From positions 1 to 44,124 of IMG/VR virus record IMGVR_UViG_3300030329_001638: DNA of 44,124 bases. One strand, 5' to 3'. The notes under the pieces are model-generated. The model worked only from the letters and a program-made list of their open reading frames with translations. It did no database searches and was not told the origin of the DNA. Both the position numbers and the translations under genes were made by a program. The stretch comes from a virus. Of this stretch, positions 1-44,124 are shown one piece after another. Position 1 is the stretch's first letter, and every line of letters starts with the position of its first letter.

Positions 1-1
1 T

Positions 2-232
2 GCAGAGCAAAGCGCCAATGACTGCGTAACGAGTATTGAGGACGCTAAAAGAGAAATGGAAGATGTGCGCTCTGATTTAGACTCTATCTTGAGCCAAATT
101 GAGGAAGGTTCGGAACCTGTTGATTTAGACGCTATCAAAAAAGAAGTAACTGATGACATATTGGAGACAATCAAAGTCAAATTATGGGACAGTATTGACA
201 GTATGTTTAGGAGTGAATCTGATGACTCGTAA
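2..232 (+). CDS. Partial acidic coiled-coil-like protein, 5' end cut by the window
   Basis: The frame is open from base 2 to a TAA at 230-232 and gives 76 residues with no start, so the gene begins outside the window. It is acidic and predicted helical (heptad-like SDLDSILSQIEEG and AIKKEVTDDILETIK). Its stop overlaps the start of the next gene, the same junction seen at 42632 on the right end. However, the right-end gene in this position (42334-42642) is unrelated, so a different gene occupies the slot. Function unknown. Confidence 0.6.
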   Translation, partial: AEQSANDCVTSIEDAKREMEDVRSDLDSILSQIEEGSEPVDLDAIKKEVTDDILETIKVKLWDSIDSMFRSESDDS

Positions 233-380
233 ACACTTCAGATTGATAGCTGAGGTTATCAAAGAGAATGTTAAGGACAAATATACTAAAACTGTTCTTA
301 TTCATAATCTTTGTTGGATATTCAAACAGATAAACCCACGCTTTGACGCTAATCGCTTTCAAGAAGCGTGTAGTAATTAA
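222..380 (+). CDS. Small MTRKH-type phage protein (52 aa)
   Basis: The start ATG at 222 overlaps the upstream stop by 11 bases. The protein begins MTRKHFRLIAEVIKENV and ends NPRFDANRFQEACSN. It is the counterpart of 42632-42793, which begins MSRKHYREIAK and ends FKPEVFKEACGI. Proteins with this layout (M-x-RKH start, a hydrophobic middle, 'RF..ACG' end) are common in tailed-phage early regions but have no known function. An upstream start at 153 would overlap the preceding gene heavily and is not supported by the homologue. Confidence 0.75.
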   Translation: MTRKHFRLIAEVIKENVKDKYTKTVLIHNLCWIFKQINPRFDANRFQEACSN

Positions 381-404
381 TCAATAACCGAATAAATAGA
401 GAGT

Positions 405-426
405 GCAAAGGGTTAACTCCCTTTGC
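405..426 (+). other. Intergenic hairpin just before a ribosome site
   Basis: GCAAAGGG (405-412) pairs perfectly with CCCTTTGC (419-426) across a 6-base loop. GGAAAG, the likely ribosome site of the gene at 445, follows a few bases later. There is no U-run, so it does not look like a terminator. Similar hairpins precede ribosome sites at 7449, 42805 and 43062. Confidence 0.6.
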
Positions 427-444
427 CTCTCGGAAAGTAACCTT

Positions 445-741
445 ATGGTATTAACAGATACTCACTCTGGAACATTCATCTGCCTAGTTGAAGCAACCCC
501 TAAGGAGTTTATAAAGTCTTTAGATAATTATGGAGCATTAGAAGCATTAAGTGCTATATACCCCAAAGTTGATGAAATAGACTATCACAATGGATTTAGC
601 GTAGACTCAAGCCCTATTAGAAAATATAGTATGGGAGCAGTTCTAAACTGGTCTATAGTAATTTATGGCGACAATGGAATGGTTGAGATGACTTTGACTA
701 AATCTCCTGCGGTATGGTGTACAATGAAAGAAAAGATTTAA
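445..741 (+). CDS. Hypothetical protein (98 aa)
   Basis: ATG at 445 is chosen because GGAAAG lies about 8 bases upstream; an in-frame GTG at 403 would place the start inside the hairpin. The protein is mixed alpha/beta with no signal peptide, membrane segment or metal motif. It occupies the slot taken by a zinc-binding protein at 42842 on the right end but shows no similarity to it. It is the last substantial gene before the terminator at 835. Function unknown. Confidence 0.6.
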   Translation: MVLTDTHSGTFICLVEATPKEFIKSLDNYGALEALSAIYPKVDEIDYHNGFSVDSSPIRKYSMGAVLNWSIVIYGDNGMVEMTLTKSPAVWCTMKEKI

Positions 742-834
742 GGCAGGGCAAAGTGCTGAGCACCACTAAAAACTGCTCAAGATTTAAATAAAGGAGCTTA
801 AATGTATAATAAATAAGCAACATCAAAACCAAAA

Positions 835-864
835 CCCCCCATTAATTTGGGGGGTATTTTTTTT
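835..864 (+). terminator. Rho-independent terminator
   Basis: CCCCCC (835-840), an 8-base loop, GGGGGG (849-854) and a run of eight T (857-864). It closes the left gene block before the iterons. The equivalent terminator on the right end is at 43291-43321. Confidence 0.85.
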
Positions 865-888
865 GTCCAAAATTATTTTATATAATCA

Positions 889-1117
889 ATTCACGTACGT
901 AGTCGTAATTATTATTTTTAATATGCCATTCACGTACGTACTTTTTTTAAAAAATCATTCACGTAGGTATTATTATTATTTATTAAATAAAATTCACGTA
1001 GGTAATGATATTTTTAATATATAATTCACGTAAGTAGTATTATTTAGTATAATTCACGTAGGTAGGGGGTAAAATAGACGAAATAGTGCTATTTTATAGT
1101 ATTTATTCACGTAGGTA
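889..1117. repeat. Left iteron array, 7 copies of ATTCACGTANGTA
   Basis: Thirteen-base copies start at 889, 928, 957, 992, 1024, 1052 and 1105, all in the same orientation. Position 10 varies (C, C, G, G, A, G, G); the rest is constant. Start-to-start spacing is 39, 29, 35, 32, 28 and 53 bases, too irregular for CRISPR. The array is followed by an AT-rich stretch and a promoter, as in an iteron-type replication origin or a multi-site regulator region. A matching seven-copy array lies at 43348-43577. Confidence 0.85.
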
Positions 1118-1200
1118 CTAATATTAATAGTATTATCTTTTATATATTATATCTTATATAGTATATAATATTAATATATTAATATACTTTACTATATAAA
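1118..1200. other. AT-rich stretch after the iterons, candidate unwinding element
   Basis: Almost pure A/T (repeated TATATTA, TTAATATAT words) between the last iteron and the sequence AGGGTACTCAGTG. The right end has the same order, with AGGGTACACAGTA after its AT-rich stretch. The combination suggests a DNA-unwinding element of a replication origin. This is inference from layout only. Confidence 0.45.
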
Positions 1201-1257
1201 AGGGTACTCAGTGTAATTAACAAAAAAGCAATTATTTTAATCTTTTTTCAATTTTTA

Positions 1258-1287
1258 TGGAACTTTTATCTTATTTCTAAGTATATT
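1258..1287 (+). promoter_or_regulatory. Early promoter motif TGGAAC-N18-TATATT
   Basis: TGGAAC at 1258-1263, an 18-base spacer, then TATATT at 1282-1287, about 37 bases upstream of the gene at 1324. Shared with at least seven other intergenic sites in this window. The right-end counterpart is at 43697. Confidence 0.6.
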
Positions 1288-1323
1288 TGATTAGAAACAA
1301 TAACTAAAACAAGGAATAAAACA

Positions 1324-1461
1324 ATGAAATACGAATACAAAACAATACAAATAAACACTCTTAAAGGAATAAAACAAGCCGAGAAGCTACATAAATCTAA
1401 TGAGTGGAAACAAATTAACGTAGGATGGGAAACAATAACCTATGAAAGGAAAAACAAATAA
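1324..1461 (+). CDS. Hypothetical small protein (45 aa)
   Basis: ATG at 1324 follows AAGGAATAAAACA, a good ribosome site. The protein is basic and rich in Lys, Tyr and Trp, beginning MKYEYKTIQI. Its stop TAA (1459-1461) overlaps the next ATG at 1461. It is first in the operon after the 1258 promoter and is absent from the equivalent place on the right end. Function unknown. Confidence 0.6.
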   Translation: MKYEYKTIQINTLKGIKQAEKLHKSNEWKQINVGWETITYERKNK

Positions 1462-1631
1462 TGAAATATGTAAAAATAAAGAATCTTAATTATGACTATC
1501 AACACTACATTGAAGAAGAAAACCTATTTGGTATAGCTTTTTTTGGTCATAGTGGAACTAAAAAGCAAGTAAGTAAGTTAAATTATATATGGAAACAATT
1601 ATTAAGCCAATATAAAGGAATAAAAAAATGA
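1461..1631 (+). CDS. Hypothetical small protein (56 aa)
   Basis: Start overlaps the previous stop by one base, and the stop TGA (1629-1631) overlaps the next ATG (1628) as ATGA, so translation is probably coupled on both sides. The protein is basic and aromatic with no recognisable motif. Like its upstream partner it has no counterpart at 43726-43760, so the pair looks like an insertion or deletion between the two versions of this locus. Confidence 0.6.
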   Translation: MKYVKIKNLNYDYQHYIEEENLFGIAFFGHSGTKKQVSKLNYIWKQLLSQYKGIKK

Positions 1632-1936
1632 AACAATCAGTAAATGAATACGATTTTATAGATGCTTTTAGAAACTATTTTGGAGGGCAATATAAGACTA
1701 ATTTTTCATACGAAGGTTTGAAAGCCTTGTTTGAGTGGTTTGAAGAATTTGAAAATGATACTGGTGAAGAAATGGAACTGGATGTTATAGCAATTTGTTG
1801 TGATTTTAGCGAATATGAAAGCCTAAAGGAATATAATAATGATTATGGTAAGGAATACGAAGAAATAGACGAAATTGCAGACGATACGACACTAATTAAA
1901 ATTGACGATGAACGATTTATTATACAACAATATTAA
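1628..1936 (+). CDS. Acidic conserved phage/plasmid protein (102 aa), left copy
   Basis: Strongly acidic, containing FSYEGLKALFEWFEEFE, GEEMELDVIAICCDF and the C-terminal IDDERFIIQQY. Proteins of this type are widespread in phages and mobile elements without an assigned function. The acidity would be compatible with a DNA-mimic or anti-host role, but nothing shows that. The right-end copy (43760-44056, 98 aa) is roughly 70% identical by eye. The two genes become base-for-base identical only from 1907/44027 onward. ATGA overlap with the upstream gene. Confidence 0.8.
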   Translation: MKQSVNEYDFIDAFRNYFGGQYKTNFSYEGLKALFEWFEEFENDTGEEMELDVIAICCDFSEYESLKEYNNDYGKEYEEIDEIADDTTLIKIDDERFIIQQY

Positions 1937-2004
1937 AAAAGGATAAATAAAAATGAAATATAATATAGTACAATCAATACCAACTTGGTTACCAATTTAT
2001 AGTG
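1907..2004. repeat. 98-bp exact repeat, identical to 44027-44124
   Basis: Every base from 1907 to 2004 matches 44027-44124, which is the end of the window. It spans the last codons of the acidic gene, the ribosome site AAAAAAGGATAAATAAAA and the first codons of the next gene. The base before differs (C at 1906, T at 44026), and upstream similarity falls sharply. This is how a contig closes on itself at an internal point, giving a 42,120-bp circle. Confidence 0.9.
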
Positions 2005-2558
2005 GTAACTATGGAACTATTTGGGAAGATGCACCAAATGAGGAACGTGAAATAGATTGGATAAATGAACAAAGGGCAGAAAAAAATCTAAATCCGATTG
2101 AATTTGATGACATAGAATTTAATTATGCTGATTTTTATAATGATTTAGCAGAATTAATTACTGATGAAATAGAAGGTGAATTAAAAGAATTCGTCTATTC
2201 AATTAAGTTTAATAAACTTAAAAGCCCTCGAGAATATAACTTCGCAAATGATTCAATACATTGTGAAATAAGACCAAAAATAAAAGCTATTAGAGAATAT
2301 ATAGAATCAAACTTTGATAAATGGAGTAAGTATTTAGAAGATAATTATACATCTTATGATGGTTTTATTTCCCACCATAGCAATTCAAGTGAATCAGATG
2401 AATGGCAGATTAATAAAGCTTGTAAGGATGGGCATAAATTGGGTGCAATTCTCAATTTTATTGGACTGAACGAAGGTATAGATGAGTGGGATATTTATGA
2501 TAATGTTATAGGTAATATCTCAATAGAAATAAAAAACTATAATAAATTAATAAAATAA
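1953..2558 (+). CDS. Conserved hypothetical protein (201 aa)
   Basis: Preceded by AAAAAAGGATAAATAAAA, a clear ribosome site. The protein begins MKYNIVQSIPTWLPIYSGNY and contains SPREYNFANDSI and TSYDGFISHHSN. I recall this pattern from hypothetical proteins of phages and mobile elements, without a function. It is acidic with no membrane segment. It sits directly after the acidic 102-aa gene and probably shares its transcript from 1258. Its first 52 bases recur at 44073-44124. Confidence 0.75.
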   Translation: MKYNIVQSIPTWLPIYSGNYGTIWEDAPNEEREIDWINEQRAEKNLNPIEFDDIEFNYADFYNDLAELITDEIEGELKEFVYSIKFNKLKSPREYNFANDSIHCEIRPKIKAIREYIESNFDKWSKYLEDNYTSYDGFISHHSNSSESDEWQINKACKDGHKLGAILNFIGLNEGIDEWDIYDNVIGNISIEIKNYNKLIK

Positions 2559-2560
2559 AT

Positions 2561-2590
2561 GGGAACTTTAAAAGAATTGATACGTATAAA
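2561..2590 (+). promoter_or_regulatory. Early promoter motif GGGAAC-N18-TATAAA
   Basis: GGGAAC at 2561-2566, an 18-base spacer ending in ACG, TATAAA at 2585-2590. It lies immediately after the stop at 2558 and 25 bases before the next ATG. Confidence 0.6.
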
Positions 2591-2614
2591 TAACAAAAGA
2601 AAGGATAAATAAAA

Positions 2615-2815
2615 ATGTATAAAGAATATGTTAAGTATAACAAAGAAAAGGAACAAGAATTGGGGATTAATGTGGGTTTTAGAGTTTGTGGTGTATCTAA
2701 TTGTTGCGAAAGTGCTATTGGATATATGAGATACGAAGTAAAACATCCACTACATGGACATGGAGTTGAGTGCATAAGACTCTCAAAAAGATGTAAAAAA
2801 CATTTTAAAAAATAA
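2615..2815 (+). CDS. Small Cys/His-containing protein (66 aa)
   Basis: ATG at 2615 after AAAGGATAAATAAAA. Contains five Cys (VCGVSNCCES, VECIRL, RCKKHF) and a HPLHGHG segment, so metal binding is plausible, but the spacing is not a classical zinc ribbon. Basic C-terminus. It stands alone between two promoter motifs (2561 and 2818). Function unknown. Confidence 0.6.
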   Translation: MYKEYVKYNKEKEQELGINVGFRVCGVSNCCESAIGYMRYEVKHPLHGHGVECIRLSKRCKKHFKK

Positions 2816-2817
2816 AT

Positions 2818-2847
2818 GGGAACTAATTTAAAAATAACCAGTTAAAT
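2818..2847 (+). promoter_or_regulatory. Early promoter motif GGGAAC-N18-TTAAAT
   Basis: GGGAAC at 2818-2823 and TTAAAT at 2842-2847, with exactly 18 bases between, just upstream of the deformylase gene. The -10 part is weaker than at other sites. Confidence 0.45.
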
Positions 2848-2866
2848 AATAAAAAAAGGTAAAATA

Positions 2867-3316
2867 ATGATTGGTATAATAAACGCTAATTCTCCAAGTG
2901 GTAAGATACTGAAACAGAAATCTAAACAGATTACAGAAAAGAACCATAAAGAGATAACCAAACAATTTATGAAAAAAACACTACCATTAGTAGTTGGAAA
3001 TAGATGTCAAGGAGTAGCAGGGAATCAAGTTGGAATAGATGAAAGTATATTTACTGCTAGACTAGGTAATATGTGGGTAACTTGCTTAAATCCTAAAATA
3101 ATTGATAAGGGGGGTAAAATCATACAGAACTTGGAAGGGTGTCTATCAGTATCGGCTAAACGTATAAAAGTGCCGAGAAACACCCAAATAACGCTTAATT
3201 TCCATAAAGTAGGGAACTTCCAACCCCAAACTAGAGTATTATATGGAAATGATGCATTAGTGGTACAACACGAAGTAGACCACTTAGATGGAAAACTAAT
3301 AACAGACTATAAATAA
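2867..3316 (+). CDS. def: Peptide deformylase
   Basis: Removes the formyl group from the N-terminal methionine of new proteins. All three family motifs are present: GVAGNQVG (residues 49-56; the usual second Ala is Gly), EGCLS (90-94, metal-ligand Cys92) and HEVDH (135-139, two His ligands and the catalytic Glu136). At 149 residues it lacks the C-terminal helix of cellular enzymes, as known phage deformylases do. ATG at 2867 follows AAAAAAGGTAAAATA. It is transcribed with small unknown genes. Phage versions are thought to keep host translation products maturing during infection. Confidence 0.93.
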   Translation: MIGIINANSPSGKILKQKSKQITEKNHKEITKQFMKKTLPLVVGNRCQGVAGNQVGIDESIFTARLGNMWVTCLNPKIIDKGGKIIQNLEGCLSVSAKRIKVPRNTQITLNFHKVGNFQPQTRVLYGNDALVVQHEVDHLDGKLITDYK

Positions 3317-3323
3317 AGGATAA
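3293..3323. repeat. 31-bp imperfect direct repeat, copy 1 (copy 2 at 3592-3622)
   Basis: The end of the deformylase gene, its stop and the following GGATAA are repeated with three mismatches at 3592-3622, the end of the next gene. Both proteins therefore end in KLITDYK. This looks like a local duplication or recombination between gene ends. Confidence 0.75.
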
Positions 3324-3327
3324 AAGA

Positions 3328-3615
3328 ATGAAAATAAAAATAGTAAGGACTTGTACCCAAGAAACGTATGTAGATGAAAATAAATTGATAAGCTACATTA
3401 AAGATTGGCACAAGAATTGCGAACAAAGTAGGGTGTCGGACTGTGAGATAAGTGATGCCATAAATAACAACGTACCAAACGAAGAATTAATAGATGTGTT
3501 TTTAGATGTAGATGTAGATGGTGTTGATGCTTTTATAGAAAGCGAATGTAAGATAGATTGGAGTGAACTTCCTAACTCATCAGAAAGCACCAAACTAATA
3601 ACCGATTATAAATAA
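3328..3615 (+). CDS. Hypothetical acidic protein (95 aa)
   Basis: ATG at 3328 follows AAAGGATAAAAGA. It begins MKIKIVRTCTQETYVDENKL and has a very acidic middle (FLDVDVDGVDAF). Its last seven residues, KLITDYK, are the same as those of the upstream deformylase because of a 31-bp repeat, so the two genes share a 3' end but not a body. The stop overlaps the next start by one base. Function unknown. Confidence 0.65.
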   Translation: MKIKIVRTCTQETYVDENKLISYIKDWHKNCEQSRVSDCEISDAINNNVPNEELIDVFLDVDVDGVDAFIESECKIDWSELPNSSESTKLITDYK

Positions 3616-3821
3616 TGGATAAGGTAAAAATACCACAAAAAGGCTCTTTTCGTTATGCTGATGGGATTACTTCAAAATTAAAACCCTTAAAGATAGGCGA
3701 ATATGTTGAAGTGCCCCATAGTAAAGCAAAAAGTAGTTATAATTGTGCAAATCAGATGGGGATAAAAATTTGCACAAGAAAAATTAGTGAAATGCACACA
3801 AGAGTTTACAGGATAAAATAA
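3615..3821 (+). CDS. Small basic protein (68 aa)
   Basis: ATG at 3615 overlaps the previous stop (TAATG), and GGATAA just downstream belongs to the repeat described at 3293. The pattern KGSFRY...KLKPLKIGEYVEVP...TRKISEMHTRVYRIK resembles a common small phage protein whose C-terminal 'tRk...g..V.RI' may bind nucleic acid. That role is a guess from composition. Confidence 0.65.
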   Translation: MDKVKIPQKGSFRYADGITSKLKPLKIGEYVEVPHSKAKSSYNCANQMGIKICTRKISEMHTRVYRIK

Positions 3822-3835
3822 TAATTAAATTAAAT

Positions 3836-3865
3836 TGGAACCAAATCAGATTTGATTTGTTAGTA
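3836..3865 (+). promoter_or_regulatory. Promoter-like motif TGGAAC-N18-TTAGTA
   Basis: TGGAAC at 3836-3841 with TTAGTA 18 bases on. The sequence TGGAACCAAATCA and the downstream TAGTAGTATGAA are shared with the site at 8441, so these two form a subclass. Confidence 0.45.
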
Positions 3866-3896
3866 GTAGTATGAACAACAAAAAAGGAACAAGAAA

Positions 3897-4235
3897 ATGA
3901 AACACACAAAAGGACAATGGGAAGTCAGTAAAACCGGAGCATCCGTCAATATAAAAAGTGGCGATGTGTGGATTGCTGGAATCCATAATCAAGACACAAT
4001 GACTGAAGGTAAATCAATTGTGGATAAGGATTGCTATGATACTTCAGAAACGGAGGCCAATGCAAACCTAATTGCATCCGCACCGGATATGCTAAAAGCC
4101 CTCAATGATATAATGTGTTATTTCTCAGAATATGAGGAGGATTATAATGAGAAATTAGAGTGCTTTGAATACGCAAGAAAAGTCATTTCCAAAGCGGACT
4201 CGTCGCATTCGCAATTAGAAAGTGAGGTGGCGTGA
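3897..4235 (+). CDS. Conserved phage protein of the 'HTKGQWE...ANANLIASAPDML' type (112 aa)
   Basis: The N-terminus (HTKGQWEV), the central EANANLIASAPDMLKAL and the overall size match a very common family of phage early proteins of unknown function. ATG at 3897 follows AAAAAAGGAACAAGAAA. Its last codons (ESEVA) lie in the first AGTGAGGTGG junction, and the stop TGA overlaps the next ATG by one base. First gene of the junction-motif operon. Confidence 0.75.
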   Translation: MKHTKGQWEVSKTGASVNIKSGDVWIAGIHNQDTMTEGKSIVDKDCYDTSETEANANLIASAPDMLKALNDIMCYFSEYEEDYNEKLECFEYARKVISKADSSHSQLESEVA

Positions 4236-4411
4236 TGGTCGTACGTGGTGCAAAATATCAAGACAAAGAAACAGGAGCGATTAAGAATTACCAAGAAATA
4301 GCATCGGAATTAATCGCAATGCAACAATGTTGCTCGGAATTTGACGACTACGATGTTGAAGATGTCATTGAAGAATATTATAGTGAGATAGAAGCAAGTG
4401 AGGTGGAATGA
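4235..4411 (+). CDS. Small acidic protein (58 aa)
   Basis: ATG at 4235 overlaps the previous stop as TGATG, with GAGG 7 bases upstream. Begins MVVRGAKYQDKETGAIKNYQ and is acidic toward the end (FDDYDVEDVIEEYY). Ends in SEVE, encoded by the next junction repeat. Too short for a listed family. Function unknown. Confidence 0.65.
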   Translation: MVVRGAKYQDKETGAIKNYQEIASELIAMQQCCSEFDDYDVEDVIEEYYSEIEASEVE

Positions 4412-4593
4412 TGAAGAAATATACATTTTTAGTGCCTTGCTCATTTGAATATGAGATTGAGGCGAAAACAGAAGAACAGGCTAGGAAGATTTTAGCAGAA
4501 CAGGGTGGTATTGATATACAGGGAGAGCCTTTATTCTCAGATGATGCTTATAGCGAAGAGGCAGAGTTGTTTGAAGAAAGTGAGGTGGGGTGA
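4411..4593 (+). CDS. Small acidic protein (60 aa)
   Basis: ATG at 4411 rather than 4408 is chosen because it keeps the same 7-base gap from GAGG and the same TGATG overlap as its neighbours. Begins MKKYTFLVPCSFEYEIEAKT with an EEQARKILAEQ helix. This layout resembles small phage proteins with a beta-hairpin plus helix. The next protein, MKTYTFCHRYTSCVFY, has a similar start and a matching helix, so the two may be distant paralogues. Ends EESEVG. Confidence 0.65.
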   Translation: MKKYTFLVPCSFEYEIEAKTEEQARKILAEQGGIDIQGEPLFSDDAYSEEAELFEESEVG

Positions 4594-4736
4594 TGAAAAC
4601 ATACACATTTTGCCATAGATATACGAGTTGTGTTTTTTATTGTAGTGCTGATTGCGAGAAAAACGCTTGGGAGATTTTAACCGAAAATGTAAAGGAAACA
4701 GGTGGGTGGAGATTAGAGGAAAGTGAGGCGGGGTGA
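4593..4736 (+). CDS. Small Cys-containing protein (47 aa)
   Basis: TGATG overlap with the gene before and after. Sequence pattern MKTYTF...SADCEKNAWEIL...ESEAG parallels the upstream 60-aa protein (MKKYTF...EEQARKIL...ESEVG), which suggests tandem duplication followed by divergence. Three Cys in CVFYCSADC could bind metal but are not a standard motif. Confidence 0.6.
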   Translation: MKTYTFCHRYTSCVFYCSADCEKNAWEILTENVKETGGWRLEESEAG

Positions 4737-4891
4737 TGGAGTGTTATGAATGTGATAATAAAGGGTATTTAGAGGCCGTATTAAACACTAAAGATAATGT
4801 TGTTGAAACCCAAAGATGTGATAATTGCCAAGTGTTTGATACTGATGAAGATGCAAAAAAACATCAAGAAAGTGAGGTAGTTGATGGGTAG
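4736..4891 (+). CDS. Small zinc-ribbon protein (51 aa)
   Basis: Two CxxC pairs, CYEC at residues 3-6 and CDNC at 28-31, form a likely zinc ribbon. ATG at 4736 overlaps the upstream stop by one base. Its 3' end carries the fifth junction repeat, and the stop TAG (4889-4891) lies past the next start at 4884, an 8-base overlap. One of several tiny zinc-ribbon proteins in this phage. Function unknown. Confidence 0.65.
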   Translation: MECYECDNKGYLEAVLNTKDNVVETQRCDNCQVFDTDEDAKKHQESEVVDG

Positions 4892-5201
4892 TTTCAAAAA
4901 AAGACTAATAGAGGAAGAAGAAATGGGTATCTTTCAAGATGAGCAGATAGAAGAAGAAGATAAACTTTCAGATGAAGAAGAAAAGAAACTTAAAAAAAGG
5001 TTGCGAGATATTGAGATAGAACAAAGACACGCTTGGGGATTACACAGGATTAGTGGTGGTTTTGTGAGTGCAGATTATGATTATGTAGATGATGATAAAA
5101 TATATATTACACTCACAGATGGTATTCAAAGTGATTGTCAGAATACAACTAACGTAGCCCATTGTTCTTTATGGAGAGATAGTTTAGAGTGGACAGATTA
5201 A
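4884..5201 (+). CDS. Hypothetical acidic protein (105 aa)
   Basis: ATG at 4884 is used; a TTG three bases upstream would also work. Residues 8-45 are a highly charged Glu/Lys helix (RLIEEEEMGIF, LSDEEEKKLKKRL). The C-terminal half (HRISGGFVSADYDYVDDDKIYITL) looks like a small beta domain. No recognised family. Confidence 0.65.
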   Translation: MGSFKKRLIEEEEMGIFQDEQIEEEDKLSDEEEKKLKKRLRDIEIEQRHAWGLHRISGGFVSADYDYVDDDKIYITLTDGIQSDCQNTTNVAHCSLWRDSLEWTD

Positions 5202-5234
5202 CCAATATATTAACTAAAGAAAGCGAGGTAGTTG

Positions 5235-5345
5235 ATGACAATCAGTAAGGCTATAATAGATAAAGTTAAAAAAACTAAAAAGAAGTACATCAAAAGAAAA
5301 TTCCCACGAAAGGGAGTTGATTGGAATAAAATAAAGGAGAAATAA
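5235..5345 (+). CDS. Tiny lysine-rich protein (36 aa)
   Basis: ATG at 5235 follows the sixth junction repeat (AGCGAGGTAG, GAGG about 7 bases upstream). The protein is very basic (KVKKTKKKYIKRKFPRKG), and its stop TAA abuts the next ATG at 5346. Nucleic-acid binding would fit the charge but is unproven. The conserved ribosome site is the main reason to accept it. Confidence 0.5.
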   Translation: MTISKAIIDKVKKTKKKYIKRKFPRKGVDWNKIKEK

Positions 5346-5624
5346 ATGCGAAAATATAATATGGTATTAAAGCACGTTCCCAATATTGATATAGCTTATC
5401 GTGGTGGGTATTGGGGAGTGGTTGAAGATGATAAAGACGTGGTGGTAAAGGCAGATAAACTATCCATAATGCGAGATAAGTTTATTGACTGGCGAGAAAG
5501 GAACGAATTGGGTGGTGGAAATGTTCCCTCTGTGGAAGTATTTGACAGTAACGACAAAAATATTGGTAGGTTCAGTTACAATGGTAGGTTTTGGAGAACA
5601 AGTTACAGGAAAGAGGTGGAGTGA
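5346..5624 (+). CDS. Hypothetical protein (92 aa)
   Basis: ATG at 5346 after AAAGGAGAAATAA. Mixed charge, with GGYWGVVEDDKDVVVKADKL suggesting a beta-hairpin and a final basic segment. Stop TGA overlaps the next ATG as TGATG after GAGGTGGAG, so it continues the coupled style of the preceding junctions. Function unknown. Confidence 0.65.
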   Translation: MRKYNMVLKHVPNIDIAYRGGYWGVVEDDKDVVVKADKLSIMRDKFIDWRERNELGGGNVPSVEVFDSNDKNIGRFSYNGRFWRTSYRKEVE

Positions 5625-5824
5625 TGACTTTTTTATCCAAAGAACAACAGAAATTTCTCGAAGATAACGGTTGGGATTTAATTGATAGTAAAGATGGTGC
5701 CATTTGGGCAGGTTGGGATTGGGATTCAAAAGAACACCCTTTACGTACTATCGGTAGGCAAACGGAACTTGAAGATAGTAGAGGGTATGACTTTTTAATA
5801 ATCGGCAAGAAAAAGGTGAAGTGA
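5624..5824 (+). CDS. Hypothetical protein (66 aa)
   Basis: ATG at 5624 overlaps the upstream stop and has GAGG 8 bases before it; a start at 5591 would lie inside the previous gene. Trp-rich (NGWDL, AIWAGWDWDS). Stop overlaps the next ATG at 5824. Function unknown. Confidence 0.6.
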   Translation: MTFLSKEQQKFLEDNGWDLIDSKDGAIWAGWDWDSKEHPLRTIGRQTELEDSRGYDFLIIGKKKVK

Positions 5825-5928
5825 TGGATGTCTGTATGAATCATCTAATTGGCCTAATCATTATTTTTATCGTAACGCTTTTAGCATTAGTGATAAGTAT
5901 AAACAATAGGGAAAAAGAAGATGACTAA
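5824..5928 (+). CDS. Tiny single-pass membrane protein (34 aa)
   Basis: ATG at 5824 overlaps the previous stop as TGATG after AAGGTGAAG. Residues 7-26 (HLIGLIIIFIVTLLALVISI) form one strong membrane helix, followed by a short charged tail NNREKEDD. Its last codons overlap the next gene at 5921. Early, very short phage membrane proteins often target host membrane processes, but no target is visible. Confidence 0.6.
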   Translation: MDVCMNHLIGLIIIFIVTLLALVISINNREKEDD

Positions 5929-6181
5929 AGTATGTAAGACCTGTAAGAAACGAAAACCGCATAGCGATTTTGACACGTACCACAGGAAACCCGACAGGCA
6001 TAGACCACATTGTGTTGTATGCCAAAATGAACACCGAAAATCGAGGGATTGGCAGGGGTGGAAAAAGGGTTGGCCTTATAAAGGTGATATAGAGGATGCT
6101 GATTATTTGTCAGACCGAAAATCTTTGTTTGATTATCATGGTAACGGTTGGTGGTGGGGGCAAGGTGACAAGGAAGCGTAA
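5921..6181 (+). CDS. Zinc-binding protein, HNH-related N-terminus (86 aa)
   Basis: The first 40 residues contain CKTC (5-8) and CVVC (31-34) separated by a basic linker with HSDFDTYHRKPDRHRPH, the usual zinc-knuckle part of phage HNH-like proteins. The remainder lacks a DH...N...H nuclease core, so I call it zinc-binding only. Start overlaps the upstream gene by 8 bases, and its 3' end overlaps the next gene, a real HNH nuclease, by 17 bases. Confidence 0.65.
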   Translation: MTKVCKTCKKRKPHSDFDTYHRKPDRHRPHCVVCQNEHRKSRDWQGWKKGWPYKGDIEDADYLSDRKSLFDYHGNGWWWGQGDKEA

Positions 6182-6659
6182 GTATTCTACAATGCAACAC
6201 GACATACTGAATCTTCGCGCTAAAGGCCTATCATATAGACAGATAGCAGAAAAACTAAACTGTTCTAAGGCCACTATAAGTTATTGGTTAGACCCGAATG
6301 GAAAAGCGAAAGTGGTGGCAAGGAATAAACGATATAAAAGTAGGTCAAACGGCAAGTGGGCAAGCAGAAGGGGGGCGATTTGGAAGTATAATTACTTGTT
6401 GGATAAGCATTGTGAGAAGTGTGGTGAAGATAATATGCTGATGCTACAATTTGACCATAAGGGTGGACACGAAAAGCATTCCAATATTACCGATTTACTT
6501 AACGGAAATTTAAACAAACTCAAAAACGAGGTAAAGAAGTGCCGAGTGCTTTGTGCGAACTGCCACCAAAAAAAGACTCTTAAAGCAAATAAAACGGCAT
6601 TCTATACCACATACAAAGAGAGAGAACAGGAGAGAAAAAAACATGGATGCAGAAACTAA
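6165..6659 (+). CDS. HNH endonuclease with N-terminal helix-turn-helix
   Basis: With GTG at 6165 the protein is 164 aa. Residues 15-42 (RAKGLSYRQIAEKLNCSKAT plus ISYWL) form a resolvase-like helix-turn-helix. Residues 80-137 form an HNH domain: zinc pair CEKC (83-86), catalytic DH (97-98) and CANCH (130-134). This matches free-standing phage homing endonucleases or DNA-processing HNH enzymes. A longer start at 6096 would lie inside the upstream gene, and the extra residues are not domain-like. No intron is seen nearby, so its cleavage site is unknown. Confidence 0.82.
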   Translation: MTRKRKYSTMQHDILNLRAKGLSYRQIAEKLNCSKATISYWLDPNGKAKVVARNKRYKSRSNGKWASRRGAIWKYNYLLDKHCEKCGEDNMLMLQFDHKGGHEKHSNITDLLNGNLNKLKNEVKKCRVLCANCHQKKTLKANKTAFYTTYKEREQERKKHGCRN

Positions 6660-6903
6660 GATAGAATTTATTTCAGAAAACTACCCGGATTGTCTAATCT
6701 GTGATGGATTTGACGATGCAATTATGGGTATAGTAGAAAGGTTTGGTATGAATCCAGTTGTACTATACAATAAAAATAAGTGTTTAAGGATATTACAAAA
6801 TCGAGATGGGATGACGGAAGAAGAAGCAATAGAATTTTATTATTATAATATAGTGGGTGCTTATGTTGGTGAATATACACCCTGTTTTGCTGAGATATTA
6901 TAA
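6643..6903 (+). CDS. Conserved phage protein, 'GFDDAIMGIVERFG' family (86 aa)
   Basis: ATG at 6643 after GGAGAGAAAAAAAC. The pattern ICDGFDDAIMGIVERFGMNP, VVLYNKNKCLRIL, EEEAIEFYYYNIVGAYVG and ending YTPCF matches a widespread small phage protein of unknown function. An upstream in-frame start at 6553 would sit wholly inside the HNH gene and is not used. Confidence 0.75.
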   Translation: MDAETKIEFISENYPDCLICDGFDDAIMGIVERFGMNPVVLYNKNKCLRILQNRDGMTEEEAIEFYYYNIVGAYVGEYTPCFAEIL

Positions 6904-7121
6904 TGGATAAATCTTTCTCTGAAATTATTTTTTGGTGTGGCTATTGCGAGAGGTATTTCTTTTTTGACACAACAAAGAAAGTTATGATAGCAAACGAGCC
7001 TGATTCTAAATTTATATGTATCCAATGCGATAATAACATAGGCTACTCAGAACAGATAAAATTAGAATATAAAAAGCTAAAATCGAAATTAAATGAAAAA
7101 AAGAAAAAAAATGAAAAATAA
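6903..7121 (+). CDS. Zinc-ribbon protein with lysine-rich tail (72 aa)
   Basis: ATG at 6903 overlaps the preceding TAA (TAATGG). CGYC at residues 12-15 and CIQC at 39-42 suggest a zinc ribbon. The last 20 residues are almost all Lys, Glu and Asn (KLKSKLNEKKKKNEK). Last gene before the promoter at 7147. Nucleic-acid or RNA-polymerase binding are possible roles for such proteins; none is shown. Confidence 0.65.
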   Translation: MDKSFSEIIFWCGYCERYFFFDTTKKVMIANEPDSKFICIQCDNNIGYSEQIKLEYKKLKSKLNEKKKKNEK

Positions 7122-7146
7122 ATTTCTCGTCGTGAAAAAAATAATT

Positions 7147-7177
7147 GGGAACTTTTTGGTACCCCTCTGCGTATAAA
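7147..7177 (+). promoter_or_regulatory. Early promoter motif GGGAAC-N19-TATAAA
   Basis: GGGAAC at 7147-7152, a 19-base spacer ending GCG, TATAAA at 7172-7177. It sits in a 103-base gap. The leader carries a small AAGC/GCTT hairpin (7184-7197) and a six-codon reading frame (ATG at 7199) before the gene at 7225. Confidence 0.6.
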
Positions 7178-7224
7178 GGATACAAGCACGGCGCTTGAAT
7201 GACTAAAATAAAAAGGTAAACAAA

Positions 7225-7437
7225 ATGAAAGATAAAAAAGACATATCAGTTAGAATGTTTAAGTGGTGGTGGAATATCGGCGATTTAGACGTTGAGAAAA
7301 TAATAAAACATCACATCACAATATTGAACTTCGTAAAGGATAATAATGCTGAAGATGCCAAGTCATACGTAGATAATATATCTGATGGCATACGTCAGTA
7401 TGAGATAACTTGGAACGATACCGGAAAAGAGTGGTAA
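7225..7437 (+). CDS. Hypothetical protein (70 aa)
   Basis: ATG at 7225 after AAAGGTAAACAAA. Contains VRMFKWWWNIGDLD and a helical middle (DAKSYVDNISDGIRQYEITW). It lies alone between the 7147 promoter and a strong hairpin at 7449. No family recognised. Confidence 0.65.
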   Translation: MKDKKDISVRMFKWWWNIGDLDVEKIIKHHITILNFVKDNNAEDAKSYVDNISDGIRQYEITWNDTGKEW

Positions 7438-7448
7438 TTAAAATAACA

Positions 7449-7470
7449 GGGGGTGGGGAAACCCACCCCC
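7449..7470 (+). other. Very stable GAAA-capped hairpin between genes
   Basis: GGGGGTGGG (7449-7457) pairs perfectly with CCCACCCCC (7462-7470) around a GAAA tetraloop. There is no T-run after it. The ribosome site GAAAGGAAAT of the next gene follows within 15 bases. It could be a 3'-end stabiliser, a processing signal or a translation modulator. Confidence 0.75.
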
Positions 7471-7489
7471 AAACCGAAAGGAAATAAAA

Positions 7490-7726
7490 ATGACCACTAA
7501 AGAAATGATAACAGATTATGAACAAAAGATATTTGATAAGTTTGGTTTTGATAAGGACAAATTATCAGATGAACAGATTGAGATTATCTTACAGCCCGAA
7601 TGGGGGCCGGAAAACTTTCATCAAGATGGGGAGATTAGTCCCATACAGGCTGAAAGACTATGGATACATAACCTAAAGTCGCTCGGGGTTTATAACGAGG
7701 GCTTGGTAGAATATATGTTGGGATGA
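7490..7726 (+). CDS. Hypothetical protein (78 aa)
   Basis: ATG at 7490 after GAAAGGAAATAAAA. Helical and acidic at the start (YEQKIFDKFGFDKDKLSDEQ), then ILQPEWGPENFHQDGEISP and a final helix. No recognised domain. The gene begins just after the hairpin at 7449 and ends just before the promoter at 7735. Confidence 0.65.
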   Translation: MTTKEMITDYEQKIFDKFGFDKDKLSDEQIEIILQPEWGPENFHQDGEISPIQAERLWIHNLKSLGVYNEGLVEYMLG

Positions 7727-7734
7727 AATTAAAA

Positions 7735-7764
7735 TGGAACTTTCTTAAACCCCGTGCGTATAAA
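7735..7764 (+). promoter_or_regulatory. Early promoter motif TGGAAC-N18-TATAAA
   Basis: TGGAAC at 7735-7740, 18 bases ending GCG, TATAAA at 7759-7764. This is the best match to the shared motif. The sequence GCGTATAAAGGATA is identical to that at 7147. Confidence 0.65.
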
Positions 7765-7800
7765 GGATATGACACACAAACAAAATGAAAGGAAATAACA

Positions 7801-8145
7801 ATGAACACCATAAGCCGTGATACATATTACAAAATGCGGACAGAGATGTGGAAGGTTTCTGAATTAGAATATGCCTGTCTTTGTGTGATGGAATCCTTTG
7901 ATGATGAAGGACATGATAAGGAATCGGACGATGTTGTAGAATCCGCATACGGGTACAGCGATGACTCTGCTCAGATATTAATTGAAGAAGCCGAATATGT
8001 TTTGGGTACATTTTATGAAGAAGACCATGTAAGACATGAATCATGGAAAAATGGGTGGGATTCGGAAAGTAAAGAGTGCCTAAAAGAAATCCGAGCCATT
8101 AAACGATGGCTCAAAAAATGGAAACCAATAACTGAAGGGAAATAA
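7801..8145 (+). CDS. Hypothetical acidic protein (114 aa)
   Basis: ATG at 7801 after GAAAGGAAATAACA, first gene behind the 7735 promoter. Acidic in the middle (FDDEGHDKESDDVVES), with a basic C-terminal helix (EIRAIKRWLKKWKP). No motif recognised. Confidence 0.65.
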   Translation: MNTISRDTYYKMRTEMWKVSELEYACLCVMESFDDEGHDKESDDVVESAYGYSDDSAQILIEEAEYVLGTFYEEDHVRHESWKNGWDSESKECLKEIRAIKRWLKKWKPITEGK

Positions 8146-8147
8146 TA

Positions 8148-8438
8148 ATGATAAATACACCAACAGTAAAAGTGTCTGACTTATTAAAGATACTACCGAA
8201 AGAAATAATTGACGAATGCGAATGGCACGCAGATGATGTTATCGTGATAACAGTTGGAGAGACATTGTTAAGCGATGGGTCTTCATTCAAGTCTATATCT
8301 TTAGATGAAGAGCATGACTGTGCGGATATGGATAGCGATAACGAGAACATTCCGATGAGCAAAAAGGAATTGGCGGGATATATCGTTTCTAATTCTATCG
8401 AACTTGTACAGATGTTAGAAAAGGAAGATGAAACTTAA
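8148..8438 (+). CDS. Hypothetical acidic protein (96 aa)
   Basis: Starts two bases after the upstream stop. Begins MINTPTVKVSDLLKILPKEI and carries a very acidic stretch (LDEEHDCADMDSDNENI) followed by a helix. Last gene before the structured RNA region. Function unknown. Confidence 0.65.
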   Translation: MINTPTVKVSDLLKILPKEIIDECEWHADDVIVITVGETLLSDGSSFKSISLDEEHDCADMDSDNENIPMSKKELAGYIVSNSIELVQMLEKEDET

Positions 8439-8440
8439 AT

Positions 8441-8470
8441 TGGAACCAAATCACAACTCAAACATATAAG
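8441..8470 (+). promoter_or_regulatory. Promoter motif TGGAAC-N18-TATAAG ahead of the structured RNA
   Basis: TGGAAC at 8441-8446, 18 bases, TATAAG at 8465-8470. A transcript would begin near 8477, just before the first helix of the structured RNA at 8496. Shares TGGAACCAAATCA and TAGTATGAA with the site at 3836. Confidence 0.6.
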
Positions 8471-8495
8471 TAGTATGAATAAGAAAAATTTAAAC

Positions 8496-8793
8496 TTGAT
8501 AACACCGCTAATGAAAGTCAAGGGAGGTAGCACGCTGTGATGCCGTCGCTCGGACATAGCAATAGACTGCCGTACAGGGAGAGAGAGACTCCTTTAAGTG
8601 TTATCAATGATGGGGCTTGGTTGTTTCCTCGGAACAGTGAATCAACACCTGCGCCAAGCCCTTGTAACTTGAGCCTCTACAACCCCGAGTGTCTAATGAG
8701 CGTGCACTTGGGGTCTCGGAGAGAACCGAGGTGCCCACGGGTGGTGCACCCCAAGGTTGAGAAAAACGTAAAACAACAAACTCAGAGGCTCAA
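8496..8793 (+). ncRNA. Candidate large structured RNA, three domains, unassigned class
   Basis: A gene-free, GC-richer stretch with extensive complementarity. Domain 1 is closed by TTGATAACAC (8496-8505) with GTGTTATCAA (8598-8607), perfect 10 bp. Inside are 8520-8526/8589-8595, 8527-8532/8568-8575 (2-base bulge) and 8534-8539/8555-8560. Domain 2 is closed by GGGCTTGG (8613-8620) with CCAAGCCC (8654-8661), containing hairpin 8622-8636. Domain 3 is closed by TTGAGCCTCT (8669-8678) with AGAGGCTCAA (8784-8793), perfect 10 bp. It contains 8683-8691/8705-8713 (9 bp), CTCGG/CCGAG (8715-8730) and GGTGC/GCACC (8730-8750). An alternative, CTTGGGG 8707-8713 with CCCCAAG 8749-8755, would allow switching. 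The ribosome site AAAGGAGGG of the gene at 8814 follows, so it is either a 5' leader or a separate RNA. I do not recognise a known class. Confidence 0.72.
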
Positions 8794-8813
8794 AAAATTA
8801 AAGGAGGGCATAA

Positions 8814-9017
8814 ATGTTAGTGCTTAATCTAACCATAGAAATACAATGTGAGGGGAACAACGAAAGTAAGTTAAACTTTAAGTTTTATCCTATAGAAAAA
8901 CTTGAAGCATTAATACAGTTTCTTAAAAATCTTGAGTCTGATATAGGCTATCTTTCTTTCAAAGTAAATTTCGAGGTGTATGATTATTTGGAGGGGATGT
9001 CAAGTGAAAAAGAATAG
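8814..9017 (+). CDS. Hypothetical protein (67 aa)
   Basis: ATG at 8814 with a strong ribosome site, AAAGGAGGGCATAA. Pattern MLVLNLTIEIQCEG...LNFKFYPIEKLEALIQFLKN suggests a beta-hairpin followed by a helix. First gene after the structured RNA, so it is the gene that RNA would control if it is a leader. Overlaps the next gene by 14 bases. Confidence 0.65.
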   Translation: MLVLNLTIEIQCEGNNESKLNFKFYPIEKLEALIQFLKNLESDIGYLSFKVNFEVYDYLEGMSSEKE

Positions 9018-9306
9018 TGTAAAATACTTAGAGAAAATGGTGGAGCGGAGAGTACGCAAAAATCTACCATCCTTGAGGATGTTCCGATACCGGGATAAGG
9101 GTGTGGAGTCCATTGTGAGGGATGTTATCCCCAAAAAGCATGATGACCTTATGGCGATAACCCATGAGTCAAGATGGCTTGTTACCAATGCCCCGGAAGA
9201 ATATGTGTATGGAGAGATGATAGATATAGACAATGCTATTGCGAGTAACCTTACCTCCCATCTTACAAGATATGCAAAGAATTACATAGATAGGGTACAA
9301 CGATGA
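9004..9306 (+). CDS. Hypothetical basic protein (100 aa)
   Basis: GTG at 9004 is chosen because GGAGGGG ends 7 bases upstream; the in-frame start at 8980 has no such site. The N-terminal 40 residues are strongly basic (KYLEKMVERRVRKNLPSLRM). The rest is a mixed helix/strand region ending LTRYAKNYIDRVQR. Its stop overlaps the next ATG as ATGA. Function unknown. Confidence 0.6.
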   Translation: MKKNSVKYLEKMVERRVRKNLPSLRMFRYRDKGVESIVRDVIPKKHDDLMAITHESRWLVTNAPEEYVYGEMIDIDNAIASNLTSHLTRYAKNYIDRVQR

Positions 9307-9428
9307 AGGCAGGTTTAGAATCAATATGGGCCTTTCTTATTGAGTACCAATGGACATTTTTATTTTCATTAAACAAACGGAGAGAAAAAATCAATGAAAA
9401 AAGAAAAAAGAACAATCGCCAAGATTAA
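9303..9428 (+). CDS. Possible tiny membrane protein (41 aa)
   Basis: ATG at 9303 overlaps the previous stop as ATGA. Residues 6-23 (ESIWAFLIEYQWTFLFSL) are hydrophobic and aromatic, followed by a Lys/Arg-rich tail. Its 3' end overlaps the ParB-like gene by 35 bases, which is unusual. The ATGA coupling supports it; the lack of a known family does not. Confidence 0.4.
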   Translation: MKAGLESIWAFLIEYQWTFLFSLNKRREKINEKRKKNNRQD

Positions 9429-10422
9429 CGTGGAGGATGTGATTCGAGATACGGCACAGCCACGTCAAGATTGGGCAAAGAACGAGAAATCATTACAGGC
9501 TCTTACTGAAGACATTAAGGAGAGGGGTTTATATTACCCCATTATTGTTGCTCCCTTTGTCAAGACGAGTAACAGCGAACTGATTCTTGGAAAGAAGGCA
9601 CTCAAACATAAGGATAGAAAATGGTGGATATTAGATGGTGAGCGCCGGTGGCTCAGCGTAGCACATCTCGGACACGAAACCATTGATGCAATGGTGCGTA
9701 CTGATTTAAGTCTGCTTGAGATGATGCAGATTCAATTTGCATCCAACACCAAGAGATTGAACGTAGCTGTAACGGAAATGTCGAAGGCTATCGTGAGGTA
9801 CCGGGAAGAATACTATAAAGAACACGGTGAATACAAGGAGTCTGACTTTATTAATTCGCTTTGTTCTTTAACCGGCCTTTCAACAACGTACTTTCAAAAT
9901 GTTGAAGCCATTAATAGAGCGGATGCTGACATGAAGAAAAGTGTTCTGGCCTATGAGGTTGGTGGATACACACCTTCCGAGATAGAGAAAGCGACCAAGG
10001 ATGAGGATTTACGAAGAGGTATAACCGATGCCTACCTTGAATCTGAAAGGCAGATAGGTGCCAACGCTCCTCGGGCCATAAAGTATGACCTAAAACTCAT
10101 TGAAGCTGAAGACAACCACTCGCCGGAAGAAAAACGCCTTTTGGGCAAGCAGGTTTTCCTCGACTTCATCTATCAAGATAGGGGCACTAAAGACACAGAG
10201 CCCCACTTTCTTTTGTACAGACAAAAGGCAACGAAGTTTCTACGTGAGGTTCGCCGATGGAACTTGGGTGGGCTGAAAGATAAAGAGGTTGCCGAGCTTG
10301 TTGGATTAATTGAAAATGTGTATAATTACTTCAAGGAAGATAGGAGACTCAACGGACAGATGCTTTCAAGTAATATGGGAGAAAATATTCTTGGTAAAAA
10401 ACCAAGGAAGGACGAGGCGTAA
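9394..10422 (+). CDS. ParB-like DNA-binding protein
   Basis: 342 aa. The ParB/Sulfiredoxin-type N-domain is clear: QPRQDW (22-27), LTEDIKERGLYYPIIV (37-52), DGERRW (81-86, the phosphate-binding GERR box) and SNTKR (117-121, matching the ENxQR box). Residues 122-220 look like the helix-turn-helix region (LSTTYFQNVEAINRA; GYTPSEIEKA). Plasmid ParB proteins load at parS and slide using CTP. Phage homologues may instead regulate transcription or act in DNA replication. No ParA is present nearby. ATG at 9394 after GGAGAGAAAAAATCA. It is the largest early gene and heads the DNA-processing region. Confidence 0.8.
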   Translation: MKKEKRTIAKINVEDVIRDTAQPRQDWAKNEKSLQALTEDIKERGLYYPIIVAPFVKTSNSELILGKKALKHKDRKWWILDGERRWLSVAHLGHETIDAMVRTDLSLLEMMQIQFASNTKRLNVAVTEMSKAIVRYREEYYKEHGEYKESDFINSLCSLTGLSTTYFQNVEAINRADADMKKSVLAYEVGGYTPSEIEKATKDEDLRRGITDAYLESERQIGANAPRAIKYDLKLIEAEDNHSPEEKRLLGKQVFLDFIYQDRGTKDTEPHFLLYRQKATKFLREVRRWNLGGLKDKEVAELVGLIENVYNYFKEDRRLNGQMLSSNMGENILGKKPRKDEA

Positions 10423-10427
10423 GTCCT

Positions 10428-10628
10428 ATGGACGGTGAACGGTCAGAAGTACATTGCCCCCATTGTGATGAACTGCTTTGGTGGTGGGCTTATGCCTCCA
10501 GTGATACCGGAGATGGCTCTGCCGAATTAGGACTTGGGTGTGAGAATCCAAAATGTGAGGGGCACGAAGTGTTGCCCGAAGATGTATATGATGCAATCAT
10601 AACAGAAGAGGAGAGAATAGATGGCTAA
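10428..10628 (+). CDS. Zinc-ribbon protein (66 aa)
   Basis: CPHC (residues 10-13) and CENPKC (38-43) with Trp-rich LLWWWAY form a likely zinc ribbon. Starts 6 bases after the ParB-like stop, with a weak ribosome site inside AAGGACGAGG. Its 3' end overlaps the next start at 10621 by 8 bases. Function unknown. Confidence 0.65.
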   Translation: MDGERSEVHCPHCDELLWWWAYASSDTGDGSAELGLGCENPKCEGHEVLPEDVYDAIITEEERIDG

Positions 10629-10773
10629 AAGAGGTCGTAAGAAAAGTATTAATCCAAATGAACACGCAGTCTATATGAGAGGATACAGGGCCGGGTACAA
10701 AAGGGGAATTAACGCGCCCGGAATAGTGGAAAAGACTGTAAGGGATATGTTCAAGATATTTAGGGTGAGGTAG
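10621..10773 (+). CDS. Small basic protein (50 aa)
   Basis: ATG at 10621 after GAGGAGAGAATAG. Starts MAKRGRKKSINPNEHA and is rich in Arg and Lys throughout (YMRGYRAGYKRG), suggesting nucleic-acid binding. Stop TAG lies within a small TAGG/CCTA hairpin. Last gene before the structured gap at 10771-10900. Confidence 0.6.
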   Translation: MAKRGRKKSINPNEHAVYMRGYRAGYKRGINAPGIVEKTVRDMFKIFRVR

Positions 10774-10900
10774 GTGCGCCTACAAGTGCGACATGGGTTT
10801 TTGGGTTCTTCATCCCCATCCTTTCGCCTGTGTCGCCGATTAGGGGAGGTGGATTTATTATTTTTGCCACCTCCCCATTATATACGACACAAACAGTCGT
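10771..10900 (+). other. Structured intergenic region with several hairpins
   Basis: Four elements: TAGG/CCTA (10771-10782); GCGACA (10788-10793) with TGTCGC (10831-10836), enclosing ATGGG/CCCAT; GGGGAGGTGG (10843-10852) with CCACCTCCCC (10867-10876), perfect 10 bp with a 14-base loop; and ACGAC (10884-10888) with GTCGT (10896-10900). None is followed by a T-run, so simple termination is unlikely. AGGAGG of the next gene follows. Probably a structured leader or processing site. Confidence 0.5.
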
Positions 10901-10914
10901 AGTTAGGAGGATTC

Positions 10915-11046
10915 ATGCATAAAAATGATAGAGAAACAATGATAAAAGAATTAATGACAGTTAAACTACGGAGAAGGTTATTGGAAAAAATGAAAGACTC
11001 AGAAATTCAAAACTTATTCTTTATACTCAAAAGGCATTTCAAATGA
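10915..11046 (+). CDS. Small helical basic protein (43 aa)
   Basis: ATG at 10915 with a near-perfect ribosome site, AGGAGGATTC. Fully helical pattern (TMIKELMTVKLRRRLLEKMK). Stop TGA (11044-11046) overlaps the next ATG at 11043 as ATGA. Function unknown. Confidence 0.6.
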   Translation: MHKNDRETMIKELMTVKLRRRLLEKMKDSEIQNLFFILKRHFK

Positions 11047-11369
11047 AGGTAAAAGACTTTTTTAAATGGGCTGATGAACAGCATACTAAAGAAATGAAGT
11101 TAATGCGCGATAAAGGTAAAGAATATACTGTTAGCGATAAGGATAAGCTTAAAAATTTTAAGTCAATCGCTGAAAGACTTAAATGTTCACCGTCCTTTGT
11201 AGCGTTGGTGTATCTGCTAAAGCATATGGATTCCATAAGGAACTATGAATTAGACGGTGTGGAGGCATCCGACGAGCCTATTGAGGGCCGGATAACTGAT
11301 GCTCGTAACTATCTATTACTATTGGGTGCAATTTATAAAGAAAAGAAGGAACAAAAAGACGATGAGTGA
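11043..11369 (+). CDS. MazG-like / DUF1599-type all-alpha protein (108 aa)
   Basis: All-helical, with KGKEYTVSDKDKLKNFKSIA, FVALVYLLKHMDSI and EPIEGRITDARNYLLLLGAI. The last part, E-x-x-x-RI-x-DA-x-NYL-x-LL, is the signature of DUF1599 (nucleotide modification associated domain 1) and relatives with the MazG NTP-pyrophosphatase fold. A nucleotide-pool or modification role is inferred from the family. I do not see a full set of MazG metal-binding EExxE motifs, so activity is uncertain. ATGA coupling upstream. Confidence 0.6.
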   Translation: MKVKDFFKWADEQHTKEMKLMRDKGKEYTVSDKDKLKNFKSIAERLKCSPSFVALVYLLKHMDSIRNYELDGVEASDEPIEGRITDARNYLLLLGAIYKEKKEQKDDE

Positions 11370-11481
11370 GTTAAAACAAGTGACAATGGATTTTTTAATA
11401 ACATTGATTTACGAAGCTAAGAAGCACCGCGAGTTTATTTTCGGGATGTTAGTTGGCATATTAATTGGTAAAATAATTTAA
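11362..11481 (+). CDS. Tiny membrane protein (39 aa)
   Basis: ATG at 11362 overlaps the upstream gene by 8 bases; starting at 11299 would be wholly internal. The C-terminal FIFGMLVGILIGKII is a membrane helix with a GxxxG-like pattern, preceded by an amphipathic segment. Stop TAA overlaps the next ATG-containing sequence at 11481. Function unknown. Confidence 0.5.
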   Translation: MSELKQVTMDFLITLIYEAKKHREFIFGMLVGILIGKII

Positions 11482-11502
11482 TGAGAATAGGAGCAGTTAA
11501 AA

Positions 11503-11733
11503 GTGTTGGCGGAAATGGAACAAATATTAAATGCGTTGCGCGAAGAGATTGAAAGCGCCCGGGCAAAGAATCGGGAATGCTCGCGTAATAATCGGAACGA
11601 TGAGTATGCTCAAAATACAATGTATATGGTTGGCATATACAAGGCAATGAGTATCATATCAGACTTTTTGAGAGAGGAATTAAAAGCAATGGACAGGTGG
11701 GCCGACGGGGAGGAGGATAAACTTTCTGATTGA
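11503..11733 (+). CDS. Hypothetical helical protein (76 aa)
   Basis: GTG at 11503 with AGGAG about 9 bases upstream; an internal ATG at 11515 is the alternative. Helical and charged (MEQILNALREEIESARAKNR; MSIISDFLREELKAMDRW). Ends acidic (EEDKLSD). Precedes the Cas4-like gene by about 50 bases. Function unknown. Confidence 0.6.
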   Translation: MLAEMEQILNALREEIESARAKNRECSRNNRNDEYAQNTMYMVGIYKAMSIISDFLREELKAMDRWADGEEDKLSD

Positions 11734-11784
11734 ATATGGTTGGCCTAATTATTAAATTCGTAACCCCCATCAGGAGAGATATTG

Positions 11785-12501
11785 ATGCTTGATTTATTCA
11801 AAATATATGATGATTACATACTGGAGCTTAGAGATGAGAATTTCGAGGCACGTTATGAAGAGAACGATGACTGGTATCACGCCTCGGGCGCCGGTCTATG
11901 TGTCCGTAAACATTATTATTCACAAATAGAAAAACTACCGGCACCGGATAAGGATTCAAACACAATGCGTTTGTTTCGCTTAGGTGATTTAGTGCATACT
12001 GATATGCAGGAGGCATTGCAAAAATATGCAGATGAGAACGATGTAGAGGTTTTTATAGAAAAGGAAATTACCATCCCAAGGTTAAATGTGAGAAGTTTTC
12101 TTGATGCCATGGTATTGAAAGATGGGGCCCTATATGATATTAAAACCTGCAATGATTATAAGTGGCAATCTATCTTTGGTAGATACGGTAGTAAGGAGCC
12201 CCCACAAAACTACGCAATACAGTTAGGTACATATGGTTTGTATTTTAGGGAAGAGGGTGTTTCGTTAAGGAAGATGTCGCTATTATTTTATAATAAAAAC
12301 AATTCCAGAGTAAAAGAATTGCGAGTACCTCGCACCTATATAGATATGGCTGAACGCTATTGGTTAAAGGTGCAGGAACTGTTTAAAGACGGTCTACCGC
12401 CGGTACAAGAGGGCCTTGCTCCTGTTGAGGAGTGGGAGTGCAATAAGAAATATTGCTCTTTTTTCGAGCCTTGCGGTGGCGGACTTAAAGGAATACAATA
12501 A
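11785..12501 (+). CDS. Cas4/RecB-like Fe-S exonuclease
   Basis: 238 aa from ATG 11785. PD-(D/E)XK core: LGDLVH with His71, Asp107 (FLDAMV), Asp118-x-Lys120 (YDIKT) and the QxxxY motif (Gln146, Tyr150). Cys39 plus a C-terminal cluster (Cys219, Cys224, Cys230) has the spacing of the 4Fe-4S cluster of Cas4 and AddB-type nucleases. Such phage enzymes are thought to resect DNA ends for recombination or replication. There is no CRISPR array or other cas gene here, so an adaptation role is unlikely. It is followed by SSB-like and resolvase-like genes. Confidence 0.82.
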   Translation: MLDLFKIYDDYILELRDENFEARYEENDDWYHASGAGLCVRKHYYSQIEKLPAPDKDSNTMRLFRLGDLVHTDMQEALQKYADENDVEVFIEKEITIPRLNVRSFLDAMVLKDGALYDIKTCNDYKWQSIFGRYGSKEPPQNYAIQLGTYGLYFREEGVSLRKMSLLFYNKNNSRVKELRVPRTYIDMAERYWLKVQELFKDGLPPVQEGLAPVEEWECNKKYCSFFEPCGGGLKGIQ

Positions 12502-12519
12502 GTGAGAGAGGATAATAAC

Positions 12520-12924
12520 ATGGAAAAGAACGAAAACGTGGATTGGGACAAGGTGAATCGTGGTAAGGTACGGTATGGTTTCGCCCTCGAATTATACAAA
12601 AAGGGTGGCATACTGAAGCCGTCTGAATTAGGGAGAATAGAGGCCTTTGTGGAATACGTTATGAATGGCGACGAAGACGACCCTACCGTCATTGAGGCAC
12701 CTGTTTCGAGGCTCATGCCTTCGGAGGAATGTAAGCAGGCAATTAAGACGGAGACAGAGGGCTCAAAGGCCTTTGTTAAAGCGATGGTTCATATAGATGC
12801 TGAAGGTCTTAAAGAGAAAGACCTTGACAGGGTGCTTGGTGCATTGGATGACGGTAAAATCACTATGGACAACCTGCAGGATTCATTGGATAGGATAGCG
12901 TCAATAAAGAAATCCTACAAATAG
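12520..12924 (+). CDS. Conserved hypothetical protein of the DNA-processing block (134 aa)
   Basis: ATG at 12520 is preferred to GTG 12502 because GAGAGGA lies 6 bases upstream. The start, NVDWDKVNRGKVRYGFALEL, followed by a helical region, is a layout I associate with phage proteins next to single-strand-binding genes, but no activity is known. Located between the Cas4-like nuclease and the SSB-like protein, 3 bases from the latter. Confidence 0.65.
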   Translation: MEKNENVDWDKVNRGKVRYGFALELYKKGGILKPSELGRIEAFVEYVMNGDEDDPTVIEAPVSRLMPSEECKQAIKTETEGSKAFVKAMVHIDAEGLKEKDLDRVLGALDDGKITMDNLQDSLDRIASIKKSYK

Positions 12925-12927
12925 CAC

Positions 12928-13383
12928 GTGCCTGACAACGCATACTATATTCCCAATGAGTCAAGTGGTGGCCCTAAATTACCAAGCGGTAAACACAAAG
13001 CCATCATAGTCGCATTGGACGTATCTGAAAATATCAAGTGCGGTGGCTTTATTGCAGACATATTCAAACCAGTATACAGGGTAGTGGACTCCGAGTATGC
13101 GAATGCCGATGTAAAAGACAATGGTGTATTCCGCTACAAGGATAAACCGGGCTATAATTTCGAGGCAAGTAGAAACTGGGGCTTTGCTAAATTCTGTACC
13201 ATCTTGGGGTTAGATAAAAAGCAAGACGGTAAAATAACCTTACCATATTTAGAGATTGATATGATAGATGGGGTGAAGGTTCTCATAGAGGTTAGTTATA
13301 AAAGTTTTGTGAACGATAGCGGTAAGCCAGTGCGTTACCCGATAGCCCTTTTAAAAACAAAGTTAGGAGATGTACCCTTTTGA
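12928..13383 (+). CDS. Single-stranded-DNA-binding-like protein (151 aa)
   Basis: GTG start at 12928. It has the layout of phage SSB-like proteins: early LPSGKHKAIIVALD, central NWGFAKFCTILGL, late DGVKVLIEVSYKSF. It ends in GDVPF, resembling the DDIPF tip with which bacterial SSB recruits partner proteins. Fold and role are inferred from that tail, from size and from position between two nucleases. Coupled to the next gene by overlap. Confidence 0.6.
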   Translation: MPDNAYYIPNESSGGPKLPSGKHKAIIVALDVSENIKCGGFIADIFKPVYRVVDSEYANADVKDNGVFRYKDKPGYNFEASRNWGFAKFCTILGLDKKQDGKITLPYLEIDMIDGVKVLIEVSYKSFVNDSGKPVRYPIALLKTKLGDVPF

Positions 13384-13580
13384 TAGACTGGAATAAATTA
13401 TATATACACCCCTCTGACGACACTACCGATGATGACATAAGGGACTTTATTGAGTGGGTCAGTCGCAAAGCAGAGCGACTTGGGTTTCGTGTTGAGTTAA
13501 AGCGACACGAGAAATCAGGTGCGGGTTCTACCGATGCTCTAAGCCACAACCCATTAGACAAGTCCGATGAAACATATTAG
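13380..13580 (+). CDS. Hypothetical protein (66 aa)
   Basis: TTG at 13380 overlaps the upstream TGA by 4 bases. No ATG or GTG is near. Acidic N-terminus (DWNKLYIHPSDDTTDDDIRD) and a basic helix (VSRKAERLGFRVELKRHEK). Its 3' end overlaps the next gene by 14 bases. Plausible by position, with no family recognised. Confidence 0.5.
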   Translation: MIDWNKLYIHPSDDTTDDDIRDFIEWVSRKAERLGFRVELKRHEKSGAGSTDALSHNPLDKSDETY

Positions 13581-14187
13581 CGTCCAATTGAACGAAGGTC
13601 AACTTAAAGACATTACTAAACAGGCCCGGGAATCTGGCGAGGCCGACTACCGCTTTGATTTAAACTTACTTGAAGGCAAGTTGTCAGAGAATAAATGGGC
13701 TGATATGTTAGAAACGGTAGAGTTTAAAAAGGATTACAAGGCTTGGAAAACTGGGAATATCGCCGTAGAATATGCAATGAACGGTCAGCCGAGCGGTATC
13801 GCAAAGACCGAGGCTAAATACGTTGCTTACATATTGGTAGATGAACAACAAAATGAGAACGTCGCAATCTTTCTAAAGACTAATATCATCCAAGATATGT
13901 GCCGTAAATACCTTGGAGACACCCGCCGAGATATTAAAGGTGGGGACAATAACAGTTCCAGCTTAATCCTGCTCCCGGTAGAGGAACTGCTTAACCCGCG
14001 CCACATATTTAATATAGAGGCCCATGAACCAAGCGTGGTTTATGGTAACTACGATGAAGATAAGATTACTTGGGACTATATGTGCCCGGAGTGTGGTTAT
14101 ATCCATACGTCTGAAGTAAAAAATTTATTTAAATCCTGCCCCAATTGTTTGGAAAAGGAAAAGCAAGTCAAAATGGTAATACAATGA
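13567..14187 (+). CDS. PD-(D/E)XK-like nuclease with C-terminal zinc ribbon (206 aa)
   Basis: Central pattern LSENKWADMLETVEFKKDYK followed by TGNIAVEYAMNGQPSGI and TEAKYVAYIL matches phage nuclease-fold proteins where a buried D (56) and E (68) lie on adjacent strands and 'psGi..t.A' follows. A full E-x-K is not visible, so catalysis is uncertain. Residues 173-194 form a CPEC...CPNC zinc ribbon. ATG at 13567. Part of the recombination block and coupled to the next gene by an ATGA overlap. Confidence 0.65.
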   Translation: MKHISVQLNEGQLKDITKQARESGEADYRFDLNLLEGKLSENKWADMLETVEFKKDYKAWKTGNIAVEYAMNGQPSGIAKTEAKYVAYILVDEQQNENVAIFLKTNIIQDMCRKYLGDTRRDIKGGDNNSSSLILLPVEELLNPRHIFNIEAHEPSVVYGNYDEDKITWDYMCPECGYIHTSEVKNLFKSCPNCLEKEKQVKMVIQ

Positions 14188-14429
14188 AACCTAAAAAGAA
14201 TAAGACGACCAACAAGGAGAGGGATGGGCAACTCAATTACCTATTCCAAGCGATGTATGAACTAAGCCAAGAAATTAGAATGGTGAGGGGGTTGTTTGAA
14301 AACTACTTAATATGGAAAAAAGATGTCAAAAAATACACGAAGTACCTCGAAAAAGAAGAAAAAAGAAAATCAAAGGAGAGGGAGGCGCAACCGGCAGAGG
14401 GGAGCGGAACTCCAGAGGCAGGCAGTTAA
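14184..14429 (+). CDS. Lysine-rich coiled-coil protein (81 aa)
   Basis: ATG at 14184 gives an ATGA overlap with the upstream stop, preferred over 14145 inside the nuclease gene. Strongly basic (MKPKKNKTTNKERD) with a central helix (LFQAMYELSQEIRMVRGLF) and a charged tail. Its last 107 bases overlap the resolvase-like gene in another frame, so one of the two starts may lie further downstream than annotated. Confidence 0.6.
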   Translation: MKPKKNKTTNKERDGQLNYLFQAMYELSQEIRMVRGLFENYLIWKKDVKKYTKYLEKEEKRKSKEREAQPAEGSGTPEAGS

Positions 14430-14676
14430 CATTGCCAAAGACTTTAAATTAGATGCTTACAACCGTGACCGAGGTGGGGCCCAACATGAGATGGGTGATA
14501 TTGAAATTGAAGGTAAGTACTATGGATGTAAGCGGAGGAAGACCATTGCGACATGGGTCAAGCCGGAGAAAGAAGAAATAGGAGTGGTAATAAGAGAAGA
14601 CAGGGGAATGCCTTATATGGTGGTACCCCTTGAACATTATTGTTTACTACTCTCATTGGTAAAGGATTCAATTTAG
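14323..14676 (+). CDS. Holliday-junction-resolvase-like nuclease (117 aa)
   Basis: Nuclease-fold pattern of Hjc-type resolvases: RGAELQRQAVNIAKD with Glu29, GDIEIEG with Asp59 and Glu61, then YGCKRRKT with Lys70. The basic N-terminus (KKKKKENQRRGRRNRQR) would suit DNA binding. Resolves or cuts branched DNA before packaging, by family knowledge. The start is uncertain because it overlaps the previous gene by 107 bases; internal starts further in would shorten the basic tail only. Confidence 0.7.
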   Translation: MSKNTRSTSKKKKKENQRRGRRNRQRGAELQRQAVNIAKDFKLDAYNRDRGGAQHEMGDIEIEGKYYGCKRRKTIATWVKPEKEEIGVVIREDRGMPYMVVPLEHYCLLLSLVKDSI

Positions 14677-14786
14677 CGGGTGCGATATTGGTTGGCGCCA
14701 AAAATTTAATTAACCATGGAATTGTTAGTACGTTTAATTAGGTTTACAGTCGCCTCGCTAAAGACTTAACAACAAAGGAGCCAATA
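14677..14786 (+). promoter_or_regulatory. Gap with palindrome and possible promoter
   Basis: Holds the palindrome TTGGCGCCAA (14691-14700) and a looser TGGAAT (14717-14722) with TTTACA (14743-14748) 20 bases on. This resembles, but does not match, the TGGAAC-N18 element. The ribosome site AAAGGAG precedes 14787. Confidence 0.35.
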
Positions 14787-15011
14787 ATGGCATTTGAACA
14801 CAAAGAGAATACCGCTACGGTATTTACGAATGATAAAAAGACGGCAGACAATCAACCAGATTATACTGGTAGAGGTAAGGTCGGCGATGCGCTGATGGAC
14901 TTCGCCATGTGGAAACGTCAATCCAAGAGCGGAAACACATATTACTACATGAGTTTCAAGGAACCGTCAGAGAAATTTGGAAGTAAGGGCAAAACCAAGC
15001 CAGCTTTCTAA
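14787..15011 (+). CDS. Hypothetical small phage protein (74 aa)
   Basis: ATG at 14787 after AAAGGAGCCAATA. Pattern: a polar N-terminus, then GRGKVGDALMDFAMWKRQSK and SGNTYYYMSFKEP, i.e. beta strands that could form a small OB-like or DUF736-like fold. C-terminus basic. Its own promoter-like gap and a following hairpin suggest separate, perhaps strong, expression. Family assignment uncertain. Confidence 0.65.
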   Translation: MAFEHKENTATVFTNDKKTADNQPDYTGRGKVGDALMDFAMWKRQSKSGNTYYYMSFKEPSEKFGSKGKTKPAF

Positions 15012-15025
15012 ATTTCTTGCGTTTT

Positions 15026-15060
15026 GGGGCGAGGTGTGGGTATATTCTGCGCCTCGCTTT
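15026..15060 (+). terminator. Possible terminator
   Basis: GCGAGG (15029-15034) pairs with CCTCGC (15052-15057), followed by only three T. The stem is good but the T-run is short. It lies 15 bases after a stop codon. Confidence 0.4.
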
Positions 15061-15126
15061 AAAGCCATACTTGGTATTCAAAAACTTTTTTTATCGCCAT
15101 ATACGCTAAATTAGAGGTACTTTTTT

Positions 15127-15444
15127 TTGACAAATCTTAATTTTTACGACGATGAGGAGTCAGTGTTCAAATATTGTCCTAAAATAGAAAAAATCTGTGC
15201 ATTCTGCGGTGAAACCAACTGGAATCCAATGACAGATGAGATAACTGATGAGCCAGTATTATTTTGTGGGGCGTCCACCGGCTATGAAACTCGGGTGTCC
15301 CCATTGCCAGAGTGTTGGTTGAATATGGAACCGGCTATGCGGACTAAATATAGGAAACAAAAGCGGGCGGAGTATGAAGCGTTGAATCCGAAGAAGTTAG
15401 ATTATAAAGTAATAGGGACTAAAATATATAAGAAAAGCTATTAG
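15127..15444 (+). CDS. Cysteine-containing protein at the end of the early block (105 aa)
   Basis: TTG at 15127 with GAGG about 10 bases upstream. No better start is visible, so the true start is uncertain. Contains CPKIEKICAFCGETNW, then LFCGAS and LPECWLN, giving five Cys that could bind zinc, and a basic C-terminus. It ends at 15444, overlapping the last 4 bases of the convergent late gene. The early and late transcripts thus meet here without a gap. Confidence 0.6.
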   Translation: MTNLNFYDDEESVFKYCPKIEKICAFCGETNWNPMTDEITDEPVLFCGASTGYETRVSPLPECWLNMEPAMRTKYRKQKRAEYEALNPKKLDYKVIGTKIYKKSY

Positions 15445-18400
15445 GGGTTCATTTCTTTTTTATATTTATTCATTAGTCTTTCGTTGATAGCATCAACATC
15501 AATATCTTCATAAGTTAAAGGTCTGTCTGGAAAAGAATTATTCCACTCCCTTACTAACCTGTTAGCCATTCTATCATTACCTTCTATTAGATAATCTAAT
15601 ATCCTAGGTCTAATTTTTGTTAATCTATATTTAACGTAATTCTTTCTTTGGCCTTCTGTTTCAAGTCTGCTTAATAATCTACGACCAACACTACCAAAGA
15701 CAGGCGCTACATTTCTTGCCGCTCTCTGTCCCGTAACCCACGTTGGGCCAAATGTTCCTGTATCAGCAACAAGTCGTTGAAGTGCTGAATACGCTTTGCT
15801 TGCATCTTGAATCAGTACAGGCTTTGCCGCAAACTCTAAAGCTCTCCATTTACTCTCGGATGCTATAATATCAGAAACAATACCAAAACCTCCAACAGCT
15901 GCCATTGAATCAATAAAGTCATTTAACCCGTATTCTTCACCTTCAATAGAATGCTTATAATTTTCATCATAAACATCTTTACCGGCAAAGAAATCACTAA
16001 GACTATTTCTAGCCCACTGCACAAAGGTTCCACCAGCCATACCAGCTGCACCAAGTCTTAATAGAAACACTGGGTTTTTATTATCGTACACTTCTTTTTT
16101 TATTTCACCGCTCAACCACTCTGCCTGCCTGTATCCAAAACGCTTAAATAAAACAAAGGGTTGAAACCTTGGGTCATTAAAAAAAGCAGGTTCTCTAAAT
16201 ACATTCTTTTGTAGCTGGGTGTCCCTTGAGAACTCAAACATAGCCCTAGCCATATTTTTTTGTGTAAGTTTTTTATTAACATTTTCAACACCCATACCTT
16301 TTAAATTAGATATCGCCCACTCTTTTCGTGCTTTTATATTCGTAGTCTTTGCTATTTTTTGCCATCTTAAAGCAGCTTCGTAACCAGTGTAAGAAGCAAC
16401 TAACTTGTTTATTTTATTAATTCCTTGGAAGCCAGAATACTTTGTTATTTTATCAGCAATCCGTGCAGTAAGGCTAGCATTTGAAGGATTAAAACCAGCC
16501 ACAATAGCGTGAAGCTCAAGAGAGCCAGCACCAGAGTATTCTTTAATAGCTTCTCGATACTTTTTATCGGTAACCATTTTATAAGTTCCCTTAAAGAAAG
16601 GAGAATACCCTGCTTTTAAAATACTAGAAATAAAAGACTGTGTTAAGTTTGGAACAGTGGCAAAACCTAGACCTATTTTAGTAGCTACTTGAAAGTTAAC
16701 CAAATCATTTAAAACACTTTTAGCTTTAGGACTCCAATTATAACGCCTAATAACTTCAATCGTTCCTGTGAAAGAATTGATAGCCTTAGATAAAAGTTCT
16801 GCTTCATTAATACCACCCATATCGCGAATAGCTTTTATCTTGTTAAAAAGTTTTGCACCATCAGCGCCAGCTGTTTCAGCAAACGCAACGGACTTTCCAA
16901 GCTCTCCTACATAATTTGTAAGCAAGGTTCCCGCATCTCTTTCATAAAACATATTGTCTAACTTATCGCTAGTTCTGGCTTTTGTTAATGATTTACTTGT
17001 TGGGGTAATTTCGCTAAACACTTCCCCCCTAATTCTTTCAAAAGACTCCGACAAAGAAACATCACTAACTCTTCTTTTAGTAGATTGTGCAATCTTTTCC
17101 CTTATCTTTTCTATTTGCTCGATTGTTTCAGGTCTTAATACTTTTGTATTTAAAGCTTCTTTTAAAGTGACTTCAAAGTTTTCTCTGTTTTTAAGCTCAA
17201 GACTCATGGTTCTTGGGTCAATCTTTAAATACTTTTCAAAGTCTTCTCTTAAAATTCTTTTTAGTTTTGCATTATATTTTCTAGGTAAGTAATTGTCTAC
17301 CACTGGAGCTAAGTCTATTCCTGAATCTTCTGCTATTTTCCAAGAAGTTTCTAATACTTTTCTATATTGAGATGTTCTTTTAATTGCATTAGCATCGTTA
17401 GACTCAAGGTCATTTGACAGTTCTTCTCTGTCTTTTTTAGTCTTAATCTTACTTAAACCTTTTATTACCCTGCCATCTTTTGTAATGTAGGTTGCTTGAT
17501 TTAAAGCATACAAAAGTTGTTGAGTTATTTCAGCTTGCCTAGAAGACATTGTAAAATAGTCAGCTTTAATTTCATTGGATAATGGTTGAAATTTTGGGTC
17601 GTTAACGCGACGGTCAAGAGGTTTAAGCGCTGTTAAAGAATCGTAAACAGCGGGAGGTAACCACTTCTTAAAAAAAGATTCTCCCGAAGCTTCGTAAACA
17701 GGAACCCCTATTTTTTTATAATTTGCAATTTCTTTTTCAACCGCTTGTCTTGTTTCTAGTTGTCTTAACAATCTCTCTCTAGCTTCATAGTTGTTAGACA
17801 GCTCATCGTAATTAGTGCTTTTTTTACCCTTTCTTTTTCCACTTGGTTTTTCTGCAAATGTTTCACCCGCAACTTCATTAACCATACGTCTGTATTCCGC
17901 GTCACTTATTTTTAACTTTCCTTTTATATAAAAAGATTTATCTCTAATAAGTGTATCAACATCCTGACCTTTTTTAGTTGTCTTTAATCTATAGCCACCA
18001 TCTTGTGTTGGTTTAAAAAAATCTTTTTTAGGTACAGCAAAAGACTTTCCATCTGTTCCGTCTTTGTTAACTTCTCTAACTTTTAATATAGTTTCTTTTC
18101 TTTCAGTGTTAACCCAGTCAGTTAATATTTTAACATTCTTAGTTCCATCTGTATATACTTCTTGCTGCTGTATTGCGGCTTGTTCTCTTTTTTGTTTTGC
18201 TTCTGCATTCTCTCGATAAATGGCTTCAAGCTCTTTACCTTCGAGTTGCCTACCTTTAGGTTTAAATATTTTTTTACGAGCTGCTTTACTTAATGTAAGG
18301 CCACCAATAACACCAGCAGCGTGGATGTAAGAATCAAGGCTCGGTAGTTCTCCTTCTAAGAGTGGAGAAGCTGTACCAAATAAAGCTGTCTCCGCACCTT

Positions 18401-19043
18401 TTTCAACAAGAGTCGCTTTTCGCGAACTTAGCCCTCTTTGTAAAGCTGCGCTTTTAGACACAACACCTAAAGCTCCAGTTCCTGCACCAAGACCGGCTCC
18501 TATAGCCGCATCTTTTAACGTCGTAGTAAAGCTGATATCTTCATCGGTTACCTGTTGCCCTAACGCCGATTGCAGACCAGAATAAAAACCTAAACCAGTG
18601 GCTCCCGTAACCGCTTTAGCTCTGGCTTGATTTAATACTTTTGCGGAGGCTTTAGCTACACTAGCTTCAGCGGCTTCCTTCTTTAATCCAGATTTAACCA
18701 GTTGGCCTACCGCTCTTTTAGTAGATGCTTTCAGGGCTAATCCACCCACTCCACCGCCTAAAACCATTGCTGAGAAATCCGTAGGGGTTAAAAAGCTAAC
18801 GACAGTAGCTCCTATATCTTCTATCATACTCGGGTCATAGTCTTGGTCTAGAGTAAATACAGGGTTACCCTTGACCACCTGTTGGGCTAACCCTTCTATA
18901 CTTTGATTGTAACCTTGCTTAACCCAATTGGGGAGCCACTCTCCCGGTATGAATCCGTAGAGTGATTCATCTTTACTGGATTGCCCTGAGCCGAGAGATT
19001 GTAGAAAGTCTACCTCTTCTTTTGTTATCTTATATTGAGGCAT
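15441..19043 (-). CDS. Large internal virion / DNA-ejection protein (1200 aa)
   Basis: Last and largest gene of the late operon. Gly/Ala-rich hydrophobic stretches near residues 85-105 (AMVLGGGVGGLALKAS) and 150-195 (GAGLGAGTGALGVV) could span membrane. A long charged helical middle (about 260-700) and another hydrophobic patch near 930 (LRLGAAGMAGGTFVQWA) follow. Position after two smaller internal proteins, size and composition fit the ejection protein of podoviruses that enters the host with the DNA. I see no clear lytic transglycosylase motif, and part of it may be an LPD-type polyvalent-protein domain. Confidence 0.7.
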   Translation of the reverse strand: MPQYKITKEEVDFLQSLGSGQSSKDESLYGFIPGEWLPNWVKQGYNQSIEGLAQQVVKGNPVFTLDQDYDPSMIEDIGATVVSFLTPTDFSAMVLGGGVGGLALKASTKRAVGQLVKSGLKKEAAEASVAKASAKVLNQARAKAVTGATGLGFYSGLQSALGQQVTDEDISFTTTLKDAAIGAGLGAGTGALGVVSKSAALQRGLSSRKATLVEKGAETALFGTASPLLEGELPSLDSYIHAAGVIGGLTLSKAARKKIFKPKGRQLEGKELEAIYRENAEAKQKREQAAIQQQEVYTDGTKNVKILTDWVNTERKETILKVREVNKDGTDGKSFAVPKKDFFKPTQDGGYRLKTTKKGQDVDTLIRDKSFYIKGKLKISDAEYRRMVNEVAGETFAEKPSGKRKGKKSTNYDELSNNYEARERLLRQLETRQAVEKEIANYKKIGVPVYEASGESFFKKWLPPAVYDSLTALKPLDRRVNDPKFQPLSNEIKADYFTMSSRQAEITQQLLYALNQATYITKDGRVIKGLSKIKTKKDREELSNDLESNDANAIKRTSQYRKVLETSWKIAEDSGIDLAPVVDNYLPRKYNAKLKRILREDFEKYLKIDPRTMSLELKNRENFEVTLKEALNTKVLRPETIEQIEKIREKIAQSTKRRVSDVSLSESFERIRGEVFSEITPTSKSLTKARTSDKLDNMFYERDAGTLLTNYVGELGKSVAFAETAGADGAKLFNKIKAIRDMGGINEAELLSKAINSFTGTIEVIRRYNWSPKAKSVLNDLVNFQVATKIGLGFATVPNLTQSFISSILKAGYSPFFKGTYKMVTDKKYREAIKEYSGAGSLELHAIVAGFNPSNASLTARIADKITKYSGFQGINKINKLVASYTGYEAALRWQKIAKTTNIKARKEWAISNLKGMGVENVNKKLTQKNMARAMFEFSRDTQLQKNVFREPAFFNDPRFQPFVLFKRFGYRQAEWLSGEIKKEVYDNKNPVFLLRLGAAGMAGGTFVQWARNSLSDFFAGKDVYDENYKHSIEGEEYGLNDFIDSMAAVGGFGIVSDIIASESKWRALEFAAKPVLIQDASKAYSALQRLVADTGTFGPTWVTGQRAARNVAPVFGSVGRRLLSRLETEGQRKNYVKYRLTKIRPRILDYLIEGNDRMANRLVREWNNSFPDRPLTYEDIDVDAINERLMNKYKKEMNP

Positions 19044-19063
19044 TTAAAATATTGATATAAAAT

Positions 19064-20167
19064 TTAACCTCTTAATGGAGAATAGGAAATCCCCCTAAAA
19101 AGCTCTGTTTCTCTTTTTGCCTGACCTAGCGAGCGTTTTTGTTTTTTTATTTCAGCTTTTGTTGCTTTAATAGCTGCATTAATTTGCTCTAATTCTTTAG
19201 CTTGAACATCAGTTAGACCTCTTAATCTTGATGTTCTGTCTAATATATCTTTTCTATTTTCTAACTTGGGTAAAGAACTTTGCAGTTTTCCAATATTAAC
19301 TTCAGATGAAGTTTCTATTTGAGTTGCAACTTGCCTAACATCTGCTTCTGTTTGTGGGCCTAAATCTAACGCATCTTCTGGTTTGAAAGCATCACCTTCA
19401 AGTATACTAGAGACTAATTGGTCAGCTTGCTCGTCTATTGATAAAGCCTTACCGTCATCGCCTTCGACCTCGCCTTCGACCTCGCCATATTTTCCCTTTA
19501 TATATCTTTCTTTCATCGAATCGAATTGGTCAAATATTCCTTTAATATCGGCGTTTGGCATTTTTCCCGCGGCTAATAATAACTTGGACTCATACTGATA
19601 CTCCGGGTCATTCATCATATCTCGATATGGATTCAATGATTCTTGATAGGCTTTATGCGTCCTTTCGGCAATACTTGAATAGTTTGAATGAGTTAAATCT
19701 ATGTTAGAAAGAGCGCTTTTTCCTGCTCTTACAACATCTTTAGGTGAAGAACCCAATGATTCAGACCAGTAATTTTCTACAATAGTATTCTGGTCTTCGA
19801 CTTTATCACCTTCGGCTTTCACGGCGGCAGCCATATCATACTTACCATATTTATTATATATCATCGCTCGCTGAGAAGGGGTGTTTGCCGCTCTCAACAT
19901 ACTATTCATTGTCCTTTCTTCAGCTTGTTGACGTTGAAATTCCTGCTGCTGTATAACATTCTGCTGGGCAATTCCAGCCTGCTGATTTCTAAATTTACGG
20001 TCTTCCTCTGCCCTTTCTTCAGCTAACTCAATCCGTCTACTGTCTTGATTTAGTTTGCGCTCGTACAGTTGATTTGCTTTAGCATCCGCTATTATCCTTG
20101 GAAGGGCGGTTGCCAAGCTCTCAGCTTCGGGAAGTAATACGTCTCCAAGTTGATATCTAGTTGCCAT
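19064..20167 (-). CDS. Internal virion protein, Gln/Glu-rich coiled coil (367 aa)
   Basis: Begins MATRYQLGDVLLPEAESLAT. Residues 30-95 form a long charged coil with many Gln (RRIELAEERAEEDRKFRNQQ) and the C-terminus is helical (LEQINAAIKATKAEIKKQKR). A 12-bp tandem duplication near 19465 gives EVEGEVEGD. Between the other two ejection-type proteins, so probably a virion-internal component. SD AAGGTAAGAG upstream of its ATG. Confidence 0.6.
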   Translation of the reverse strand: MATRYQLGDVLLPEAESLATALPRIIADAKANQLYERKLNQDSRRIELAEERAEEDRKFRNQQAGIAQQNVIQQQEFQRQQAEERTMNSMLRAANTPSQRAMIYNKYGKYDMAAAVKAEGDKVEDQNTIVENYWSESLGSSPKDVVRAGKSALSNIDLTHSNYSSIAERTHKAYQESLNPYRDMMNDPEYQYESKLLLAAGKMPNADIKGIFDQFDSMKERYIKGKYGEVEGEVEGDDGKALSIDEQADQLVSSILEGDAFKPEDALDLGPQTEADVRQVATQIETSSEVNIGKLQSSLPKLENRKDILDRTSRLRGLTDVQAKELEQINAAIKATKAEIKKQKRSLGQAKRETELFRGISYSPLRG

Positions 20168-20193
20168 TATCTCTTACCTTTTGTTCAAGTGTT

Positions 20194-21684
20194 TTATCCA
20201 TACTGTTGGTCATAGTAAGCCTGCATTTCTTGCTCATATTGTTCTTCAGCCGGGGTTAGAGCCACGTTAGGATTTTGATTTGCAGCAGTAGCTGCATTCG
20301 GTGGGGCTGCCGCAGACGCGTTTCTATTAAACTCAAACTCGCCTTTCCGTTCAATATCTCTAATAGCGCTTAACAAATCCGCTTGATAACCTTCAACCAC
20401 TCCACGTCTTTGTCTATCTATATCAGTATATAAATTAGTCATAGAACTTTCCAGTTGCTGACTTCCAATTCCGCTACGACCAAAACCTCTTTGTCCTGCA
20501 GCTGTTCTAGCCTCGCCCCTGATACCGCGAGTCGCTTGTTTTCCACCTGCATATATATCGCCTACTTGCTGTGCATAACCCATTCCGAATTGAGGTAGGT
20601 CACCTGCATACTGGGCGAACCTAGGGTCATTCACAATATTACCCATACCCATTTGAGCTAACGCTCCGCCTACATCAGTTGCCGTACCATAACCAACATT
20701 AATTCCGCGACCAGTTATAGGTGCTGCATCTGGATTGCTAACCTGCGCCCCAGCACCGCGAAAGCCAAATACATTAGAGCCAGTCATAGACCAATCTGTA
20801 CCGGGCCCAAATATTGGCTGCCCCGGTATAAGCCCACCGCTCTGCATCTCTGGTATCATATAGTTAATAAGACCACCACCTCGATTTTGGAATGGCCCAT
20901 ATCCACCTGCAGACCTATAGGCATCTAATGGATACTGAAGGGGGAGACCGATGCTTGAGAAGTCTCCCAATTCGGTAGCTGAAATATCAGATAAAGGCAT
21001 ATCTTGAAAAGGAATATACGGAGATGGGTCTACAAAGGCGCCTGCTCTATCTAACAAAGCTTGCTTAGCTCCAAGTTCTTGAGCGGCAATAGAATCCGCA
21101 TCAAAAAGAGCGCGCATTCTTGGAGTTTCAAAGCCTAATCCTCCTTCAATTTTTTCCAGCTCAGGGATATCAACACTCTCAGGAAGTCCAGATGGGCCAA
21201 ATTTAGCTTTTAAATAATCGGCACCCCCCTCTGATGCAAACTTCATAAGGCCAGCCTTGGCGGCGCCCACCAACGCCCTTTCGCCCATACTTTTTCTAAA
21301 ATCGTCTGAGGCATCCTGTATATCTTTTCTTGATTGTTGAGCGTATTTTCCACCTTCTACTTTTGTATCCTTATAGGTACTTTCTCCTGCTAATCTTCCA
21401 AGGCCCGAGCCAATGGCTGTTCCAATCGCACTCCCCACCGCTGTTCCCACTCCCGGTATGGGTATAAGCGAGCCAGCAATGCTACCAACTGTGCTTAAAA
21501 TACTACCCAATCCACTAGCACGGCGTTGTCTCTTGGCAGCCCTTTCGGCCTCCTCTTTTAATCTCCGTACTTCACCTTGGTAATCACTCTCTCTTTTTGA
21601 AGAAGCGATTCTTCCACCGAGTTGATAATTGCTAGATGGCCTTGTCATTCCTCCACCATACAATTCTATTAAACTGTTTGCCAT
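20194..21684 (-). CDS. Internal virion protein with glycine-zipper segment (496 aa)
   Basis: The start at 21684 gives MANSLIELYGGGMTRPSSNY; the upstream in-frame start at 21717 would run into the previous gene. Residues 35-60 are a basic helix, followed by a glycine-zipper hydrophobic region (SIAGSLIPIPGVGTAVGSAI) typical of podovirus ejection proteins that insert in membranes. The rest is Gly/Gln-rich and of low complexity, with QSGGLIPGQPIFGPG. Confidence 0.65.
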   Translation of the reverse strand: MANSLIELYGGGMTRPSSNYQLGGRIASSKRESDYQGEVRRLKEEAERAAKRQRRASGLGSILSTVGSIAGSLIPIPGVGTAVGSAIGTAIGSGLGRLAGESTYKDTKVEGGKYAQQSRKDIQDASDDFRKSMGERALVGAAKAGLMKFASEGGADYLKAKFGPSGLPESVDIPELEKIEGGLGFETPRMRALFDADSIAAQELGAKQALLDRAGAFVDPSPYIPFQDMPLSDISATELGDFSSIGLPLQYPLDAYRSAGGYGPFQNRGGGLINYMIPEMQSGGLIPGQPIFGPGTDWSMTGSNVFGFRGAGAQVSNPDAAPITGRGINVGYGTATDVGGALAQMGMGNIVNDPRFAQYAGDLPQFGMGYAQQVGDIYAGGKQATRGIRGEARTAAGQRGFGRSGIGSQQLESSMTNLYTDIDRQRRGVVEGYQADLLSAIRDIERKGEFEFNRNASAAAPPNAATAANQNPNVALTPAEEQYEQEMQAYYDQQYG

Positions 21685-21686
21685 GA

Positions 21687-21878
21687 TTATGTCCTTGTAA
21701 ATTCTAAGTAATACCAAGCGCCAAGCTCTTTTCTGTAGAGCCTTAACTTTCCATCTGATGTTTTAACTATTCTTTCTTCACCGTTGCTGCCAGAAGCGCT
21801 GGCTGGAAAGCCTATTTGAATCTTGGCGTCTGCTTTCTTTGAGTTGTATAAAAATCTTTTTTCCCTGTCAATTGCCAT
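21687..21878 (-). CDS. Small hypothetical late protein (63 aa)
   Basis: Shares its first base with the last base of the tail-nozzle gene and ends 3 bases before the next. Basic, with ERIVKTSDGKLRLYRKELGA and YYLEFTRT suggesting beta strands. Position between the nozzle and the ejection proteins suggests a minor virion or assembly role. Function unknown. Confidence 0.6.
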   Translation of the reverse strand: MAIDREKRFLYNSKKADAKIQIGFPASASGSNGEERIVKTSDGKLRLYRKELGAWYYLEFTRT

Positions 21879-24217
21879 TAGGTAATCCTCTTATATATAG
21901 GTCTGTACTCTATCCCAATATTATTTATTGTCTGAAGACTGGTTCCGTTTAAGTCTAATCTTAACTGAAAAGAGGAAGCGAGCAATGGAGTATCAAATGT
22001 ATATCTATTAACATCTAAATCTGCGCTTGTAGACGCCACAGTAGAACTCGATAAACCAGAAGAGGAAGACCCCTGTCTTGTCCCACTATCATTTACATAA
22101 ACATAATTAATTGCGCTTGAGTTAGAGGCATTACTTGCATATTCAATGGTAATACCATAAATCTTTTTAACCGTATTCGGCAATCCGAAATCGTCATCTT
22201 TTAACGTGATGTCAAATGTTGCACCAGAATCCGGCTCTCCATCGTAAGACTCTAACTCATCAGTACCAATACCTAATGTCATTTGATTGTAGGCGTCTGT
22301 AATAATATTTGTCTTGATTGCATTGGCTGCTAAGTCTTCAATAAATGTGAAGCTATTCGTTGTAAAGCTATACACATACGCATCACCACTCGTACCACCG
22401 GAAGCAGCCGCATCTCTGATAACGACTAAATGTTTATTAACTGGCTCAAATCCAACTATGGTGTCTGCGTTTACAAAGGACTTCCAAGTGGACTCCAATA
22501 TCTTCTTTTGTAGGTTGGTAATCTTTGAACCATCATAGAAAAATAAACCCTGTTTATTCGCCCAAGCCACACCAAAATCTGTCTTAACAACAGCGGCGTG
22601 GAAGGGGGTACCCATATTTGTATGCTCACTCTCCAAGAACCATTGCGTGTCAGAACCGCCACCTATGTTGATTATATAAAGGGTCTTTTGTTTAAAAGCC
22701 AATAGACGGTCTGCAAAGGATTCTAGCTTAATAAAATCCTCACCATCATTTATACCTATCTCTATAAAATTAGTAACTGGGAATGTATCAAATTTATTTA
22801 TCTCACTATATAATAGCCTATCAGCTGAAAGCTCAGTCTGACCATTTGCATTAATTGATTTTACATTGGCTATAAACTTTCTTCTGTTAGTGATAGTGCT
22901 GGTTTTATAACCCTCCCCAGCTGCACCAACCGATGCTGTTGAGAGGTCTGAGGAATACCCATTTAGGGAGGCGAAGGTGTCGGAGCTATTAATACCTACA
23001 TTAACTTCACCAAGAAGATAGGCGGATTGTGAATACGTAACCCGCCAACCGTTATAATCAGCCTCCAAACTGCTCCTGCATCCATCCGTTAAAGAGATAT
23101 CAATGAGCAGTTCCCATTCTCCTTTTAATGTACTATCTCTGCAATAGATTCTTCCGCCGGTTACTCTATCCGCATACCCATGGGATGCAATAACCGTACA
23201 GTCTAAATATTTGCTTGCTGCTACGGCGATAGTCCCCGTCATGGTAGCAGGTAAGGATTCTTGATTTCCGTCATAAATGAATGTCTGAGCAAATTCATAT
23301 GTAGCTGCCGTAAACGAACCAGAGCTGGTTGGTACAACTTCAAGATTAAAGCCTAATCCAGCGTCTGGGGCAATATGGCCCTCTACATCTGCGCCGACAC
23401 CCCACGCCTCTGCAGAGTCCAAAATAAGAGTAGTATCGTTTGTTCTCGATGCAATTCCTTGCACCTCACTACCGCCTTCATTAATAGCTACGTATAAACC
23501 GCTACCAAATTGAGTAGCATAGGTGGTGGAAAAAGTTGTTCCTCCAACAGTTAAAGTCGTACTAGGGCTTCCTGCGCTTGTAAATACTAAGCCTCTATCT
23601 GAGGTCAAAACAGCAGCAACTATTCCAGTACCAGCAGTCCCGTTAAAAGGTGGCAGAGGAGGTGCGCTATCTGTTTTCCAACCTGTTACATTTTGCACAC
23701 TACCGCCACCAACATTTAATTGTGTACCGCTTGAATCTAACCAAAGTTTCTTACTGATATAACCATACCATTTTACCGCGTTCCCAGCCCCGAAATTGGT
23801 ATCACATATTCTCACAGCCCCATCTGCTATATCGTATATGACCGCACCGCCAGTGGTGGAGCCTAGGTCTATTGAATCTGCGGCCCAAGAACCACCAGCA
23901 TCATAGATGTCTATTCTAGTGTCCGATGTGGCGTCAGTATCCGCTAAAAATGTTCTTACCGTTGCAGTGTTAGTTCCGCCAGCATTATAATCAAAAGTCC
24001 CTTGGAATAATCCATAGCCAGCAACTGAAGCATCAAGACTGGGTGCCGCATAATCACTGGTATTATCGGTTAGTTTTCCACAAGACTGTATCTGCCCAAA
24101 CTCATCTACAATAGCATTCTTAATGTCAGCGAGCTCATTGTCTTTAATCGAACGAGCATTGGTCTTGGTATTTAAACCACCGTCAAACCTAGTATATGTT
24201 TTAAATTGCTTAGGCAT
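21878..24217 (-). CDS. Tail nozzle / DNA-stabilisation-type tail protein (779 aa)
   Basis: Begins MPKQFKTYTRFDGGLNTKTN and DNELADIKNAIVDEFGQIQ, the typical start of podovirus tail tube B / packaged-DNA-stabilisation proteins. The body is Gly/Ser/Thr-rich beta structure with repeated propeller-like strands (FADRLLAFKQKTLYIINIGG; GVAWANKQGLFFYDGSKI). It would form the distal nozzle plugging the portal channel. Neighbours: endolysin upstream, ejection proteins downstream. Confidence 0.75.
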   Translation of the reverse strand: MPKQFKTYTRFDGGLNTKTNARSIKDNELADIKNAIVDEFGQIQSCGKLTDNTSDYAAPSLDASVAGYGLFQGTFDYNAGGTNTATVRTFLADTDATSDTRIDIYDAGGSWAADSIDLGSTTGGAVIYDIADGAVRICDTNFGAGNAVKWYGYISKKLWLDSSGTQLNVGGGSVQNVTGWKTDSAPPLPPFNGTAGTGIVAAVLTSDRGLVFTSAGSPSTTLTVGGTTFSTTYATQFGSGLYVAINEGGSEVQGIASRTNDTTLILDSAEAWGVGADVEGHIAPDAGLGFNLEVVPTSSGSFTAATYEFAQTFIYDGNQESLPATMTGTIAVAASKYLDCTVIASHGYADRVTGGRIYCRDSTLKGEWELLIDISLTDGCRSSLEADYNGWRVTYSQSAYLLGEVNVGINSSDTFASLNGYSSDLSTASVGAAGEGYKTSTITNRRKFIANVKSINANGQTELSADRLLYSEINKFDTFPVTNFIEIGINDGEDFIKLESFADRLLAFKQKTLYIINIGGGSDTQWFLESEHTNMGTPFHAAVVKTDFGVAWANKQGLFFYDGSKITNLQKKILESTWKSFVNADTIVGFEPVNKHLVVIRDAAASGGTSGDAYVYSFTTNSFTFIEDLAANAIKTNIITDAYNQMTLGIGTDELESYDGEPDSGATFDITLKDDDFGLPNTVKKIYGITIEYASNASNSSAINYVYVNDSGTRQGSSSSGLSSSTVASTSADLDVNRYTFDTPLLASSFQLRLDLNGTSLQTINNIGIEYRPIYKRIT

Positions 24218-24613
24218 TTATCCCTTAATCTCAAAGTGAACTAAGTCATCAAATTTATTATCTTTTGTCTGAGTATCCATGTCCCAGTCTCCGCCCCACC
24301 TTATTCTTAAACCCATCTTGGCAGCAATCCCCAGAACATATCCACCGAAGTAATGGAACCTATCCCTATCTTCCCAATCTACTGGGTACGGCGCAACATC
24401 CACAGCAACACTCGGGCTTTTATTGTGTTTACCATTAGGGAACTTGACTTTACTATTGCCCCTATTAAACGCAGCATCTTGTTTTTCCTTTCCCCTATGG
24501 CCTTCAATAATTGTACAATCAAATCCCTTGACTACTTCATTGAAAAGCTCAACAAGCCTTTCATCACAAGTATTAAGTTTAGACCTGCTTTTGGCACTAA
24601 ACCTAGGCATCAT
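24218..24613 (-). CDS. Endolysin, M15-family peptidase
   Basis: 131 aa. Zinc ligands of the M15 (D-Ala-D-Ala / L-Ala-D-Glu peptidase) family are visible: His63 in GKHNKSPSVAVDVAPYP, Asp72 (VDV) and His126 in the HFE motif. FHYFGGYVLGIAA and RIRWGGDWD are family-typical. It cuts peptidoglycan stem peptides to release phage. No signal peptide, so it needs a holin; several candidates lie immediately upstream. Overlaps the preceding gene by 11 bases. Its presence shows a peptidoglycan-walled bacterial host. Confidence 0.9.
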   Translation of the reverse strand: MMPRFSAKSRSKLNTCDERLVELFNEVVKGFDCTIIEGHRGKEKQDAAFNRGNSKVKFPNGKHNKSPSVAVDVAPYPVDWEDRDRFHYFGGYVLGIAAKMGLRIRWGGDWDMDTQTKDNKFDDLVHFEIKG

Positions 24614-24842
24614 CTACCTTCTTTTTAAATTCAGCAAACCAGACATCATCAAGCTTATTCTTAGTTGATTTGACAAGCTTACCAACCATCTGTACAGCAA
24701 TCTTCTTTAAGACTTTTTCACTGACCATTGTTTTAACTCCAGTCAGAACAAGTCCTCGTACAAATGGTATATAAAGAGCTCCACCAGCTACGGCTACGGC
24801 CCCAACTACACTTGTCCAATTGCTTTGAATCCATTCAATCAT
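24603..24842 (-). CDS. Membrane protein, holin candidate (79 aa)
   Basis: The start at 24842 (MIEWIQSNWTSVV) is preferred to 24905 because GAGG lies about 9 bases upstream and the longer form adds a polar Asn run. One hydrophobic segment (VVGAVAVAGGALYIPFVRGL), then a basic amphipathic region (KVLKKIAVQMVGKLVKSTKN). Directly upstream of the endolysin and overlapping it, the usual holin position. Confidence 0.6.
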   Translation of the reverse strand: MIEWIQSNWTSVVGAVAVAGGALYIPFVRGLVLTGVKTMVSEKVLKKIAVQMVGKLVKSTKNKLDDVWFAEFKKKVDDA

Positions 24843-25069
24843 ACTGCTAACCTCATTATTAATGTTATTATTATTGGAACAACGAATACCATCGCTGCTC
24901 CCCAAGTTTTAATTACGGTAACGCTATTCTCATTCTTCTCAACTTTACCGTTAAGCTTTTCAAGGTGTTTATCAATTCTTTGTAACGATTTAAAAATACT
25001 TATCTGACGCTCATTGAGCTTGACCAGCATCGCTGTAGTTTCTGTTCTGTATTCACTTACGTTTTTCAT
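24839..25069 (-). CDS. Coiled-coil protein with C-terminal membrane helix (76 aa)
   Basis: N-terminal helix with heptads (LVKLNERQISIFKSLQRIDK) and C-terminal segment WGAAMVFVVPIIITLIMRLA. Overlaps both neighbours by 4 bases, so it is co-translated with the holin candidates. It could be a holin accessory, antiholin or spanin-like part. Confidence 0.6.
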   Translation of the reverse strand: MKNVSEYRTETTAMLVKLNERQISIFKSLQRIDKHLEKLNGKVEKNENSVTVIKTWGAAMVFVVPIIITLIMRLAV

Positions 25070-25371
25070 ATCTCCTTACCATTTATTCTGCCTTTAAGAT
25101 ATGCCAAATCATCTGTAACATCATTAAGTTCACGAACAATATCTTCTCTGTGTCGCTGAGAAGTTTCATCAGAACGATTCCATCTATCAAGCATCTTCAA
25201 TACTATACTTTCTACGTTATTCATTTTAGTTTCAGACTTGGCAATTGCCTGTCTAATCTTATCTAAATCTTCATTTTGCAGTTTCTGGCTTTTCATCAGA
25301 TTCATAATCAGCATTACAAAAAGACTAACTATTACACCTATCGCACCATACTCGGCATATGTTTCAATCAT
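25066..25371 (-). CDS. N-terminally anchored coiled-coil protein (101 aa)
   Basis: Membrane segment at residues 8-27 (YGAIGVIVSLFVMLIMNLMK) followed by a long charged coil (LDKIRQAIAKSETKMNNVES and on). This i-spanin-like shape would place the coil on one side of the inner membrane. No lipoprotein partner (o-spanin lipobox) is visible nearby, so spanin identity is only possible. Confidence 0.6.
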   Translation of the reverse strand: MIETYAEYGAIGVIVSLFVMLIMNLMKSQKLQNEDLDKIRQAIAKSETKMNNVESIVLKMLDRWNRSDETSQRHREDIVRELNDVTDDLAYLKGRINGKEI

Positions 25372-25546
25372 CTAAAATCTTTCTCGTCATTTTCAATCCA
25401 ACAATTATTAAAGCTCCCAAGGATACCCAATAATACATATCCTGTCTTACGCTGATAGCAATAATAATAGACTCAAGAAACATAGCCGAGACTATGGCTT
25501 TGTCTAAAAAAGACTTATTGCTAATCTTCTTCAGAAGACTCTTCAT
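25364..25546 (-). CDS. Two-helix membrane protein, holin candidate (60 aa)
   Basis: Two hydrophobic segments, KAIVSAMFLESIIIAISV and YYWVSLGALIIVGLKM, separated by a short charged loop, with basic N- and C-termini. This is a classical small class II holin layout. Overlaps the next gene by 8 bases. Confidence 0.6.
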   Translation of the reverse strand: MKSLLKKISNKSFLDKAIVSAMFLESIIIAISVRQDMYYWVSLGALIIVGLKMTRKILDD

Positions 25547-25754
25547 CTAAAGAGGCTTTTAAAGCATCAATAAATGCTTGTCTTCCAAACTGCAATTGCT
25601 GAACATTAAATGTAGCTCCATCAATCTTCCTGTTTAAATCAGACACGTGCTGAACCATCAGCTTTTGGTCGTCATTAAGTTCATCGGCGGAATATTCACT
25701 TCCGTCAATATTAAGAAAAGGCTCTTTTTCTTTTTTGTTTTGTTTTTTTGCCAT
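25521..25754 (-). CDS. DUF6447-like small late protein (77 aa)
   Basis: Pattern FLNIDGSEYSADELNDDQKL, followed by a helix (VQHVSDLNRKIDGATFNVQQ) and a very acidic end, resembles the DUF6447 proteins found near phage tail genes. Soluble, unlike its membrane-protein neighbours. Function unknown. Overlaps the two-helix gene by 26 bases. Confidence 0.6.
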   Translation of the reverse strand: MAKKQNKKEKEPFLNIDGSEYSADELNDDQKLMVQHVSDLNRKIDGATFNVQQLQFGRQAFIDALKASLDEESSEED

Positions 25755-25774
25755 TTCATTTCCTTTTGTTATCG

Positions 25775-26113
25775 TTAACTATTCCAAGGCAATCCTTTTG
25801 CCCTAGTAGGTGTTTCCCGCTCAGCAATCTGAGCGTCTAAACTTGCTTCAGTCGAAGCCATACTTTCTGCACCAACTTTAGCTTCGCACCAAGCAACAGC
25901 ATCTTCTTCTGTGATGTCTGCATATGCTGTAAAATTATCTGGGTCTGGGGCATCAAGACTAACAGTTCCTATGTTAGATGCGGAGTAAGTAACAGCATCA
26001 TCACCAGAACCTACTGTCTTTGATTTAACAAAACTGTAATGTATTACAGTACAGACATCGTCCAACCCATCTTTGCTTATTGCTCTATCTATTGTGTTAA
26101 TTTTAGTTTCCAT
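25775..26113 (-). CDS. Conserved late protein, tail-associated type (112 aa)
   Basis: Begins METKINTIDRAISKDGLDDV and contains VIHYSFVKSK, then ITEEDAVAWCEAKVGAESMA, then LPWNS at the end. This pattern is common in phages next to tail fibre genes (DUF7936-like). It may assist fibre assembly; no activity is known. Confidence 0.6.
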   Translation of the reverse strand: METKINTIDRAISKDGLDDVCTVIHYSFVKSKTVGSGDDAVTYSASNIGTVSLDAPDPDNFTAYADITEEDAVAWCEAKVGAESMASTEASLDAQIAERETPTRAKGLPWNS

Positions 26114-26122
26114 TATTTAATC

Positions 26123-26404
26123 TTACCGTTTTAAGCCTAGCTTCTGCATAAGGCTTTTATTTTCTTTTTCAAGTGTCTCTTTCTGAGACTCTAATTCTTG
26201 TATATGTTCCTGTTCCATCGCTGATACTTTTGATGTCAATATAACCACTTCTTCGTGCATATCTCCTATGCTCCTATCAAGACTTGCGAACTTCATCTGT
26301 ATCTGATAGTATGCTGCTATCAACATAGAGATGCCAATCATTGCCTTTATTAGAAAAGCTATAGATATATGTACCTGACTATTAGCACTAATTCCTTTCG
26401 CCAT
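26123..26404 (-). CDS. Anchored coiled-coil protein, copy A (93 aa)
   Basis: Membrane segment at residues 13-33 (ISIAFLIKAMIGISMLIAAY), then a coil (SLDRSIGDMHEEVVILTSKV; EKENKSLMQKLGLKR). The next gene upstream has the same plan (S..I.ISI..LL.A...I..M...Y.Q), so the two are probably an old tandem duplication. Overlaps it by 17 bases. Role in lysis or virion anchoring unknown. Confidence 0.6.
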   Translation of the reverse strand: MAKGISANSQVHISIAFLIKAMIGISMLIAAYYQIQMKFASLDRSIGDMHEEVVILTSKVSAMEQEHIQELESQKETLEKENKSLMQKLGLKR

Positions 26405-26660
26405 CTCTAAGCCTTAAAATTTCTTCTTCAATTCTTTTGATTTTCTCATCTTGCCTGACATCACTTGGAATTGGTAAGTCCTGCATCGCCTTCATTTCCT
26501 TAATGGAACGCTCATTCGTATTGGCTTGATGTTCAAGAAATGATATTCTTGTGTTCAACTGTCCATAGCCATACACCATACTGGCTATAAAAAAAATTGC
26601 TTGCAAAAGCATAGGTAATGAAATATTCAATGAACTCTTATCGCTAATTGGTTCACTCAC
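26388..26660 (-). CDS. Anchored coiled-coil protein, copy B (90 aa)
   Basis: SDKSSLNISLPMLLQAIFFI leads into a membrane segment (ASMVYGYGQL), followed by a coil (FLEHQANTNERSIKEMKAMQ; EEEILRLRDGERN). Same plan as copy A (SANSQVHISIAFLIKAM). Probable paralogue retained for a related but distinct role. Confidence 0.6.
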   Translation of the reverse strand: MSEPISDKSSLNISLPMLLQAIFFIASMVYGYGQLNTRISFLEHQANTNERSIKEMKAMQDLPIPSDVRQDEKIKRIEEEILRLRDGERN

Positions 26661-26681
26661 GACCGTTATTTATCCTCAATG

Positions 26682-26912
26682 TCATTTGCTTCCCAACTTC
26701 ATGTGCATACAAACTGGACAAGTATCCATTGAATGATTTGGGCTGTCTAGTCGTAGTTTATCATAATTTTCTTCAGCGTGTCCTAATCTGACCTCCATAA
26801 CATCTTGGTCTTTATCTACGTCAAGTGTAGTTGTCATAAGCCATCCTGTTAATCCTACAATCAATGTGCCTATACCAGCCAATATTGCCCCTTGTAAGTC
26901 AATCTTTTTCAT
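26682..26912 (-). CDS. Membrane protein with C-terminal CxxC motif (76 aa)
   Basis: One membrane helix (AILAGIGTLIVGLTGWLMTT), then a short coil and a terminal HSMDTCPVCMHMKLGSK with CxxC and two His, a possible metal site or redox pair. Overlaps the fibre gene's stop by 4 bases. One of six small membrane proteins in this stretch. Confidence 0.6.
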   Translation of the reverse strand: MKKIDLQGAILAGIGTLIVGLTGWLMTTTLDVDKDQDVMEVRLGHAEENYDKLRLDSPNHSMDTCPVCMHMKLGSK

Positions 26913-28162
26913 TGTGCGCTCTCTAAGGCTTCTACTTTTGCTGAGAGTTCTTGAACTGCTTTAACTAAAACTCCAACAAGAATTTCTCTTGATACACCCA
27001 ACAGACCATCAGGCATTTCGCTGGTTGCCGGGGCAAAAGATTCCCTCAATTCTTGAGCGACAAAACCAGCTTCGGTTGTTATCCCAGATTTTTTCCACTC
27101 AAAATCTCTTACCTTTATTGAATTAACTGTATCCAACCCATTTATTTCGGTATCTCTTATATTATTTTTAAGGGATTCATCGGACGCATCTGTCAAGGCG
27201 AATGTGCCAGATGTGTTCGCCAAATATCCAACATTCCCTCCATCACCATCGTCCGCGTTAAAATAGTATGTCGTTCCACTCCCATCGTCAGCACCAGCCT
27301 GAACCGCCAAGCCATGCCTGTTAGCATTATTACCATCATTTACAAATTTTACAACATAAGTTGTAGCATCGCCTTTAACGACAAGTTTATTTGAGGGTGA
27401 CGTTTCACCAATTCCGACATTGCCTGATGAGTCGATACGCATGCGTTCAGAGCCAGCAGCGCCAAATCTAAAGCTATTGTCGCCATGTTGATATTCAATG
27501 TATCCTATATTATTATCACCACTATCCCCAAAATTAATTATACCAGCACCATCAGTCGCAGAGAGAAAAGTCATACCCATATCGGATGTGCCTTCTAAGA
27601 CTAACTCATCGGCTCCAGCGTGGGGTGAGGCACCAGTATCAGCACTTGCTATATGCAATTTGCCTAAAGGAGACGATGCATCTGAACCAATCCCAACCTT
27701 ACCATCAGTATCTACTGCGAAAATATAATCCCCACCATGATGGATTTTTAACTTATCGCTGTCGTCCCCAAAAAGACCAAATGTTGAGGTTCTTGCATCA
27801 TTTTTTAATTCAATTTTTGCTATTCCATCTGACGAAGTATCTTCAATTCTGAGGATATTAGTATCGGCAGATTGCAGGTGAAGGTTTGTTGCTGGAGCAA
27901 CTAACCCAATTCCAACTCGAGCATTTGTTGTATCTACGCTTAAGACAGCAGTCCCATCTGCTTGAGAAACCTCAAAAAGAGATGTTGAATCACTTGCGGG
28001 TATTACCTCTACCTTACTTGTTGATATTTTTAGAGAAGATGCGCTTCCACCAGTATCTGCACTCTCTATAGCCTGTAAAGACGAACTAATCCCATTAGCA
28101 TCATCTACAATAAGTAGCTGGTCGTAACTAGCAGCTATAGTTTGTCCTGTTAGCTTAGCCAT
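26909..28162 (-). CDS. Tail fibre or spike with self-cleaving S74 chaperone domain (417 aa)
   Basis: Residues 1-320 are repetitive beta structure with VGIG.....P..KL motifs (DGKVGIGSDASSPLGKLHI; SSGNVGIGETSPSNKLVVKG), as in trimeric phage fibres. Residues 325-417 form an intramolecular chaperone auto-processing (peptidase S74) domain, with Ser327 and Lys332 in SDESLKNNI, the VRDFEWKKSG segment and GFVAQEL. The domain helps trimerisation, then cuts itself off before Ser327. The fibre likely determines host binding. Confidence 0.88.
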   Translation of the reverse strand: MAKLTGQTIAASYDQLLIVDDANGISSSLQAIESADTGGSASSLKISTSKVEVIPASDSTSLFEVSQADGTAVLSVDTTNARVGIGLVAPATNLHLQSADTNILRIEDTSSDGIAKIELKNDARTSTFGLFGDDSDKLKIHHGGDYIFAVDTDGKVGIGSDASSPLGKLHIASADTGASPHAGADELVLEGTSDMGMTFLSATDGAGIINFGDSGDNNIGYIEYQHGDNSFRFGAAGSERMRIDSSGNVGIGETSPSNKLVVKGDATTYVVKFVNDGNNANRHGLAVQAGADDGSGTTYYFNADDGDGGNVGYLANTSGTFALTDASDESLKNNIRDTEINGLDTVNSIKVRDFEWKKSGITTEAGFVAQELRESFAPATSEMPDGLLGVSREILVGVLVKAVQELSAKVEALESAQ

Positions 28163-28187
28163 TATATTTTCCTCATATTAAAATTTT

Positions 28188-28310
28188 TCATCCTGTGTGT
28201 TCTTCCCACTTAACATTGCTTTCTTCCCAATCAAGTTGTGATATGTTCCAAATAACATCATAAACTGACCTTAAAAAGTTACTTACTGTTCTTTTCCAAG
28301 TTAAAGGCAT
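28188..28310 (-). CDS. Tiny Trp-rich late protein (40 aa)
   Basis: ATG at 28310 lies one base after the stop of the upstream gene (TAATATG), so coupling is likely. Begins MPLTWKRTVSNFLRS and ends with regularly placed Trp (SQLDWEESNVKWEEHTG). It fills a gap that would otherwise be about 150 bases in a gene-dense operon. Short, so confidence is moderate. Confidence 0.5.
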   Translation of the reverse strand: MPLTWKRTVSNFLRSVYDVIWNISQLDWEESNVKWEEHTG

Positions 28311-28311
28311 A

Positions 28312-29241
28312 TTAGGCTTTCAATGCTACTATATTTGTAGCTGTTGTATTAGTTGCGTTAACCACAGTCGCTCTAACTGGCAACATCTGACCACTTGCTA
28401 AATTTTTAAACACTATATTAGTACCACTTGTTGCACAATCTAAGCTTATATCTCCACCTACGCCAATATGAAATGCTTCATATGTAGCTCCTAACGAATG
28501 GTCTGAGCCTCCATGAACTGCTGTTACGGCTAAAGCTGTTCCGTATAACATTTTTTCTAAAGCAGCTTGAGATGCCTCTGTTGCTGTCTCTACGGCTTCT
28601 GTATCAACCTTTATAGTATCAAGAACTGCGTCTATTGCATCTAATACAGCATTGTCTGTAGAACCAAGGTCAACTACTCCTATAGTGTTTGAACCAGCGG
28701 GGAGAGCAGCGACTACATCAACTTGCATTTCAGTACCACTAATAGCATTATCTATAGTCTCTACAGCGGTTTTGATTGCTCCTGTATCTGCATCTATAGT
28801 AGTAAGTAAAGCTTCATTAGCCGCATGGTCTACATTTGCGGCTGTTAACAATACTTCTATTGCGGCTGCATCTGTTTTTATCGCATCGGTATCAGCATCT
28901 ATGCCAGTCAATAATGTTTCTACTCCATCTACATGACCAATTATTGTAGATTGATTTGCTGCCGTTGCCCCACCAGAAGGTAAGGCAGATGATATGATAT
29001 CTACTTGAACGTGCCCTGCTGCGTCAACCAGAGGAACGGTGCTAGTGCCCGAGCCATCTGCTGCTGTGTTAGCATATACGGTCACACTATCGTTAGCTTT
29101 ATCTAGGGCAACGTCTATTGCGACATCTCCGCCTTCCGTGGTAAGCGTTACGTTATCTATGTCTACATTTAACGCATCTTCGCCTGCGTTTAAAACCTTA
29201 CTTAAAAGCTCGTGTGTTTTATACTTATGTAAGTCTGCCAT
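28312..29241 (-). CDS. Repetitive virion structural protein (309 aa)
   Basis: Central repeats of the form LLTxIDADTxAIKT (two clear, more degenerate) give an Ala/Thr/Asp-rich helical rod at about residues 110-225. The C-terminal 80 residues (HIGVGGDISLDCATSG; NLASGQMLPVRATVVN) look like a beta domain typical of fibre tips or head decoration. Located next to the fibre gene. A neck or side-fibre role is inferred. Confidence 0.6.
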   Translation of the reverse strand: MADLHKYKTHELLSKVLNAGEDALNVDIDNVTLTTEGGDVAIDVALDKANDSVTVYANTAADGSGTSTVPLVDAAGHVQVDIISSALPSGGATAANQSTIIGHVDGVETLLTGIDADTDAIKTDAAAIEVLLTAANVDHAANEALLTTIDADTGAIKTAVETIDNAISGTEMQVDVVAALPAGSNTIGVVDLGSTDNAVLDAIDAVLDTIKVDTEAVETATEASQAALEKMLYGTALAVTAVHGGSDHSLGATYEAFHIGVGGDISLDCATSGTNIVFKNLASGQMLPVRATVVNATNTTATNIVALKA

Positions 29242-29257
29242 AATTCTTTCCTAATTT

Positions 29258-29689
29258 TTATGTAAAATCTGGCATTAACACTCGTCTATCTCCGCCAGTT
29301 TTATCTCTTTTCTGCATTCCATGTCTCTTCACTGCCTCATTCCATTTGCCTTCGTGTATTACCGCCATATTCATGCTTACATTCGCTATAGCTGCGTCAC
29401 CTGCAGTGCCAGCCTTATCTTGGTAGAGCCTAGCTTTCACATAGTCAATAAGACTGGTATGGAAGACATTATCTACGTCTGGCGTATCTGTAATCGCCGA
29501 TACTGCATTTGGTTCTGCCTGATAATGTATTAGCACACCGTTAGTAACAGCCTCATCAATCGGTTTATATTGACCGTACTTTGCGTGCGTGCTACCGCTA
29601 GTCTCGCCTTTGAGAGTGACGATAGCTAAATGATTTCCCTTGATAAACCATGATATGTAATCTTCCGGGTATTTATATGTGCTTGCCAT
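29258..29689 (-). CDS. Head-tail joining region structural protein (143 aa)
   Basis: Begins MASTYKYPEDYISWFIKGNH and contains DYVKARLYQDKAGTAGDAAI and WNEAVKRHGMQKRDKTGGDR, a pattern I associate with small structural proteins downstream of the podovirus adaptor. Shares one base with the preceding stop. Exact role unknown. Confidence 0.6.
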   Translation of the reverse strand: MASTYKYPEDYISWFIKGNHLAIVTLKGETSGSTHAKYGQYKPIDEAVTNGVLIHYQAEPNAVSAITDTPDVDNVFHTSLIDYVKARLYQDKAGTAGDAAIANVSMNMAVIHEGKWNEAVKRHGMQKRDKTGGDRRVLMPDFT

Positions 29690-29997
29690 TAGTCTATATC
29701 CATTGTTGGTATTTCGTTGTTAACTAACCGCGGTATCTTTACGTAGTCACCGCTAGAATCCATGAAATCAACCCTATATACCTTATTTATCTCAACACCA
29801 GCATTGCTATCGCTTAATGTGTACCACTGCTGGTCTGCCACCGTTGTTGCTTTTGCGTACTCTATCTTAGTAGCATACTTCCCAAGTTCAACAATAGCTT
29901 CATTTATAAGGTTCATAATGTATGCTTCTGGGGCATTGGGAAACGCTTGCCTGACTCTTGATATAATCTTTTTTACTGTTAGGCTATGTACTGCCAT
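29689..29997 (-). CDS. Head-tail adaptor-like protein (102 aa)
   Basis: N-terminal helices (KIISRVRQAFPNAPEAYIMN; LINEAIVELGKYATK) followed by beta strands (QQWYTLSDSNAGVEINKVYR) match the helix-bundle-plus-beta layout of gp6/gp7-type adaptors that dock under the portal. Position after the capsid genes fits. One-base overlaps with both neighbours. Confidence 0.6.
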   Translation of the reverse strand: MAVHSLTVKKIISRVRQAFPNAPEAYIMNLINEAIVELGKYATKIEYAKATTVADQQWYTLSDSNAGVEINKVYRVDFMDSSGDYVKIPRLVNNEIPTMDID

Positions 29998-30269
29998 TAA
30001 TCAGAATCCTTTCCAAGTAATCCTATTTGCTGCCAAGTTCTAGTCTCATCTTCCCAGTTATTGGCAGTCATATCAGGCCAACTTCCGGGCAATATCCATG
30101 TAGTAGAGGTATCTAACGCAACACCAGACCACGAAGGAGATGTATTAAGCGCAACCCCTGTCCAACTTGGTGAGGTATTGAGGGCAACCCCAGTCCAAGA
30201 CGGAGATGTATTTAAAGTAACTGTTGTCCATGATGGGGAAGTGTTAAGTGTTACTAATGTAAAAGCCAT
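29997..30269 (-). CDS. Small protein of five 11-residue repeats (90 aa)
   Basis: Five tandem 11-residue units, consensus V-A-L-N-T-S-P-S-W-T-G, occupy residues 5-60 and are encoded by 33-bp DNA repeats (about 30105-30260 on this strand). The rest is NNWEDETRTWQQIGLLGKDS. Regular Trp and Ser/Thr spacing suggests a beta-solenoid or a repeated peptide that lies along the virion. No family recognised. Confidence 0.65.
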   Translation of the reverse strand: MAFTLVTLNTSPSWTTVTLNTSPSWTGVALNTSPSWTGVALNTSPSWSGVALDTSTTWILPGSWPDMTANNWEDETRTWQQIGLLGKDSD

Positions 30270-30270
30270 C

Positions 30271-31848
30271 CTAACCCCTAGCTAAAAGCTGTATTCCTCT
30301 ATCATAATCGGCCTGTAGTTTTGCTTGTTGTGCTTGGTACCATTTATATTTTTGCTCTTCTCTTTGCATCCGAGTGTTTGCTTCAGCAACATACCCCTGA
30401 GCCTGAGAAATGTAACCAGTCGCTGCTTGGAGGTAGGGCCCAACGCCCTCTAGTTCTAATCTATATGAACCCATAAGTACGTTGATTTCAGCAATCGCCG
30501 CATTAGCCCTAGCCAATTCTTGCTGCGCTACTGACAATGTGGTATTGGCTTGTGCAATTCTATTCTGTCCCTCTTGACCTCTTGCGGCGGATGCCTGCTG
30601 ATAAGCGCTGGCATAAGATAGTCTTGCTTGAATTTCACCGCCATATGCCTGAGCCTCTGATAAAGAAGCATTGATTTGCTTGACTCTCATATCGCCTATG
30701 GAAGTCCATTCAGATAAATGCATTTGAGCTCTTTGAATTTCTGTTTGAGCTATATTCAAGGCAGATGTAACCAGCTCAATATCTTCATTAGATTGTGCAC
30801 CATATGCATCAGTCGCCGCACTTGGTTGATTACTATTTATAACATCTTCAGCATTATCAATAGCAGCTTTTACTCTTGTAAGTTGAGAGCTTGCAGCTGT
30901 AAAAGTATCTGAATCACCAAATACAGAACTGGCAGAGTCTTCCATCTTGTCAAACGTAGCCTCAGCTGCTTCTATTGCATTTTTCATAGCGGTCAAAGCT
31001 GTGGCAATATCTCCTGAAGTTGGGTCGTTTGTAAGAATAGCCTCGCCATCTGCTAAGTGCGCCTGTATCCCGTCAAAGGCCGCGTTTACATCTAATAAAT
31101 TCTGTGCTACATCATAAGCTGCATCGGGCTTATTCCCATCAATTAAATTTGCAGCATAAACTAGGGCATCTCTCACCACTGTAAATCTTTTATTCGTATT
31201 ATCCCATAACTCTGTGGTATCATCAATATCGCCAATAGAAGTATAAAAATCTCCTATTTTCCCATGGGCTGTATTTATAATATCATCCGCTTTATTTAAC
31301 TCAGTTGTAATAGCCCCTAATGCCGTTGTATCAATAGCTGTGAGAGTCATCATACCACTCATATTTTGCTGCAACGCTTTTATAGCAGCATAGAGAGTTA
31401 CAAGATACTCGGCTTCATTCGGAAAATTTGTTATTGTGCTAAGACTACTCGCATCTAAAGCAGAACCCTGATTGTAAGTAGGGATTGAAACTAATTTACC
31501 AGTACCAGTGGGGAATATAGTTACAAGAGCGTCCTGAACATAGTAAGCCGGGTCTGTAGCAGTGGCATACTGCATATCTGACGAGTCTTGTATCCTACCC
31601 CTATTTCTCGCTGGAACCTTCCTACAGGGCTGGTCTATTGTCCCGTCATTTCTCAATACGTGAAGTACCTTGCTACCCTCAGAAGTTGTTGTGTTAGTAA
31701 AAGAGGTTTCTTCTGCTACCCTCTCCTGCATAGAGCGAGGCATAGCATTAATAACCTCATTAGCTCCTTCTGTTATAAAAGAGTCCAATGCAGTTTCGTC
31801 ACTAAATGTACCTACAAGGTCTACCACCTGTGCACTAAATGTTGCCAC
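30271..31848 (-). CDS. Large helical virion protein (525 aa)
   Basis: The N-terminal 150 residues (ALDSFITEGANEVINAMPRS; CRKVPARNRGRI; NFPNEAEYLVTLYAAIKALQ) resemble a tail-tubular or neck protein domain. Residues 180-525 are almost entirely helical and Ala/Gln-rich, with long heptads (RIAQANTTLSVAQQELARAN). It could combine a neck domain with a long rod. The start at 31848 overlaps the zinc-ribbon gene by 14 bases. Confidence 0.6.
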   Translation of the reverse strand: MATFSAQVVDLVGTFSDETALDSFITEGANEVINAMPRSMQERVAEETSFTNTTTSEGSKVLHVLRNDGTIDQPCRKVPARNRGRIQDSSDMQYATATDPAYYVQDALVTIFPTGTGKLVSIPTYNQGSALDASSLSTITNFPNEAEYLVTLYAAIKALQQNMSGMMTLTAIDTTALGAITTELNKADDIINTAHGKIGDFYTSIGDIDDTTELWDNTNKRFTVVRDALVYAANLIDGNKPDAAYDVAQNLLDVNAAFDGIQAHLADGEAILTNDPTSGDIATALTAMKNAIEAAEATFDKMEDSASSVFGDSDTFTAASSQLTRVKAAIDNAEDVINSNQPSAATDAYGAQSNEDIELVTSALNIAQTEIQRAQMHLSEWTSIGDMRVKQINASLSEAQAYGGEIQARLSYASAYQQASAARGQEGQNRIAQANTTLSVAQQELARANAAIAEINVLMGSYRLELEGVGPYLQAATGYISQAQGYVAEANTRMQREEQKYKWYQAQQAKLQADYDRGIQLLARG

Positions 31849-32050
31849 GTATCTCGCCTCCCTTTGATTCTATGTCCTCACCCATAGTCGTTACCTGAAA
31901 ATCAATCTGGTCTTTCCTTATAGCTGTAGCAAACCCCGCTTCTCTTATAATAATTGCAGGGGCATATAAAGGTTTACTCGCCCTCTTGCCGCAACTACGA
32001 CAATAAAACCAACCTTCTGAATTGTCTTCCTTGCAATGTTGACAGGACAT
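31835..32050 (-). CDS. Zinc-ribbon protein inside the structural operon (71 aa)
   Basis: CQHC at residues 3-6 and CRSC at 17-20 within SCQHCKEDNSEGWFYCRSCG form a textbook zinc ribbon. The rest is a short beta/charged region (IDFQVTTMGEDIESKGGEIR). Its location between virion genes is unusual; it may be a minor virion or assembly factor. Confidence 0.65.
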   Translation of the reverse strand: MSCQHCKEDNSEGWFYCRSCGKRASKPLYAPAIIIREAGFATAIRKDQIDFQVTTMGEDIESKGGEIRGNI

Positions 32051-32253
32051 TAAGCCCCACCAACCACCATTGTTAGTATTCTGTCACCATTTAACTGGGT
32101 ATGCGTAATAGACAGAACCTTATTATTGGTTGAATCTAATGTGTCAATATAATCTTTTATATCTCTTGCCATTGTTCCGGTGGCCCCAGTCTCGATACCG
32201 GGGTTACCCGGGTGAATGAATACTTTTACTTTTACATTACCATATACAGCCAT
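32050..32253 (-). CDS. Small late protein (67 aa)
   Basis: Beta-rich start (VYGNVKVKVFIHPGNPGIET), then helix and strand (LDSTNNKVLSITHTQLNGDR) ending MVVGGA. Its stop shares a base with the next gene. No family recognised. Likely a minor structural or assembly protein by position. Confidence 0.6.
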   Translation of the reverse strand: MAVYGNVKVKVFIHPGNPGIETGATGTMARDIKDYIDTLDSTNNKVLSITHTQLNGDRILTMVVGGA

Positions 32254-32286
32254 GTTTTCTCCAGTTTTTAAATTCTTGGGATGTTC

Positions 32287-32313
32287 GGGGACTAACTTTT
32301 ATTGAAAGTCCCC
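32287..32313. other. Hairpin in the gap after the decoration-type gene
   Basis: GGGGACT (32287-32293) pairs with AGTCCCC (32307-32313). For late (-) transcription there is no T-run beyond it, so it may be a processing or attenuation element in the 96-base gap rather than a full terminator. Confidence 0.4.
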
Positions 32314-32349
32314 ACAGAATCCAAATCTGTTTACCCTTATTTATTCGGG

Positions 32350-32778
32350 TTATGAAGTAGTAACAGCGTCATCAATGCTAGATAGACACTCTCCAACCCA
32401 CTCTTCTCCAGCAGCCATTAAATTAATATAATCGCCCTTTTGAGCACTCGTTCCAATGATAAGATTGGAAACTTGAGTGCCTGCGGTTGAGTTGGAAGCG
32501 TTGCCTCCAGCATCTTTCATTACCAAGCTCACAATAGCGCTACCAGCTGCTATTGTAATAGCATTAGATGGAGTTTCTTCTTCTACTATAAATTTATAGT
32601 AGACCCCATCTTCTAACGCGGTTGGAAGAGTTACTGCTACAGTGCCACCAGTAGCACTAAGCATATAGACTTTTCCACTATCGTCACTCGTTAGGGTTAT
32701 ATCTGCATCAACAGATACGACCTTTTTCTTGACTCCAGCAGTTACACCACTATTCTGTTCTAAGAAAGCACTTCTCAT
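32350..32778 (-). CDS. Capsid decoration or fibre-like protein (142 aa)
   Basis: Beta-rich with VVSVDADITLTSDDSGKVYM, TGGTVAVTLPTALEDGVYYK and VEEETPSNAITIAAGS, a pattern found in small phage head-decoration and fibre-base proteins. It lies directly downstream of the major capsid gene with its own ribosome site (AGGAGG upstream of the ATG at 32778), which fits high-level expression of a decoration protein. Confidence 0.6.
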   Translation of the reverse strand: MRSAFLEQNSGVTAGVKKKVVSVDADITLTSDDSGKVYMLSATGGTVAVTLPTALEDGVYYKFIVEEETPSNAITIAAGSAIVSLVMKDAGGNASNSTAGTQVSNLIIGTSAQKGDYINLMAAGEEWVGECLSSIDDAVTTS

Positions 32779-32793
32779 TATTCATACCTCCTA

Positions 32794-34137
32794 TTAATTA
32801 GACTCAAAGTTAAATAGAGCGTGAGCTTCAGGAAGAGAAACTTCAAGACCTGCTTCAGTTAGAATCATGTCTTTACGTAAATCTTCATCTGCCGACTGTA
32901 CATTCGTTTGAATGTGTGTGTCTCTATCTACCCCATTGCCGATTAATGGACGATAAGCTACGTTATCAAGGTCAACTAAACACATATATGGCGCTGCATG
33001 ACCTCTGAATAGGGGTTCTTTTACTAGCGTCAAATCACCATGAATAGTTTCCACCCTCATTACTTTATGCCCATAAGAACCTGTTGCTTGCGACGTTATT
33101 GGGTTCGCAGCAGAATAAGCGCTTGATAGGAAAGTGCCCGAGCTATTCATCTTGTTAAAGAATGAGATAACAGGGAGTGAGCAAAGCGCAAGCTTTGATG
33201 AACTACCACCGCGAGCTGGGTCAAAAATAACTTCAAGGTCTCTCAAGATAACATCGTAAGTTGTTTCAGCATCTGTACGAGTTGTAAAGTAACCTTTATC
33301 TTCAGTGTATGATACCTGAGTTGTCGCTCCGGTAATCTGAGATTGTGAGTTTTTAATGATGTGACCAACAATACCATCGGTATAGTTGATACCACTTTGA
33401 GTTGCAGCGTTTCCAAAAAGCATTGCTCTTTCGATGTCCACTTTATGTTCGCGAAGTTTCAGATTCCAAATTCTGTCCCACTCACTGGCATAGCCACGGT
33501 AAACCGTTGCTCTTGCAGTATTAGTAAGTTCACAGGCTGTCTTAAAAATCTGACAATACCCACTACCATTATCTAATTCACGAGACCAAGAATCAGGAGA
33601 ACCTGAACCTTCTTCAAATGCGGTTCCGATAACTGTACACTTTTCACCATCAACAACAGCAGTAGTACTGCCAGTTGCTGCGGAAATTGTACGACCAGTA
33701 AAGGTGGTTGCTGTGCTTCCAGCGACTGGAGCAGACTCAACCCGAACAATAGCTGTCTCGGGTTCGTTTGTGCTCGCATTTTTTTCGCCAACTGCAAATA
33801 CCATGCCTTTAATAACCCAATCAATAGCTGCGCCAGCGCCGTCATCAACGCTGTAGCTTACAGTGCTACCTGCGGCTGGGATAGTAACATTAGTATCAAT
33901 TGCAAATGTTCTATCCGCCATTTGGATTTTATTACGGTCTTTTAACCATCGGAACTGCGGGTCATCCGTTGGGACTTTAGCGACTTTGGATAAGTAAACA
34001 AAAAATGGAGACTCATCAGGAGCTAAATCAGCAATTCTATCACTGAAATTATATAGCCGCCTTGATGGTATCACACTATCAATTACCGCACCGGGGTCAC
34101 CAAACTTCAACGGGCCGGGATTATTATATGTTGCCAT
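32794..34137 (-). CDS. Major capsid protein, HK97-fold type
   Basis: 447 aa. The N-terminal LYNFSDRIADLAPDESPFFV, the central WSRELDNGSGYCQIFKTACE, the helix WDRIWNLKLREHKVDIERAM and the late KLALCSLPVISFFNKM match SU10/DUF5309-type capsid proteins. About 110 residues of beta insertion (80-190) probably form a surface domain. Strong ribosome site AGGAAGGA before the ATG. Position after the scaffold supports the call. Confidence 0.82.
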   Translation of the reverse strand: MATYNNPGPLKFGDPGAVIDSVIPSRRLYNFSDRIADLAPDESPFFVYLSKVAKVPTDDPQFRWLKDRNKIQMADRTFAIDTNVTIPAAGSTVSYSVDDGAGAAIDWVIKGMVFAVGEKNASTNEPETAIVRVESAPVAGSTATTFTGRTISAATGSTTAVVDGEKCTVIGTAFEEGSGSPDSWSRELDNGSGYCQIFKTACELTNTARATVYRGYASEWDRIWNLKLREHKVDIERAMLFGNAATQSGINYTDGIVGHIIKNSQSQITGATTQVSYTEDKGYFTTRTDAETTYDVILRDLEVIFDPARGGSSSKLALCSLPVISFFNKMNSSGTFLSSAYSAANPITSQATGSYGHKVMRVETIHGDLTLVKEPLFRGHAAPYMCLVDLDNVAYRPLIGNGVDRDTHIQTNVQSADEDLRKDMILTEAGLEVSLPEAHALFNFESN

Positions 34138-34164
34138 ATTATATATCCTTCCTCAGTTTATTGT

Positions 34165-34989
34165 TTAAAGTACGCTATTACGACTGCCAGCTTTTACAAT
34201 ATTATCCCACATCTTATTTTCTTCAGATTTGGGAGAAGTTGGAGAGCCTCCTTGAAGGACTCCAGCTGTACGAGGCTGGTTTTGAGCAGCTTTCACTGCT
34301 TGTGCCGTCTCGGGGGCGTTACCTTTTTTATTAACGTCCCTATATAGCTTCACCAGATTCGATAACCCCACCTGTTCTTTCGGTTGAGTAACAAAACCCA
34401 TAAACTCATTGATATCATTATCTGACATCTTGTATGTGTTGCGTAACTCATTCACAGTATTGTTGTACGTTATCTCCTCTGTCATTTGTCGTTTCTGCTC
34501 ATCTAACGCATTGCTCACCACACTATTCATCAGTTGAACATCTTGGTTCATTCTGAATTTGAACGAGGGTGATTCTGCATTGTAGTAAGCATCCCAAGGG
34601 TTAAAATCCTCAGCAGGTAAACCTTGCTGAGTTTCTTGCTGCGGTTGCTGTTGTGGTTGTCCATTTATGTTTTTCTGTAAAACATCAACGAGGTCAGGTC
34701 TTGATTCTAACAAATCCCCCAGAGGTTCAAGCCTTTTAAGCTTTGCATTCTCTGCTTGGGTTCTGTCATACAATGACTGGAATTTGCGGGCTTCAACTTC
34801 CCACTCATTCTCTGGAATGGTTTCCTGTTTTACCTCTACTTCTGGCGCTGAAAAATCAACCGGCTCTTGCGATTCGAGAGATTCTGCATACTGTCCATCA
34901 GTTTCTGTTCTTACATCTTCAACTATATCTGGGCCGCTATCAACTAAACCGTCAGCTACGGGTTGGGCCTCTGTCTGTGCATTGTCCAT
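34165..34989 (-). CDS. Capsid scaffolding protein
   Basis: 274 aa. Acidic, disordered N-terminus, a coil (WEVEARKFQSLYDRTQAENA), a Gln-rich linker (QPQQQPQQETQQ) and a helical basic C-terminus, the usual scaffold layout. Lies between portal and capsid genes. It would organise capsid assembly and leave before DNA packaging. Confidence 0.75.
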   Translation of the reverse strand: MDNAQTEAQPVADGLVDSGPDIVEDVRTETDGQYAESLESQEPVDFSAPEVEVKQETIPENEWEVEARKFQSLYDRTQAENAKLKRLEPLGDLLESRPDLVDVLQKNINGQPQQQPQQETQQGLPAEDFNPWDAYYNAESPSFKFRMNQDVQLMNSVVSNALDEQKRQMTEEITYNNTVNELRNTYKMSDNDINEFMGFVTQPKEQVGLSNLVKLYRDVNKKGNAPETAQAVKAAQNQPRTAGVLQGGSPTSPKSEENKMWDNIVKAGSRNSVL

Positions 34990-35009
34990 TTGGTCTCCTT
35001 TAGATGTCT

Positions 35010-37028
35010 CTAAGCTTCTGGAGCTGAACTAGCATCTGCTCTAACATTTGCTAATTTCTCCGCTTCGAGCTTCACCTTTGTTTGTAGATTGTTTAACTGA
35101 ACTCTTCTATCAGCTTTGGCGTCTGAAGCGATATCTGTAAGTCGAGATTTAAACTTTTCAACCTCAACCCTTTTCCTGTCGCTAACAGACTCCCTTTGGG
35201 CAGTCTGGAGGTCTCCCTCCAAATTCTTTATTTGCTCTCCCATCGCCTGAACCTGCTGCATAAGCAGGTTCTTCTCATCGGTTCGGCGTAGGATAGCTTC
35301 TTTATCAAATATTTCTGGATTCTTCTTTAAGACTTCTACCTTGTCAACGATACCCATTTGGTATGCTTCCATGTAAACACCAAGCTCCGCCCACTTATTC
35401 GTAGGCAGGGTAGAACCCGGTTCAATTCTTAAATCATGTTGTCCTAAATTGTGTCGTTCTTTTTTAATATCCAATATAGCGCCAATCTTATCATCATAAT
35501 GATTGACCATTACTTCGGTCATGTCATTGTTTGCGCTATTAAGACGGAAAATTTTCTTATAAGTATAATGACCTTTAGCTAGGTTATATAATACCTGACC
35601 CAACCTATTGATGCTAAACTCAATATCCCTCAACTTTGACTTGGGTCTTTCAGTTCCAAGAGCAATCATTCTTTCAGTACCCTTAACTGTCTCGGGTGCT
35701 TTTTCTGCAAACCCGTGCATCATCTCGGGTAACCCAAATGTGAAATCAATATAGAACTCACACTGTTGAATTAGTTTATAAAACTCTCCAGCCAATGGCT
35801 GAGGGGCTGGGAAATGTGGTTCTCCCTGTGTAGAGTCTACCTCTATAACCGCATTGGGATTAGCCCAATCTCTTTCCAACTGACCCAAGTCCTCCACACT
35901 GCCTAGAGGTACTAACAGTTTTAACCCGCCAGATGCCTGAGCATGAGAAAGAGCCAGCGACCAAAGCTTATTAAGTAGGCGCTGCATTGGACGAGCCCTT
36001 GATACATCTGACTTGGGATAAGGTGTCTCTGTAAATAAATTTGGGATAGGTACGACTGGATACTGGTCGGTGTTAAGGATGGTCTCATAGAGAACGACTT
36101 GACCAATACTGGCACACACTTTAACCCGGGTCTGTTTAACTGGAATAACCTCATATTGGCTGGCCTCTAACTGCTCACGGTTATTTTCCAGAAACTCTTG
36201 GTACTCATCCTCACTAAAGACCGCCTCTTCACCAGTCTGTATATCTATCACGCGGTAAAAGTCAACCTTTACCTTGTAGAATCTTTCTAAAATCTGATAC
36301 TTACTTCTTTCAAAGTAATCTAAATCCGTTACCTCTGCGGGGGTAAAGACATTCTTACTGTTGCTATTCATAGCACTGGGGTAATCTTCCTCCAAATAAG
36401 TATCAAGGTCTTGGATGATTCCTAATTCTTTTTCTCCTGTTTCTGGATTCTCTTGCTCGCCTAATTCTGGGTAGAGGCCGACGACTTGTTCACCCGTGAG
36501 GATTGTAGAGAGGATAACACCTTCGGCGTCATCATACCATCTATTGCGAGTATTCGGAGAGACATATACCCTGAACGGATTGACGTAAGTGAACTTGACA
36601 TCGCCTCTACCGAAATCTGATTCAGGGTCTACATAAGCATATAAATACCCCATGCCGGTAGTGGCATAATCGTGAATAGCCTGCTTTAACTGCCAGTCCC
36701 CATTTGAGTTTCCCCAAACATATCCCATAATTGTTCTCCATACAGAAGCAACCTTCACATCAGAGTCTTCTCTCGGGGTCATCGTAAAGGCGGGTGGTCT
36801 GGAAGTTAAAACTGCTTTAAATTTTTCAATAGCTGGCCCAATTCTATCCATTGGCACGTCAGCTTGATTGCGGGACTGTAATTCATCTACCTCTTCACTG
36901 GTAAAATGATTCCCATGATAAAAGTCTACATCATATCTGGCTTCTGTATCCCAAGAGCTGCGGGCATTTCGCCAGCGTCGGTATAAATCCCGATTATATT
37001 CTGCTCTTTTATCTGTGTCCAATGTCAT
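35010..37028 (-). CDS. Portal protein, P22-like
   Basis: 672 aa. Starts with RDLYRRWRNARSSWDTEARY, followed by DRIGPAIEKFKAVLTSRPPA and typical P22-type portal helices (ETVKGTERMIALGTERPKSK), with a C-terminal coil (AMGEQIKNLEGDLQTAQRES). Twelve copies form the DNA channel at one capsid vertex. Long C-terminal helices suggest a barrel into the capsid. Overlaps the upstream gene by one base. Confidence 0.85.
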   Translation of the reverse strand: MTLDTDKRAEYNRDLYRRWRNARSSWDTEARYDVDFYHGNHFTSEEVDELQSRNQADVPMDRIGPAIEKFKAVLTSRPPAFTMTPREDSDVKVASVWRTIMGYVWGNSNGDWQLKQAIHDYATTGMGYLYAYVDPESDFGRGDVKFTYVNPFRVYVSPNTRNRWYDDAEGVILSTILTGEQVVGLYPELGEQENPETGEKELGIIQDLDTYLEEDYPSAMNSNSKNVFTPAEVTDLDYFERSKYQILERFYKVKVDFYRVIDIQTGEEAVFSEDEYQEFLENNREQLEASQYEVIPVKQTRVKVCASIGQVVLYETILNTDQYPVVPIPNLFTETPYPKSDVSRARPMQRLLNKLWSLALSHAQASGGLKLLVPLGSVEDLGQLERDWANPNAVIEVDSTQGEPHFPAPQPLAGEFYKLIQQCEFYIDFTFGLPEMMHGFAEKAPETVKGTERMIALGTERPKSKLRDIEFSINRLGQVLYNLAKGHYTYKKIFRLNSANNDMTEVMVNHYDDKIGAILDIKKERHNLGQHDLRIEPGSTLPTNKWAELGVYMEAYQMGIVDKVEVLKKNPEIFDKEAILRRTDEKNLLMQQVQAMGEQIKNLEGDLQTAQRESVSDRKRVEVEKFKSRLTDIASDAKADRRVQLNNLQTKVKLEAEKLANVRADASSAPEA

Positions 37029-38341
37029 TAATCATCCTCATTGGTTAGTCGCTGCACTAAAGCTCTGTTGATTAAACCTTTAACCTGCGGATTTAAAGTT
37101 TGGGGTGCTATCCCCTTTCTAAACAAAGCGGCTTGTTGCCTTTTAGACAATGGCGTTTCCATTCCAAAAGATGGAAGATACGCTGTGGATAGCTTTGGTA
37201 TCTCAAGCTGGGCTTTTGTTTGCCCCTCGCCACCAAAAATGCTATATATGTCTACCGGCTTAACTCTCTTATCTTGACCCGCGGCTGCCATTAAAGAGTC
37301 ACTAGCTTGAGGCGGCCCTCCATACTCCATTATCGCCTCAAACTCAGGGCGGCTTATAGAACCGAGTTGCGGCATACCTGTCACCTCTCCCATGTTCTCG
37401 GGGCCCATTCTCCCTAACGGTTGCCCCACCCCAACCTGACCACCATTCGCATACATTACAGGGCCACCCTGCCTCATCTTTTTGCGACCAGCTCTAGGCA
37501 TCTTGGACTTGTCCATTTGTTGTTTTAATCTAATAGAGTCTAAAACGGTATTAATAGTGTCTCCCGTGAACGGATTAATGCTTTCATTGACATTACGCAT
37601 CCTGATTACTTTTAAAAGGCTGTCCATATCTGCGGGTACGGGTGGGCCATATACTTCAGGATTTCTTAATTCTTGCTGCTTGCGAGGCTGCATCTGTCCA
37701 CCATCTTGATATTGCTTAATTGGGCCACCTTGTTGTTTATCGTCAAAATACTGAGAATAATATAACTTTCTACCGGCTGGCGAAAGACCTTTAACTAATG
37801 AATAAGTGTCTTCAGAGGAGGCGTCACCACCAATAGCACTTAGGAGGGCCTGCGTTAATAGAGCATCCTTTGCAAACTGTCTCCCAACTTCACTTTGAGC
37901 ATCATACATTTCGGGGCTTCTGCTTTCTGGGTCTTGTAGGGCTCTATATCTTGATACGTCTTTCATTCCCATCATTTCGGGAGCGCCCAACTCAGCTAAA
38001 AACCTATTGTATAATCCAGAGGTTTTAGAATAGTCAACCTTACCACCCTCTTGATACATAGGGGATTTAGGTTGGGATAAGCCAGTCTCCATAGAAGCGG
38101 AGGCAATAAGAGCATCCATAGCCGTATTGCCATTCTGCATTTGCTGCATGGCACGACCTTCATTAGTGATTTGTTTTAATACAGGTAAATAATCAGGGAC
38201 GACCTCTTTGGGTATTATCCATTCGCCGCCCTCTAATTCAACGGGCTGTTCATCGGCAACCATGCCGGCGACTCCGCCGTGTTCGTGTGATGGCCCCCGT
38301 ACTAAACCGTAACTGGGGAACCTGCTTTTTTGTTTAGCCAT
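37028..38341 (-). CDS. Virion-associated protein with repeated GG motifs (437 aa)
   Basis: N-terminus GPSHEHGGVAGMVADEQPVE and ELEGGEWIIPKEVV recall a segment found in several phage structural proteins. Short motifs YQEGGKVD, DKQQGGPIKQYQDGG, MRQGGPVMYANGGQVG recur, and the remainder is low-complexity and Gln/Met-rich. Between terminase and portal, where a portal-associated or internal protein would fit. No function assigned. Confidence 0.6.
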   Translation of the reverse strand: MAKQKSRFPSYGLVRGPSHEHGGVAGMVADEQPVELEGGEWIIPKEVVPDYLPVLKQITNEGRAMQQMQNGNTAMDALIASASMETGLSQPKSPMYQEGGKVDYSKTSGLYNRFLAELGAPEMMGMKDVSRYRALQDPESRSPEMYDAQSEVGRQFAKDALLTQALLSAIGGDASSEDTYSLVKGLSPAGRKLYYSQYFDDKQQGGPIKQYQDGGQMQPRKQQELRNPEVYGPPVPADMDSLLKVIRMRNVNESINPFTGDTINTVLDSIRLKQQMDKSKMPRAGRKKMRQGGPVMYANGGQVGVGQPLGRMGPENMGEVTGMPQLGSISRPEFEAIMEYGGPPQASDSLMAAAGQDKRVKPVDIYSIFGGEGQTKAQLEIPKLSTAYLPSFGMETPLSKRQQAALFRKGIAPQTLNPQVKGLINRALVQRLTNEDD

Positions 38342-38454
38342 ATGGTATGTGGATTCATAGCTATTTTATGTGTTTATAAACAGTTGGGTTAAGATACACT
38401 TAACACCTTCTCAATCTAGGGGTATTTCTGTCAATAATGCAAGAAAATAAATAA

Positions 38455-40110
38455 TTAATTTCTAGCACCCGTTAACCAGTTGTATTTTTTAAGCTTAGGC
38501 ATTATCCGACCTTTTCTCTTTTCTGCCTTAAAGCCCTCTTTTGTAGTGGCTTGGGATTTGGGGGCGCGAGCAAAGTAGTCTGCATAGTAGAGAGCGTCCA
38601 TAAGGTCATCATTCCGAGGTTTAGGATGTTCAAAGAACTCATCTACAAGCTCGGTCATCTCTCTTTTGATATATAATTTCTTAGAATTGACAACAGGGCC
38701 GAGGGTTGTTTCAAGCCTGTCTGCCTTCTTTATCCTTGCTGGGGGCTTTACCCCCTTAAAGATACCGGGCATCAATCTTTTCTCATTGGCGCTCATGCGG
38801 GTTACCATATCTCTGACCATCTCTTGGGCTGCAACGGTTTCGATTGTCACTCTTTTTACGGGACTATACTTCTTTGCCAGCTCTATTATCTTAGCTGGTA
38901 CGTCAAAGGTTGGTATTCTTTCCCTAAAATACTCCAGAACATAGCGTTTGTTATCAGAGTCTATTCCCATAACTAATATTACCTGATAGTCAGAAGTGTC
39001 AGAAGCTGTAGCTGCAAGGTCAACCCCAATATAAACATTAATCGGAATAACCGACTCACCCTCCATCAAATAGTTAAAACCATTCATCAACTTTCTATTG
39101 CCAGAGTAGTGCTGTATCCTATCTATTTTAAAAGCAGCGTTAGATATGTCCCGAGCATCATTCATATACTCCTGAGCAAACTTATTGACAAGACCCGCCT
39201 CAATGAACTCCTGTTTCTTATGATTGAGTTTAGATAGAGGGAACTGCTCAGGCCAAAGGGCTTTACCATCCTCAACAGCACTATGGAAGAAAACATCCCA
39301 CGGATAGGGTCTATTATCTTCTTTAGCCCGCTTATAACCATCATAGGTCATTTGAAGGAAGCTATCAAAGTGCACAATGGTACCGGCGAGCCATATCCAG
39401 CCTTCATTTCCGGGTGATTCTTCAAGTGCTGGATAGATTGTGGATACGACCCACCGTTTAATTTCATTGCGCCTTTCGGGTGTCTTGGTATTTAACTCAG
39501 ATTCAAAGTCATCCAAGATAATACCAGTATACCTTACATCAACCTCAGCGCGACCCCTTAGCCTTTGACTAGTACCTTTGGCTATAATTCTGTCACCTTT
39601 GGGGGTAACCAAATCTTTTTCTGTCCACCGCTTACCCACACTGCCACCATCCATATTGCCAAAGTAGTATTTAATGGTCTTATTGGTTTCTAAGTGGTAT
39701 CTCAGGTATTTTAAGTGGTCAATGGCCTGACCCTGCTCTTCTGACACCCAAGCTATAAAGTTCTGGTCATCCTCACCAGAGAAGCAGAGTTTATGTAGAA
39801 TAGCTGATTTAGATAAAATTGATTTACCAAAACCCCTAGGAAGTATAATACAGATACGCTCACCGGGTTGGGTAGAGATAAGTCTTTTAGATACGGTATA
39901 GTGACAGGCGGGAGATGCACTCTTGTGCATGAAGTCTTTAGGGAGGAAGGCCCTGCCAAAGAACAGAAGGTCTTTGAAAGCCTTGGACAGTATCTCATCC
40001 CTCCTTGCCATCTCCTCCGGGGGAGGGATAACATTAAAGGTCTCGATTTGCGGCTTGTCTTGCTTCTTTTCTCGCTTTGTAGGCTTTTCTTTTTCTTTGC
40101 TGGTTTTCAA
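38455..40110 (-). CDS. Terminase large subunit
   Basis: 551 aa. Walker A LPRGFGKS (residues 90-97), Walker B GIILDDFE (196-203) and an RNase-H-like nuclease domain with Asp364 (VYIGVDLA), Glu424 (TIETVAA) and Asp502/505 (RNDDLMDALYYA). Pumps and cuts genome DNA during packaging. The start is uncertain: 40110 is a TTG with no clear ribosome site, and the first ATG (residue 34) has GGAGGAG immediately before it. The first 33 residues are Lys-rich and may not be real. A 113-base gap with no gene follows (38342-38454). Confidence 0.9.
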   Translation of the reverse strand: MKTSKEKEKPTKREKKQDKPQIETFNVIPPPEEMARRDEILSKAFKDLLFFGRAFLPKDFMHKSASPACHYTVSKRLISTQPGERICIILPRGFGKSILSKSAILHKLCFSGEDDQNFIAWVSEEQGQAIDHLKYLRYHLETNKTIKYYFGNMDGGSVGKRWTEKDLVTPKGDRIIAKGTSQRLRGRAEVDVRYTGIILDDFESELNTKTPERRNEIKRWVVSTIYPALEESPGNEGWIWLAGTIVHFDSFLQMTYDGYKRAKEDNRPYPWDVFFHSAVEDGKALWPEQFPLSKLNHKKQEFIEAGLVNKFAQEYMNDARDISNAAFKIDRIQHYSGNRKLMNGFNYLMEGESVIPINVYIGVDLAATASDTSDYQVILVMGIDSDNKRYVLEYFRERIPTFDVPAKIIELAKKYSPVKRVTIETVAAQEMVRDMVTRMSANEKRLMPGIFKGVKPPARIKKADRLETTLGPVVNSKKLYIKREMTELVDEFFEHPKPRNDDLMDALYYADYFARAPKSQATTKEGFKAEKRKGRIMPKLKKYNWLTGARN

Positions 40111-40161
40111 GTGCTAGTTTTCGTTTTAAACGCTTGCGGGATTTCGCGGCTTTATTGGGCA

Positions 40162-40452
40162 CTACCACTTAACCTTATCTGCCCAATAGGCTGCTGACAT
40201 CTTACCCTTTGCAATATTTTTACGATGCCTTGCTTTAAATGATTTACGCCTAGCCTTTTGTCTGGCAGATTCACCTGCTTTTGGCTTACCAGCGGTCTTA
40301 ACACCCTGTTGCCCAAAGCGTATGGTCTTAACCTCTGTACCAACCTTGGCAACGACCACATGGCTTTTAGTCTTATGACCCGGTGTACGCTTAGGTTTGT
40401 TATATCCAGATACACCCGCTCTTTTTAATCTAGGGTCTTTCTTTGCTGGCAT
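40162..40452 (-). CDS. DUF6321-type basic protein (96 aa)
   Basis: MPAKKDPRLKRAGVSGYNKP, TPGHKTKSHVVVAKVG, then a highly basic C-terminus (ARRKSFKARHRKNIAKGK) ending MSAAYWADKVKW. This matches the DUF6321 pattern I recall from phages. Very basic, so nucleic-acid or nucleoid association is plausible. Located between terminase genes, which suggests a packaging or virion role. Confidence 0.75.
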   Translation of the reverse strand: MPAKKDPRLKRAGVSGYNKPKRTPGHKTKSHVVVAKVGTEVKTIRFGQQGVKTAGKPKAGESARQKARRKSFKARHRKNIAKGKMSAAYWADKVKW

Positions 40453-40453
40453 T

Positions 40454-40630
40454 CTATTTTCCTACTTTCTTCATAGCTGTCTTGTGTGATTGGGTAAATG
40501 TCTGCCCTTTCTTCATTGCATCTACCATTACCTTTAAGTGTTTAGCCGTATGATGAGAAGCATGACGACTCATTGCCGCCTGTTGTCTTTTATTTAAAGC
40601 GGTTGTACTCACTCCCTTGACTCTAGGCAT
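40454..40630 (-). CDS. Small basic His-rich protein (58 aa)
   Basis: ATG at 40630 (AGGAGTAATT upstream) to TAG at 40454-40456, one base before the next ATG. Pattern MPRVKGVSTTALNKRQQAAM and SRHASHHTAKHLKVMV with a Lys-rich end. Composition and end resemble its DUF6321 neighbour and might be distantly related. Too short for many gene finders. Confidence 0.6.
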   Translation of the reverse strand: MPRVKGVSTTALNKRQQAAMSRHASHHTAKHLKVMVDAMKKGQTFTQSHKTAMKKVGK

Positions 40631-40704
40631 AATTACTCCTAATTAGTTTAATATTATAAACAGCAGTCCCCCAGCGTATTTGCTTAGGATATTGCCATAT
40701 CTTC

Positions 40705-41433
40705 TTATTGAGATGCGTTTTCTTCAATTAAGCCCGTCTCAAAGGCTTTAAGTTTATCTTTTGAGAAACCAGTGAACTCTTGTATGAGTGCAATGGAGTC
40801 TGATTTCTTATCAGTCGTCAATAATCCCGATATCTTCATCAACGTCTCCAAAGCCCTGAGCTTGTCACCATCACGGGCATCTGACTTATCTACCACTGAT
40901 TTTGCATTCTCCAGTAAATAGGTCTTGGTAATACCCAAATCATCCATTAACTGTTCTACTTCTTTATTAACCAATGTTCTTATCCTCTTCTGTCTTAATA
41001 AAATCTTCGCCCTGTTTAAAGCATAATTGCGATTATTAGTAGGAAACACAGCTAAATAAGCTTCCGTAGCATCTCGACCTACAGCAACCATCTTGGCAAA
41101 TAACTTCTCCCGGGCTGTAATATACCTGCTATTCTTATACTTGGTAAATGTATAGATGTCCTTGGGAGGCTCACCCTCTAACTTGGACTTCTCATGAGCG
41201 TAAGCCGTACCTAATAATGTCCGTACATAATCAACATCCCCATTATATTGATTGCTATACATTACAGCACGCCTTAAAATACTGAATACCTGACCATCAT
41301 CACTCTTGGCCCACTCGCCCTCCTCCGCCTTTCGCCAATCATCCTTTAAGTCAGCCTTCCTGTGGTGCTCCCTAAATTCTTCCTCGTTCTCGTATAAATG
41401 ATAATCAACCCCGCTAATGGTCTTGATGTACAT
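40705..41433 (-). CDS. Terminase small subunit-like protein
   Basis: 242 aa. The central region is typical: a helix-turn-helix-like ITAREKLFAKMVAVGRDATE, then AYLAVFP, AKILLRQKRIRTLVNKEVEQ, then LMDDLGITKTYLLENAKSVV and KLRALETLMKISGLL. This is the Terminase_2-like layout that recognises the packaging start. An extra N-terminal domain of about 100 residues is present. Heads the packaging genes. Confidence 0.75.
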   Translation of the reverse strand: MYIKTISGVDYHLYENEEEFREHHRKADLKDDWRKAEEGEWAKSDDGQVFSILRRAVMYSNQYNGDVDYVRTLLGTAYAHEKSKLEGEPPKDIYTFTKYKNSRYITAREKLFAKMVAVGRDATEAYLAVFPTNNRNYALNRAKILLRQKRIRTLVNKEVEQLMDDLGITKTYLLENAKSVVDKSDARDGDKLRALETLMKISGLLTTDKKSDSIALIQEFTGFSKDKLKAFETGLIEENASQ

Positions 41434-41434
41434 A

Positions 41435-41632
41435 CTAAGCCTTGACTTTTATGTCTGGCACGTCCATATCAAAGAAATCAATAAGCATCGGGGACTCTAT
41501 CTCATCTATAATCAATAATATCTCCATCATATACTCGTAATCACCCGTCTCCCGAAATTTACTTGACAATGACTTCAAAGCGTCAATCGCGGGCCCCAAT
41601 TCTAACACTTCCATATGAGGGGTTAAATCCAT
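41435..41632 (-). CDS. Hypothetical acidic protein, first late gene (65 aa)
   Basis: The start at 41632 gives MDLTPHMEVLELGPAIDALK. A longer in-frame start at 41713 adds aromatic residues in AT-rich DNA and has no better ribosome site, so I reject it. Helical with a strongly acidic C-terminus (FFDMDVPDIKVKA). Separated from TerS by one base. Function unknown. Confidence 0.55.
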   Translation of the reverse strand: MDLTPHMEVLELGPAIDALKSLSSKFRETGDYEYMMEILLIIDEIESPMLIDFFDMDVPDIKVKA

Positions 41633-41740
41633 GGTAGAATATACATAAAATAAACCTTGGGAGCTAATATAAAAAAAGTGTTGCCACATATAGGTAAAAA
41701 GAAATAAATTCAAATGTCGGTTGAGACAGAAATAATATAC

Positions 41741-41989
41741 TAATACTATAGTACTATATATTAATACTATAGTACTATTATAGTACTATATACTACTACT
41801 ATAGTAATATATACTACTATAGTAATATTATAGTACTATTATAGTATAGTAGTACCGCGAAGTAGAAAAGTAGTACCCGCGAAGCATCCCATCCCACAAT
41901 TATCAAATAACCTTCTAGTATATAATATAAAAGTACTACAGTAGGACTACAGTAGTATTACAGTAGTGCCGCAAAAACCCCAAAAATTT
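41741..41989. repeat. TATAGTACTATA palindromes and GTACC(C)GCGAAG repeats
   Basis: Perfect 12-bp palindrome TATAGTACTATA at 41747-41758 and 41779-41790, many partial copies to 41860, then AGTAGTACCGCGAAG and AGTAGTACCCGCGAAG (about 41848-41885). A second run of CTACAGTA-type words lies at about 41936-41968. The stretch has no gene and separates the divergent early and late blocks. Likely control DNA: multiple operator sites, a packaging-recognition region or an origin. Confidence 0.7.
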
Positions 41990-42155
41990 TAAAAAATAAT
42001 ATTATTATGCGTGCGTCTCTTTTATTTATGTGGTACCGCCCCCCTAAGCCAAATCGCGTTGGAAATTCTGGATTGAAAAAACGGATTTCAGTTCCAGTTC
42101 AGGTTAGGAAATCTGACCCAATTCTACTCTATCGCCGAGGGTGTGAAAAAAAGAC

Positions 42156-42202
42156 TGGAACTTATGGTCAATCCTCGCGTTGCAAATAGCAAACGCTATT
42201 TG
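42156..42202 (+). promoter_or_regulatory. Promoter-like motif with inverted-repeat operator candidate
   Basis: TGGAAC at 42156-42161, 18 bases ending GCG, then TTGCAA at 42180-42185. CAAATAGC (42183-42190), loop AAAC, GCTATTTG (42195-42202) is an 8-bp perfect inverted repeat overlapping the -10 position. It may be an operator or the first hairpin of the leader. It faces the genes at 42334 onward. Confidence 0.5.
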
Positions 42203-42212
42203 ACAATGAGAT

Positions 42213-42297
42213 GACTTGGACGCCCTCGAGGTGAGGGTGGGAATGACAGGGAATAGTCCTGTCCCAAGTCTTGAGGATGTCCCAAGGGATAGCATCC
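42213..42297 (+). ncRNA. Structured 5' leader with a three-way junction
   Basis: GACTTGG (42213-42219) pairs with CCAAGTC (42264-42270), enclosing two hairpins: CCCTC (42223-42227) with GAGGG (42233-42237), and GACAGG (42245-42250) with CCTGTC (42258-42263). A further stem, GGATG (42274-42278) with CATCC (42293-42297), follows. About 35 bases later comes AAAGGTAAATAAA and the ATG at 42334. Compact junction leaders of this kind are often riboswitch-like or protein-binding; no known class is recognised. Confidence 0.6.
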
Positions 42298-42333
42298 AAT
42301 ACAATTATTAATCTTAAATGAAAGGTAAATAAA

Positions 42334-42642
42334 ATGAAAGTATCTTTTACAAAAGAAACCCCTGTGAGACTTGATAGTTCTCTCAGAGGTTTCCACAAGG
42401 AAAAGAAGAAAGCTACTATGCAGTTTAATATCAAAGTTAATGATGCGAAAAACTATGGTAGCTTTGAGTGTTATGACGTTGACGACTATGAAACTTACTA
42501 CGCCGAGGGCGGTCTGTGGTTTGTGAATAAGGAGCTCGTTGACTACGATGGAGTGTTTGAACTGCCAAGTCAAATACTTGATTATTTAGAGGATAATGGG
42601 TACGACGTAAAGCACATGAAGGAGGCATTAAATGAGTCGTAA
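42334..42642 (+). CDS. Conserved phage protein, 'EGGLWFxxKELVDYDGVFELP' family (102 aa)
   Basis: ATG at 42334 after GAAAGGTAAATAAA. Contains MKVSFTKETPVRLDSSLRGF and the block AEGGLWFVNKELVDYDGVFE, a pattern known from many phage early proteins of unknown function. First gene of the right early block, behind the structured leader. Ends MKEALNES, overlapping the next start by 11 bases. Confidence 0.75.
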   Translation: MKVSFTKETPVRLDSSLRGFHKEKKKATMQFNIKVNDAKNYGSFECYDVDDYETYYAEGGLWFVNKELVDYDGVFELPSQILDYLEDNGYDVKHMKEALNES

Positions 42643-42793
42643 ACATTACCGGGAAATTGCAAAGATAATGAGTCAATGTAAGCGGAAAGACCATTGGTCT
42701 TTTGTGGACGTTGTGAATGACCTTTGCGATATGTTTAAACGTGATAACCGCAACTTTAAGCCCGAAGTTTTCAAGGAAGCTTGCGGAATTTAA
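42632..42793 (+). CDS. MSRKH-type small phage protein (53 aa)
   Basis: Counterpart of 222-380: MSRKHYREIAKIMSQCKRKD, then DLCDMFKRDNRNFKPEVFKE and ACGI. ATG overlaps the upstream stop and GGAGG lies just upstream. Common in phages, function unknown. Confidence 0.75.
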   Translation: MSRKHYREIAKIMSQCKRKDHWSFVDVVNDLCDMFKRDNRNFKPEVFKEACGI

Positions 42794-42804
42794 TAAAACC
42801 CAAA

Positions 42805-42826
42805 GGGGGGTCAGTAATGGCCCCCC
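42805..42826 (+). other. G6/C6 hairpin before a ribosome site
   Basis: GGGGGG (42805-42810) with CCCCCC (42821-42826), directly followed by GGAAAGG, the ribosome site for 42842. No T-run. It shares CCCAAAGGGGGG with the hairpin at 43062. Confidence 0.7.
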
Positions 42827-42841
42827 GGAAAGGCTAAATTA

Positions 42842-43045
42842 ATGGATGAACCAACCTTTTACTGTAGTCAATGCGGAAGCAAGTGTGAACAGGAATCAAA
42901 GGACATGATTGATTATCACTTCACCTGTCTCAATGGGCACAGGTGGAGCGTGACAATTGACATTGACCACCCAACGACAGGCGGTCAAATCATTGGATTC
43001 CAATGCGCAGGCGCAAGAGCAAGAGACTACTTCAAGGTAAAATGA
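42842..43045 (+). CDS. Zinc-binding small protein (67 aa)
   Basis: CSQCGSKC near residues 8-15 and a later C-x-x-x-H in CLNGHRW suggest zinc binding. ATG at 42842 follows GGAAAGGCTAAATTA. Lies between two G/C hairpins. It has no counterpart in the left copy of the locus, where an unrelated 98-aa gene is found. Confidence 0.65.
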   Translation: MDEPTFYCSQCGSKCEQESKDMIDYHFTCLNGHRWSVTIDIDHPTTGGQIIGFQCAGARARDYFKVK

Positions 43046-43061
43046 AAAACTGAAACCCAAA

Positions 43062-43080
43062 GGGGGGCTCAGCGCCCCCC
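43062..43080 (+). other. GC hairpin before a ribosome site
   Basis: GGGGGGC (43062-43068) pairs with GCCCCCC (43074-43080) over a 5-base loop, followed by AGAGAGGAAAGTA and the ATG at 43094. No T-run. Confidence 0.7.
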
Positions 43081-43093
43081 AGAGAGGAAAGTA

Positions 43094-43285
43094 ATGGAAA
43101 GTAAATTGAATAACGATTACGATGCATTGGTTTCTGCTTTAACATTAGCCATAACAGCTCCGACAAAGGAGAAGGCGCAGGAATGCGCCGGAATGGCCGA
43201 GTTTTTCGCTGAATCACTAACTGAAGAAGAAGTGATAACAGCTAAATTAGAAGCTACAATCAGGCTCGGCATTAATCAGGCGTAA
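43094..43285 (+). CDS. Conserved small phage protein, 'MESKLNNDYDALVSAL' type (63 aa)
   Basis: Begins MESKLNNDYDALVSALTLAI and contains TKEKAQECAGMAEFFAESLT, a helical pair common in phages with no known function. In the left copy this position holds only a ribosome site followed by a four-codon frame (ATG at 801), as if the gene was lost there. Followed by a terminator. Confidence 0.7.
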   Translation: MESKLNNDYDALVSALTLAITAPTKEKAQECAGMAEFFAESLTEEEVITAKLEATIRLGINQA

Positions 43286-43290
43286 TGAAG

Positions 43291-43321
43291 AGGCCCCCGG
43301 GAAACCGGGGGTCTTTTTTTT
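43291..43321 (+). terminator. Rho-independent terminator
   Basis: AGGCCCCCGG (43291-43300), GAAA loop, CCGGGGGTCT (43305-43314) with two G-T/U-type pairs at most, then a T-run to 43321. Mirrors the terminator at 835 in the left copy. Confidence 0.88.
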
Positions 43322-43347
43322 GGTCTAAAATATATTTATAAAGGGCC

Positions 43348-43577
43348 ATTCAGGTAGGTAGTCTATTTTTTTTTAGAAAAAACATTCACGTAGGTAATTC
43401 ACGTACGTAGTACAATCTAATTTTATTACAGAAATTCACGTAAGTAGTGTATTATAGGTACAATTCACGTAAGTAGTACAGATTCTACAATTAAAGTGCT
43501 ATTATATAGTATAATTCACGTAGGTAATGCAGAAATATTACAAAAAGGGTATTTTATAGAATAAATTCACGCAGGTA
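43348..43577. repeat. Right iteron array, 7 copies
   Basis: Copies start at 43348 (ATTCAGGTAGGTA), 43384, 43397, 43434, 43463, 43514 and 43565 (ATTCACGCAGGTA). The middle five match ATTCACGTANGTA exactly. All in one orientation; the second and third are directly adjacent. Same position relative to terminator, AT-rich stretch and promoter as the left array. Confidence 0.85.
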
Positions 43578-43660
43578 GTACTATATAGTACTATTATATT
43601 ATCTATTCTATTATATATTACATAGTATTATAATATATTAATATATTACTATAATAAGGG
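43578..43660. other. AT-rich stretch after the right iterons
   Basis: Almost pure A/T with ATATTAATATAT words, ending in AGGGTACACAGTA, the counterpart of AGGGTACTCAGTG at 1201. Candidate unwinding element, by layout only. Confidence 0.45.
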
Positions 43661-43696
43661 TACACAGTATAAGAAACAAAATTTATTTATTTTTTA

Positions 43697-43726
43697 TGGA
43701 ACTTTTCCCGATTCCCTACGTTTACA
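43697..43726 (+). promoter_or_regulatory. Early promoter motif TGGAAC-N18-TTTACA
   Basis: TGGAAC at 43697-43702, 18 bases ending ACG, TTTACA at 43721-43726. Precedes the acidic gene at 43760. Counterpart of 1258. Confidence 0.6.
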
Positions 43727-43759
43727 GGGTAAACATTTAATAAAAAAGGAAACTAAAAA

Positions 43760-44056
43760 ATGAAACAATCAGTAAGTATGTATGATTTTGAGAGGGCTTT
43801 CAAAAGATATGAGAGAGAAAATTTCTCTTATGATGGCTTAAAGGCTCTATTTGAATATCTTGAAGAGTTTGAAGCAGGTACAGGCGAAGAGATAGAATTG
43901 GACGTTATCGCCCTTTGTTGTGAATATGCGGAGTATGATAGCCTAAATGAATACAACGACGATTATGGCACCGAATACGACGAAATAGACCTAATCCAAG
44001 ATGATACTATGCTAATTAAAATTGATGATGAACGATTTATTATACAACAATATTAA
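43760..44056 (+). CDS. Acidic conserved phage/plasmid protein (98 aa), right copy
   Basis: ATG at 43760 after AAAAAGGAAACTAAAAA. FSYDGLKALFEYLEEFEAGT, IELDVIALCCEYAEY and the end IDDERFIIQQY match the left copy at 1628-1936. It lacks four residues near position 18 of the left copy and differs at about 30% of sites until the final 10 codons, where the DNA becomes identical. First gene after the promoter here, without the two small genes seen on the left. Confidence 0.8.
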   Translation: MKQSVSMYDFERAFKRYERENFSYDGLKALFEYLEEFEAGTGEEIELDVIALCCEYAEYDSLNEYNDDYGTEYDEIDLIQDDTMLIKIDDERFIIQQY

Positions 44057-44072
44057 AAAAGGATAAATAAAA

Positions 44073-44124
44073 ATGAAATATAATATAGTACAATCAATAC
44101 CAACTTGGTTACCAATTTATAGTG
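44073..44124 (+). CDS. Start of the 201-aa hypothetical gene, cut by window end
   Basis: The 52 bases are identical to 1953-2004 and encode MKYNIVQSIPTWLPIYS. It is the same gene as 1953-2558, met again after going round the 42,120-bp circle, or a duplicate if the repeat is real. Confidence 0.75.
   Translation, partial: MKYNIVQSIPTWLPIYS

Follow-up and report, generated by a model that had tools for sequence, protein, structure and literature searches.

Directly behind a promoter-like site, positions 8496 to 8793 of the window were found to specify a structured RNA of about 300 nt that is assembled from separately closed modules. The comparison with homologous loci demonstrated selection on the RNA structure, together with its module anatomy, the position of the promoter, the shuffling of the modules and the covariation of a palindromic loop. 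The explanation to which we incline is that the RNA acts in its own right, as a homodimeric scaffold and not as a switch of one gene; our confidence in it comes close to even without reaching it, and transcription, dimerisation and action in trans are inferred.

The window is the whole stretch of DNA that was analysed, a 44,124-base IMG/VR virus record (IMGVR_UViG_3300030329_001638, positions 1 to 44,124). It can be assigned to a tailed phage, since matches to terminase, portal and major head protein were obtained in PHROGs, and no close sequenced phage relative was found. Small genes on the plus strand occupy its left part and structural genes on the minus strand its right part. No tRNA was detected in it by ARAGORN. 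Near both record ends, at 880-1110 and 43345-43570, about ten ATTCACGTAGGTA-like iterons were observed, with a promoter-like site, TATGGAACTTTT, behind each array; the stretches that flank them, 1614-2004 and 43745-44124, share 79% identity. A long imperfect inverted repeat is located at 41791-41958, past the structural gene block. The features of the RNA and of its surroundings are the following.

8441 to 8470, plus strand: promoter-like site, read in the sequence, whose GGAAC is kept in homologues
8496 to 8607, plus strand: module D1, with closing helix 8496-8505/8598-8607, inner helices 8526-8530/8567-8571 and 8534-8539/8555-8560, and hairpin 8577-8581/8589-8593
8613 to 8661, plus strand: module A, a three-way junction, with P1 8613-8620/8654-8661, P2 8623,8625-8627/8632-8635, P3 8637-8639/8646-8648 and the conserved loop AAUYAA at 8640-8645
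8669 to 8793, plus strand: module B, a multibranch domain, with P1 8669-8678/8784-8793, P2 8683-8688/8708-8713, P3 8715-8719/8726-8730 and P4 8739-8741/8750-8752
8720 to 8725, plus strand: P3 loop of module B, AGAGAA, read as A-GNRA-A (AGUGAA and AGAAAA in relatives, alignment A7)
8744 to 8749, plus strand: self-complementary hexamer GUGCAC in the P4 loop of module B, predicted homodimer kissing loop
8767 to 8775, plus strand: unpaired CGUAAAACA element of module B, invariant in the window, L004, L018 and L022
8803 to 8808, plus strand: ribosome-binding site GGAGGG, about 10 nt past module B, serving the next gene
8814 to 9017, plus strand: small downstream gene without a family match, in whose place other phages have different genes

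The original prediction had described a large structured RNA of three domains. The closing helices of D1 and module B (10 bp each) and of module A (8 bp) are perfect Watson-Crick helices, as it had claimed, and the further helix 8683-8691/8705-8713 pairs at 9/9 positions when one G.U is counted. The competing pairing of 8707-8713 with 8749-8755 does exist in the sequence. The view that chance would not easily produce such pairs was supported by 5000 dinucleotide-preserving shuffles of 8470-8813, only 3 of which contained at least two perfect stems of at least 10 bp. The folding of the window RNA gave an MFE z-score of -2.9, and none of 100 shuffles was equally good. The region is also richer in GC than its flanks (0.49-0.52 vs about 0.29-0.39 on either side), as had been noted. 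The single-sequence MFE of the window departs from the conserved structure, most of the outer helix of the second domain being opened, whereas the homologues clearly back this helix.

The first relative was reached through a ParB-like gene, upstream of which L002/L003 carry a copy of the second domain with a compensatory change relative to the window, from GGGCUUGG/CCAAGCCC to GGGUUUGG/CCAAACCC. Further family members were obtained by IMG/VR pattern scans and a Cas4-like exonuclease search. The layouts observed were as follows.

D1-A-B: window, L004, L042/L043, L057
D1, altered A, extra module, B: L044
D1-B, A missing: L045, L047-L056
A and short B: L006, L026, L027
short B behind a divergent A-like hairpin: L021, L023
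several further conserved elements, then B-A in reversed order: L018, L022
A followed by another hairpin, without B: L003, L005, L140
A alone: L122, L128, L147, L150

At the level of sequence, this comparison showed that whole modules get lost, inserted and reordered among the homologues. Every long helix of the original prediction has compensatory changes in them, so that its three domains stand; what it had missed is that the modules are interchangeable, that the second domain is a three-way junction whose core is conserved and that the third has a covarying palindromic loop.

Other searches were less productive. A GTDB genome scan with a module A strand gave five matches, all judged to be chance as the closing helix was absent. 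When the 3' end of module B and the core of D1 were used for scanning, only L004, L018 and L022 were real, the rest being chance matches; about two thirds of the CTCGGAGAGAACCGAG pattern matches were chance or unrelated, and most of what the last scan for module A matched was coding sequence. Among the distant Cas4-type relatives L066-L120, the covariance model found no convincing module B.

Several observations were made beside the main family. In L018 (about 3785-4340) and L022 (about 5635-6240), some 600 conserved non-coding bases precede B and A and contain several further closed helices; this may be a giant form of the window RNA. A circularly permuted module A (CUAUAAACRCACRCGGUU) is suspected in L018/L022/L122, with evidence that falls short of proof. 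Another recurring hairpin module with CACAACTA was found in the forms TTAGGGTATGGACACAACTAAAG...TATACCCTAA and GCGGGAGT...CCCACAACTA...CCCGC, located upstream of the RNA in L047-L056 and behind a zinc-finger-like gene in L006, L021, L023, L026 and L027.

Covariation was quantified for each module, leaving out the MAFFT alignments A2, in which the 3' arm of the short module B is misplaced, and A9, in which the arms are shifted. For D1, whose sequence is strongly divergent between loci, 67/70 cells of the closing helix were paired in 7 loci; exchanging the arms between loci left 39 cells paired on average and 53 at most. Compensatory changes are also found inside D1 between the window and L004.

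In module A the outer helix has 8 bp, the inner helix varies in length and the third arm is a 3-bp hairpin capped by the AAUYAA loop; the conserved bases of its junction are U9, G11, A24, C37 and G41 (module numbering). In 14 sequences all cells were paired (210/210) with both-sided changes in 9/15 pairs, values reached by 0/500 shuffles, and pairing fell to 28-43% when the partner was slid. This count, also made in a version with 9 sequences, treated variable inner loops as N and the structure had been read from the sequences, which favours the percentage paired and, to a lesser degree, the both-sided changes. L150 has an extra hairpin inserted within the junction.

For module B (11 sequences), 94.3% of cells were paired and both-sided changes occurred in 13/24 pairs (0/500 shuffles), P4 being the weakest helix with 73% of cells. 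Its covariance model detected the short forms, which lie outside the training set, with E values of 7e-5 to 3e-3. In L026 and L027, CGCAAAAC occupies the matching place of the CGUAAAACA element.

A self-complementary hexamer was found in the P4 loop of all copies of module B examined, in these versions.

GUGCAC: window, L004, L042/L043, L057, L044, L045, L047-L056
UCUAGA: L006, L026, L027
GUCGAC: L021
UCCGGA: L023
UCGCGG: L018/L022, self-complementary only with G.U end pairs

In the short forms the surrounding hairpin is nearly constant (GGGCGAGAU-NNNNNN-CUC) while the hexamer, which differs at 2 or all 6 sites, stays palindromic. A random hexamer is a palindrome with a probability of 0.015, and four independent ones would occur with about 5e-8, or 5e-7 if ten positions are allowed; these figures assume independence, and shared ancestry makes the true figure less extreme. 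As neighbouring bases of one loop cannot pair with each other and the palindrome is kept through the changes, pairing between molecules is suggested. The hexamer is thus predicted, from sequence comparison alone, to be a homodimer kissing loop. The mean unpaired probability of the hexamer in single-sequence folds was 0.83-0.95 in L042, L044, L045, L047 and L006. Lower values were obtained for the window (0.25), L004 (0.41) and L057, L018, L021 and L023 (0.45-0.57); most of the hexamer is paired in the fold predicted for the window itself, which counts against an open kissing loop. A second GUGCAC is present at 8702-8707, in the P2 loop of module B, and judging from its letters it could pair with the P4 hexamer inside one molecule. 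All long forms share GUGCAC, and the covariation of the hexamer therefore rests on a few lineages.

The promoter upstream of the RNA had been described as TGGAAC-N18-TATAAG, and both boxes are present (8441-8446 and 8465-8470). In 21/22 homologous loci a GGAAC-type site precedes the first module by 33-55 nt, L021 being the exception. From this near-fixed distance the RNA is expected to form the 5' end of a transcript, an inference made without expression data. The motif TGGAACYTTT-N~14-GYGTATAAAGGATAT is repeated in the window at 1258, 3836, 7146, 7734, 8441 and 43697 and occurs before the RNAs of relatives as well; it is presumably a phage-specific or special-sigma promoter. In L021 (about 9865-9905, minus strand) a tRNA-like 3' end (GGCGGGTTCGAATCCCCCTCTCGACACA) immediately precedes the RNA at the place of the usual promoter, which L021 lacks, and ARAGORN reported no tRNA.

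According to the explanation preferred here, a phage-type promoter would yield a transcript whose first ~310 nt are the RNA, and this would fold into three independently closed modules, D1, A and B. Module A would form a three-way junction whose core is conserved; module B would display an A-GNRA-A hairpin and the self-complementary loop, at which two copies of the RNA would most likely pair. The modules may serve as separate binding or docking units of a homodimeric scaffold, and the RNA is possibly freed from the transcript by processing. The covariation in D1, A and B, the lack of a coding signature, the spacing of the promoter and the variation by whole modules count in favour of this proposal. 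So do the changes of the downstream gene while the RNA stays: the window and L004 have a small gene that is not of the w8980 family, in L004 with its own promoter, a MIIFIL-type gene follows in L006/L027 and unrelated genes follow in other groups. On the other hand, the next gene in most close relatives (more than ten) belongs to the w8980 family, and this argues against an RNA acting in its own right.

A cis-regulatory 5' leader, whose modules would sense a ligand or protein or govern the stability and the translation of the early operon downstream, the dimer loop taking part in this control, remains a close rival and retains a considerable though lesser share of our belief. No intrinsic terminator is evident behind the RNA, no terminator-like U run being seen by eye, and a ribosome site, predicted directly downstream and present there, follows within about 10-20 nt (within ~25 nt in most relatives), an arrangement that is expected of a leader and weighs against the scaffold. 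The three-way junction with its conserved core is aptamer-like, and in L122, L128, L147 and L150 a start codon follows about 25-36 nt behind an isolated module A. In the short forms a GAGG lies within the 3' arm of module B and the arm leads into the AUG (GAGGCUCAUAUG), an arrangement that would hide the start site. Masking of the ribosome site by module A in the window was rejected as a general device: the MFE pairs the module A strand GCCCUU with GGAGGGC, but homologues do not keep this pairing, and a covarying helix competes with it. A leader is further disfavoured because the downstream genes are not conserved between groups, because another start site (L026) or another promoter (L004) intervenes between RNA and gene, and because the order and number of modules vary freely.

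The scaffold proposal includes a special case that we consider unlikely, in which the modules of a decoy RNA imitate binding sites, thereby sequestering a host or defence factor. Such a role would fit with modular units that can each be dispensed with and that follow a recurring phage promoter, and also with the tandem A-GNRA-A hairpins in leaders of other phages; no target is known, and no similarity to known RNAs was found in Rfam. These hairpins, with loops of CTCGGAGAGAACCGAG, GCAGAGAGAACTGC and similar type, occur two or three in tandem before the ribosome site (L011 10088, L016 10002, L030 4520, L032 839).

It is very improbable that the element acts as DNA (an origin, packaging or recombination site) with dyads that only resemble RNA helices: the dyads are perfect and the palindromic hexamer exists in DNA too, but the orientation after the promoter is always the same and the helices contain G.U pairs. 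A protein gene at 8537-8827 can practically be dismissed, in line with the original prediction of no convincing gene, although the frame is open for 96 codons and has a tblastn match to L004 (41%): between the window and this nearest relative the mismatches at codon positions 1/2/3 are 30/26/19, with third positions changing least and single-base indels shifting the frame, against 30/14/61 in the upstream comparison gene 8148-8438, and no family match was found.

Very few natural RNAs are known to act as homo-oligomers, and the phage examples, ROOL and GOLLD, are of unknown function. A family of ~300 nt is a far smaller test object: its modules are separable, nature provides variants in which they are deleted or reordered as well as four or five versions of the predicted dimer loop, and each module and this loop can be swapped and assayed. 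The three-way-junction module is also found by itself ahead of other phage genes, so that whatever partner it has may be common.

The original prediction could not match the RNA to tmRNA, RNase P, a group I intron or a known riboswitch, and the search of Rfam 15 led to the same outcome: neither the window nor 20 related loci gave a match at gathering level, and 8400-8900 gave none at E 10. Neither ARAGORN nor Rfam indicated a tRNA or tmRNA, and no convincing sequence match was found in 50,697 phage and 72,556 plasmid records of GenBank. The literature on ornate phage RNAs, as far as openly accessible papers go, describes other families.

Riboswitch-type leaders and hammerhead-type junctions resemble module A in its three-way junction, conserved core and position beside ribosome sites, but no Rfam riboswitch or ribozyme is matched, no ligand or cleavage has been shown, and the constant downstream gene or pathway of a riboswitch is not met, the genes differing between groups. 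A type I hammerhead ribozyme (37.6 bits) was detected at 2036-2091 (plus strand) of L057, a close phage relative, outside the window-type RNA. The packaging RNA of phi29 (~174 nt) is a phage RNA that multimerises by loop-loop pairing, as is predicted for the window RNA, but it does so with two different complementary loops; the window RNA lacks a match to the pRNA family. The retroviral dimer-initiation site (DIS) places a self-complementary hexamer in the small loop of a hairpin close to the 5' end of its transcript; the P4 loop is expected to work alike, though without homology, in a DNA phage and with an 8-nt loop (2 + 6) instead of 9. OLE RNA, which belongs to cellular bacteria and not to phages, likewise uses palindromes in a dimer kissing loop, though no Rfam match to OLE was obtained.

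Covarying palindromes served as evidence for homo-oligomers of GOLLD, and the same argument was made for OLE, whose dimer kissing loop switches between palindromes (PMC12286853). ROOL and GOLLD are ornate RNAs that form nanocages, and they share with the present RNA a large structure, an origin in phages or prophages and a lack of known function; their symmetric kissing loops have a counterpart here that is only predicted, from the covarying palindromes. They differ in size (roughly 600-800 vs ~300 nt), in that their covariance models do not match the window RNA, and in location: the latter follows a promoter among small genes and is not in a tRNA island. Their criterion of nearby tRNA genes is not met, with none in the window and a single tRNA-Met in L022, ~1.1 kb before the last elements there. 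A new class of phage RNAs, with interchangeable modules that form homodimers or larger complexes via the covarying palindromic loop and act in trans during infection, as a smaller counterpart of ROOL and GOLLD, can be advanced only tentatively. The RNA is a previously undescribed family within a known kind, the structured phage RNAs, distinguished by its modular build and predicted dimer loop.
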